Source: Microcaldota archaeon | GTDB taxonomy: Archaea; Micrarchaeota; Micrarchaeia; Micrarchaeales; CABMGC01 | Assembly: GCA_028866785.1 (NCBI GenBank) | Contig: JAGWHN010000007.1 | Span: 5,230 to 38,963, forward strand | DNA: 33,734 nt | Reading direction: 5' to 3' | Shown here: positions 1 to 33,734 of the stretch, piece after piece | Layout of the letters: the number at the start of each line of letters is the position of its first letter | Position numbering within the stretch: the first letter of the stretch is position 1 | The notes under the pieces: model-generated | Seen by the model: only the letters and a program-made list of their open reading frames with translations | Told to the model about the DNA's origin: nothing | Databases searched by the model: none | Translations under genes and position numbers: made by a program

Positions 1-122
1 GGCAGATAGGAATCGTGGTTGTTATACTCGGTAAGCTCGCAGTATGCCCCGAAAGGCATCACCTTCTTTACCCTGACTAGGACAAGTTCGCCGACCTCCG
101 GCATTGCCTTGTGTATTATCAT
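1..122 (-). CDS. Translation initiation factor 2 subunit alpha (aIF2-alpha), 3' part outside window
   Basis: The visible N-terminal 40 residues (minus strand, running off the left edge) read as the beginning of an S1/OB domain: PEVGELVLVRVKKVMPFGAY followed by CELTEYNN, the pattern typical of aIF2-alpha. In the family this subunit is part of the aIF2 complex that brings initiator Met-tRNA to the small ribosomal subunit. The start is ATG at 122, five bases after the eL42 stop; a second in-frame ATG at 104 (MPEVGEL) would suit the family N-terminus equally well. The eL42-aIF2-alpha order is conserved in archaea, although eS27, which usually lies between them, is absent here. An initiator tRNA gene lies about 1.1 kb upstream on the same strand. 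Only the first domain can be judged. Confidence 0.85.
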   Translation of the reverse strand, partial: MIIHKAMPEVGELVLVRVKKVMPFGAYCELTEYNNHDSYL

Positions 123-127
123 CTAAT

Positions 128-421
128 TCAACGCTTGATCTCAAGCTTCTTCTTTGTCCTGTTTCCAAAGACCCGCTGTATCGACTTGTGGCACTCCTTG
201 CACTCAAGCAGCGCCTTTTGCTTCTTTGCGAGCTTCTTGACCGGAGTCTTAGCCTTGACCTTACCAACGTAACCCTTGATCTTCCTGTTGTGACGCCTGT
301 TGCTCACGCTCATTCCCCTGCTTGGGTTTGCAGGCTTTGGCCCAATTACGGACTTTACGACGTGGACTGTGTGCTTGTTGCAGTAAGGGCAGTATGTTGA
401 AATCTCTTTTGCTATTTTCAT
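128..421 (-). CDS. rpl44e: Large-subunit ribosomal protein eL42 (L44e)
   Basis: A basic protein of 97 residues, the normal family length. It has a zinc-binding pair C11-x2-C14 (TYCPYCNKHT) near the N-terminus and a second pair C74-x2-C77 (LECKECHKSI) near the C-terminus, separated by a Lys/Arg-rich segment. The conserved GPKPANPSRGMSVSNRRHNR region is the hallmark of eL42, which sits near the E-site of the large subunit. The gene starts 12 bases after the Gins51 stop and ends 5 bases before aIF2-alpha, so the three are probably one transcript. Nothing is unusual in the protein itself; the neighbouring eS27 gene common in other archaea is missing from this position. Confidence 0.97.
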   Translation of the reverse strand: MKIAKEISTYCPYCNKHTVHVVKSVIGPKPANPSRGMSVSNRRHNRKIKGYVGKVKAKTPVKKLAKKQKALLECKECHKSIQRVFGNRTKKKLEIKR

Positions 422-433
422 TTTATCACTTCT

Positions 434-898
434 TTAGACTTGTTCTCCAAGCTTGTTGTTTAGCAGGAACTCCGCCTCGTAGTTGTCGGACATCTCAAGC
501 AGCTGGTTTTGCTTGTACGGGCCCGATTTGAGGCCGTTTGGCATCACCAGCTGTGGCATCTCGGTAGTTATTCGGATGCGCCTGAGCTTTTGCGAAGGAG
601 GCTCATTGCTGTTAAGCAGAAGCTTTACCTTGCTGTAGAGCTCTTCCTCCTCTTCCGGCACCTGACTCGGTAATAGTTTATTGTAGGCTAAGTATATTAA
701 TAGTTTTTGTATTCGCCTTTCCTTGACGGATGTGAGCAGTTTCTTGAAGTTTCCAAAGTGCTGTTGATCTGAGTCTGATTCCAAAAATTTCAGCTTCGAT
801 TCGGCAACTTTGTAGAAGTCTTTAGGCAAAGGAAGGACTTCCCCTGTTTTCTTTTCAGATTGGGACATGTTGTATAATTGCTCAACAGTAATTTCCAT
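434..898 (-). CDS. GINS complex subunit Gins51 (Gins15-type)
   Basis: A 154-residue protein. Residues from about 25 to 105 form the helical A domain, with a LPLPKDFYKVAE segment and a basic ERRIQKLLIYLA helix. The C-terminal 45 residues (RRIRITTEMPQLVMPNGLKS, then GPYKQNQLLEMSDNYEAEFL) match the small beta-rich B domain with its P-G-P-x-K-x2-x-x-x-L-P pattern. Having the B domain at the C-terminus is the Gins51/Sld5-Psf1 order rather than Gins23. GINS binds the MCM helicase and GAN/Cdc45 in the replicative CMG-like complex. Linkage of this gene to eL42 and aIF2-alpha is known in archaea. A TATA-like box about 30 bases before the ATG implies a nearly leaderless message. Confidence 0.85.
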   Translation of the reverse strand: MEITVEQLYNMSQSEKKTGEVLPLPKDFYKVAESKLKFLESDSDQQHFGNFKKLLTSVKERRIQKLLIYLAYNKLLPSQVPEEEEELYSKVKLLLNSNEPPSQKLRRIRITTEMPQLVMPNGLKSGPYKQNQLLEMSDNYEAEFLLNNKLGEQV

Positions 899-923
899 GT
901 TAACTTACCTAATCATTCAAAAC

Positions 924-931
924 TTATAAAA
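924..931 (-). promoter_or_regulatory. TATA box for Gins51-eL42-aIF2-alpha transcript
   Basis: On the minus strand TTTATAAG lies about 30 bases before the Gins51 ATG, the spacing expected for an archaeal TATA box driving a message with little or no leader. No other promoter-like sequence is seen within the three-gene run. Confidence 0.6.
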
Positions 932-1074
932 TCTTCCCAAAAATCAAACTAACAGCCCTATGGTTCCACTAATGAAATAAAAAATCAAACCAAGAGTATG
1001 GTTTATTTGATGATTTATTATTTGTTAATTATATATAAGAAGCGCGATTAGTGGAAGTGTGGGGTGGTAGTTGT

Positions 1075-1164
1075 ATGTTAGTCCCGCCATATATAGCTAA
1101 CTTATTTTCACAAGCGATTGTCAATAGTTTCATCAACGAACACTTATCTGGAAACAGAGTTTGA
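1075..1164 (+). CDS. Possible 29-residue peptide, unrecognised
   Basis: An ATG-started frame encodes 29 residues beginning MLVPPYIANLFSQAIVNSFI. It is preceded by a G-rich sequence (GGGGTGG) that could serve as a ribosome-binding site, and a TATA-like box at 1027-1038 is spaced so that transcription would start near 1062. Its stop codon lies inside the inverted repeat at 1157-1169, and the frame is convergent with the tRNA-iMet gene. I do not recognise the peptide. A promoter, a ribosome-binding site and a frame in register are suggestive, but a 30-codon frame can arise by chance, so this is only a candidate; a short non-coding RNA from the same promoter is an alternative. Confidence 0.2.
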   Translation: MLVPPYIANLFSQAIVNSFINEHLSGNRV

Positions 1165-1230
1165 AACTCGCTTAGCTAGGTGTTTAATTGTTTATAGCGA
1201 GGGATGGATTTGGACCATCGATCTCCGGGT

Positions 1231-1512
1231 GTCTCAATACTGCACAACGAAATAATTATCAGCCAAGTTTTTAATTTTTTCTTGGTTTTCCGTCAATTTT
1301 TGTCCGGGTTTCTTAAACTCAACGAAGCAAACACGATTGTCTTTTATTGCAATCCTGTCACAAACGACTGTTGGAGAAAAAACTTGCCAACCTTCTTTTC
1401 GAAGTCTTTCAGCAGCATCTTCCTCCATTTTCATTTGTTTATATCTTCGTCTTCTCTGGACTTCAGAATCTGAATTTTTCAAATTCTCAACATTTGACGT
1501 GTTGTACACCTT
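1231..1512 (-). mobile_element. tRNA intron at position 37/38 carrying a nuclease frame (candidate homing intron)
   Basis: The intron is 282 nt. Its junctions fold as a bulge-helix-bulge: the exon stem CCGGG/CCCGG, a 3-nt bulge A-C|A (1232-1230), a central 4-bp helix formed by CUCA of the anticodon loop (1518-1515) with UGAG of the intron (1236-1233), and a 3-nt bulge U-A|A (1514-1512). An intron-internal 7-bp stem then pairs GUACAAC (1507-1501) with GUUGUGC (1248-1242), joined to the bulge by weaker pairs. Both cuts fall after the second bulge nucleotide, as the archaeal tRNA-splicing endonuclease requires. Archaeal tRNA introns are usually far shorter; the extra length here is the coding frame. 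Two sequence rows inside it contain 20 and 23 G+C of 60, lower than neighbouring genes. Confidence 0.82.
1234..1509 (-). CDS. Intron-encoded PD-(D/E)XK (VRR-NUC-like) endonuclease, putative homing enzyme
   Basis: The frame covers the whole tRNA intron. From the GTG at 1509 it gives 91 residues; a GTG at 1530, inside the tRNA 5' exon, would add seven. Numbering from that longer start, the protein has a basic helix (QRRRRYKQMKMEEDAAERL), then GWQVFSPTVVCDRIAIK with a catalytic-type Asp58, then VCFVEFKK with Glu71-x-Lys73, then KLTENQEKIKNLADNYFVVQ. This is the beta-hairpin/ExK/helix order of compact restriction-fold nucleases such as VRR-NUC and Holliday resolvases. The stop UGA is part of the UGAG that forms the central splicing helix. 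Its place inside a tRNA gene suggests it cleaves intronless tRNA-iMet genes; this is inferred, and PD-(D/E)XK enzyme I-Ssp6803I, encoded in a bacterial tRNA-fMet group I intron, is the nearest precedent I know. Confidence 0.72.
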   Translation of the reverse strand: MYNTSNVENLKNSDSEVQRRRRYKQMKMEEDAAERLRKEGWQVFSPTVVCDRIAIKDNRVCFVEFKKPGQKLTENQEKIKNLADNYFVVQY

Positions 1513-1574
1513 TATGAGCCCGGCGGGCACTCCAGGCTACCCTACCTCGCTATATGAGATAATGCACAAAAAGA

Positions 1575-1583
1575 CTATAATAG
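1575..1583 (-). promoter_or_regulatory. TATA-like element for tRNA-iMet
   Basis: On the minus strand CTATTATAG is centred about 28 bases before tRNA position 1, consistent with initiation a base or two upstream of the mature 5' end. A second AT-rich element (TTTAAAAATA, near 1600-1609) lies further upstream and could be an alternative. Confidence 0.5.
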
Positions 1584-1614
1584 CCTTTCGATTTTTTGCT
1601 ATTTTTAAATTTGC

Positions 1615-1950
1615 TTAGGTCCTAAGGGCTCCTTTTACTTCCAATATGAATGCGTAGCTTTCGAAATCCTTATGCTTCCAAGCTATTGCCTCAAGCGTCA
1701 TTCCTGTCCTGCTTAGAACAAAGAAATCCGCATTGAACTCGTAGAGGAGCTTGAGAGCCTCAACCCCGTTCCCGCTTGCTGCCGCCATTTGCGCTGGCGT
1801 ATGTGCGTGGGTCAAGCTATTCTTATCAAACGCGTCAACCGGGACCCTCCTGACCTCAAGGAGATACCTCATCTCTGTGAGGTTCCCTGCCTTGGACTGA
1901 TGCTGCAATGCGCGCATGTCCTGGTCTGCATGGTTCCTTCTAACAGGCAT
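1615..1950 (-). CDS. Small ankyrin-repeat protein
   Basis: A 111-residue protein. The segment HTPAQMAAASGNGVEALKLL and the following YEFNADFFVLSRTGMTLEAI form recognisable ankyrin helix-turn-helix units (T-P-x-x-x-A-A-x-x-G, then A-D at the turn). An earlier unit (LQHQSKAGNLTEMRYLLEVR) is also repeat-like, giving about three repeats in all. Ankyrin repeats bind other proteins; the partner cannot be told from sequence. There is no signal peptide or membrane segment, so it is probably cytoplasmic. It starts 22 bases after the TFE stop and probably shares that transcript. It ends 64 bases before the tRNA-iMet gene. The specific biological role is unknown. Confidence 0.75.
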   Translation of the reverse strand: MPVRRNHADQDMRALQHQSKAGNLTEMRYLLEVRRVPVDAFDKNSLTHAHTPAQMAAASGNGVEALKLLYEFNADFFVLSRTGMTLEAIAWKHKDFESYAFILEVKGALRT

Positions 1951-1972
1951 AAATTTTACCTACAAAAACTTC

Positions 1973-2719
1973 TCAGAGAAGCCTTCCTTCCTGGGTGATT
2001 AGCTGCTCGGCCTCCATCTTGTTGACCTGCTTCATCACTCCTCCGCACTCATGCTTGAAGTTCATCTCAAGCGCCGTGTCGAATGGGAAGATTGTCTTCT
2101 CCTCGGCATAGCATTTGTTGCAGATGAAAAAGTCGTTGCACCCCTCCGGGAGCTTGTATGAGCCCTCTCCGCTCCTAAGCACAATTTGCTCCTTTAGCTC
2201 AGTTAGCTTGTTTGCGTCGATGTACCATTTGAACGTGAGCCAGCCCTTGCTGTCCTTGTTTACGTTGTACCTTGTCACTCCGTATGTGTTGAGGGTGTTT
2301 AGCATCCTCCTTACTTCGTTAATCTTGATTCCGAGCTTCTCTGCGACCGCATCGTCTGTCTGCGGCTCCGCAAGCAGCTGGATTATCTCCTTTGCCCTCT
2401 TGCCCACGCTCCTTGAAACGTGGTTTGAGAAGTGCTCGTTTGAGACCACTGCGCCGATTAGCGCCTCGTCTGCGACCGTCATTGCCCTAAAATCGGGTGC
2501 AACAACCTTTTCCTTCTTTGCCCTCTCCTTTCTTGGAACTACCGCCTTTGGATGGACCTTTGCCTTAGAAATTGCCTTCTTTGCCTGTTTAAACGTCTTT
2601 TTTGATGCCTTTGCCTTCAAAGCCTTCTTTGCCTGCCTTACAGGGGCATGCCTAACCGGCTTCTTTGACATCTTCTTAGAGTTCAGCTTTTTTGTCGCCT
2701 TTTTGTTTTTTATTGCCAT
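1973..2719 (-). CDS. tfe: Transcription factor E alpha subunit (TFE) with long basic N-terminal extension
   Basis: A 248-residue protein. Residues 1-75 are an extremely Lys/Ala-rich extension absent from ordinary TFE (about 170-180 residues). Residues 80-170 form the extended winged helix, with DDAVAEKLGIKINEVRRMLN and the GWLTFKWYID strand typical of TFE-alpha. A helix follows, then a zinc ribbon. The ribbon has C200-x2-C203, but its second half is FKHECGG, so the usual C-P-x-C is replaced by H223-x-C225. TFE helps RNA polymerase open promoters. The extension resembles histone-H1-like tails and may bind nucleic acid (inference). A later in-frame ATG at residue 17 is possible, but the tail would remain. 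Confidence 0.88.
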   Translation of the reverse strand: MAIKNKKATKKLNSKKMSKKPVRHAPVRQAKKALKAKASKKTFKQAKKAISKAKVHPKAVVPRKERAKKEKVVAPDFRAMTVADEALIGAVVSNEHFSNHVSRSVGKRAKEIIQLLAEPQTDDAVAEKLGIKINEVRRMLNTLNTYGVTRYNVNKDSKGWLTFKWYIDANKLTELKEQIVLRSGEGSYKLPEGCNDFFICNKCYAEEKTIFPFDTALEMNFKHECGGVMKQVNKMEAEQLITQEGRLL

Positions 2720-2763
2720 GGGGAATCACAAGAAATGGTGGTTAACTAAAATATGCCGCTTTT

Positions 2764-2775
2764 GGTATATAAACC
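2764..2775 (-). promoter_or_regulatory. TATA box for TFE
   Basis: GGTTTATATACC on the minus strand lies about 50 bases before the TFE ATG, leaving a leader of roughly 25 bases that contains a GTGAT ribosome-binding-site-like sequence. Confidence 0.6.
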
Positions 2776-2838
2776 TTATTCTATTTTCCAAAATACACGC
2801 CATTATTTGTGATTTTGTAATGGCGCATGAAATGTAAA

Positions 2839-2913
2839 TGGGCTCGAGGGGATTTGAACCCCTGGCTTGCTGGTTAAGAGCCAGCCACTCTGACCAAGCT
2901 GAGTTACGAACCC
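2839..2913 (-). tRNA. tRNA-Lys (CUU)
   Basis: A 75-nt cloverleaf on the minus strand without intron. Acceptor GGGTTCG/CGAGCCC has seven pairs (one U-G), D stem ACTC/GAGT, anticodon stem GCTGG/CCAGC around CTCTTAA with anticodon CTT (2878-2876), and T stem AGGGG/CCCCT with the standard loop TTCAAAT. The discriminator is A and CCA is not encoded. It lies 9 bases before the end of the GTPase gene on the same strand. Confidence 0.96.
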
Positions 2914-2922
2914 AAAAATAAC

Positions 2923-4251
2923 CTAACCTTCTTTCTTTACAAAATTAATAATGGTATCTGAAAGGGCGCTCCCGATCTCGGAAAGCTCATACCTCACGTT
3001 CACCACCGGCCTCTTTAGACGCAGAACCCTCGAGAGCTCAATTGGCGTCGCAGACACTATAGTATCGCACTTTGCATTATTTATAGTTTTATCTAGGTCC
3101 CGTATTTCCGCCTTGCTGTACCCCAGCGCAGGGAGCACCAATTTCAGGTGTGGGTACTTCTCGTACGCCTTCTCTATCTCCCCAACCGCCGAGAGCCTTG
3201 CATCCACAATGCTCCTTGCGCCGTACTTCTTTGCGGCCACAAGTGCTGCCCCGAACTTCATTCCGCCGTGGGTGACTGTCGGCCCGTCCTCGATCACCAA
3301 AACCCGCTTTCCCTTTATTCCGGCCGCGTTGTCTACGCTTATCTTGGAGTTGGACAAGATTATTTTTGCCGCAGGATTTAATCTCTTCAAATTTTCCCTG
3401 AGCTGCGCAACATCCTTCTTTGTGGCCGAGTTGACCTTGTTGATTATGAGGACCTGTGCCATTCGAGCCACAGTCTCTCCTGGATAGTATGTGAATTCGT
3501 GCCCGACGCGAAGCGGATCTGCGACAGTGATCATCAAATCCGGCTTTATGAAAGGCGCATCGTTGTTTCCCCCGTCCCAGATTATTATGTCGGCCTCCTT
3601 TTCCGCCTGCCTGATTATTTTTTCATAATCGACTCCCGCATAGACAATTGTGTTGTTTTTTATGTGGGGCTCGTAGTCCTCGCGCTCCTCTATTGTCGTC
3701 TTATGTATGTCAAGATCCTTTAGCGTCTCAAACCTCTGGACTATCTGGCTCTTGAGGTCGCCGTAAGGCATCGGATGCCTTAGCACCACAGGCACCTTGC
3801 CATGTTTCCTGACCAAGTTCGCAATGTATCTTGAAACCTGGCTCTTGCCGCAGCCCGTCCTAACTGCGCATACCGCAATCACTGGCTTTGTCGACTTTAT
3901 CATCGTGTGGGACGGCGAAACCATCCAGAAATCCGCACCGTTCGCATTTGCCACACTTGCCTTGTGCATGACATCCGCATCATAGACATCGCTATATGAC
4001 ATCACGCAGATATCCGCACTGTATCTTTCAATCAGCTCCGGCAATTTTCCCTCGCTGAAAATCGGAATGCCCCTTTTGTACAATTTGCCCGAAAGCTCTT
4101 TTGGATAAATCCGTTTTTCTATGTAAGGGATCTGCGCTGCGGTGAAAGCGACAACCTCAAACTCCGCATTTTCCCTAAAAAGCATGTTGAAATTGTGGAA
4201 ATCGCGTCCCGCCGCTCCTAGAATTATCACTTTTCTGCGCATCAAAACCAT
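2923..4251 (-). CDS. Predicted P-loop GTPase related to cyclic 2,3-diphosphoglycerate synthetase (COG2403-like)
   Basis: A 442-residue protein. An N-terminal Rossmann-like half (KVIILGAAGRDFHNFNMLFR, about residues 7-120) is followed by a P-loop AVRTGCGKSQVSRYIAN around residue 130 and a Walker-B-like IIIWDGGNNDAPF around residue 220. The C-terminal half contains VLVIEDGPTVTHGGMKFGAA and VVNVRYELSEIG, features shared with cyclic 2,3-diphosphoglycerate synthetase and its uncharacterised relatives. True cPGS makes the osmolyte/thermoprotectant cDPG in methanogens; most homologues, including ones in small-genome archaea, have no established substrate. I therefore call the family and not the reaction. 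The start may be ATG 4251 or ATG 4242; a TATA-like box at 4274-4281 leaves almost no leader. Confidence 0.8.
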   Translation of the reverse strand: MVLMRRKVIILGAAGRDFHNFNMLFRENAEFEVVAFTAAQIPYIEKRIYPKELSGKLYKRGIPIFSEGKLPELIERYSADICVMSYSDVYDADVMHKASVANANGADFWMVSPSHTMIKSTKPVIAVCAVRTGCGKSQVSRYIANLVRKHGKVPVVLRHPMPYGDLKSQIVQRFETLKDLDIHKTTIEEREDYEPHIKNNTIVYAGVDYEKIIRQAEKEADIIIWDGGNNDAPFIKPDLMITVADPLRVGHEFTYYPGETVARMAQVLIINKVNSATKKDVAQLRENLKRLNPAAKIILSNSKISVDNAAGIKGKRVLVIEDGPTVTHGGMKFGAALVAAKKYGARSIVDARLSAVGEIEKAYEKYPHLKLVLPALGYSKAEIRDLDKTINNAKCDTIVSATPIELSRVLRLKRPVVNVRYELSEIGSALSDTIINFVKKEG

Positions 4252-4273
4252 GTATAACTAAGTTGTAATAATT

Positions 4274-4281
4274 ATTATAAC
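4274..4281 (-). promoter_or_regulatory. TATA-like box for the cPGS-like GTPase
   Basis: GTTATAAT on the minus strand lies about 26 bases before ATG 4251, which would give an essentially leaderless message starting at that ATG or the next one at 4242. It shares the intergenic region with the rightward gyrB promoter. Confidence 0.45.
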
Positions 4282-4344
4282 AAACGGGTTTGATTTTCCG
4301 CCACTTTTTAACTCTTTTTACGACGACAAACCCTCCGCAAAAGG

Positions 4345-4352
4345 TTTATAAG
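4345..4352 (+). promoter_or_regulatory. TATA box for gyrB-gyrA
   Basis: TTTATAAG in a G-G-TTTATAAG-G context lies about 48 bases before ATG 4397. It overlaps the region of an upstream in-frame TTG (4355), which therefore cannot be the translated start; ATG 4397 is chosen, with a leader of about 20-25 bases. Confidence 0.7.
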
Positions 4353-4396
4353 GATTGAATCGCTTATACTATGCGGGAGTATCGGTTTTGATTGCT

Positions 4397-6310
4397 ATGG
4401 TAGAGACGCAGGACGAGTATAACGCATCAAAGATTGTGGTACTTGAAGGAGTCCAGGGAATCAGGAAAAGGCCGGCAATGTACATCGGATCAACAGGGCC
4501 TGGAGGTGTAGTCCACCTGCTCTACGAAGCGCTTGACAACGCTGTGGACGAGGCGATGGCGGGCCACTGCAACACGATAAAGATTACGCTTAGCACTGAC
4601 GGGACAGGGGAGATCGCAGAGCTCTCCGACAACGGAAGGGGAATCCCGATTGACATAATGCCAAAGTACAACAAGCCCGCTCTTGAGGTCATAATGACCT
4701 CTCTTCACTCTGGGGGAAAGTTCAACAATGATGTTTACAAGACTGCAGGCGGTCTGCACGGCGTCGGACTTACCGTAATAAACTCTCTTTCTGAATTCAC
4801 CGAAGTTTATGTCCACAAAAACGGGAAGAAGTACCAGATGACCTTCAGCAAAGGTTATCCCACATCAGAGCTAACGCAGGTTGGCGAAACCACAGAAAGA
4901 GGAACGACAATTAGGTTCAAACCAGACCCGGAAATATTCAATGCGCCCCACTTCAACGCGGATGTGCTAAAGGACAGGCTCAGGTACACAACCTTCCTAA
5001 ATCAAGGTCTCAAGATAATTCTTGTCGATTCAAGAACCGGCACAGAAGAAGTTTCAGAGTTCTTTTCGCAAAAGGGACTTGTCGATTTTGTTGAGTATCT
5101 CAATAAGGGAGTTGAGGTAATCACAGCCCCTATTCATTTCAAGAAGGAATCCGAAGGGATAACGGTTGAGATTGCCCTTCAGTACAACAAGGAGTATGAC
5201 GAGAAGATAGAGTCGTTCGTAAACAACATCAGGACCTCTGAAGGCGGAACCCACGTCATAGGTTTCCGTTCCGCGTTCTCAAGGGTCATAACAAATTACA
5301 TTGCAAAGAACGGAAGGGCCGACCAAAAGGAGATAAAGGTCGGAGGGGATGACGTCCGAGAAGGTCTTACAGGAATCATAAACGTCCTGATGCCTAATCC
5401 TGAGTTTGAGGGGCAGACAAAGGAGAAGCTCGGCAACACGCAAGTGAAGAGCCTTGTTGAAAACGTTGTCTACGCACAGATCTCAAGGTATCTTGAGGAG
5501 CATCCTGCGGAGGCGCGAATAATAGTCGAGAAGGTGATCAACGCCGCAATGGCGCGTGAAGCGTCAAGGCGCGCAAGGGAGCTTGTCAGAAAGAGGAGCA
5601 TATTCGAGAGCTCTGTGCTTCCGGGAAAGCTTGCGGACTGCCAAGAATCCGATCCCGAGAAGGCGGAGATATTCATAGTTGAGGGTGAGAGCGCAGGAGG
5701 CTCTAGCAAGCAGGGCAGGGACAAGAAGTTCCAGGCAATCCTTCCGCTAAAGGGAAAGATACTCAATGTAGAGAAGGCGAGCGTTGACAAGATATTTGAC
5801 AACGCAGAAATCCACGCAATGGTCGCCGCGTTCGGAACAGGGATAAAAGAGACGTTCAATCCAGACAAGATAAGATACAAGAAAATAGTTTTGATGAGCG
5901 ACGCCGACGTTGACGGAAGCCACATTAGGACTCTGATACTGACATTCCTCTACAGGTATCTCAAGCCGTTAATCGAGAAGGGATATGTCTACATCGCGCA
6001 GCCTCCGCTCTACAAGGTGACAAAGGGCCGAGAATCCTCATACTGCTACAGTGACGAGGAGCTTGAGGCGAAGATGAAGAATTACGATGGAAAGGCAGGA
6101 GTGCAGAGGTACAAGGGTCTTGGAGAGATGAACCCTGAGCAGCTCTGGGAGACCACAATGAACCCCGACAACAGGGTGCTAAAGAGGATCAACATACTTG
6201 ACGGAGCAAAAGCAGATGAGCTCTTCACAATACTGATGGGAGTGGATGTCGCAAGGAGAAGGAAGTTCCTTGAGGAGCACTCCGCGGAGGTAAAGTTCCT
6301 GGACGTATGA
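4397..6310 (+). CDS. gyrB: DNA gyrase subunit B
   Basis: A 637-residue protein from ATG 4397, normal for archaeal GyrB. The GHKL ATPase domain has YEALDNAVDEAM (catalytic Glu44, Mg-binding Asn48), DNGRGIP and GGLHGVGLTVINSLS. The transducer segment contains RTSEGGTHVIGF. The TOPRIM domain has VEGESAGGSSKQGRDKK, LPLKGKILNVEKA and SDADVDGSHIRTL, with the acidic Mg-binding residues in place. The C-terminus has QRYKGLGEMNPEQLWETTMN. With GyrA it forms the tetramer that introduces negative supercoils using ATP. The gene is followed after 9 bases by gyrA. Archaeal gyrases are regarded as ancient acquisitions from bacteria; a histone gene (32384) lies in the same window, so DNA is both wrapped and underwound. 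Confidence 0.98.
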   Translation: MVETQDEYNASKIVVLEGVQGIRKRPAMYIGSTGPGGVVHLLYEALDNAVDEAMAGHCNTIKITLSTDGTGEIAELSDNGRGIPIDIMPKYNKPALEVIMTSLHSGGKFNNDVYKTAGGLHGVGLTVINSLSEFTEVYVHKNGKKYQMTFSKGYPTSELTQVGETTERGTTIRFKPDPEIFNAPHFNADVLKDRLRYTTFLNQGLKIILVDSRTGTEEVSEFFSQKGLVDFVEYLNKGVEVITAPIHFKKESEGITVEIALQYNKEYDEKIESFVNNIRTSEGGTHVIGFRSAFSRVITNYIAKNGRADQKEIKVGGDDVREGLTGIINVLMPNPEFEGQTKEKLGNTQVKSLVENVVYAQISRYLEEHPAEARIIVEKVINAAMAREASRRARELVRKRSIFESSVLPGKLADCQESDPEKAEIFIVEGESAGGSSKQGRDKKFQAILPLKGKILNVEKASVDKIFDNAEIHAMVAAFGTGIKETFNPDKIRYKKIVLMSDADVDGSHIRTLILTFLYRYLKPLIEKGYVYIAQPPLYKVTKGRESSYCYSDEELEAKMKNYDGKAGVQRYKGLGEMNPEQLWETTMNPDNRVLKRINILDGAKADELFTILMGVDVARRRKFLEEHSAEVKFLDV

Positions 6311-6319
6311 GGGAGAAAA

Positions 6320-8779
6320 ATGGAAAACATAAAGAACGTCCTCCTGGAGGACGAACTTCAATCAAGCTACATTGACTACGCGATGAGCGTCATCATTGGA
6401 AGAGCCATCCCTGACGTCAGAGACGGCCTCAAGCCGGTCAACAGGAGAATACTCTATGCCATGTACAACATCAACAATGTCCACAACCAGCCCACAAAGA
6501 AGTCCGCAAGGGTTGTGGGAGACGTAATCGGTAAATACCACCCTCACGGAGATTCTGCCGTATACGAATCGCTTGTCCGAATGGCGCAGGACTTCTCAAT
6601 GAACCACACATTCGTTGAGGGACAAGGAAACTTTGGTTCGGTTGATGGGGACCCTCCAGCAGCAATGAGGTACACCGAAGTCAGGCTCACCAAGCTTGCG
6701 GAAGGAATGATCGACGACCTTGAGAGAAAGACCGTCGACATGATTCCAAATTACGATAATACGGAGCAGGAACCGGATGTGCTCCCTGCAAAGATTCCAA
6801 ACCTTCTGGTCAACGGAACCTACGGAATTGCAGTAGGCGTCTCGACAAGCATGCCTCCGCACAACCTGATCGAGGTTTGCGATGCGATTTCCTATGTGCT
6901 TGAAAACGAGGCTGCAACACCAAGCGACATACTAGGAATAATCAAAGGTCCGGACTTCCCGACCGGCGGAATTGCAATGATCTCCGAGAACACCTACAAC
7001 GGATACAAGTACGGGAGGGGCCAGGTAACAATAAAGGCAAAGGCAGAGATTGATTCAAAGGAGAACCAGATAATCATACACGAAATCCCATACAGCGTCA
7101 ACAAATCCGCGCTAATCCAAAATATCGCAGAGCTTGTTAAGGAAAAGAGAATCGTCGGAATCACAGACATTCGCGATGAGAGCGATACCGAAATCCGAGT
7201 TGTAATCGAACTTAGGGGAGACGTTCAGCCTGAGGTCATTCTCAACTCGCTCTACAAGCACACGCAGCTTGAGACCACATTCCCTATAATCAACCTTGCA
7301 ATCCTCGGAAAGAAGCTCAAGAACTTCAACATCCTTGAGCTCCTTGTAGCATTCATCAACCACAGAAGGGAAATCATAACAAGGAGAAGCACGTTCGAGC
7401 TCAATGTCGCAAAGGATAGGATACACATCGTTGACGGACTGCTCGTTGCGATTGCAAACATCGACCAGATGGTGAAACAAATTAAGGAGAGCAAGGAGCT
7501 CGCCTCCGCGCGCGCGATGCTGATGAAGGCATACGAGCTCTCCGAGAAGCAGGCGAATGCGATTCTCGACATGAAGCTCAGCAAGCTCACAAACCTCGAG
7601 TTCACCTCTCTTACGGACGAGAAAGTCGAGCTCGAGGGAAAGATCTCATACTACTCCGGCCTTCTTGCAGACCCGAAGAAGATCGATGCGATAATCAAGA
7701 CGGAGACCCTTGAAGTAAAGAAGGAGTATGGAAGACCGAGAAAGACCGAGCTAATGCAGGATGACGGCTCATCGGACAGGACAGAGGAGGACCTTATCGC
7801 CGATGATAGAATCAGCGTGATCTTCACCAATGTCGGATACGTAAAGAGAATGAACCTCACCACCTACAAGGAGCAGGCAAGGGGCGGAAGGGGAGTCATT
7901 GCAATCAACCTCAAGGACGGCGACTTTGTCAAGCAGATAATCTCATGCAAGGCGAAGGATTACCTGATTTGCATTTCAGACAAGGGAAGGGCATACTGGC
8001 TCAAGGCTTACCGCGTCCCTGAATCGAGCAGGTATGCGGAAGGGAAGGCGATTGTCAACCTGCTCAACCTCAAGGACGAGAAGATTGTCACGATAATGAG
8101 CATCAAGAACTTCGAGGACTCAAAGATAATGTTCCTGACCTCCCACGGCCTGATCAAGAAGATTAGCGCCAGGCTCTTTGCAAGGCCAAGGATAACGGGA
8201 GTCAGGGCAATAACGCTAAACGAGGGCGACACGATTGCGGATGCGGCAATCTACACGCACGAGAAGTACATCATGATTGCGACAAAGAAGGGCAAGTCCA
8301 TCAAGTTCGATGACGCGGACGTGAGGACCCTTGGAAGGGCCGCGATGGGGGTGCGCGGAATAAGGCTTGCGCCTGACGATGTTCCAAACAACATAATCCC
8401 TGTGGAGGAGACGGGATACCTTCTCACCGTCACCGAGCACGGATACGGGAAGCTCACCGAGATCAGCAAGTACCGCGACCAGAACAGGAGCGGAAGCGGA
8501 ATAATCAACCTCAAGGTCTCACCAAAGACAGGAGATGTGGCAAAGTCTGTATTCGTCCACGGAAAGTCGAAGGTGCTTATCATTAACTCTAAGGGAGTTA
8601 CGATCAAGTTTGAGGTTGACGAGATAAGAATAACCGGGCGAGCAGCATCCGGAGTGAGGCTCATGAAGGTTGAGTCATCCGCAAAGGTGGTCGATGCAAG
8701 AGTCCTTGACAGCTCCGAAGTCGTTGATGCGCCGTCGCTTCCGCCGCAGCCGACAAGCGATCCCGAGCCGGCAGCCTAG
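6320..8779 (+). CDS. gyrA: DNA gyrase subunit A
   Basis: An 819-residue protein. The winged-helix/breakage-reunion domain has [20 protein letters not shown], the quinolone-determining segment [12 protein letters not shown] (Ser79 and Glu83 at the two classic resistance positions) and AAMRYTE with the DNA-linking Tyr118. The C-terminal half is a six-bladed beta-pinwheel; its GyrA box reads [10 protein letters not shown] (about residue 519), close to the consensus QRRGGRG, supporting true gyrase rather than topoisomerase IV. A short Pro/acidic tail ends the protein. It begins 9 bases after gyrB with a GAGGGA ribosome-binding sequence across the gap. Its last four bases overlap the convergent helicase gene. 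Confidence 0.98.
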
Positions 8780-11562
8780 CGCCCGGCCCAGTACTTCTTG
8801 TTCTTCACAAACTGCTTTTGCGCACTGATCAAATCGATTAGCAGCAGCTTTGGCTCCTTTCTTAGCATTCTTAGGACTCGTGCGGCCGTCTTCAATCCGA
8901 CTCCATACGTTGCAAGCGCCATAAGCGCCCTAAGGCCGTACGCTTCAACAAGGCTTGCGCTCACAAGCGCGTTTGCAAGCGTTTCCCTTTCGGATTTCTT
9001 GAGCCTCTCTTCCTTCACCCTTTTCAAAATGACCTCCTCATACTCTTTTGAGTAGACCGCAACCATCGGGCTCTTACATAAGATGCACAGTATCTTCTCC
9101 CCCTCCTTGATGTCGGAGAGCTTTTTCTTGAACCTAAAGCCGCAGAAAGTGCAGATCAGCTCCGCGCTCTTTCTCATGATCCCTTCGGTGAACTGCTCTA
9201 GCTCTTCGCTGCTTGGGACCAGCGGATTGAGGAGCTCCCTGTAGAAGTATGCGGACTTTAGCATCTCACCTGCAATCGCGGAGCCGTAGCTCTTGTAGAC
9301 AAACACCTTAGTCTCCTTGCTCCTGAGCCTTCGCTGCAGGTCCATCACGCCTTCCACATCAAAGCTGTTGTGCACAAGGTCCCTCACCGCCTCATCAAAG
9401 ATGGGGGAGCCCTTGTAGAAGCTCATCAGCTTCATGGCGACGCTTCTTGTGACTGTCGCCTTCTTCTCGATTACCCCAAAGAGCTTTGCAACTTGGATGA
9501 ACTTGTAGCGGAACATGTCAAAGTTTGCGACAAACTCGTTGCTCCTGACCAATTTTTCAACCCCATATTCCCCAAACGCCTCAAAAATCTTTTTCAGGTC
9601 GGGGATCCTGTGCGCTCCCTCATATTCGACTATTATTGCATATGGCGTTGCACGCGTTCTCACAAGCTTGCCCACGCTTGCCGAGATCAGGCTTCCAATT
9701 ATTTTTGCAAGAAGCTCATTTGCCTGCTTGCCAAGAGCCGTATACATTATCGCCCTCTCATCTGTCTCCTCGATGTATAGCGCGCCCGCCTCAATCGGAA
9801 ATGATTTGTCCTGCTCGTCGATCGCCTCGATCACAGTATTGTACGCAGCCGTCCCAAGCGCCTCCTTTAACTCGGAGGTCTTCTTCTTGTCAAAATATCC
9901 GAACGCCCTTGTGGCCACGTGATATGATACCGGAATATCCTCCCCTTCCCAGTCTGGTATCGCTCCGTCAACTTCCACGCTCGGCTCAACGAAGATTGTG
10001 GATTCCTCGACGCTTATCACCCTCCAGACAAGCCCCTTTGTGACGAACGTGACTCCCTCCTCGACATTGTTGTAGACAAAGTTCTCATCAAGATATGAGA
10101 TTACCTTGTTGCTTGAGACATTCTTGACCACAAACTTTGTCGCGTCAGGTATAACGCTTATTTTTTCGTAAAGATACCTTCTGCTTCTTCTTCCGAGCGA
10201 AAGCTTTCCGCCCTGCTCCCTGACCAGCCCCTGCTCCTGCGCAAATGCTACAAGCGAGTCAAACCTCCCCCTTTCGAGCTTTGAGTAGCATGAGCTTCGC
10301 CTGACAAGATTGTATGCGAACTGGGCATCAAACTCCTTGTACTCAAGCGCAATCGCCGCGATTTGGTTTAGCAGGACGTCAAGAGCGTTCTCCTGAATTG
10401 TCCTCTTCTCCAGCCTCCCCTCCTTGCTCAGCGCGACAATCGCCGCAGATTCTATCGCGTCAATCACGCTTGCAACAATTATCCTTCCGTTTGAGACTCC
10501 GCCTTCCGTGTGCCCGCTTCTGCCCATTCTCTGGACAAGCCTTGTTACCTGCCTTGGCGATCCGTACTGTATGACTAGGTTTATTTTTCCAATGTCGATC
10601 CCAAGTTCAAGGGAACTAGTTGCGATTATGCTCTTTACTTTCCCCTCCTTAAACGAATTTTCCGTCTCTATCCTCTCCTCCTTGTCAAGCGAGCTGTGGT
10701 GCACCCCGATACCGCCAAAGTTTGAGATCGTGTTGAAGTAGAGCAGCTTGTTTCCAAGGGACTCCACAACTTGCCTGGTGTTTGCAAAGATGAGCGCCGC
10801 CTCGGACTTCTTTATCTGGGAGGCGATGTACTCTATTCTTGCAAGCGCCTGCCTGTCAAGGTTGAATCTCTCCACAAACGCGCTATGTTCCTCCTTTGGG
10901 TGCTTTGGCATCTCGATCTCAATTGAGAAATTCTTAATTCTCTTAACCTCGACTATGCTCACCGGTCTTGCGGCGCACAAAAAGAATGCCGCGCTGTTTA
11001 TGTCCCCGATCGTCGCGCTGATCCCGACCCTCTGAAAATCTTTTGAGATCTCAACCAGCCTCTCAAGCGCAATTGCAAATTGAGCTCCCCTCTTGTTGTA
11101 GTAAAGTTCGTGGAGTTCATCGACAATCACGCAGTCAAGGTGCTTTAGCGCCCTGTAGAGGTTCTTTGTCATTAGCAGGCTCTGCACGGTTTCGGGCGTC
11201 GTTATCAAAATGTCTGGCGGATTGTTTGATTGCTTGGTTCTCTGCGCCTGTGTCGTGTCCCCGTGCCTTACCTCGATTCGTATCCCGACCCTGTCGCAGA
11301 GCTTCTTTAGCCTCTTGAATAGGTCCCTGTTCAGCGCCCTGAGCGGAGTGACATAAAGCGCGCTCACTCCCTGCCTCTCCTTGTTTTCGCTGATGCGCTT
11401 TAGGATTGGTAGTATTGCAGCCTCGGTCTTTCCGCTTCCCGGCGATGCTGTGATGATCGCATTCTCGCCGCGCTCAACTACAGGGAATGCAAGTTCCTGG
11501 ATGTCGGTGAGCTTTCCGAACTCCTCAAGGAATGCAGAGTAGACTTCATCCAAGGCCACCAC
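8776..11562 (-). CDS. Lhr-type superfamily 2 helicase with C-terminal zinc ribbon
   Basis: A 928-residue protein. Residues 15-190 are the first RecA domain: Q-motif region, Walker [31 protein letters not shown] and a DELHEL Walker B. The second RecA domain includes [20 protein letters not shown] and [12 protein letters not shown]. Winged-helix and Lhr-core-like regions follow. Near residues 803-827 there is a C-x2-C...C-x2-C zinc ribbon ([17 protein letters not shown]), and the final 100 residues look like a helix-hairpin-type DNA-binding module. Lhr proteins are ATP-dependent 3'-5' helicases tied to repair. The GTG start overlaps the previous gene's TAG by one base, so the two are probably translationally coupled. 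It could also be classed within the broader Hel308/ASH-like group, but the motifs fit Lhr better. Confidence 0.85.
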
Positions 11563-13205
11563 TAGGAGGAGAGGATATTGATTGTCGCATTACCCGCGAC
11601 TGAGCCTGTTGCTCCGCCTGAAGTGTAGTTTAGTAGGAGCTTTAGCGTCAGCTTTAGTGGAACCCCTGTTATCGGTCTCCCAAGACTGTAACAAGTCGCT
11701 CCAATCGTGTTTGACGAATGCGCCGCGACGGTTGCGTTCACCGAGGTCCTAAATCCGGAGCCCGTCTCATAGCATCCAAGCGCGTTTATCTGCGCGCTCT
11801 GGTTCATCGTGTTTGTGATGTTGAGCCTGATGGTTCCGTTAAGGAAGGTCGGGTTTGAGCAGGTGAAGGAGCTGTTGAAGCCGCAGCTGCTCGTGAATCC
11901 GCTGCTGAAATTTCCTGGCGCCCCTGAAAGGTTTAGCGCCTTTATCGATGCAATTGCAAATGGGATGGACGCGTAAACCGCAGAGCTATTGACAAGCGAG
12001 AAGACGCTTGCATTCACCTTGCCTATCTGGGCCATCGTCTTGATTAGCGCAAATCCGCTTATCGCTCCAGAAGGAGGAAGCAGATAGACGCTGCAGAATG
12101 TTGTTCCGTTTGCGGTGCTCACTATTCCGTAGCACTTTGCGCTTGATGAGCCGTTTAGCGTTATCTTAGGCACCACGAAAGCGGATCCTGCAACCGATAG
12201 CTCGCCATAGCTCGAGGCCCCGCCGTTTATTCCGCTGTAGTTTCCAAGCAGCGTTGTGTTAACCTCTGTGTTGTTTATCATCCTGTTGTAAACTGTCGCA
12301 TTTATGATTACTGGAGACGAGTTTAGGGTCTTGATTGTCCCGTTGTATATTCCAAGGCAAGACGCGCTTGAGTTGCCGTATGCTACGCTCTTTATCCACC
12401 CGGACTCATACCAGCTGCAAAGGCTAGTTGAGTTGCTTATCCTCACGAATGTGACCGTGTTGCCTGCAATCGTGTAGTTTGTCACGTGGTATCCCGCCCC
12501 CACGGCCGCTGTTCCGATTATGCTCGGCTTCAGGTATCCCCTAATCCAAACAGAGTACGCATAAGTGCCGTTTGAGTATGTCGCCCTTGCGCTTGAGACA
12601 TTTCTTACATATGTCTGGGTGAGGTTTAGCACCGAAAGAATTATTTTGTCCTGCGGGCTCGTTGATGAGAACATGTTTATGCCATAGCTTGAGTAGAGGA
12701 AGCTTGATGCCAGGAATCCGCCCCTTCCGAGGTTCATCTGATTGTAGCTTGAGACATTTCCCTTTGGCAGAAGTGTGTAGATTCGGGGTGAAGAGAAGTT
12801 TGCGATGACAACCGTTGTCGTGTTCTCGGCTCCGTTCCTGTTCTGGACATTGTACACCTTTGCCGGGTCCGCAACCACCGTGATGTTGTATGTGCCTGAG
12901 CTAACAGGGGTGAAGTTGTACTGGATGCTGACGCTCTTCCCAACCGGGATCGTGAGCTGGTACGCCTGCTGCTGGTTCCCGTTTGAGAGCACGCTAAAGA
13001 CAAGGCTCGAGATTGCGCTGCTGCCCGTATTTGTAACTGTTATCGGAAGCACCACGTTTTGATACGGGTAGATTGTGTTTACTGCCTGAGGATTCGCAAG
13101 GGAGATAGACATCGCAATCGTCTGCGTGCTATACAGCCTGATGTAGAGCGAAACTACCACTATCACGATTACCAATAATGCCCAAAAAATCCATTCCCTA
13201 TTCAT
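11562..13205 (-). CDS. Large membrane-anchored cell-surface protein
   Basis: A 547-residue protein. Residues about 6-26 (FWALLVIVIVVVSLYIRLY) form a single N-terminal membrane anchor or uncleaved signal. The next 110 residues look like an immunoglobulin-like or CARDB-type beta-sandwich (VVLPITVTNTGSSAISSLVF, then GTYNITVVADP). The remainder is rich in Ser, Thr, Asn and Gly, with very many N-x-S/T sites suggesting N-glycosylation outside the cell, and a few Cys pairs. I do not recognise a specific family. The gene follows the winged-helix gene after 4 bases and overlaps the helicase start, an unusual operon mixture. The likely role is in the envelope or adhesion, but this is inference from composition and topology only. 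Confidence 0.7.
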   Translation of the reverse strand: MNREWIFWALLVIVIVVVSLYIRLYSTQTIAMSISLANPQAVNTIYPYQNVVLPITVTNTGSSAISSLVFSVLSNGNQQQAYQLTIPVGKSVSIQYNFTPVSSGTYNITVVADPAKVYNVQNRNGAENTTTVVIANFSSPRIYTLLPKGNVSSYNQMNLGRGGFLASSFLYSSYGINMFSSTSPQDKIILSVLNLTQTYVRNVSSARATYSNGTYAYSVWIRGYLKPSIIGTAAVGAGYHVTNYTIAGNTVTFVRISNSTSLCSWYESGWIKSVAYGNSSASCLGIYNGTIKTLNSSPVIINATVYNRMINNTEVNTTLLGNYSGINGGASSYGELSVAGSAFVVPKITLNGSSSAKCYGIVSTANGTTFCSVYLLPPSGAISGFALIKTMAQIGKVNASVFSLVNSSAVYASIPFAIASIKALNLSGAPGNFSSGFTSSCGFNSSFTCSNPTFLNGTIRLNITNTMNQSAQINALGCYETGSGFRTSVNATVAAHSSNTIGATCYSLGRPITGVPLKLTLKLLLNYTSGGATGSVAGNATINILSS

Positions 13206-13209
13206 ATGA

Positions 13210-13674
13210 TCACTGTTGCTTGTTTTTCAGTTCCCTTATTGCGTCCCCAATCTTGGTTGCGATCTGCTTATGCTCCTCCTCAAAGAGCTTTGCGGCCCAG
13301 ACGGTCGCGTCAAAGCGGTCTCCAAAGCTTGGGGGCCTGAAGTAAAATTTCCCCTTGCTGTTTTCGATTAGGCCCATGTTCTTCAATTTGAGAAGATGGT
13401 ACCTGAGGGTCTTCTCATTCATCGATTCCCAATTATCATTAATATACTTTTCCAGGTCCGCGTAGTTCGGGTCGATTCCCCTGACAAACTGGAAGTTTAT
13501 CATCGCGTCAAGAACCGCGACCGCGCTCAGCCTTGACTCCCCAGGGTTTATCACGCCTAAAGAGAGCGCAAGCCACCTCGCAATCGATCTGCGGGTTTCA
13601 AGCACCTCGTTGGTCATCCTAAGGTTCCTGAGCATTATCTCAGATTCTATGAGCGAGGCCTCGTTTAGCTCCAT
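13210..13674 (-). CDS. Winged-helix DNA-binding protein, putative regulator
   Basis: A 154-residue protein with no cysteine cluster, signal or membrane segment. The centre (LEKYINDNWESMNEKTLRYH, then LLKLKNMGLIENSKGKFYFR) is a clear winged helix: a recognition helix followed by a beta wing ending in KGKFYFRPP. The N-terminal half (MLRNLRMTNEVLETRRSIAR) is helical and may form a dimer interface; the C-terminus is a charged helix. It heads a three-gene run with the surface protein and Lhr helicase. Its promoter shares an AT-rich element with the divergent gene at 13764, so it may regulate both. GTGA six bases before the ATG is a plausible ribosome-binding site. The family name is not known to me. 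Confidence 0.65.
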   Translation of the reverse strand: MELNEASLIESEIMLRNLRMTNEVLETRRSIARWLALSLGVINPGESRLSAVAVLDAMINFQFVRGIDPNYADLEKYINDNWESMNEKTLRYHLLKLKNMGLIENSKGKFYFRPPSFGDRFDATVWAAKLFEEEHKQIATKIGDAIRELKNKQQ

Positions 13675-13704
13675 TAATTCACGCGATAATACCTCTATCC
13701 TTGT

Positions 13705-13717
13705 AAATTATATAAAT
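13705..13717. promoter_or_regulatory. Shared, nearly symmetrical TATA element between divergent genes
   Basis: AAATTATATAAAT reads as a TATA box on both strands. Rightward, it predicts a start near 13738 and rules out the in-frame ATG at 13716, which overlaps the box. Leftward it predicts a start near 13685, 11 bases before the winged-helix ATG 13674. No second box is visible in the 89-base gap between 13674 and 13764. Confidence 0.55.
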
Positions 13718-13763
13718 GCAAAGGCTAGCAAGCTATCTTAAAGCTATTTTCCCCACTACTTCC

Positions 13764-14150
13764 ATGCCCGAGATACAAGCAAGCCTCTCCCTTGCGCCAG
13801 AGCGCATCAAGCCATTTGGATACGTAGAGCTTGACCTTAGCCTTTCGATTTCAGTAAGCGGCAGCGAGCCATACTGGGTTGAGGCGGTCTATGAAATACC
13901 CTCCCCACTTTCGCTCGCCCCGGACAAGAATCTACCGACAGCAAAGGCGCTCATCGGAATCCTCCAGTCTGGAGAGACAAGGGAAAAGAGGGTTAAGCTG
14001 TATGCCGGCAGCGAAACCTACCCCGAAATATACAAGATAAAGGTGACCCTCTACTTCTACGACAAGGACGGCGCAATCTCGGAGCGAAAGGAGTACATCA
14101 AGGAGCTGGAGTGCGCGGAAGTGAGCGCAAAAGTGGCCCAAAAGCCCTAA
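13764..14150 (+). CDS. Uncharacterised beta-rich protein
   Basis: 128 residues from ATG 13764 (MPEIQASLSLAPERIKPFGY). An ATG 48 bases upstream is in frame but sits on the TATA element, so it is rejected. The pattern of alternating strands (VELDLSLSISVSGSEPYWVE, KIKVTLYFYDKDGAISERKE) suggests a single immunoglobulin-like beta-sandwich. There is no signal peptide, no membrane segment and one cysteine near the C-terminus, so it is probably cytoplasmic or peripheral. It precedes prefoldin beta by 56 bases, but prefoldin has its own TATA box. I do not recognise a family and cannot assign a function. Confidence 0.6.
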   Translation: MPEIQASLSLAPERIKPFGYVELDLSLSISVSGSEPYWVEAVYEIPSPLSLAPDKNLPTAKALIGILQSGETREKRVKLYAGSETYPEIYKIKVTLYFYDKDGAISERKEYIKELECAEVSAKVAQKP

Positions 14151-14171
14151 TTTTTGCCCCAAAAGAAAGAC

Positions 14172-14180
14172 GTATAATAC
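14172..14180 (+). promoter_or_regulatory. TATA box for prefoldin beta transcript
   Basis: GTATAATAC lies about 30 bases before the prefoldin ATG, giving a nearly leaderless message that may continue through the DHH phosphoesterase and Mre11 genes. Confidence 0.5.
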
Positions 14181-14206
14181 TTGAAGTCTAATTAGATTGG
14201 ATTATC

Positions 14207-14566
14207 ATGGCGGAACAAGCGGCAAAGCCTTCACCACAGGACGTTGAAAAGATGCTTAGAGACTATCAGATGATCCAAGAACAGATACGTTCATTTTCAA
14301 TGCAGATGGAGCAGCTTGCAATTCAGAAAAATGAATTTGCCACTGCGAAGGAGGAGATCGAGAAGGCAACCGGAAAGGTTTACGTTACCGTCGGCGGCGT
14401 GATAGTCGAGACAAATAAGGAAGCGGCGCTCAAGAACATCGCCGAGAAAGGCGAGTCGGGCGAGGTAAGGCTTCAGTCTACAAACAAGCAGCTCAATGAG
14501 TTGAAATCTAAGGAGAAGATCCTAAGGGAAAAGATAACCCAGATTTCAAACACGATGCAGCAGTGA
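14207..14566 (+). CDS. pfdB: Prefoldin subunit beta
   Basis: A 119-residue protein. Two long coiled-coil helices (about residues 10-55 and 80-117) are joined by a beta-hairpin with the family signature ATGKVYVTVGGVIVETNKEA, a variant of the conserved KVYxxVGxILVxxxKxE hairpin that builds the hexamer platform. Prefoldin alpha2-beta4 hexamers hold unfolded proteins and pass them to the thermosome. The length is normal. It begins close to its TATA box and is followed after 4 bases by the DHH phosphoesterase. Alpha and beta subunits are similar in architecture, but the single hairpin and length point to beta. Confidence 0.93.
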   Translation: MAEQAAKPSPQDVEKMLRDYQMIQEQIRSFSMQMEQLAIQKNEFATAKEEIEKATGKVYVTVGGVIVETNKEAALKNIAEKGESGEVRLQSTNKQLNELKSKEKILREKITQISNTMQQ

Positions 14567-14570
14567 GAAA

Positions 14571-15563
14571 TTGGCGACCGAAATCGAGCTCAAGGACCTT
14601 CTAAATTTCCTAATCCAAAATAAAGAGCAAAAGTTCCTGATCACTTTCCACTCAATGGGTGATAGGGACTCAATCGGCGCCTCATTTGGCCTAAAAGAAT
14701 ACCTCCATAATTCCGTAATTGCAATTCCTGACAGAATAACCTCAACTTCTAGAAGGGTTCTTGACGCTCTCTCTGAGCCGGAGCTGATTGTTGGAAAAAT
14801 TCCAAAAGATATTTTCGGAATAATAATCGTCGATGCAAACAACATCGAACTTCTCGACGAGTTTGGCGCAAAGGTGAAGGCGTCAAAGAAACCTGTTTTA
14901 TTCATTGACCACCATGCACCACACAAGGCGGATACATCAAAGGCGACCATGTTCAATGATGAAGCATTCAACTCAACATCAAGCCTTGTATATTCCCTTT
15001 TGCAAAAGCTCGGCGTTCGGCCTGGCCGCGACGCCTCGGTTGCGCTGCTAAACGGGATAATCGCAGATTCCTTTGAGTTCCACAACATGCATGCGCTCAC
15101 ATTCAGGCAGGTCGCGGAGCTTCTTGAAAGCTCCGGGATGGGGTACTCCCACTTCATGGAGGAGTTCGGCGAGAGGGTCCCCGCCGTGAATCGACTCACC
15201 GCAATAAAGGACCTATGCGCCGCAAACCTTGAGATTGTCGGGGACTATCTGCTTGCATCAGGGGTTGCATCGATACATGCAAATGTTGCCGCTGAGCATG
15301 CGATAAAATCCGGTGCGGATGCAGCTGTGTTTTGGATGGTCGGGACAAAGGAGGTCTCCATTTCCGCAAGGCTAAAGCCGCCGCTCGACAGGAAGCTTTC
15401 CATTCATCTTGGCAAGATGATGCAGGGCATCGCAGGGCTTATTGGCGGCGATGGCGGAGGGCACCCGGGAGCCGCAGGCGCGTACGGGCCAAACAAGGCG
15501 AATGCGAAGAAGGCAGTGGATAAAATACTTTTGCAGCTAAAAGAGAGATTGGAAGAAGGATAG
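14571..15563 (+). CDS. DHH/DHHA1-family phosphoesterase (nanoRNase or pAp-phosphatase-like)
   Basis: A 330-residue protein. Manganese-binding motifs are visible in order: GDRDSIG (Asp31, Asp33; the usual preceding His is displaced to F-H-S-M), IIIVDANN (Asp88), FIDHHAPH (Asp113-His114-His115) and GIIADSFEF. The C-terminal DHHA1 domain carries GGDGGGHPGAAGA. Members degrade short oligonucleotides, pAp or cyclic dinucleotide products, or act as RecJ-like exonucleases; substrate cannot be decided here. Translation must start at TTG 14571, four bases after the prefoldin stop, because the next Met is inside the first motif. It is followed after two bases by Mre11, so a nucleic-acid-processing role in the same operon is plausible. 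Confidence 0.82.
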   Translation: MATEIELKDLLNFLIQNKEQKFLITFHSMGDRDSIGASFGLKEYLHNSVIAIPDRITSTSRRVLDALSEPELIVGKIPKDIFGIIIVDANNIELLDEFGAKVKASKKPVLFIDHHAPHKADTSKATMFNDEAFNSTSSLVYSLLQKLGVRPGRDASVALLNGIIADSFEFHNMHALTFRQVAELLESSGMGYSHFMEEFGERVPAVNRLTAIKDLCAANLEIVGDYLLASGVASIHANVAAEHAIKSGADAAVFWMVGTKEVSISARLKPPLDRKLSIHLGKMMQGIAGLIGGDGGGHPGAAGAYGPNKANAKKAVDKILLQLKERLEEG

Positions 15564-15565
15564 AG

Positions 15566-16765
15566 ATGAAGATCGCAATACTGTCTGATTTCCACTTAGG
15601 CTACGAGCGATTTGTGGAGGACGCATATAGGCAGGCGGAGGAAGCTATGAACAAGGCAGCGGAGCTTGCGGACATGATGATAATACCTGGCGATATTTTT
15701 GACGTGCGGAACCCAAGGCTAGAGTTTTTGGCGCAGGGTGTTAATCTTTTCAGGACAGCCACAAAGAAGGAATGGAAGGCAAGGGTTGTCGCATATAGGG
15801 GAGAGAAGAAAATATTCACAGACATACCTATAATTGCAATACCTGGAACCCATGAGCGAAGGGCCCAGGCTGCGGGAAACTCGGTTGAGCTTCTTGGGCT
15901 TGCAGGCCTTCTTGTCGATGCAAGCGACGCGACAGTTGAGATAGAGAAGGACGGAGAGAAGGTTGCTGTGTTCGCGCTCGGAGGGCTTGCGGAGGAAAAG
16001 GTTAGGGAGGTCCTAGCACAATTAAACCCAACCCCTGTTGAAGGCGCATTCAACATATTCATGTTCCATCAGTCAATCTACGAAATACTTCCGTTCAGCA
16101 CGGACTTCATAAACTATGATGAGCTTCCAAAGGGATTTGACTTGTATGTCGACGGCCATATACACAGCAAGATTGAGCATACTGTTTTTGGAAAGCCGTT
16201 CCTGATTCCAGGGAGCACTGTTCTCACGCAGCTAAAGGACGGCGAGGTGGAGCAAAAGGGATTTTTCCTATACGACACAAAGACGCTGAAGTACGAGTTC
16301 GTAAATATCGATTCAAGGGCATTCCACATTGAGAAGGTAAGCGTGAAGGACAGGGAGCCTCGCGAGATTCAGGAAGAGGTTGCAAGCAAGATTGAGAAAG
16401 TAATTGCAAATTCGAAGGAAAAGCCAATAATCAGGGTGATACTTGACGGCGAGCTAAAGTCGGGGTACAAGAACACGGACCTTGACTTCCTTGACATAAC
16501 AAAGCGCTTTGCGGAGAAGGCAATAGTCGAGATAAGCACCAACAAGATAGAGGACAAGGAGTCCGCGGCAGAGCTCGAGTCGGTGCGAAAGGGCGCATTT
16601 GAGAACATGTCGATTCGCGACTATGGGCTTAGCATCTTCCTTGAGTGCCTCAAGAACAGCAACTATACGCTCAAGAAGAATCCGACCGAGCTGTTTGACG
16701 CACTTAGCTCTGGAGAAAAGAAAGAGAAGATAATTAACGACCTGATCGTGCAGCTCTTCGAATGA
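15566..16765 (+). CDS. mre11: Mre11-like DNA double-strand-break repair nuclease
   Basis: A 399-residue metallophosphoesterase. Motifs: SDFHLGY (Asp8, His10), PGDIFD (Asp43), IPGTHERR (His96), MFHQS (His in the third quarter) and VDGHIHSKIE (HxH pair). These are the two-metal ligands of Mre11/SbcD. Motif III normally reads G-N-H-D/E; here Asn is Thr95. A capping domain fills the C-terminal 150 residues. Mre11 partners Rad50 in end resection, but no Rad50, HerA or NurA gene follows: the next gene is convergent and metabolic. It begins two bases after the DHH gene. An insertion before motif III (about residues 65-85) is longer than I would expect but not disruptive. Confidence 0.88.
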   Translation: MKIAILSDFHLGYERFVEDAYRQAEEAMNKAAELADMMIIPGDIFDVRNPRLEFLAQGVNLFRTATKKEWKARVVAYRGEKKIFTDIPIIAIPGTHERRAQAAGNSVELLGLAGLLVDASDATVEIEKDGEKVAVFALGGLAEEKVREVLAQLNPTPVEGAFNIFMFHQSIYEILPFSTDFINYDELPKGFDLYVDGHIHSKIEHTVFGKPFLIPGSTVLTQLKDGEVEQKGFFLYDTKTLKYEFVNIDSRAFHIEKVSVKDREPREIQEEVASKIEKVIANSKEKPIIRVILDGELKSGYKNTDLDFLDITKRFAEKAIVEISTNKIEDKESAAELESVRKGAFENMSIRDYGLSIFLECLKNSNYTLKKNPTELFDALSSGEKKEKIINDLIVQLFE

Positions 16766-18154
16766 TCAGACGACTCCTTTCCTGTAGTTTGCGTACTTTA
16801 GAAGCTCCGCAAGCGAGTTTGCCGCGGCTGTCGGCGAATCGTAAACGGGAACGCCCTCATTTTCCATCAGGATCTTCCTCTCCTCCGTGTACTCAGAACC
16901 TGCGCTGATTACGACCATTGGCTTGTCCATTTTTCTTTTGTACTCAATTAGCTTCTGCGCAAGCTTCTCATCGGCGCCTGGTGTCTGGAAAAGCGCAATC
17001 ACGATCACCATGTCGATGTTTGGGTCTATCGATACTGCCGCAAGCGCATCCGCATACCTTTTCACATCAGCGTCTCCAACAACATCAAGCGGATTTCTTA
17101 CATTCACCGTCATCGGCATCGTTTTTTTCAGCGCCTTTACCGTTTCCTTGCCGTACTGTGCCATCTTAAGTCCACTTGTGTAAACCGCATCAGTTGTTAG
17201 AACCCCCGTGCCACCTCCATTTGTTATTATCGCAACTCTGTTTCCCTTTGGCATCGGCTCGGTCGCAAATGCCTTTCCGAAATAGAGCAGGTCGTCTAAG
17301 TCCCTTGCTATTGAAAATCCACACTGCCTAAAGACTGCCTCATATGCCTCATGGCTTCCCGCAAGCGAGGCAGTGTGCGAGTGAGCAGCAGCAGCGCCTG
17401 CCTCGGTAACGCCCCCCTTGATGATCACAACCGGCTTGATCTTGCTAACCTTCTTTCCCATCTCAAGGAACTCCCTGCCCCTCTTCGCTCCTTCAAGATA
17501 AACAATTACCACTTTTGTCTCATCATCATGCATGAGATATTCCAAAATGTCAACTTCATCGACCTGCGCAGCATTTCCATATGAGAGAAACTTTGAGAGC
17601 CCAAATCCCTCCTTTCCGATCAGGTCCAAAACTGTGCTTCCAACAGCGCCGCTCTGCGAAACAAAGCTTACTCCTCCAATTTTTGGCTTGCTGAGCTTAT
17701 ATGTTGGCAGGAACATCGTGTCGCTCCTTGCCCTTGGGTCCATTACGCCAAGGCAGTTAGGGCCCATCATTGACATGTTGTATTTATCCGCAATTTTTAC
17801 TATCTGTTCCTGCAGCTCCGCATTTCCAGTTTCCGCAAATCCGCCGCTTACAACTACAACCGACTTTACTTTCGCCTTGCCACACTCCTCAAGAACCATC
17901 GGGACTATCATCGCAGGCACAGCGATTACCGCAAGGTCAATTGGCTCGTGAATGTCCTTCACGCTTTTGTACGCCTTGATGCCCATTATCAAATCAGAGT
18001 CCTTATTCACGGGATAGATCTTTCCCTGGTATCCTCCCTCTACGTAGTTGTTAAGTATGACGTGCCCGACTTTGTCCGGATTGTTTGATGCGCCGATTAT
18101 TGCAACGCTCTTTGGCTTGAGCATCGGTCCCAAATCTATCTTTCTTTTTGCCAT
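16766..18154 (-). CDS. acdA: ADP-forming acetyl-/acyl-CoA synthetase, alpha subunit
   Basis: A 462-residue protein of normal subunit length. It has an N-terminal CoA-binding Rossmann domain (SVAIIGASNNPDKVGHVILN), a succinyl-CoA-ligase-like domain with FVSQSGAVGSTVLD, and HSHTASLAGSHEAYEAVF containing the phospho-accepting His. The enzyme converts acyl-CoA plus ADP and phosphate into the free acid, CoA and ATP, the usual substrate-level ATP source when archaea ferment pyruvate or amino acids. The beta subunit is encoded immediately upstream, four bases away. Alpha and beta are separate genes here, as in Pyrococcus, rather than fused. It ends exactly at the convergent Mre11 gene. Confidence 0.93.
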   Translation of the reverse strand: MAKRKIDLGPMLKPKSVAIIGASNNPDKVGHVILNNYVEGGYQGKIYPVNKDSDLIMGIKAYKSVKDIHEPIDLAVIAVPAMIVPMVLEECGKAKVKSVVVVSGGFAETGNAELQEQIVKIADKYNMSMMGPNCLGVMDPRARSDTMFLPTYKLSKPKIGGVSFVSQSGAVGSTVLDLIGKEGFGLSKFLSYGNAAQVDEVDILEYLMHDDETKVVIVYLEGAKRGREFLEMGKKVSKIKPVVIIKGGVTEAGAAAAHSHTASLAGSHEAYEAVFRQCGFSIARDLDDLLYFGKAFATEPMPKGNRVAIITNGGGTGVLTTDAVYTSGLKMAQYGKETVKALKKTMPMTVNVRNPLDVVGDADVKRYADALAAVSIDPNIDMVIVIALFQTPGADEKLAQKLIEYKRKMDKPMVVISAGSEYTEERKILMENEGVPVYDSPTAAANSLAELLKYANYRKGVV

Positions 18155-18158
18155 GCAA

Positions 18159-18773
18159 TTACCTCAGCACCCTAATGTCCACCACATCATATCCATCCTC
18201 CCTGATTATGACAGGATTTAAATCAAGCTCCTCAAGCTTGGTCCTCACAAGAAGCGCGGAGGTCTTGAGCAGAAGATCCTCAAGCTGCCTTTCCATTTTT
18301 CCATTGTACGTCACAATATTCCGTGACTTTAGCTGCGCAATCATCGACTGCGCGTCAAACCTTGTTATCGGGCATGCGCGAAGCGCAAAATCCTTGAAGG
18401 TCTCAACGTAAATCCCCCCGAGCCCGAGGAGTATCATCTTTCCAAACTGGGTGTCATTCCTTCCCCCCACTATTATCTCTATCCCGCCCTGCGCCATCTT
18501 CTGCGCGATGATTTTGTAAGGCGCAAACTTCTTTCCCTTTTTTACAAGTTCACTAAAAGCATCTTCTATCTCCCCTGGTTCTGAAAGCCCGACCTTAACG
18601 AGTCCCATCTTTGATTTGTGGAGCGCTTTGCTTGAAAGTACCTTTAGGACGATTTTCTTGCCCTTTGAAAATGAGATCGCATCCTTCGCGTCCTTTACGT
18701 ACTTGCTCTCGATGCTCTTTATCTTGTAGGAGTTGACAAGCTTTGCAGCCGCGCCGTACTCCATTAGCTCCAT
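18159..18773 (-). CDS. acdB: ADP-forming acetyl-/acyl-CoA synthetase, beta subunit
   Basis: A 204-residue ATP-grasp subunit, slightly shorter than the roughly 230 residues usual for separate beta subunits. It has the MELMEYGAAAKLVNSYKIKS start common to the ATP-grasp_5 domain, VLKVLSSKALHKSKMGLVKV with the nucleotide-side lysines and His, GGIEIIVGGRNDTQFGKMIL and LGLGGIYVETFKDFALRACP. The end contains LEELDLNPVI, the conserved E-x-D-x-N-P metal site. It works with AcdA. The order winged-helix protein, beta, alpha with gaps of 2 and 4 bases implies one transcript and probable co-regulation. Confidence 0.93.
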   Translation of the reverse strand: MELMEYGAAAKLVNSYKIKSIESKYVKDAKDAISFSKGKKIVLKVLSSKALHKSKMGLVKVGLSEPGEIEDAFSELVKKGKKFAPYKIIAQKMAQGGIEIIVGGRNDTQFGKMILLGLGGIYVETFKDFALRACPITRFDAQSMIAQLKSRNIVTYNGKMERQLEDLLLKTSALLVRTKLEELDLNPVIIREDGYDVVDIRVLR

Positions 18774-18775
18774 AT

Positions 18776-19441
18776 CTATCCCAATAGTCCCTGGCTCTTT
18801 GCCACCACCAATGCAGCGATGACTATGATTATGAGCAGCACAATCAGCAACGGAGTTCTTCCCATACCCTTCTTTGCATTCGGATCCTGCTGCGGCTGCG
18901 CGTTGCCCTGCAGCATCTTCCCTATCTGGCTCATTGACCCGCTGCTTCCCTTTTGCTGCGCAACATTCTGCGCCGCGTTTGGCGCAATCTCCTTGACCTT
19001 GAGGAATCCCCCCTCTGTAAGGAGAAGCTCAACGCCACCGTTCTTCAGGTCATAGATGAGGAAATTCTGTTTGTATAGTTTGTAAATCCTAAATGCAAGG
19101 TCCTTCCCCCTAAGGTTGAGCGTGTTTGCAAGCTCAAACGGGAGCCTCTTCCCTCCGGACATCTGGACAAGTATTGTCGAGTCGAGCGCGTCAAACGGTT
19201 CAGCGCCCTTCGCCTCTGCCTCCGCAAGCAGCGTCTTTCCTGCAGCAGTCACAAGGATCCCGTTCGGTCCAGGATAGTCATTTGTGAACTCTATCAGCCC
19301 CTTTTGCTTGAGCGTTCCCGCGATCGTTGAGGCGTCAAAAAAGCTGGTGTTGATGAGTCCGCCGAATTTTTCCATCACCGTGTCCGGCCCTATTTTGAGC
19401 AGGCATGCCATGTCCAAGAAGTTTATGTCCTCTACTACCAT
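18776..19441 (-). CDS. Tail-anchored winged-helix protein
   Basis: A 221-residue protein. Residues 1-75 look like a winged helix (FDASTIAGTLKQKGLIEFTN, then a G-P-N-G-I-L-V-T wing) and residues 85-150 like a second one. A Gln/Asn/Gly-rich linker (about 150-195) leads to a single membrane helix TPLLIVLLIIIVIAALVVAK at the extreme C-terminus. This topology puts the nucleic-acid-binding part in the cytoplasm, anchored to the membrane. I do not recognise the family. It is the first gene of a run with AcdB and AcdA. It shares a short promoter region with the divergent beta-CASP nuclease. It might be a membrane-linked regulator or a membrane-tethering factor; neither is shown by sequence. Confidence 0.6.
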   Translation of the reverse strand: MVVEDINFLDMACLLKIGPDTVMEKFGGLINTSFFDASTIAGTLKQKGLIEFTNDYPGPNGILVTAAGKTLLAEAEAKGAEPFDALDSTILVQMSGGKRLPFELANTLNLRGKDLAFRIYKLYKQNFLIYDLKNGGVELLLTEGGFLKVKEIAPNAAQNVAQQKGSSGSMSQIGKMLQGNAQPQQDPNAKKGMGRTPLLIVLLIIIVIAALVVAKSQGLLG

Positions 19442-19484
19442 TTGATCGCCTAAAGCAAAAGCTAAAGATACTTACAAACAAATA

Positions 19485-19492
19485 CTTAAAAG
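19485..19492. promoter_or_regulatory. TATA element for the beta-CASP gene, possibly bidirectional
   Basis: CTTAAAAG reads as a weak TATA box rightward, predicting a start near 19513 and a short leader containing GTGA before TTG 19525. Its complement CTTTTAAG could also serve the leftward winged-helix gene (ATG 19441), for which no other box is evident. Confidence 0.45.
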
Positions 19493-19524
19493 GATTATTT
19501 TTCTGTTTAATCGGATGTGAGCTA

Positions 19525-20778
19525 TTGGAAATACAATTTTTAGGTGGAGCGGGAGAGGTAGGCAGGTCGGCATTTTTGCTAAAGGACGACAAGAACATAC
19601 TTCTTGACTACGGGGCAAAGAACGGCACCCCTAGGCTGGAGTATCCCTTGATTCCCGCAAAGGTGGATGCGGTGGTGGTGAGCCATGCGCACTTTGACCA
19701 CACAGGAGCGCTCCCAATACTATACGACGGGCAGCTTCCTGTCGCCTTTGGAACCAAGCCCACAAAGGAGCTCTCCGAGCTCTTGCTCGAGGACTCGCTT
19801 GGGATCAGCAAGAAGCAGAACATCAAGCCGAAGTACACTAAGATGCAGATGAAGAACTACCTAAGGAAGTACCTTTCATACAACTACGATTCGGAGATCG
19901 ATTTCGCAAACTACAAGATAACCTTCAAGGACGCGGGCCACATAACAGGAAGCGCGGTAACGCTGATCGAGAAGACGCACAACGACAAGAAGCTTGTCTA
20001 CACGGGCGACTTCAAGCTCTCCCCGCAGGTCTTGCAAAAGGGTGCCGAGATAGTGGAGAGCGACATACTGATGATCGAGTCCACATACGCAACAAGGAGC
20101 CACCCTGACAGGAAGGAGCTGATCAAGAGGTTCATTGATGACGTGAAGGCGACGCTCGACAACGGAGGGACGGCGCTTGTTCCGTGCTTTGCAGTGGGAA
20201 GGGCGCAGGAGATGATCGCGATACTCTACCAGCACGGGCTTGTCGATTACACCTTCATGGACGGAATGGCAAAGAAGGCTACGGAGATTGTCATGCGATA
20301 CCCCGAATTCACCCCGAACCGCGACCTTCTGCTCAACGCGATGAAGCAGTGCAACTGGATCGGCGAGCACAAGGACAGGGACAAGGCGCTCGAGCAGCCT
20401 TCGGTTATCGTGACGACAGCAGGAATGCTAAACGGCGGGCCTGTCCTGCACTACATCACAAAGCTAAACGAGCAATCAAGGATCATGCTTACCGGATACC
20501 AGGTCGAGGGAACAAACGGCAGGCTGCTTCTCGACGGGCACGAGCTTGAGATTGACGAGCAGAAGTTCAGGATAGATAATCCTGCGACATACTACGACTT
20601 CTCCGCGCACGCAAGCAAGGAGGACATCTACGAGTACGTGAGAAAGAGCAACCCTGAGACGGTATACTGCATCCACGGGGACAAGGCGAACACGGAGGCG
20701 CTTGCTGAGGCGCTGAAGCTCGAGGGCTTTGACGCGCACGCCCCTAAGTTCGGCGATCGGCTGCACGTTGATTTCTAA
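19525..20778 (+). CDS. Beta-CASP metallo-beta-lactamase ribonuclease (aCPSF2-like)
   Basis: 417 residues from TTG 19525 (M-E-I-Q-F-L-G-G-A-G-E-V-G-R-S). The open frame extends further upstream but runs into the promoter and the divergent gene; TTG fits the family N-terminus and has GTGA about six bases before it. Metal ligands are in SHAHFDHTGALP (HxHxDH), DAGHITGSA, YTGDFKLS and the late FSAHASKED and CIHGDK. Beta-CASP motifs ALVPCFAVGRAQEM and TTAGMLNGGP are clear. The N-terminal KH domains of aCPSF1 are absent, so it belongs to the shorter archaeal group. Such enzymes cut or trim RNA during 3'-end formation and decay. RNase J-like 5'-3' activity is an alternative. Confidence 0.88.
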   Translation: MEIQFLGGAGEVGRSAFLLKDDKNILLDYGAKNGTPRLEYPLIPAKVDAVVVSHAHFDHTGALPILYDGQLPVAFGTKPTKELSELLLEDSLGISKKQNIKPKYTKMQMKNYLRKYLSYNYDSEIDFANYKITFKDAGHITGSAVTLIEKTHNDKKLVYTGDFKLSPQVLQKGAEIVESDILMIESTYATRSHPDRKELIKRFIDDVKATLDNGGTALVPCFAVGRAQEMIAILYQHGLVDYTFMDGMAKKATEIVMRYPEFTPNRDLLLNAMKQCNWIGEHKDRDKALEQPSVIVTTAGMLNGGPVLHYITKLNEQSRIMLTGYQVEGTNGRLLLDGHELEIDEQKFRIDNPATYYDFSAHASKEDIYEYVRKSNPETVYCIHGDKANTEALAEALKLEGFDAHAPKFGDRLHVDF

Positions 20779-20838
20779 TTAAACAAAGAAGCTGCAAAGC
20801 AATAAGTATGCCCCATTGCAAGTAGAGTCGGTGTTGCC

Positions 20839-21624
20839 GTGCCCCGATTTAAACAAGCCTCTTTCAACCGCTCGATCCTCACGAATAATCTCGTGGGATT
20901 CTACGAGCAGCCAAAGGAGCTTGCCTCCGGCAGGGTCTCCAATTTTTTCATACGTTGGAAAGAGATGTACAACAACTACAACCTGATAAAATCAACAATA
21001 AAATTCACCCTAGGGTTCATCAACGAAATGGGCCTGGAGCCTATGTCCATCTTGGGCGTTCCTGAGGGGATGAACCCTTTCGCCGCATCAACGCAGCTTT
21101 CATACATCGCGGGAAAGAGCTCTATGGAGCAAAGCAAATACACTGTGGCTTCCATAAGAAAGATACCGAAGGTCCACGGTCACCCTCTCGACAAGTATTT
21201 TATCGGGGCGCCAAAGGAGCCTATTGTCCTAGTTGAGGACGTCACCACCACGGGCATCTCTGTTTTGCAGAGCATGCTCCACGTGAAGCTTGCCGGGCTA
21301 AAGGTCGATTTTGTCGTCTCGCTCACTGATAGGATGGAAAGGCCGCCCATACTCGGAACCGATTACTATGAAAGAGTGAGAAAGTATAGCGATACCCTAA
21401 ACTCCCTCATGAATACGAGGGGTGAGAAGCTAAATCCGCCTGATGTGGCAACTGCAGTCCAGCTTGCCGGCGCAAAATATTTTTCAATGTCTGACGTCTC
21501 GCAGCTGCTTGCGCCCGCGGCAAAGCGCGCCAAAATCAGCGCTGCCGTAAGGGAAAAAGTGATAAAAGAAAGAGAAAAATTCGGAATGGAGCAAGCCCCA
21601 TTCCTAGAACCAAAAAGGCCCTAA
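20839..21624 (+). CDS. Orotate-phosphoribosyltransferase-like protein
   Basis: A 261-residue type I phosphoribosyltransferase. The PRPP loop is IVLVEDVTTTGISVLQSM (hydrophobic strand, E-D, then T-T-T-G). The earlier ELASGRVSNFFIRWKEM resembles the LxSGxxSxxY segment of orotate phosphoribosyltransferase, and VPEGMNPFAASTQLSYI the flexible region before the catalytic loop. The C-terminal 55 residues (AAKRAKISAAVREKVIKERE) add a helical tail not needed for that fold. If it is PyrE it joins PRPP and orotate in pyrimidine synthesis. The tail and departures from usual motifs leave room for a PyrE paralogue of other specificity. The start is GTG 20839; the gene follows the nuclease after 60 bases. 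Confidence 0.65.
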   Translation: MPRFKQASFNRSILTNNLVGFYEQPKELASGRVSNFFIRWKEMYNNYNLIKSTIKFTLGFINEMGLEPMSILGVPEGMNPFAASTQLSYIAGKSSMEQSKYTVASIRKIPKVHGHPLDKYFIGAPKEPIVLVEDVTTTGISVLQSMLHVKLAGLKVDFVVSLTDRMERPPILGTDYYERVRKYSDTLNSLMNTRGEKLNPPDVATAVQLAGAKYFSMSDVSQLLAPAAKRAKISAAVREKVIKEREKFGMEQAPFLEPKRP

Positions 21625-21648
21625 CCTTTGAGAAAGGAGAAAGAACGC

Positions 21649-21960
21649 CTAGTTCTTTCCGTCCCATTCGCAGTTGCATCCGCCGCAGCATCCACAGCCG
21701 CATCCGCAACCACATCCCATTCCCCATCCGTATCCTAGCTTTCCGAATCCAGATGTGAGCAACCAGACCGCCACTCCAAGCAGTATCAATACTCCCGTGA
21801 GCTGCATGTTCTGCATGTATGCAAGGTATAGGAAGAACACTCCCAAGACGATCTTTATTATTCCCATTCCCCTGTGGTGGCCATGTCCCATCATTCCGTG
21901 GTCATGCATGTCATGATCATGCATCATTTCACTTTTCTTTGCGTTTTTCTTTGTTGCCAT
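21649..21960 (-). CDS. Small membrane protein with His-rich head and Cys-rich tail
   Basis: A 103-residue protein of unknown family. Residues 1-30 are basic then His/Met-rich: seven His at 14, 16, 19, 21, 26, 28 and 29 (HDHDMHDHGMMGHGHH). Two membrane helices follow (about 33-50 and 53-70) joined by a very short turn. The tail 83-97 is GCGCGCGCGCC-type with eight Cys alternating with Gly. With two membrane passes both tails face the same side and together could bind soft metals such as copper, zinc or nickel (inference). It lies 15 bases after the Bcp peroxiredoxin and is probably the last gene of the SSB-Bcp transcript. No homologue is known to me. Confidence 0.65.
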   Translation of the reverse strand: MATKKNAKKSEMMHDHDMHDHGMMGHGHHRGMGIIKIVLGVFFLYLAYMQNMQLTGVLILLGVAVWLLTSGFGKLGYGWGMGCGCGCGCGCCGGCNCEWDGKN

Positions 21961-21975
21961 AAAATCACTTCAATA

Positions 21976-22440
21976 TCAAATCTGCTCAAGGGCCTCAATC
22001 ACCTTGTCCCTATGCCCTTCGACCCTGACAGGAGAGAAAACCTTTGCGATCTTCCCCTTCTTGTCTATTATGAACGTCGATCTTATTAGGCCGATTGAGA
22101 TTATTCCATAGAGGTTCTTCTTCCCGATTACTCCGTACTCTTTGCACACCTTTCCATCCGTGTCTGCAAGCAGCATGAAATTCAATTTGTACTTGCTTGT
22201 GAACTTCTCGTGCGAATCCACGCTGTCCTTGCTCACTCCCAAAACTTCAGTGTCACTCTTCTTTATCTGAGATAAAGAGTCCCGAAACGCGCACGCCTCC
22301 TTGGTGCAGCCTGGCGTGTCATCCTTCGGATAAAAATAAAGGACAACCTTCTTCCCGCGGTAGTCCGCAAGGGAATGGGGCTTGTTGTCCGTGCCCATCA
22401 GCTTGAAATCAGGTGCAGATGATCCCTCTGCAAGGACCAT
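21976..22440 (-). CDS. bcp: Thiol peroxidase, Bcp/PrxQ peroxiredoxin
   Basis: A 154-residue protein, normal for the family. The active site is PKDDTPGCTKEACAFRD, with peroxidatic Cys45 and a second Cys50 five residues later, the classic Bcp resolving pair. The remaining thioredoxin-like fold includes VLGVSKDSVDSHEKF and STFIIDKKGKI. It reduces peroxides using thioredoxin, and a thioredoxin gene lies at 33334. Its ATG overlaps the SSB stop codon (TAATG), so translation is coupled. It precedes the His/Cys-rich membrane gene, which may be of interest because free metal and peroxide together are harmful. Confidence 0.93.
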   Translation of the reverse strand: MVLAEGSSAPDFKLMGTDNKPHSLADYRGKKVVLYFYPKDDTPGCTKEACAFRDSLSQIKKSDTEVLGVSKDSVDSHEKFTSKYKLNFMLLADTDGKVCKEYGVIGKKNLYGIISIGLIRSTFIIDKKGKIAKVFSPVRVEGHRDKVIEALEQI

Positions 22441-22802
22441 TACATTTCACCCTCTTCCATCTCATCAAAATTCGCTTCGTCCTCCTCGGCCTTTGCTGGC
22501 TTTCCTGTTCCCTTAGAGACGACCTCGATCTTTCCGAACTTTCCTGATGAGAGCTGTGGTGAGCCTCTGAACTCGCTTACATATCCGTTTGTGACCTTTA
22601 TCACGTCTCCCTCATTGACTGCCTCAACATCGTTGCCCCACAGGGACATTGCGATGCTTCCAGAGTCATCCTTGAGCGTAATGTTTGCAACGTTAAGTCT
22701 CTTTCCATACTTTGTAACAACTTCTCTTGGCTCCTGCTTTGATGCAACTGTCGCTTCTACTGTGACATTTGTTGCTCCTGCTTTCAACTCGCTTATTTTC
22801 AT
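22440..22802 (-). CDS. Single-stranded DNA-binding protein, single OB fold
   Basis: A 120-residue protein. The OB fold occupies residues 1-95: MKISELKAGATNVTVEATVA, ITLKDDSGSIAMSLWGNDVE and EGDVIKVTNGYVSEFRGSPQ, the RPA/crenarchaeal-SSB pattern with an aromatic Trp in the DNA-binding face. An acidic tail follows (EEDEANFDEMEEGEM), typical of SSBs that recruit partners. It binds single-stranded DNA during replication and repair, probably as an oligomer or array because only one fold is present. A strong AGGTGA ribosome-binding site is placed seven bases before the ATG. It is the first gene of a run with Bcp and the His/Cys membrane protein. Confidence 0.85.
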   Translation of the reverse strand: MKISELKAGATNVTVEATVASKQEPREVVTKYGKRLNVANITLKDDSGSIAMSLWGNDVEAVNEGDVIKVTNGYVSEFRGSPQLSSGKFGKIEVVSKGTGKPAKAEEDEANFDEMEEGEM

Positions 22803-22840
22803 TATTTCACCTTAGTGTTTATCAAGTGAATTTGGGTGAA

Positions 22841-22850
22841 TAATTATAAG
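22841..22850 (-). promoter_or_regulatory. TATA box for SSB
   Basis: CTTATAATTA on the minus strand lies about 43 bases before the SSB ATG, leaving an approximately 18-base leader that holds AGGTGA. Confidence 0.55.
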
Positions 22851-22874
22851 AAGCTTTGTAATTTTGCGCCAATT

Positions 22875-22912
22875 TTTCCCCTCTCTGTAAACAGCCAGCT
22901 CCAAGAGGGAAA
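22875..22912. repeat. Imperfect inverted repeat between two divergent promoters
   Basis: TTTCCC-C-TCT (22875-22884) pairs with AGAGGGAAA (22904-22912): nine base pairs with one bulged C and a 19-base spacer. It lies between the leftward SSB TATA box and the rightward TATA box at 22930, outside any coding region, so it could be an operator serving both. No protein is identified for it. Confidence 0.4.
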
Positions 22913-22929
22913 CAAAACCCGAAATCTAG

Positions 22930-22937
22930 TATATAAA
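22930..22937 (+). promoter_or_regulatory. TATA box for the 90-residue protein
   Basis: TATATAAA lies about 32 bases before ATG 22966, implying a leaderless or nearly leaderless message. Confidence 0.6.
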
Positions 22938-22965
22938 GCGGCCCGCCAAACCATATTTCGATACA

Positions 22966-23238
22966 ATGAGTCTTAAGCCAAAACCAAGCAAGATTACGCT
23001 CTACCAGTCCCTCGATTTTATCCCTGGAATGACGATTAGCCAATCAGACGATGTCGCAAAGGAGGCAGCCAGGCGGATACCTCCAGATGAACCATTCACA
23101 GCACTCAGCGTTATGCAACTGGTTCAGGATGCAAAGGAGCTCTATCGCCCTGGTAGCGTGGAGCAAGAGAGCATCAACGGCTTCCTTGCCACGTTCAGAA
23201 TGGAGCTTAGGGCCAAGTGGCCACGTTCAAGCTTCTAA
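22966..23238 (+). CDS. Uncharacterised small protein
   Basis: A 90-residue protein starting MSLKPKPSKITLYQSLDFIP, with a strong TATA box at the right distance. The middle (IPPDEPFTALSVMQLVQDAK, then ELYRPGSVEQESINGFLATF) is helical and reminiscent of a small helix-turn-helix or adaptor, with a basic end (RMELRAKWPRSSF). It has no Cys, no membrane segment and no signal peptide. A longer open frame in another register overlaps its second half, but that frame belongs to the upstream extension of the Mrp gene and lacks its own signals. I do not recognise a family. Confidence 0.6.
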   Translation: MSLKPKPSKITLYQSLDFIPGMTISQSDDVAKEAARRIPPDEPFTALSVMQLVQDAKELYRPGSVEQESINGFLATFRMELRAKWPRSSF

Positions 23239-23290
23239 AGAAATTATATTAATTCTCACTTCCAATTGCCAATTATCTATTTGTGATAAG

Positions 23291-24091
23291 ATGGCGGAAG
23301 GAGAGTTTAACCCTGAAAATGCTAATGTTAGCAAGGTCGATCCTTCGTTTCTGGCAGTTATCAAGCAAAGGGAGGACCTAAAGAAGAGCCTCGCAGGAAT
23401 AAAGCACAAGATTGGAATCTACAGCGCAAAGGGCGGAGTCGGGAAGACCACAACCGCCGTCAATATTGCATACACGCTAAGCTCGATGGGGTACAAGGTT
23501 GGGCTCGTTGATGCGGATATCGACACCCCAAACATTACCTATTTTGTCGGATACAACGGTGTCCCGTCAAGAGACTACCCCCTTCAGCCTGTCGAAGTCA
23601 ATGGTGTGAAGATAATCTCCACCGCGATGTTCTTCACCGATGCAGGCAAGCCGATAATCTGGAGAGGCCCGATGCTCACCAAGATGCTAAAGGAGTTCTT
23701 CGTTGACACCACTTGGGGAGAGCTTGACTACCTAATTATCGATCTGCCTCCTGGCTCAAGCGACGCGCCGCTCACGCTCATGCAGCTAATTCCGCTTGAC
23801 GGCTTTGTTTTGGTCACAACTCCCCAGCACATCGCCGCAATCAACACGATAAAATCTGGAACAATGGCAAAGAAGTTCGGCGTCGCGCTTCTCGGAGTGA
23901 TTGAAAACATGTCCAACGGCGTTCCCAAGGGCGCAAAGGAGGTATCGCAGACGCTCGGCTGCGAGATACTTGGCACCGTCAACCTTGACCTAAACATGGG
24001 AGAACTCAGCGACCTTGGAAAGGTTCCTGTCCTCGAAGATGAGCACATTAAGGGAGTATTTATAGATATTGTAAAGAAATTCATAACGTAA
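23291..24091 (+). CDS. Mrp/NBP35-family P-loop ATPase without the CxxC motif
   Basis: 266 residues from ATG 23291, preceded by GTGAT; the open frame continues upstream but only overlaps the preceding gene. Walker A is YSAKGGVGKTTTAVNIAYTL with the deviant signature Lys, switch I VDADIDTPN and Walker B LIIDLPPGSSDAPLTLMQLI, the family hallmark. Ordinary Mrp/ApbC carriers have a C-terminal C-x2-C after E-N-M-S that holds a bridging Fe-S cluster. Here the sequence is IENMSNGVPKGAKEV and the only nearby Cys is in TLGCEIL, so no such site exists. It may be an Mrp-derived ATPase without cluster transfer, or a partner of a cluster-binding protein. It precedes Orc1/Cdc6 by 10 bases. Confidence 0.85.
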   Translation: MAEGEFNPENANVSKVDPSFLAVIKQREDLKKSLAGIKHKIGIYSAKGGVGKTTTAVNIAYTLSSMGYKVGLVDADIDTPNITYFVGYNGVPSRDYPLQPVEVNGVKIISTAMFFTDAGKPIIWRGPMLTKMLKEFFVDTTWGELDYLIIDLPPGSSDAPLTLMQLIPLDGFVLVTTPQHIAAINTIKSGTMAKKFGVALLGVIENMSNGVPKGAKEVSQTLGCEILGTVNLDLNMGELSDLGKVPVLEDEHIKGVFIDIVKKFIT

Positions 24092-24101
24092 CTGGGGTTT
24101 C

Positions 24102-25331
24102 ATGGCCGAGCCTTTTGCTGACCTTCTAAAGGAATCAGCCGTATTTGTTAATCGAGACGCACTCTCCCCTCACTTTATGCCCGACCATCTCCTTTTCAGG
24201 GACAAGCAGATATCGCTCATAGTGAAAGCCCTCACCCCCTCGCTCAAGGGAGAGAGGGGAAGGAACCTTTTCGTCTATGGAAAGACCGGAACAGGAAAAA
24301 CATCATGCGTCAAGTACGTAATTGACGAGGTGAAGAAACTCTCGACAGTCAAGGCGAAGATCTCATACATCAACTGCAGGATCTACAATTCAAGGTACAG
24401 GGTGCTGAGCAAGATAATCTCCGACCACCTTCCAACATATGCAAAGAGGGGGTATGGCCTTGTAGACATTTACGAGCGGCTCATGTCCTGGATCGAGGAG
24501 GACGGAAAGGTTCTCATCGTTGTTCTTGATGAGATCGACATCGTGAAGGACCTTGATGACTTGATCTACACGATGACAAGGGCAAATTCGGACATCAAGA
24601 ACGGAGGCATAACGATTCTGGGCGTCTCGAACAAGATCTCATTCAAGGAGGACCTTGATCCAAGGAGCCTATCAACGCTTTACGAAACAGAACTTGTGTT
24701 TCCACCTTACAATTCAAGCGAGCTGCTCGCAATCCTACAGCAAAGGTCCGCAGTTGGCCTCAAGGCGAACATGGTTGAGCCTGCTGCGCTCAATCTTGCG
24801 GCCGCAATAGCGGCAAGGGAGAGCGGAGACGCAAGGTTCGCGCTCAAGATCCTCTCAAGGGCTGCGGAGGTCGCGGAAGAGAGGAAGCTTGCAAAGATCA
24901 CGACAAAGGAGGTTGACGAGGCATCAAAGAGCGCTGAGGAGGAGATAGCATACGAGCTTGTCAGCACGCTCCCGGAGCACCAAAAGCTCGTCATCTACGC
25001 AATCGCAATGCTTACCTTGCAGGGAAGCAGGTACAAGAAGCTAAACCAGGACAGCGAAACTTATCTCTTCAGCGGCGAGGTCTACGACAAGTACGCTGCG
25101 ATAACCGGCTCGCTCAGCAAGGAGCCGAAGTCCTCAAGGTGGTACAGGAAGTACATCTCCGACCTTGAGATGCAGGGTCTCATCACGACATACGAGTCGG
25201 GAAAGGGGATAAGGGGGCACACAAAACTGATCAAGCTTGCATACTCTCCAGACAAGATAAAGTTCACGGTCGAAAAGGGCCTCTACAAGGAGAACGAGGC
25301 GGAAGTGAAGCCCGATGCGAAGGAGCAATGA
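24102..25331 (+). CDS. cdc6: Orc1/Cdc6 replication initiator
   Basis: A 409-residue AAA+ protein. Walker A is FVYGKTGTGKTSCVKYVI, Walker B VLIVVLDEIDIV, sensor 1 GITILGVSNKISF and sensor 2 within ARESGDARFALKILSRA. The C-terminal 110 residues form the winged helix that contacts origin DNA (STLPEHQKLVIYAIAMLTLQ, then MQGLITTYESGKGIRGHTKL). It recognises origin repeats and loads MCM. The gene is only 10 bases after the Mrp-like gene, and no ORB-like repeat cluster is apparent within the short intergenic regions nearby, so the origin may lie elsewhere. Its end overlaps the possible upstream start of Rpp30. Confidence 0.93.
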   Translation: MAEPFADLLKESAVFVNRDALSPHFMPDHLLFRDKQISLIVKALTPSLKGERGRNLFVYGKTGTGKTSCVKYVIDEVKKLSTVKAKISYINCRIYNSRYRVLSKIISDHLPTYAKRGYGLVDIYERLMSWIEEDGKVLIVVLDEIDIVKDLDDLIYTMTRANSDIKNGGITILGVSNKISFKEDLDPRSLSTLYETELVFPPYNSSELLAILQQRSAVGLKANMVEPAALNLAAAIAARESGDARFALKILSRAAEVAEERKLAKITTKEVDEASKSAEEEIAYELVSTLPEHQKLVIYAIAMLTLQGSRYKKLNQDSETYLFSGEVYDKYAAITGSLSKEPKSSRWYRKYISDLEMQGLITTYESGKGIRGHTKLIKLAYSPDKIKFTVEKGLYKENEAEVKPDAKEQ

Positions 25332-25335
25332 TGAA

Positions 25336-25857
25336 ATGCAGTACTTCGACATCACAAACTCCAAGCTTCCGATGGATGGAAAGCTTGCAAAGAGGCTCGG
25401 CTTCAAGAGAATCCTAAATGTCCCCGAAGACATAGAGATCCTTGACACGGTAAAGCAGACAAAGAAGCCATTTCTGATTTCAACAACAAATCCAAACATC
25501 ATCTACAATTTGGTCAAGTCGAGAAATGCGATTGGGCTGCTCACAAACGGCGAGGAGATCGACCCAAAGACAATCAACAAGCTCAAGGAGAACGAGAAGC
25601 TGCTTGTGTTCAATGCCTACTACCTTGAGATAAGCCAGCGCGACAGGATCTCGAAGGTGCACAAGCTCAAGAAGAGCTTCAGGGAGGGGTATCGCGCCAA
25701 GGCAAAGATGGCGATGGTTTCCCTTGCGCCCAACGAGCACTACTTCCTCTCAACAGCGCAGCTGCTTGAGATCTCAAAGATGATCTGCACAGAGGATCAC
25801 CAGGCAAAGAAGATGCTAACAACAATCGGTGAACTGGTAAATGATATTGAAGCGTAA
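25336..25857 (+). CDS. rnp3: Ribonuclease P protein component 3 (Rpp30)
   Basis: 173 residues from ATG 25336, a little short for the family. It begins MQYFDITNSKLPMDGKLAKR, continues LGFKRILNVPEDIEIL and has VLFNAYYLE-like and MAMVSLAPNEHYFLSTAQLL segments expected in the PHP-type TIM barrel of Rpp30. With Pop5 it activates RNase P RNA for 5' maturation of tRNA. The assignment rests on moderate similarity strengthened by position: it overlaps Pop5 by 17 bases and precedes the proteasome/exosome cluster, the standard archaeal order. Another ATG seven codons upstream overlaps Orc1/Cdc6; the second Met suits the family better. Confidence 0.75.
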   Translation: MQYFDITNSKLPMDGKLAKRLGFKRILNVPEDIEILDTVKQTKKPFLISTTNPNIIYNLVKSRNAIGLLTNGEEIDPKTINKLKENEKLLVFNAYYLEISQRDRISKVHKLKKSFREGYRAKAKMAMVSLAPNEHYFLSTAQLLEISKMICTEDHQAKKMLTTIGELVNDIEA

Positions 25858-26170
25858 GAGCAGGTATGTGATGGTGGAGGCCTCAAGGCCCATCGACCTC
25901 ACTGACAAGCCCGCATGGTCCCAGCTAAGGGCTGATATTTCTAGATTCATAGGAGAAAAAGAGTACCTGGATGCGAACCCGTTCCTTGCGGAGCAGATAG
26001 ACCAAACAAAATTCATAATACGGGTGAACCGCGGCTCTGAAAAGGCGATAGTGCTCGCATTCTCATTCATCAAGCTCTTCAACAACTCCGAAATAGGATT
26101 TTATACCCTCAAGACCTCCGGAACAATCAGGGCCCTGAAATCAAAAACTATAAGAGCAAAGAAGGAGTAG
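25841..26170 (+). CDS. rnp2: Ribonuclease P protein component 2 (Pop5)
   Basis: A 109-residue protein, about the family length. The N-terminus KRKSRYVMVEASRPIDLTD is the typical first strand of Pop5's RNP-like fold, and FIIRVNRGSEKAIVLAFSFI matches the central conserved strand and helix. GFYTLKTSGTIRALKSKTIR at the end matches the closing strand, where other Pop5 proteins read V-L-x-V-S-G-T-I-R-x-A. Pop5 pairs with Rpp30 and boosts the catalytic RNA. The start lies inside the end of Rpp30, and the next gene follows after 7 bases. Confidence 0.87.
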   Translation: MILKRKSRYVMVEASRPIDLTDKPAWSQLRADISRFIGEKEYLDANPFLAEQIDQTKFIIRVNRGSEKAIVLAFSFIKLFNNSEIGFYTLKTSGTIRALKSKTIRAKKE

Positions 26171-26177
26171 GTTATTC

Positions 26178-26507
26178 GTGGCCCTAGAAAAAGGAGTTCC
26201 AAAGCCAAAGCACATAAAGGTCCGGGAGCCGGAGCCATCGCATCCATATGCGAAGACCGCCATCACAAGGCTCTATGAGATAGGCCACTGGGGAACGGTG
26301 CCAGCGATTTTTGAGGGCGTAATCAGCTCCGAGGAAATAAAGAAGATGGAGGTGGTGCTCGACGCGGCGTTCAGGCAGGGCTGGATCGACAGGATAGAGC
26401 AGAACCGCAAGAAATACTACACGCTAACCGAGATGGGTTCCGATTATGCAAAGGCAGCGAAGGAGAAGCTCGAGCGGCTCTCAAACCCAAGGCGTCATGG
26501 CGCATAA
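26178..26507 (+). CDS. Uncharacterised winged-helix-like protein in the exosome cluster
   Basis: A 109-residue protein beginning at GTG 26178. Segments KTAITRLYEIGHWGTVPAIF and VVLDAAFRQGWIDRIEQNRK followed by the wing KYYTLTEMGSDYAKAAKEKL are characteristic of a winged helix (Y-x-L-T-x-x-G wing). It is basic at both ends, without Cys or membrane segments. It lies between Pop5 and the promoter of psmA, a position not usually occupied by such a gene in the archaeal superoperon as I know it. Possible roles include RNA or DNA binding; eS19 and eS25 ribosomal proteins have winged helices but their motifs do not fit convincingly. I cannot name it. Confidence 0.6.
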   Translation: MALEKGVPKPKHIKVREPEPSHPYAKTAITRLYEIGHWGTVPAIFEGVISSEEIKKMEVVLDAAFRQGWIDRIEQNRKKYYTLTEMGSDYAKAAKEKLERLSNPRRHGA

Positions 26508-26544
26508 ACTCCGTCGAATTCCCCCTTTTTGGCCCCCAAGCAAA

Positions 26545-26555
26545 AGTATATAATT
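26545..26555 (+). promoter_or_regulatory. TATA box for the psmA-rpoP superoperon
   Basis: AGTATATAATT lies about 60 bases before ATG 26611, predicting initiation near 26576 and a leader of about 35 bases containing GGTGT. It separates the RNase P genes from the proteasome/exosome run. Confidence 0.65.
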
Positions 26556-26610
26556 ATAATCGGGCTATACTCTATTGTATTCTTACAATTCTCTAATTGT
26601 TGGTGTAACT

Positions 26611-27306
26611 ATGTATCCAAATGTTCAAGCTTATGACCGAGGAGTCATGTTCAACCCTGACGGAAGGCTATTCCAGGTGGAATACGCAAAGGAAGCCGTC
26701 AGAAAAGGGGCAACCTCAATCGGGATGGTCGTAAAAGACGGAATCCTATTCGTTGCGCACAAGAACATCAATGACCCTCTTGCTGTCGCAGAGACGATAC
26801 AGAAGGTCTTCAGGATTGACTCGCACATCGGGACAACATACAGCGGAATGGTCTCGGACGGATTGCACTTAGTCGGCGTCGCAAGGTCGAACGCGCAAAA
26901 CCACAGGCTCCTCTTTTCAGAGACAAAGTCTGTGGAGGCGCTCGCAAAGGACATCTCATCATACATGATGCAGGCGACTATGTACGGGGGAATGAGGCCT
27001 TATGCAGTCTCAATGCTTCTTGGCGGAATCGACACGAAGCCAAGGCTCTTTGAGATTGAGCCTGGAGCATCATTCCTTGGATACAAGGCTGATGCAATAG
27101 GTGTCGGAAAGAAGGTCGCGACAGACATTCTTCTAAAGGATTACAAGGACAACATGAAGCTCGAGGACGGAATAGACCTCGGTGTCAAGATACTCAAAAA
27201 GGTTAACGAGGGCAAGCTCTCAACTGAGAACGTGGACATAGGATACATCTATGACTCTGAGGAGTACACGATGCTCAGCCAAACTGAGATTGCGAAGTAT
27301 CTTTAA
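26611..27306 (+). CDS. psmA: Proteasome alpha subunit
   Basis: 231 residues from ATG 26611; an upstream in-frame TTG (26575) falls at the predicted transcription start and is rejected. The N-terminus MYPNVQAYDRGVMFNPDGRL followed by FQVEYAKEAVRKG is the alpha-subunit signature (YDRxxxxFSPDGRLFQVEYA). In the family alpha subunits form the outer rings that gate the 20S core and bind regulatory ATPases; they are not proteolytic. The end YTMLSQTEIAKYL lacks the usual HbYX-type tail, which is normal for alpha. It is 33 bases from SBDS, the standard archaeal order. Confidence 0.96.
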   Translation: MYPNVQAYDRGVMFNPDGRLFQVEYAKEAVRKGATSIGMVVKDGILFVAHKNINDPLAVAETIQKVFRIDSHIGTTYSGMVSDGLHLVGVARSNAQNHRLLFSETKSVEALAKDISSYMMQATMYGGMRPYAVSMLLGGIDTKPRLFEIEPGASFLGYKADAIGVGKKVATDILLKDYKDNMKLEDGIDLGVKILKKVNEGKLSTENVDIGYIYDSEEYTMLSQTEIAKYL

Positions 27307-27339
27307 TTTTAGCTCTCGATTCGCCTTACAGTGAAAATT

Positions 27340-28029
27340 ATGTCTTCAAAGACAGTCATAGCAAAGTACTCAGTGCACGGTGAGGAATTCGAAATCTTCA
27401 TCGATTCCGAGCTTGCGTACGAATACATCACCGGGAAGAGGACGGACCCGATGTCGGTCCTAACGGTTGAGGAGATATTCAAGGACGCAAACAAGGGAGA
27501 GCGCACATCTGAGGAGAAGCTCAAGAAGGCATTCCAGACAACAGAGATGGCAAAGGTCGTCGAAAAAATACTCAAGAACGGAAACGTTCCAATCACAACC
27601 GAGCAGCGAAACAAGCTGCTTGAGGAGAAGAGAAAGCAGATAATCCAGATCATTGCGCGAAACGCAATCGATCCAAGGACAAACGCGCCGCATCCGGCTC
27701 AGAGAATTGAGAACGCGATGGAGCAGGCGAAGGTCACGATCGAGCCGTTCAAGAACGCGCAGGAGCAGATAGATTCAATACTAAAGAAAATCAACATGAT
27801 CCTCCCGATAAAGTTCGCAGTGGCGAAGATGGAGGTTACAATACCTGCAGAGCATGCAAACAGGTGCTACGGGCTGCTAAAGCAGTACGGCCTCAAGAGC
27901 GAGACCTGGCTGCCAAACGGCGACCTCTCGGCAACAATTGAGTTTCCGGCAGGCTTGCAGGCGGAGTTCACAGACAAATTGAACTCCTTTACGCACGGAA
28001 GTGCAACAGCGAAGATTATAGGTGTATAA
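27340..28029 (+). CDS. Ribosome maturation protein SBDS (Sdo1)
   Basis: 229 residues from ATG 27340; the GTG nine bases upstream is better read as part of the ribosome-binding site (GTGA). The N-terminal FYSH domain contains KYSVHGEEFEIFIDSELAYE, the middle helical domain RKQIIQIIARNAIDPRTNAP followed by HPAQRIENAM, and a ferredoxin-like C-terminal domain ends with HGSATAKIIGV. In the family SBDS works with the EF2-like factor to release the anti-association factor aIF6 from new large subunits. It abuts Rrp4 with no spacer. Confidence 0.95.
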   Translation: MSSKTVIAKYSVHGEEFEIFIDSELAYEYITGKRTDPMSVLTVEEIFKDANKGERTSEEKLKKAFQTTEMAKVVEKILKNGNVPITTEQRNKLLEEKRKQIIQIIARNAIDPRTNAPHPAQRIENAMEQAKVTIEPFKNAQEQIDSILKKINMILPIKFAVAKMEVTIPAEHANRCYGLLKQYGLKSETWLPNGDLSATIEFPAGLQAEFTDKLNSFTHGSATAKIIGV

Positions 28030-28635
28030 ATGAGCAGAATAGTAGTTCCCGGAGAGTTGTTGGCGCAGACGCCACTCCGAATAGAGAACGCAATAATAGA
28101 AGAGGAAAAGACATACTCAACAGTTTTGGGTATATACAATGAGGAGAAGACTTCACTTGTAGCATTAGAGGGACTTTGGTATCCGATAAGAGGAGACATT
28201 GTCATCGGAATTGTTGAAGAGGCAAGGCTAAACAGCTACTCTGTCGACTTGAATTCCCCATACAAGGGAATCATCATCGCAAAGTTCGTCGAGACAAGGC
28301 TTGAGCGCGGAGACGTGGTTGAGTGCGAAGTCAAGGAGATGGACGACACGAAGACAGTGGTTCTAATGAGGCCAAAGAAGCTCTTTGGAGGAAAGGTGGT
28401 TGACGTCAGGCCATCAAAGATTCCAAGGATAATCGGAAAGGCAAATACTATGGTTCAGCAGATCAGAGACGGCACAAAGGCGGTCATCATGGTCGGCATG
28501 AACGGAAGAATATGGGTCAAGGGCGGAAACGTCGCCTTGGCAGTGGAGGCAATCCTAAAGATCGGCGAAGAGGCGCACACCTCTGGACTGACCGAGAGGA
28601 TAAAGACGCTTCTTCAATCAACACCAGGTGTTTAA
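28030..28635 (+). CDS. rrp4: Exosome RNA-binding cap subunit Rrp4
   Basis: A 201-residue protein. The N-terminal domain starts MSRIVVPGELLAQTPLRIEN, an S1 domain follows (GLWYPIRGDIVIGIVEEARL, then SVDLNSPYKGIIIAK), and the KH domain has KIPRIIGKANTMVQQIRDGT with a divergent GxxG and the MVGMNGRIWVKGGN motif specific to Rrp4. It sits on top of the Rrp41-Rrp42 ring and feeds RNA into the channel. It starts directly after the SBDS stop and ends two bases before Rrp41. Confidence 0.95.
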   Translation: MSRIVVPGELLAQTPLRIENAIIEEEKTYSTVLGIYNEEKTSLVALEGLWYPIRGDIVIGIVEEARLNSYSVDLNSPYKGIIIAKFVETRLERGDVVECEVKEMDDTKTVVLMRPKKLFGGKVVDVRPSKIPRIIGKANTMVQQIRDGTKAVIMVGMNGRIWVKGGNVALAVEAILKIGEEAHTSGLTERIKTLLQSTPGV

Positions 28636-28637
28636 AC

Positions 28638-29381
28638 ATGGGATCATCAGCAAACAAACCAGAATTAGTAGTTAACGGCAAGAGGCTTGACGGCAGGGCA
28701 TTTGATGAACTTAGAAAAATCAAGATTGTCGCAGGCGGGCTAAAGAACGCAGCAGGCTCAGCATACGTCGAGTGGGGAAACAACAAGGTCCTCGCAGCAG
28801 TATACGGGCCAAAGGAGGCGCTTCCAAAGCACACGCAGGACCCAGAGAAGGCGGTCATCAAGTGCAGATATTCGATGGCACCCTTCTCTTCGCTTGAGGA
28901 GCACGGAAGGTCAGGTCCGAACAGGAGGGCAATTGAGATTTCAAAGGTCACAAAGGAGGTTTTCGAGAAGGTAATACTTCTGGAGGATTTCCCAGGATCT
29001 GAAATTGACATCTTTGTTGAGATTCTCGCAAGCGACGGAGGAACAAGGGCAGCGGGAATAACAGCAGCGGCAGTCGCGCTTGCAACCTCAGGAATCCCGA
29101 TGACGGATTTGCCATATGCGCTATCCGTCGGAAAGGCAGGAGAGCATCTTCTGCTTGACCTAAACAAGGACGAGGACAACTACTCGGATGCCGACATGCC
29201 AGTTGCAATCGGCCCAAGGAACAACGATGTTCTTCTCTTGCAGATGGATGGAACCCTCACAAAAGAGGAATTCACAAAGGGAATGGAGATGATAAAGAAG
29301 GGAGGAGAGATTGTCTCCAAGCTTCAAAGGGAGGCGCTCAAGCAGCCATACGAGCGCATAATGGATAGGTACAAGATGTAG
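28638..29381 (+). CDS. rrp41: Exosome catalytic subunit Rrp41
   Basis: 247 residues from ATG 28638, two bases after Rrp4; longer in-frame possibilities overlap Rrp4 and are rejected. It has an RNase PH fold: KRLDGRAFDELRKIKIVAGG, SAYVEWGNNKVLAAVYGPKE, HGRSGPNRRAIEISK with the RNA/phosphate-binding arginines, and LNKDEDNYSDADMPVAIGPR with the catalytic-type Asp. In archaea Rrp41 is the phosphorolytic subunit, Rrp42 the inactive one. Three of each build the hexameric ring that degrades and tails RNA. Confidence 0.96.
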   Translation: MGSSANKPELVVNGKRLDGRAFDELRKIKIVAGGLKNAAGSAYVEWGNNKVLAAVYGPKEALPKHTQDPEKAVIKCRYSMAPFSSLEEHGRSGPNRRAIEISKVTKEVFEKVILLEDFPGSEIDIFVEILASDGGTRAAGITAAAVALATSGIPMTDLPYALSVGKAGEHLLLDLNKDEDNYSDADMPVAIGPRNNDVLLLQMDGTLTKEEFTKGMEMIKKGGEIVSKLQREALKQPYERIMDRYKM

Positions 29382-29389
29382 GTGATTAT

Positions 29390-30178
29390 GTGCAAGCAAT
29401 AAACTCAGTTAAAGGAGCATACGTCCAGGAGCTTCTATCAAAGGGAATAAGGGAAGATCACAGGGGCGCATGGGAATACAGAAACATGGTAATAAGGCAC
29501 AATGTCCTTCCAAATGCGGAAGGTTCAGCGCAGGTCGATCTTGGTAACACCAAGGTGCTCGCCGCAATCAAGATGGGCGTTGGAACGCCAATGCCTGACA
29601 AGCCAGAGGAGGGAAACCTCATGACGATGGCGGAGCTTTTGCCTCTCGCATCAGCTGACTATGAGACAGGACCGCCAAGCCCAGACTCGATTGAGCTCGC
29701 AAGGGTGGTAGACCGAGGTATAAGAGCAGCGAACGTGGTAGATCTACCTTCGCTATTCATCGAGAAGGACAAAGTCTGGTCGGTGTTCATCGATCTCTAT
29801 GTTCTCAACTACGATGGCAATCTCTTTGATGCGTGCCAAATCGCGGCAATGACTGCGCTAAACACCGCAAAGATGCCAAGGTACGAGGACGGAAAGGTCA
29901 TCAGGGACGCAAATATGCAAAAGCTCAAGATCAACAACATGGTCACATCCTGCACCTTTGCAAAGGTCGGGAACAAGATAATCCTTGACGCGAACTCGGG
30001 CGAGGAGGCGGTCATGTCTGGAAGGCTTACGATTGCAACGGACGACAAGGTCCTAAGGGCAATGCAGAAGGGGATGAGGGGATCTTTCTCGCAGGACGAG
30101 ATAGAGCACCTAATCGAGACCACTTTCGAAAAGTCTAAAGAGCTAAGGGCACTAATAGTAAATAGCAAGAGTGATTAG
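29390..30178 (+). CDS. rrp42: Exosome ring subunit Rrp42
   Basis: 262 residues from GTG 29390, preceded by GGTGATT; the ATG two bases earlier is out of frame and stops at once. It has an RNase PH fold: LLSKGIREDHRGAWEYRNMV, AQVDLGNTKVLAAIKMGVGT and LARVVDRGIRAANVVDLPSL. The later segment VGNKIILDANSGEEAVMSGR carries the D-x-x-x-E-E-x pattern typical of Rrp42. It lacks the active-site Asp pair of Rrp41 and shapes the RNA-binding channel. The stop is immediately followed by the eL43 ATG. Confidence 0.95.
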   Translation: MQAINSVKGAYVQELLSKGIREDHRGAWEYRNMVIRHNVLPNAEGSAQVDLGNTKVLAAIKMGVGTPMPDKPEEGNLMTMAELLPLASADYETGPPSPDSIELARVVDRGIRAANVVDLPSLFIEKDKVWSVFIDLYVLNYDGNLFDACQIAAMTALNTAKMPRYEDGKVIRDANMQKLKINNMVTSCTFAKVGNKIILDANSGEEAVMSGRLTIATDDKVLRAMQKGMRGSFSQDEIEHLIETTFEKSKELRALIVNSKSD

Positions 30179-30418
30179 ATGGCAAATTCAACCATTAGAT
30201 ACGGAGTAAGCCTCAGAAAGAGATTACGATCAGTACTAGATGAAAAAAGGGCAAGGTACAAGTGCGATGTTTGCGGCAAAGAGGCAGTAAAGAGGGTCAG
30301 CACGGGAATTTGGACCTGCAGAAGCTGCGGAGCGACATACGCGGGCGGAGCATACTCGATGAAGACGGCAGCGGCTGACACCTTCAACAGGGTAATCAAC
30401 GCAATCAAGGGAGAATAA
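30179..30418 (+). CDS. rpl37ae: Large-subunit ribosomal protein eL43 (L37Ae)
   Basis: A 79-residue basic protein with a zinc ribbon: C29-x2-C32 (KCDVCGK) and C47-x2-C50 (TCRSCGA). The conserved C-terminal AGGAYSMKTAAADTFNRVIN is the family hallmark. It starts directly after the Rrp42 stop, the normal order for the archaeal exosome cluster, and is followed after two bases by an unrecognised gene. Confidence 0.96.
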   Translation: MANSTIRYGVSLRKRLRSVLDEKRARYKCDVCGKEAVKRVSTGIWTCRSCGATYAGGAYSMKTAAADTFNRVINAIKGE

Positions 30419-30420
30419 TA

Positions 30421-30792
30421 ATGTCAAAGACAACCCCGAAGATTACCTATCTGCCTGCGCAGGAGCTAATCGTCCATGACATCATAGCCCTCCAAAAGGA
30501 GGAGATGCTCAGGGCGAATGTGACTCCAAACGGCAACCTTCCGCTCTACTGGTGCGATGGAATCCTCTACGGATTCTCATCCCCGCCAGCAACAGAGGAG
30601 GTAATCGCGGAGATGCTAAAGGGTAAGATACACTGGCTTGAGGTCAGGTTCGCAAAGATGGACCGATACCAAAGCGTGCTCTCCCTAAATGAGGAGGAGT
30701 ATAAGGCGACGATGAACTTCAGGGTGATAAGCACGGAGAAATTCGAGCTGCACAAGGAGTTCATTGCGTTCTTAAAGAAGAATACTAAATAA
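30421..30792 (+). CDS. Uncharacterised protein between eL43 and RpoP
   Basis: A 123-residue protein. It has an N-terminal strand-rich part (KITYLPAQELIVHDIIALQK), a central NLPLYWCDGILYGFSSPPAT and an alpha-beta remainder with MDRYQSVLSLNEEEYKATMN. No known motif, zinc site, signal or membrane segment is visible. It is spaced 2 bases from eL43 and 10 from RpoP, so it is certainly co-transcribed and probably a real gene with a role in RNA or ribosome metabolism; that role is guilt by association only. In other archaea rpoP commonly follows eL43 directly, making this an insertion or a lineage-specific gene. Confidence 0.65.
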   Translation: MSKTTPKITYLPAQELIVHDIIALQKEEMLRANVTPNGNLPLYWCDGILYGFSSPPATEEVIAEMLKGKIHWLEVRFAKMDRYQSVLSLNEEEYKATMNFRVISTEKFELHKEFIAFLKKNTK

Positions 30793-30802
30793 TGGTGAAA
30801 AA

Positions 30803-30937
30803 ATGGGATATGTTTGCTTGCACTGCGGAAAAAAGATCAAGGCGATTGGGCCTAACTTCATTAGGTGCCCATACTGCGGATACAGGGTACTTGCAAAGGA
30901 GAGATCCTCACTTGCACGCGAAGTAGCCACTGACTAA
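30803..30937 (+). CDS. rpoP: RNA polymerase subunit P (Rpb12-like)
   Basis: A 44-residue protein, the expected tiny size. Zinc-binding cysteines are C5-x2-C8 (VCLHCGKKI) and C22-x2-C25 (RCPYCGYRVL), with the conserved basic end VLAKERSSLAREV. Subunit P stabilises the interface of the D-L-N-P assembly platform of archaeal RNA polymerase. GGTGA at 30794-30798 lies just before the ATG. It is the last gene of the superoperon; a hairpin and T-rich tract follow. Confidence 0.96.
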   Translation: MGYVCLHCGKKIKAIGPNFIRCPYCGYRVLAKERSSLAREVATD

Positions 30938-30951
30938 TTAAAAATTTAAGC

Positions 30952-30980
30952 GCGCGGCTTTTCCGCGCATACTCTTTTTC
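30952..30980 (+). terminator. Hairpin with T-rich tail after rpoP
   Basis: GCGCGG (30952-30957) and CCGCGC (30963-30968) form a perfect 6-bp stem around CTTTT, followed by ATACTCTTTTTC. It lies 15 bases after the rpoP stop, between convergent genes, so it may end the superoperon and perhaps the GNAT transcript from the other side. Archaeal termination mainly needs T tracts, so the hairpin may be secondary. Confidence 0.55.
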
Positions 30981-30996
30981 TGAAAGTTGAATCATT

Positions 30997-31521
30997 TCAT
31001 AGCTTTAAGGACATAAAAACAGCGTCAGTGTACTTGCCGTTTCTCTTTATTCCGTTTGGCAGTTTTCCAAATTCCTTAAATCCAAACTTCTTGTATAGCT
31101 CTATTGCATGCTTGTTGCTCTCAAAGACCTCAAGCGTGATTATCTCGAATTTGTTTTTGGACCTAGCAAGCACATCTTTCATAAGTGCTTTGCCTATTCC
31201 CTCTCTTCTATATCCATCTCTTATTGCAATACCTAAGCTCCCCACATGCTGCGATACAGCCATACTAGATCTCTTAATGTTGCAAAGCGCCACTGCCTTC
31301 CCATCAACTATTGCGACCGAGCTAACCTCATCCCCACGCTTAACTAGCTTCATCATATTTTTGAACCACTCATGCTCTTGTTTAATACTCGGTTTCTTCG
31401 GCAAGAGCCCAAGGCCCAGTTTTGGATTGCGCTTAAGCTCTTCGTAGTAACTAAAGAAGTTGCTGATGAGATCGTCTCTATCTCTCTTTCTTACCTCTCT
31501 TATGGTGAATGCTCTTCCCAT
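30997..31521 (-). CDS. GNAT-family N-acetyltransferase
   Basis: A 174-residue protein. The acetyl-CoA-binding motif A is IRDGYRREGIGKALMKDVLA (R-R-x-G-I-G-K-A) after the strand GSLGIAI, and motif B is ITLEVFESNKHAIELYKKFG followed by FKEFGKLP. The substrate could be a protein N-terminus, a small amine or a ribosomal protein; it cannot be told from sequence. It looks monocistronic: an AT-rich TATA-like GATAAATAG lies near 31541-31549, and the PRC-barrel gene upstream ends 56 bases away. The tail VFMSLKL is normal. Confidence 0.85.
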   Translation of the reverse strand: MGRAFTIREVRKRDRDDLISNFFSYYEELKRNPKLGLGLLPKKPSIKQEHEWFKNMMKLVKRGDEVSSVAIVDGKAVALCNIKRSSMAVSQHVGSLGIAIRDGYRREGIGKALMKDVLARSKNKFEIITLEVFESNKHAIELYKKFGFKEFGKLPNGIKRNGKYTDAVFMSLKL

Positions 31522-31577
31522 AAGAAAAATTAGTGCTTTGGGCTATTTATCCGTGTTCTACAAATCGTTTAAAACGA

Positions 31578-31817
31578 TTATTTGCTGCTTACGATTATCG
31601 TCTCAGCGATGTTCTTTACCCTTGTGTAGAGGACCCTGTTCTTTGAGAGTTCCATCCTTGCATCAGGGCTCTTTGAGAGGTTCTCAAGCTTTGTAAGTAG
31701 AAGGTGCGCAACCTCTCCTGCCTCAAGGTCGACGACCACTTCCTTCACATCGCCAAGGATGCTCCCTGTGTTCGTAATGATCTTCTTTCCGTACAACTCT
31801 GAAAGGTAAATTCCCAT
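31578..31817 (-). CDS. PRC-barrel domain protein
   Basis: 79 residues from ATG 31817; a GTG at 31826 is also possible but overlaps the upstream stop and probably forms part of the ribosome-binding site (GTGA). The sequence MGIYLSELYGKKIITNTGSI followed by LGDVKEVVVDLEAGEVAHLL is the PRC-barrel fold, and archaeal single-domain versions have been linked to cell division and to RNA processing. The end VLYTRVKNIAETIIVS closes the barrel. It is the last gene of the histone cluster. Confidence 0.85.
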   Translation of the reverse strand: MGIYLSELYGKKIITNTGSILGDVKEVVVDLEAGEVAHLLLTKLENLSKSPDARMELSKNRVLYTRVKNIAETIIVSSK

Positions 31818-31822
31818 ATTGG

Positions 31823-32383
31823 TCACTTGAGTATCTTCATCATTGCAAGCTTTTTAGAAGCGAATATTCGTATCATATACTCCTGTATCTCCCTGACGAA
31901 GGCGGCCTCATCCGCCTCCCTCTCCTTTAGCTCCTCTGGCTTGAATAGCTCCGGATTTCTGTCAATCAGCTTCCTGAGATACTTTGGATTCATTGAGTAG
32001 TACTTCTTCTTGCATCCGTTGCAAATGAATATTGGCACGATAGGCACATTTGAGACCTTCTTGACATCAACAATGTCAAATTCCCTCACAATGTCCTTGC
32101 CCTTGCAGTCATCGCACTGCGCGTTTGCACGAAGTGGAATGTGAGCCTGCGCCTCTGCGACGTTTATCTCGTTTGTGTAGTTTCCAAGATGGTCTGCAAT
32201 CGCCCGCAGCGGCTCGACCGAGGTCCTATATGTCTGGTCAAGCAGCTCGCCGTCCTCATTGAATTCCGAGACAAGCACTCCACTGTGCGTCTTCTCTGCA
32301 ATCGCGAGCACGTTCTCATTCTCCGACTTGTAGTAGGCGCTCCTAAACCTACCGTCAGGGCTCTTGTAAACTGTTATCGCCAT
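31823..32383 (-). CDS. Uncharacterised zinc-ribbon protein in the histone cluster
   Basis: A 186-residue protein with a split zinc site C90-x2-C93 (QCDDCKGK) and C121-x2-C124 (ICNGCKKKYY) on a rubredoxin-like knuckle pair. The N-terminus (VYKSPDGRFRSAYYKSENEN) is strand-rich; the C-terminal 60 residues are helical and charged (KPEELKEREADEAAFVREIQ). There is no membrane segment. It starts immediately after the histone stop and overlaps the PRC-barrel start, so the three are one transcript. I do not recognise the family; a role in chromatin, transcription or ribosome work is only inferred from the neighbours. Confidence 0.65.
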   Translation of the reverse strand: MAITVYKSPDGRFRSAYYKSENENVLAIAEKTHSGVLVSEFNEDGELLDQTYRTSVEPLRAIADHLGNYTNEINVAEAQAHIPLRANAQCDDCKGKDIVREFDIVDVKKVSNVPIVPIFICNGCKKKYYSMNPKYLRKLIDRNPELFKPEELKEREADEAAFVREIQEYMIRIFASKKLAMMKILK

Positions 32384-32593
32384 TCACTCACAGTCTATTA
32401 CGTATTTTGTCACGTCCTCCTTTGTAATCTTCGCTCTCCCGCTCTTCTTTGCGTTCTTCACCGCGTACTTTGAGATCGTCCTAGCCTTCTTCTCAAGAAT
32501 CTTGCCAAGCGCAGCCGCGCCGTCATCGGTTATGTTGACGTTCGCATACAGCTTGATTAGCTTCTTGATGGCCTGCTTTGGAATATTCGCCAT
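32384..32593 (-). CDS. Archaeal histone
   Basis: 69 residues from ATG 32593 (MANIPKQAIKKLIKLYANVN), the standard length; an in-frame ATG at 32620 would add nine. The histone fold is clear: helix 1, ITDDGAAALGKILEKKARTI as the long helix 2, then AKKSGRAKITKEDVTKYVID with the Arg-Asp clamp conserved as R and D. The minor-groove Arg of HMfB loop 1 (Arg19, before V-S-D-D) is replaced by Asn20 here. In the family such proteins wrap DNA as dimers or filaments. It heads a transcript with a zinc-ribbon protein and a PRC-barrel protein. Confidence 0.93.
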   Translation of the reverse strand: MANIPKQAIKKLIKLYANVNITDDGAAALGKILEKKARTISKYAVKNAKKSGRAKITKEDVTKYVIDCE

Positions 32594-32670
32594 AATATCA
32601 GCACTCAAGATCGTCATCACTATTCAGACTTGATCTTACTCATCACAGCTACTACATTGCAAGGGACTAA

Positions 32671-32679
32671 TTTATAATC
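32671..32679 (-). promoter_or_regulatory. TATA box for the histone transcript
   Basis: GATTATAAA on the minus strand lies about 55 bases before ATG 32620 and 82 before ATG 32593, giving a leader of roughly 30 or 57 bases respectively. Confidence 0.5.
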
Positions 32680-32687
32680 TTCCCCTC

Positions 32688-32716
32688 ACTTCCGCTAAAT
32701 TCGTCCCGACGGAAGT
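32688..32716. repeat. Perfect 7-bp inverted repeat beside the histone promoter
   Basis: ACTTCCG (32688-32694) pairs with CGGAAGT (32710-32716) across a 15-base spacer. It sits just upstream of the histone TATA box and 31 bases before the rightward TATA box at 32747, outside coding sequence, so it could be an operator for either promoter. Confidence 0.45.
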
Positions 32717-32746
32717 TGCAGACTAAGTCCAAAAAGGTAGTGGTCT

Positions 32747-32756
32747 CATATAAATT
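32747..32756 (+). promoter_or_regulatory. TATA box for the 144-residue protein
   Basis: CATATAAATT lies about 35 bases before ATG 32787, consistent with a short leader of about 10 bases. Confidence 0.55.
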
Positions 32757-32786
32757 TCAAAAATAGGCAAAAAAACAGGAATTTGC

Positions 32787-33221
32787 ATGACGACAATCTC
32801 AAAGGCCGACCACGGAATGAGCGACAGCGTGCGCGAAAAATATGTAAGCATAGGCAAAAGCATAGCAAGCAACATCGACTCGACACAGCCAGTCATCCAC
32901 TTTCTTGAGGCGGTGCACGCAAATCCGTACATGATCATGGCTCTAAAACAGGAGACGACAAAATACCCATTCCTTGTGAGGAAATACGTCACCAGAAAGA
33001 AGGTTGTTCCACTTAGCAATGTCGGAAAAAACAACGAAATCGGCAATGCAATAAAAATTTTCGATACTTACACCGACTTTAACTCCCGCAATGAGATAAT
33101 CAAGACTGCAAATGTGCTCGGCATGCCGGTTCTGGCGACGCTCCTTTCCCTGCGCAGGGACAATCCGTCCAAGGCAAAGCAGATGCTCTGGGAGGTAAAG
33201 CGGCAGACGGCAGCCAACTAA
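32787..33221 (+). CDS. Uncharacterised helical protein
   Basis: A 144-residue basic protein, MTTISKADHGMSDSVREKYV, predicted mostly helical (SIGKSIASNIDSTQPVIHFL, RNEIIKTANVLGMPVLATLL, KAKQMLWEVKRQTAAN). No cysteines, signal or membrane segments are seen. The promoter element is well placed and the codon pattern is like neighbours, so it is probably real. It is divergent from the histone transcript and transcribed separately from thioredoxin, which has its own TATA box. I do not recognise a family. Confidence 0.6.
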   Translation: MTTISKADHGMSDSVREKYVSIGKSIASNIDSTQPVIHFLEAVHANPYMIMALKQETTKYPFLVRKYVTRKKVVPLSNVGKNNEIGNAIKIFDTYTDFNSRNEIIKTANVLGMPVLATLLSLRRDNPSKAKQMLWEVKRQTAAN

Positions 33222-33293
33222 AGCCCCACTAATTGTGGATTTTACTTTGGCACTTTAAATATTCCTTAAAATTTCCAAAAAGGCAGTGCGAGA

Positions 33294-33304
33294 CTTATAT
33301 ATTT
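33294..33304 (+). promoter_or_regulatory. TATA box for thioredoxin
   Basis: CTTATATATTT lies about 35 bases before ATG 33334. Because it overlaps the upstream in-frame start codon region (33286), that longer version cannot be translated from this promoter. Confidence 0.65.
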
Positions 33305-33333
33305 ATCCTCACTACATTACTCTTGGTGTTCTA

Positions 33334-33654
33334 ATGACAGTAGCTGACATTAACAAGGATAAATTTGACAAGGACGTAGTGGGCTCAAAGACGCCTGTAG
33401 TCGTCGATTTCTGGGCAGAGTGGTGCGGACCATGCAGGGTCTTCTCCCCAACGGTCGAGGAGGTCTCAAAGGAGCTTGAAGGGAAGGTGAAGTTCTACAA
33501 GCTAAATGTTGATGACAACCCGGGGATAGCAGAGAGATACAACGTGATGTCTATTCCGACAGCAATTCTATTCGAAGCAGGCGAGATCAAGGCGGTCTCA
33601 ATAGGCGCTTTGCCTAAGGAGAGCCTAAAGAAGTGGATCTCCACAAACATGTAA
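33334..33654 (+). CDS. Thioredoxin
   Basis: 106 residues from ATG 33334, preceded by GGTG; normal thioredoxin length. The active site is DFWAEWCGPCRVFSPTVEEV with C31 and C34, the cis-Pro is in MSIPTAILF, and the buried Asp precedes the motif (VVVDF). It reduces disulfides and is a natural electron donor for the Bcp peroxiredoxin encoded at 21976. No thioredoxin reductase gene is visible. The following gene starts 11 bases on and may share the transcript. Confidence 0.96.
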   Translation: MTVADINKDKFDKDVVGSKTPVVVDFWAEWCGPCRVFSPTVEEVSKELEGKVKFYKLNVDDNPGIAERYNVMSIPTAILFEAGEIKAVSIGALPKESLKKWISTNM

Positions 33655-33665
33655 GTGCTATTGTT

Positions 33666-33734
33666 ATGCAAGTTTCGCAGCCTCGTGGCGTTAGGGATTT
33701 CGGGCCTGGCGATGCAATTGCCAGAAGGAGAATG
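33666..33734 (+). CDS. hisS: Histidyl-tRNA synthetase, N-terminal fragment (cut by window edge)
   Basis: Twenty-three codons are visible: MQVSQPRGVRDFGPGDAIAR then RRM. PRGxRDFxPxxxxxR is the N-terminal motif of histidyl-tRNA synthetase, which charges tRNA-His using ATP. ATG 33666 is 11 bases after the thioredoxin stop. Only the first motif can be seen, so class II motifs 1-3 cannot be checked; related HisZ/HisRS-like proteins share this N-terminus. Confidence 0.7.
   Translation, partial: MQVSQPRGVRDFGPGDAIARRRM

Follow-up and report, generated by a model that had tools for sequence, protein, structure and literature searches.

A probable homing intron with a predicted PD-(D/E)XK nuclease gene in an archaeal initiator tRNA

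The DNA analysed here (the window, 33,734 nucleotides) derives from a Microcaldota archaeon (contig JAGWHN010000007.1, positions 5,230 to 38,963) and contains an initiator tRNA-Met gene that is split by an intron (Table 1). An earlier note, made from the letters of this DNA, had read the stretches 1551-1513 and 1230-1195 as the two exons of an initiator tRNA, separated by a 282-nt intron placed exactly at 37/38. Both statements hold. Checked base by base, the insertion lies one nucleotide 3' of the anticodon, ARAGORN identifies the joined exons as tRNA-Met(cat), and the joined 75 nt match exactly the tRNA-Met of three intronless relatives (L099, L100 and L103) and differ from that of a fourth (L101). 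When run on the whole window, ARAGORN reports only a tRNA-Lys and misses the interrupted gene. A cmscan search of the window with Rfam at gathering thresholds likewise returns tRNA-Lys only, and a group I intron was rejected on this basis. Downstream of the initiator tRNA lies an intergenic block (1001-1068) that shares 97% identity over 68 nt with L099; a TTCCACTAATCG-like core similar to this block occurs in several of L100-L110, and the block is without an Rfam match at the gathering threshold. Further along this archaeal sequence, the genes for DNA gyrase B and A are adjacent (4355-8779, by Pfam).

Table 1 Coordinates of the interrupted initiator tRNA gene and of the elements within it
Feature	Position	Strand	Basis and remarks
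tRNA-iMet(CAU) 5' exon, nt 1-37	1513..1551	-	39 nt; base-by-base check; identical to the uninterrupted gene of L099, L100, L103
tRNA-iMet 3' exon, nt 38 to discriminator A	1195..1230	-	36 nt; base-by-base check; CCA absent from the gene
Intron at 37/38, relaxed bulge-helix-bulge type	1231..1512	-	282 nt; letters and predicted fold; no group I by Rfam
Exon stem CCGGG	1519..1523	-	Predicted to pair with CCCGG 1225-1229; precursor MFE
Central helix CTCA, nt 32-35	1515..1518	-	Predicted to pair with TGAG 1233-1236; followed by UA^A, 5' splice site 1513^1512; MFE and pair probabilities
Central helix, other strand TGAG	1233..1236	-	Followed by bulge AC^A, 3' splice site 1231^1230
Outer intron helix, 5' strand TGTACAAC	1501..1508	-	Precursor fold
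Outer intron helix, 3' strand GTTGTGCA	1241..1248	-	Precursor fold; coding as well
AAGGTG, intron 5' end	1507..1512	-	Putative Shine-Dalgarno-like motif; AGGTG also stands ahead of the L002 ATG
Intron ORF, 91 aa from GTG, VRR-NUC-like PD-(D/E)XK nuclease (predicted)	1234..1509	-	Start codon uncertain; homologues, alignment, profiles, model
E29, invariant helix glutamate	1423..1425	-	Alignment
D51, invariant aspartate (VCD), proposed catalytic	1357..1359	-	Alignment
E64-F65-K66, E and K invariant, proposed catalytic E-x-K	1312..1320	-	Alignment
ACG where L002 has start ATG (ATA in L004)	1498..1500	-	Comparison of loci

In the MFE fold of the 357-nt precursor, the exon stem CCGGG/CCCGG is followed by a 3-nt bulge (AC^A) and a 4-bp central helix (CTCA/UGAG), which has pair probabilities of 0.74-0.78. 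The intron side shows an internal loop of 4 nt versus 2, and beyond it a lone pair and an 8-bp helix (UGUACAAC/GUUGUGCA), with no clean 3-nt bulge. As modelled, the splice motif is therefore relaxed and not strictly canonical: the proposed bulge-helix-bulge is present as an exon-side bulge and 4-bp helix, but on the intron side its place is taken by an internal loop. Three further loci that carry the same intron (L002, L003 and L004, described below) were folded in the same way. The exon-side bulge and central helix are present in the MFE of the window, L002 (pair probability 0.90-0.97) and L004 (0.85-0.91), and absent from that of L003 (about 0.05), although the ends of the L003 intron are the same as those of the others (CTCATA and TGAGAC-ACCC). 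The intron-side internal loop measures 3-5 nt versus 2 in the carrier precursors, i.e. it is again relaxed. A gene for the tRNA splicing endonuclease (PF01974) is found in all six related genomes searched, three of which are intron carriers. The stop codon of the intron frame, TGA (1236-1234), lies inside the strand that pairs with the anticodon-loop CTCA.

The intron is nearly all one reading frame (1509-1234), as had been claimed. All 91 codons are open from GTG 1509, and a protein search returned 22 homologues besides the window protein, which are 51-86% identical to it in the aligned region, 19 of the 22 reaching at least 64%; a profile search matched 216 proteins at E <=1e-9, of which 120 are listed. 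Across the 91 codon pairs of the window and L002, pS is 0.90 and pN is 0.187. Since synonymous sites are saturated in this pair, only the direction of the difference is safe, and it is that of purifying selection. By these sequence comparisons, the intron frame is a real gene under purifying selection across phyla. A chance ORF was rejected in light of the homologues and of the pS and pN values, and the opposite-strand ORFs at 1204-1473 and 1337-1618 are regarded as shadow frames, given that it is the minus-strand frame to which the homologues correspond.

Four residues (E29, D51, E64 and K66) are invariant in all 23 aligned proteins and are retained at 90% or more in a wider 25-row alignment (A2), which includes one row with a garbled end. 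These include the D58 and E71-x-K73 of the earlier note, which had the right residues but numbered them from an exon GTG at 1530; numbered from GTG 1509, which lies in the intron, they become D51 and E64-x-K66. The point at which translation begins is less clear. Because the window has ACG where L002 has ATG, translation of its ORF may begin at GTG 1509, or the ORF may be decaying. The latter would make the window copy a relic of a mobile family, in which the start has been lost and the protein is no longer made while the intron is kept since it is still spliced. This reading is compatible with the explanation preferred below for the family as a whole, and both the ACG at 1500-1498 and the broken copies in L003 and L004 speak for it. 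We nevertheless consider it unlikely, since no stop interrupts the 91 codons from GTG 1509, the residues shared by all 23 proteins are retained, and in-frame GTG and TTG codons offer alternative starts.

The proposed catalytic residues follow the PD-(D/E)XK order, and this assignment, also made in the earlier note, was examined by profile and by fold. The phrog_93 'endonuclease' profile matches all 23 members at E <=0.01 (best 2.3e-8), and the family profile finds 4qbo, a VRR_NUC nuclease of solved structure, at E 6.9e-5. The window protein misses the Pfam VRR_NUC cut-off (PF08774; 16.8 versus 23.8 bits) and is for this reason called VRR-NUC-like, not a member of that family; at E 0.01, the Pfam model matches one of the 25 A2 members. 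A predicted structure (pLDDT 87.5) gives weak structure matches, the top Foldseek and VIA rows being the VRR_NUC chains 4qbo and 4qbn. Across profile and structure searches, the closest solved relatives are VRR_NUC and FAN1 (PDB 4qbo, 4qbn, 4reb), and Hjc and RecU rank lower. The profile and fold evidence thus moderately to weakly supports a VRR-NUC-like PD-(D/E)XK nuclease: the nuclease call finds backing in phrog_93 and 4qbo, but not at the Pfam cut-off. While the stand-alone VRR_NUC nucleases and the FAN1 domain are the best matches, they are not known here as intron-borne, and a block of conserved residues, SPT-V-CD, is specific to the family of the window protein. A LAGLIDADG homing endonuclease was rejected, as the window protein has no Pfam LAGLIDADG match up to E 10. 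I-Ssp6803I, the PD-(D/E)XK enzyme to which the earlier note had likened this one, is absent from the nine profile matches and from the Foldseek and VIA rows shown, an absence that proves nothing.

Bacterial VRR-NUC dimers are described as Holliday-junction-resolvase-like. The intron protein could likewise be a structure-specific nuclease that cuts the cruciform formed by the anticodon-arm inverted repeat without reading its sequence, in which case mobility would follow from structure recognition. The solved relatives, VRR_NUC and FAN1 first and Hjc and RecU lower, would fit such an activity, as would the phrog_5702 'Holliday junction resolvase' profile, which matches 14 of the 23 members, and the target itself, an inverted repeat with 5-bp arms. 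Against this stand the family's own invariant SPT-V-CD block and the use of one tRNA species by every archaeal copy for which DNA was read (4 of 4: the window, L002, L003 and L004), and we regard structure recognition as quite unlikely.

The three further carriers emerged from a scan of a genome collection: L002 and L003 belong to Candidatus Aenigmatarchaeota and L004 to Candidatus Micrarchaeota. In each, as in the window, the initiator tRNA is interrupted at 37/38 by an intron that contains the nuclease gene. The L002 ORF is intact and conserved under selection relative to the window; that of L003 is disrupted by a stop and a change of frame, and that of L004 by a frame shift. Matches better than E 1e-20 were found in one of 301 Micrarchaeota and two of 156 Aenigmatarchaeota genomes. 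Weak matches only (E <=0.001) occur in 33 more genomes (3 Micrarchaeota, 30 Aenigmatarchaeota); most of these cover profile positions 48-85, and they were read as probable Hjc-type resolvases and left out of the carrier counts. A weak nuclease-like match also occurs three times in one genome (G093, C1 348567, 374556 and 400545; L014, L017 and L018) with an exact spacing of 25,989 bp, which would reflect a tandem duplication or an assembly artefact.

An uninterrupted initiator-junction pattern is present in 215 of the 301 Micrarchaeota and 28 of the 156 Aenigmatarchaeota genomes, and the 5' exon pattern, which was run on the Micrarchaeota set, in 235 of 301. The uninterrupted junction pattern was found in none of the three genomes of L002, L003 and L004; the interrupted gene may thus be their only initiator gene, if these assemblies are complete. 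The genomes closest to the window are G119, G120 and G121, with 83, 68 and 66% identity in the TFE protein (PF02002), and the loci L099, L100 and L103 were taken from the closest genomes through this neighbouring protein. The order tRNA-Lys, TFE, initiator tRNA is common to the window and these close relatives, which identifies their intronless genes as empty sites with conserved flanks. Such an intronless allele, to which the earlier note had pointed as a comparison, was found in G119, G120 and G121.

Introns at the same position were surveyed in 18 stretches from 17 Micrarchaeota genomes that have the 5' exon and no uninterrupted junction, together with 30 loci with a 5' exon; at least four further such genomes lie outside this survey. 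Introns of 15 to 302 nt could be parsed at 37/38 in 18 stretches or loci from 17 Micrarchaeota genomes, many of them too short to encode the nuclease. No nuclease was found in these 17 genomes apart from the weak match in G093, which lies elsewhere in that genome. In this comparison, the empty, short-intron, intact-nuclease and broken-nuclease alleles are the states that a homing cycle leaves behind. A similar series of intact, remnant and short-hairpin classes is described for archaeal rRNA introns in the available text of PMC4496867. In L092 and L094, the initiator tRNA introns at 37/38 are about 302 and 171 nt long with repeat-like sequence, and long open frames are present in L092; the corresponding genomes (G109, G111) have no match to the intron nuclease. 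In five initiator genes of other Micrarchaeota (L058, L062, L069, L078 and L098), sequence appears to be inserted 3' of the anticodon arm, within or close to the T arm, either in addition to an insertion at 37/38 or in its place.

The window nuclease is 64% identical to that of L002, 64% to that of L003 and 66% to that of L004. In contrast, the corresponding values for the host proteins are 38, 36 and 62% (proteasome alpha) and 49, 48 and 68% (exosome RNase PH subunit). The nuclease is equally close across phyla and within the phylum, unlike these two host markers, which were named from Pfam and compared by identity, and this pattern is a signature of horizontal spread. The distribution is likewise sporadic and cross-phylum among the 301 Micrarchaeota and 156 Aenigmatarchaeota genomes. 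In a 47-protein tree (midpoint root; bootstrap not settled), 20 archaeal-intron rows fall in one clade (100/99), beside which stand the phage protein of L116 and P0042/P0043 (93/87); the 'archaeal-intron' label was assigned by similarity, DNA context having been seen for a minority of rows. The tree excludes P0044 (garbled end), L112 (same protein as P0025) and L118/L119. Two relatives, P0094 and P0108, named Nitrososphaerota/Nitrososphaerales, have a different N-terminus (H-x-F-T-x-EER-x-x-GG-like).

A domesticated nuclease of use to the host, for instance in recombination, in defence or in protecting tRNA genes from integrating elements, could also have come to lie in the intron by chance and been inherited vertically. 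Conservation under purifying selection would suit this, and an intron acting as a shield is an idea raised in PMC4090602, as far as its available text goes. However, 300 of 301 Micrarchaeota and 154 of 156 Aenigmatarchaeota genomes lack any match below E 1e-20, the site is empty in the close relatives G119, G120 and G121, and the identity pattern departs from that of both host markers. We consider host use very improbable.

Based on these sequence data, the locus is likely to be a homing tRNA intron, that is, an archaeal protein-spliced intron with a PD-(D/E)XK endonuclease aimed at initiator-tRNA genes. The refuting conditions set out in the earlier note came out in favour of its reading as far as they could be applied. 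The intron RNA would be removed at the relaxed bulge-helix-bulge by the cell's tRNA splicing endonuclease, and the essential initiator tRNA is proposed to be restored in this way. The VRR-NUC-like nuclease would most likely dimerise on the near-palindromic anticodon-arm DNA of intronless initiator genes, its presumed target sequence, and cut there, after which recombinational repair would copy the intron into the cut gene. As the insertion splits the target site, a carrier would be immune. Points that weigh against this reading are the ACG in the window copy, the relaxed splice motif and its absence from the L003 prediction, the weak structure matches, and the mixed identity of the tRNAs beside the phage relatives.

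Archaeal tRNA introns with the position of the window intron and the type of splice motif predicted for it are known, and homing endonuclease genes occur in archaeal bulge-helix-bulge introns in general (PMC6125680, text available in part). According to the parts of PMC2738675 at hand, archaeal tRNA introns range from 11 to 175 nt, and those at 37/38 are short and not there described as coding, whereas the window intron has 282 nt and is nearly all gene. The rRNA introns with LAGLIDADG endonucleases, as portrayed in the accessible text of PMC4496867, likewise join a bulge-helix-bulge intron to a homing endonuclease gene and likewise fall into intact, remnant and short-hairpin classes, but their host is rRNA and not tRNA and their nuclease is a different one. 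The open-licence literature yielded no report of a homing endonuclease of the PD-(D/E)XK class in an archaeal tRNA intron, and the available portions of the VRR-NUC and homing-endonuclease literature yielded no archaeal tRNA case. The search was limited to open-licence sources, subscription literature being outside its scope, and the novelty of an archaeal tRNA homing intron is thus provisional. If the proposal is true, it offers a concrete, testable mode of gain for archaeal tRNA introns, with the 37/38 site empty, nuclease-bearing, decaying or holding a short intron among related genomes. At 91 residues, a nuclease reading the initiator-tRNA gene would also rank among the very small homing endonucleases.

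A possible source of the nuclease lies in viral sequences, in which a scan identified free-standing relatives. The eight best-scoring loci (L112-L119, E 2e-16 or better) lie on seven contigs, L118 and L119 being the two ends of one contig and counted once. A tRNA gene is found within 600 bp on four of these seven contigs and at none of the 71 weaker, generic VRR-NUC-like loci of the same scan, a contrast that is not a probability because the 71 controls contain much redundancy, many being similar marine phages, and the group of seven comprises the best scorers. In L112 a tRNA-Met follows 2 nt after the end of the nuclease stop codon, in L113 the stop codon adjoins a tRNA-Leu, in L115 the nuclease lies between tRNA genes, and in L119 its ORF overlaps the start of a predicted tRNA-Ser by 6 nt; the tRNAs beside the phage relatives are thus not only Met. 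No tRNA was seen in the stretches examined of L114, L116 and L117. The contig of L118 and L119 (IMGVR_UViG_3300031251_000002, 166 kb) has 25 predicted tRNA genes in 12.4 kb from its two ends, and, with a nuclease relative at both ends, it is probably circular or terminally redundant. Named phage records give partial matches only (best 51% over 56% of the query; three records in a further search).

The phage enzyme SegB is of the GIY-YIG class. It is a free-standing homing endonuclease linked to the tRNA genes of T6 and further phages, and it is reported, in the part of PMC13096335 available, to cut within tRNA genes. The viral relatives of the intron nuclease share with SegB the free-standing gene near phage tRNA genes and differ from it in their predicted nuclease class, being VRR-NUC-like in sequence. 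In collaborative homing, as outlined in the available text of PMC3984707, a free-standing endonuclease that targets the insertion site of an ORF-less intron moves into that intron. Both ingredients are present here, namely nuclease-less 37/38 introns and free-standing relatives beside tRNA genes. The most likely history is that a free-standing, phage-type tRNA-gene nuclease entered an ORF-less 37/38 intron, and that the resulting nuclease intron then spread among DPANN archaea, the direction of transfer being inferred.

The self-splicing intron that harbours I-Ssp6803I is 655 nt long, and the enzyme has 150 aa. Described in PMC1995217 (text available in part), it is a PD-(D/E)XK homing endonuclease from a group I intron in the tRNA-fMet gene of the cyanobacterium Synechocystis. 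It has in common with the window intron the nuclease class, the intron-encoded gene, the initiator tRNA and, judging by the title of Bonocora and Shub 2001 cited in that paper, the anticodon region; it differs in being bacterial and in a self-splicing group I intron, as opposed to a protein-spliced type of intron encoding a 91-aa VRR-NUC-like protein. The earlier note had left convergence and exchange side by side. Because the relatives are free-standing phage nucleases, and with no link in sequence or fold to I-Ssp6803I among the matches shown, convergence on the same tRNA is favoured. We lean, if only slightly, towards a broader reading of the sequences, in which one lineage of nucleases with a speciality for tRNA genes, and for tRNA-Met in particular, would pass between domains of life: free beside phage tRNAs and, in DPANN, inside a protein-spliced initiator intron that carries its ribosome-binding motif and stop codon within the elements needed for splicing, it would be an independent repeat of the I-Ssp6803I solution at the same anticodon arm. 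The initiator tRNA, among the most conserved of RNAs, would then have been invaded twice by introns with PD-(D/E)XK endonucleases, one self-splicing and one protein-spliced. It would be the tRNA counterpart of a conserved rDNA site that, according to the text available from PMC3943268, was invaded independently by three kinds of element.

Finally, read-through of tRNA genes was sought in the protein flanks of the relatives, 106 flanks of 125 proteins being set against 56 tRNA genes with 50 shuffles each. Seven flanks beat all of their shuffles, and the clear ones (margin 8 or more; P0127, P0015 and P0005) all match tRNA-Met. The remaining matches, with margins of 1-2 (one each to Leu, Gly, Ser and Phe), are probably noise, and the tail of P0098, for which a tRNA-Met is also the best match, does not exceed its shuffles. 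By eye, a start resembling a translated initiator exon is seen in nine of 127 proteins (P0003, P0005, P0006, P0015, P0016, P0046, P0051, P0052 and P0062), of which P0005 and P0015 only are clear of the shuffles. In P0127, a metagenomic relative, the match to a translated tRNA-Met gene is at the N-terminus and far exceeds the shuffles.
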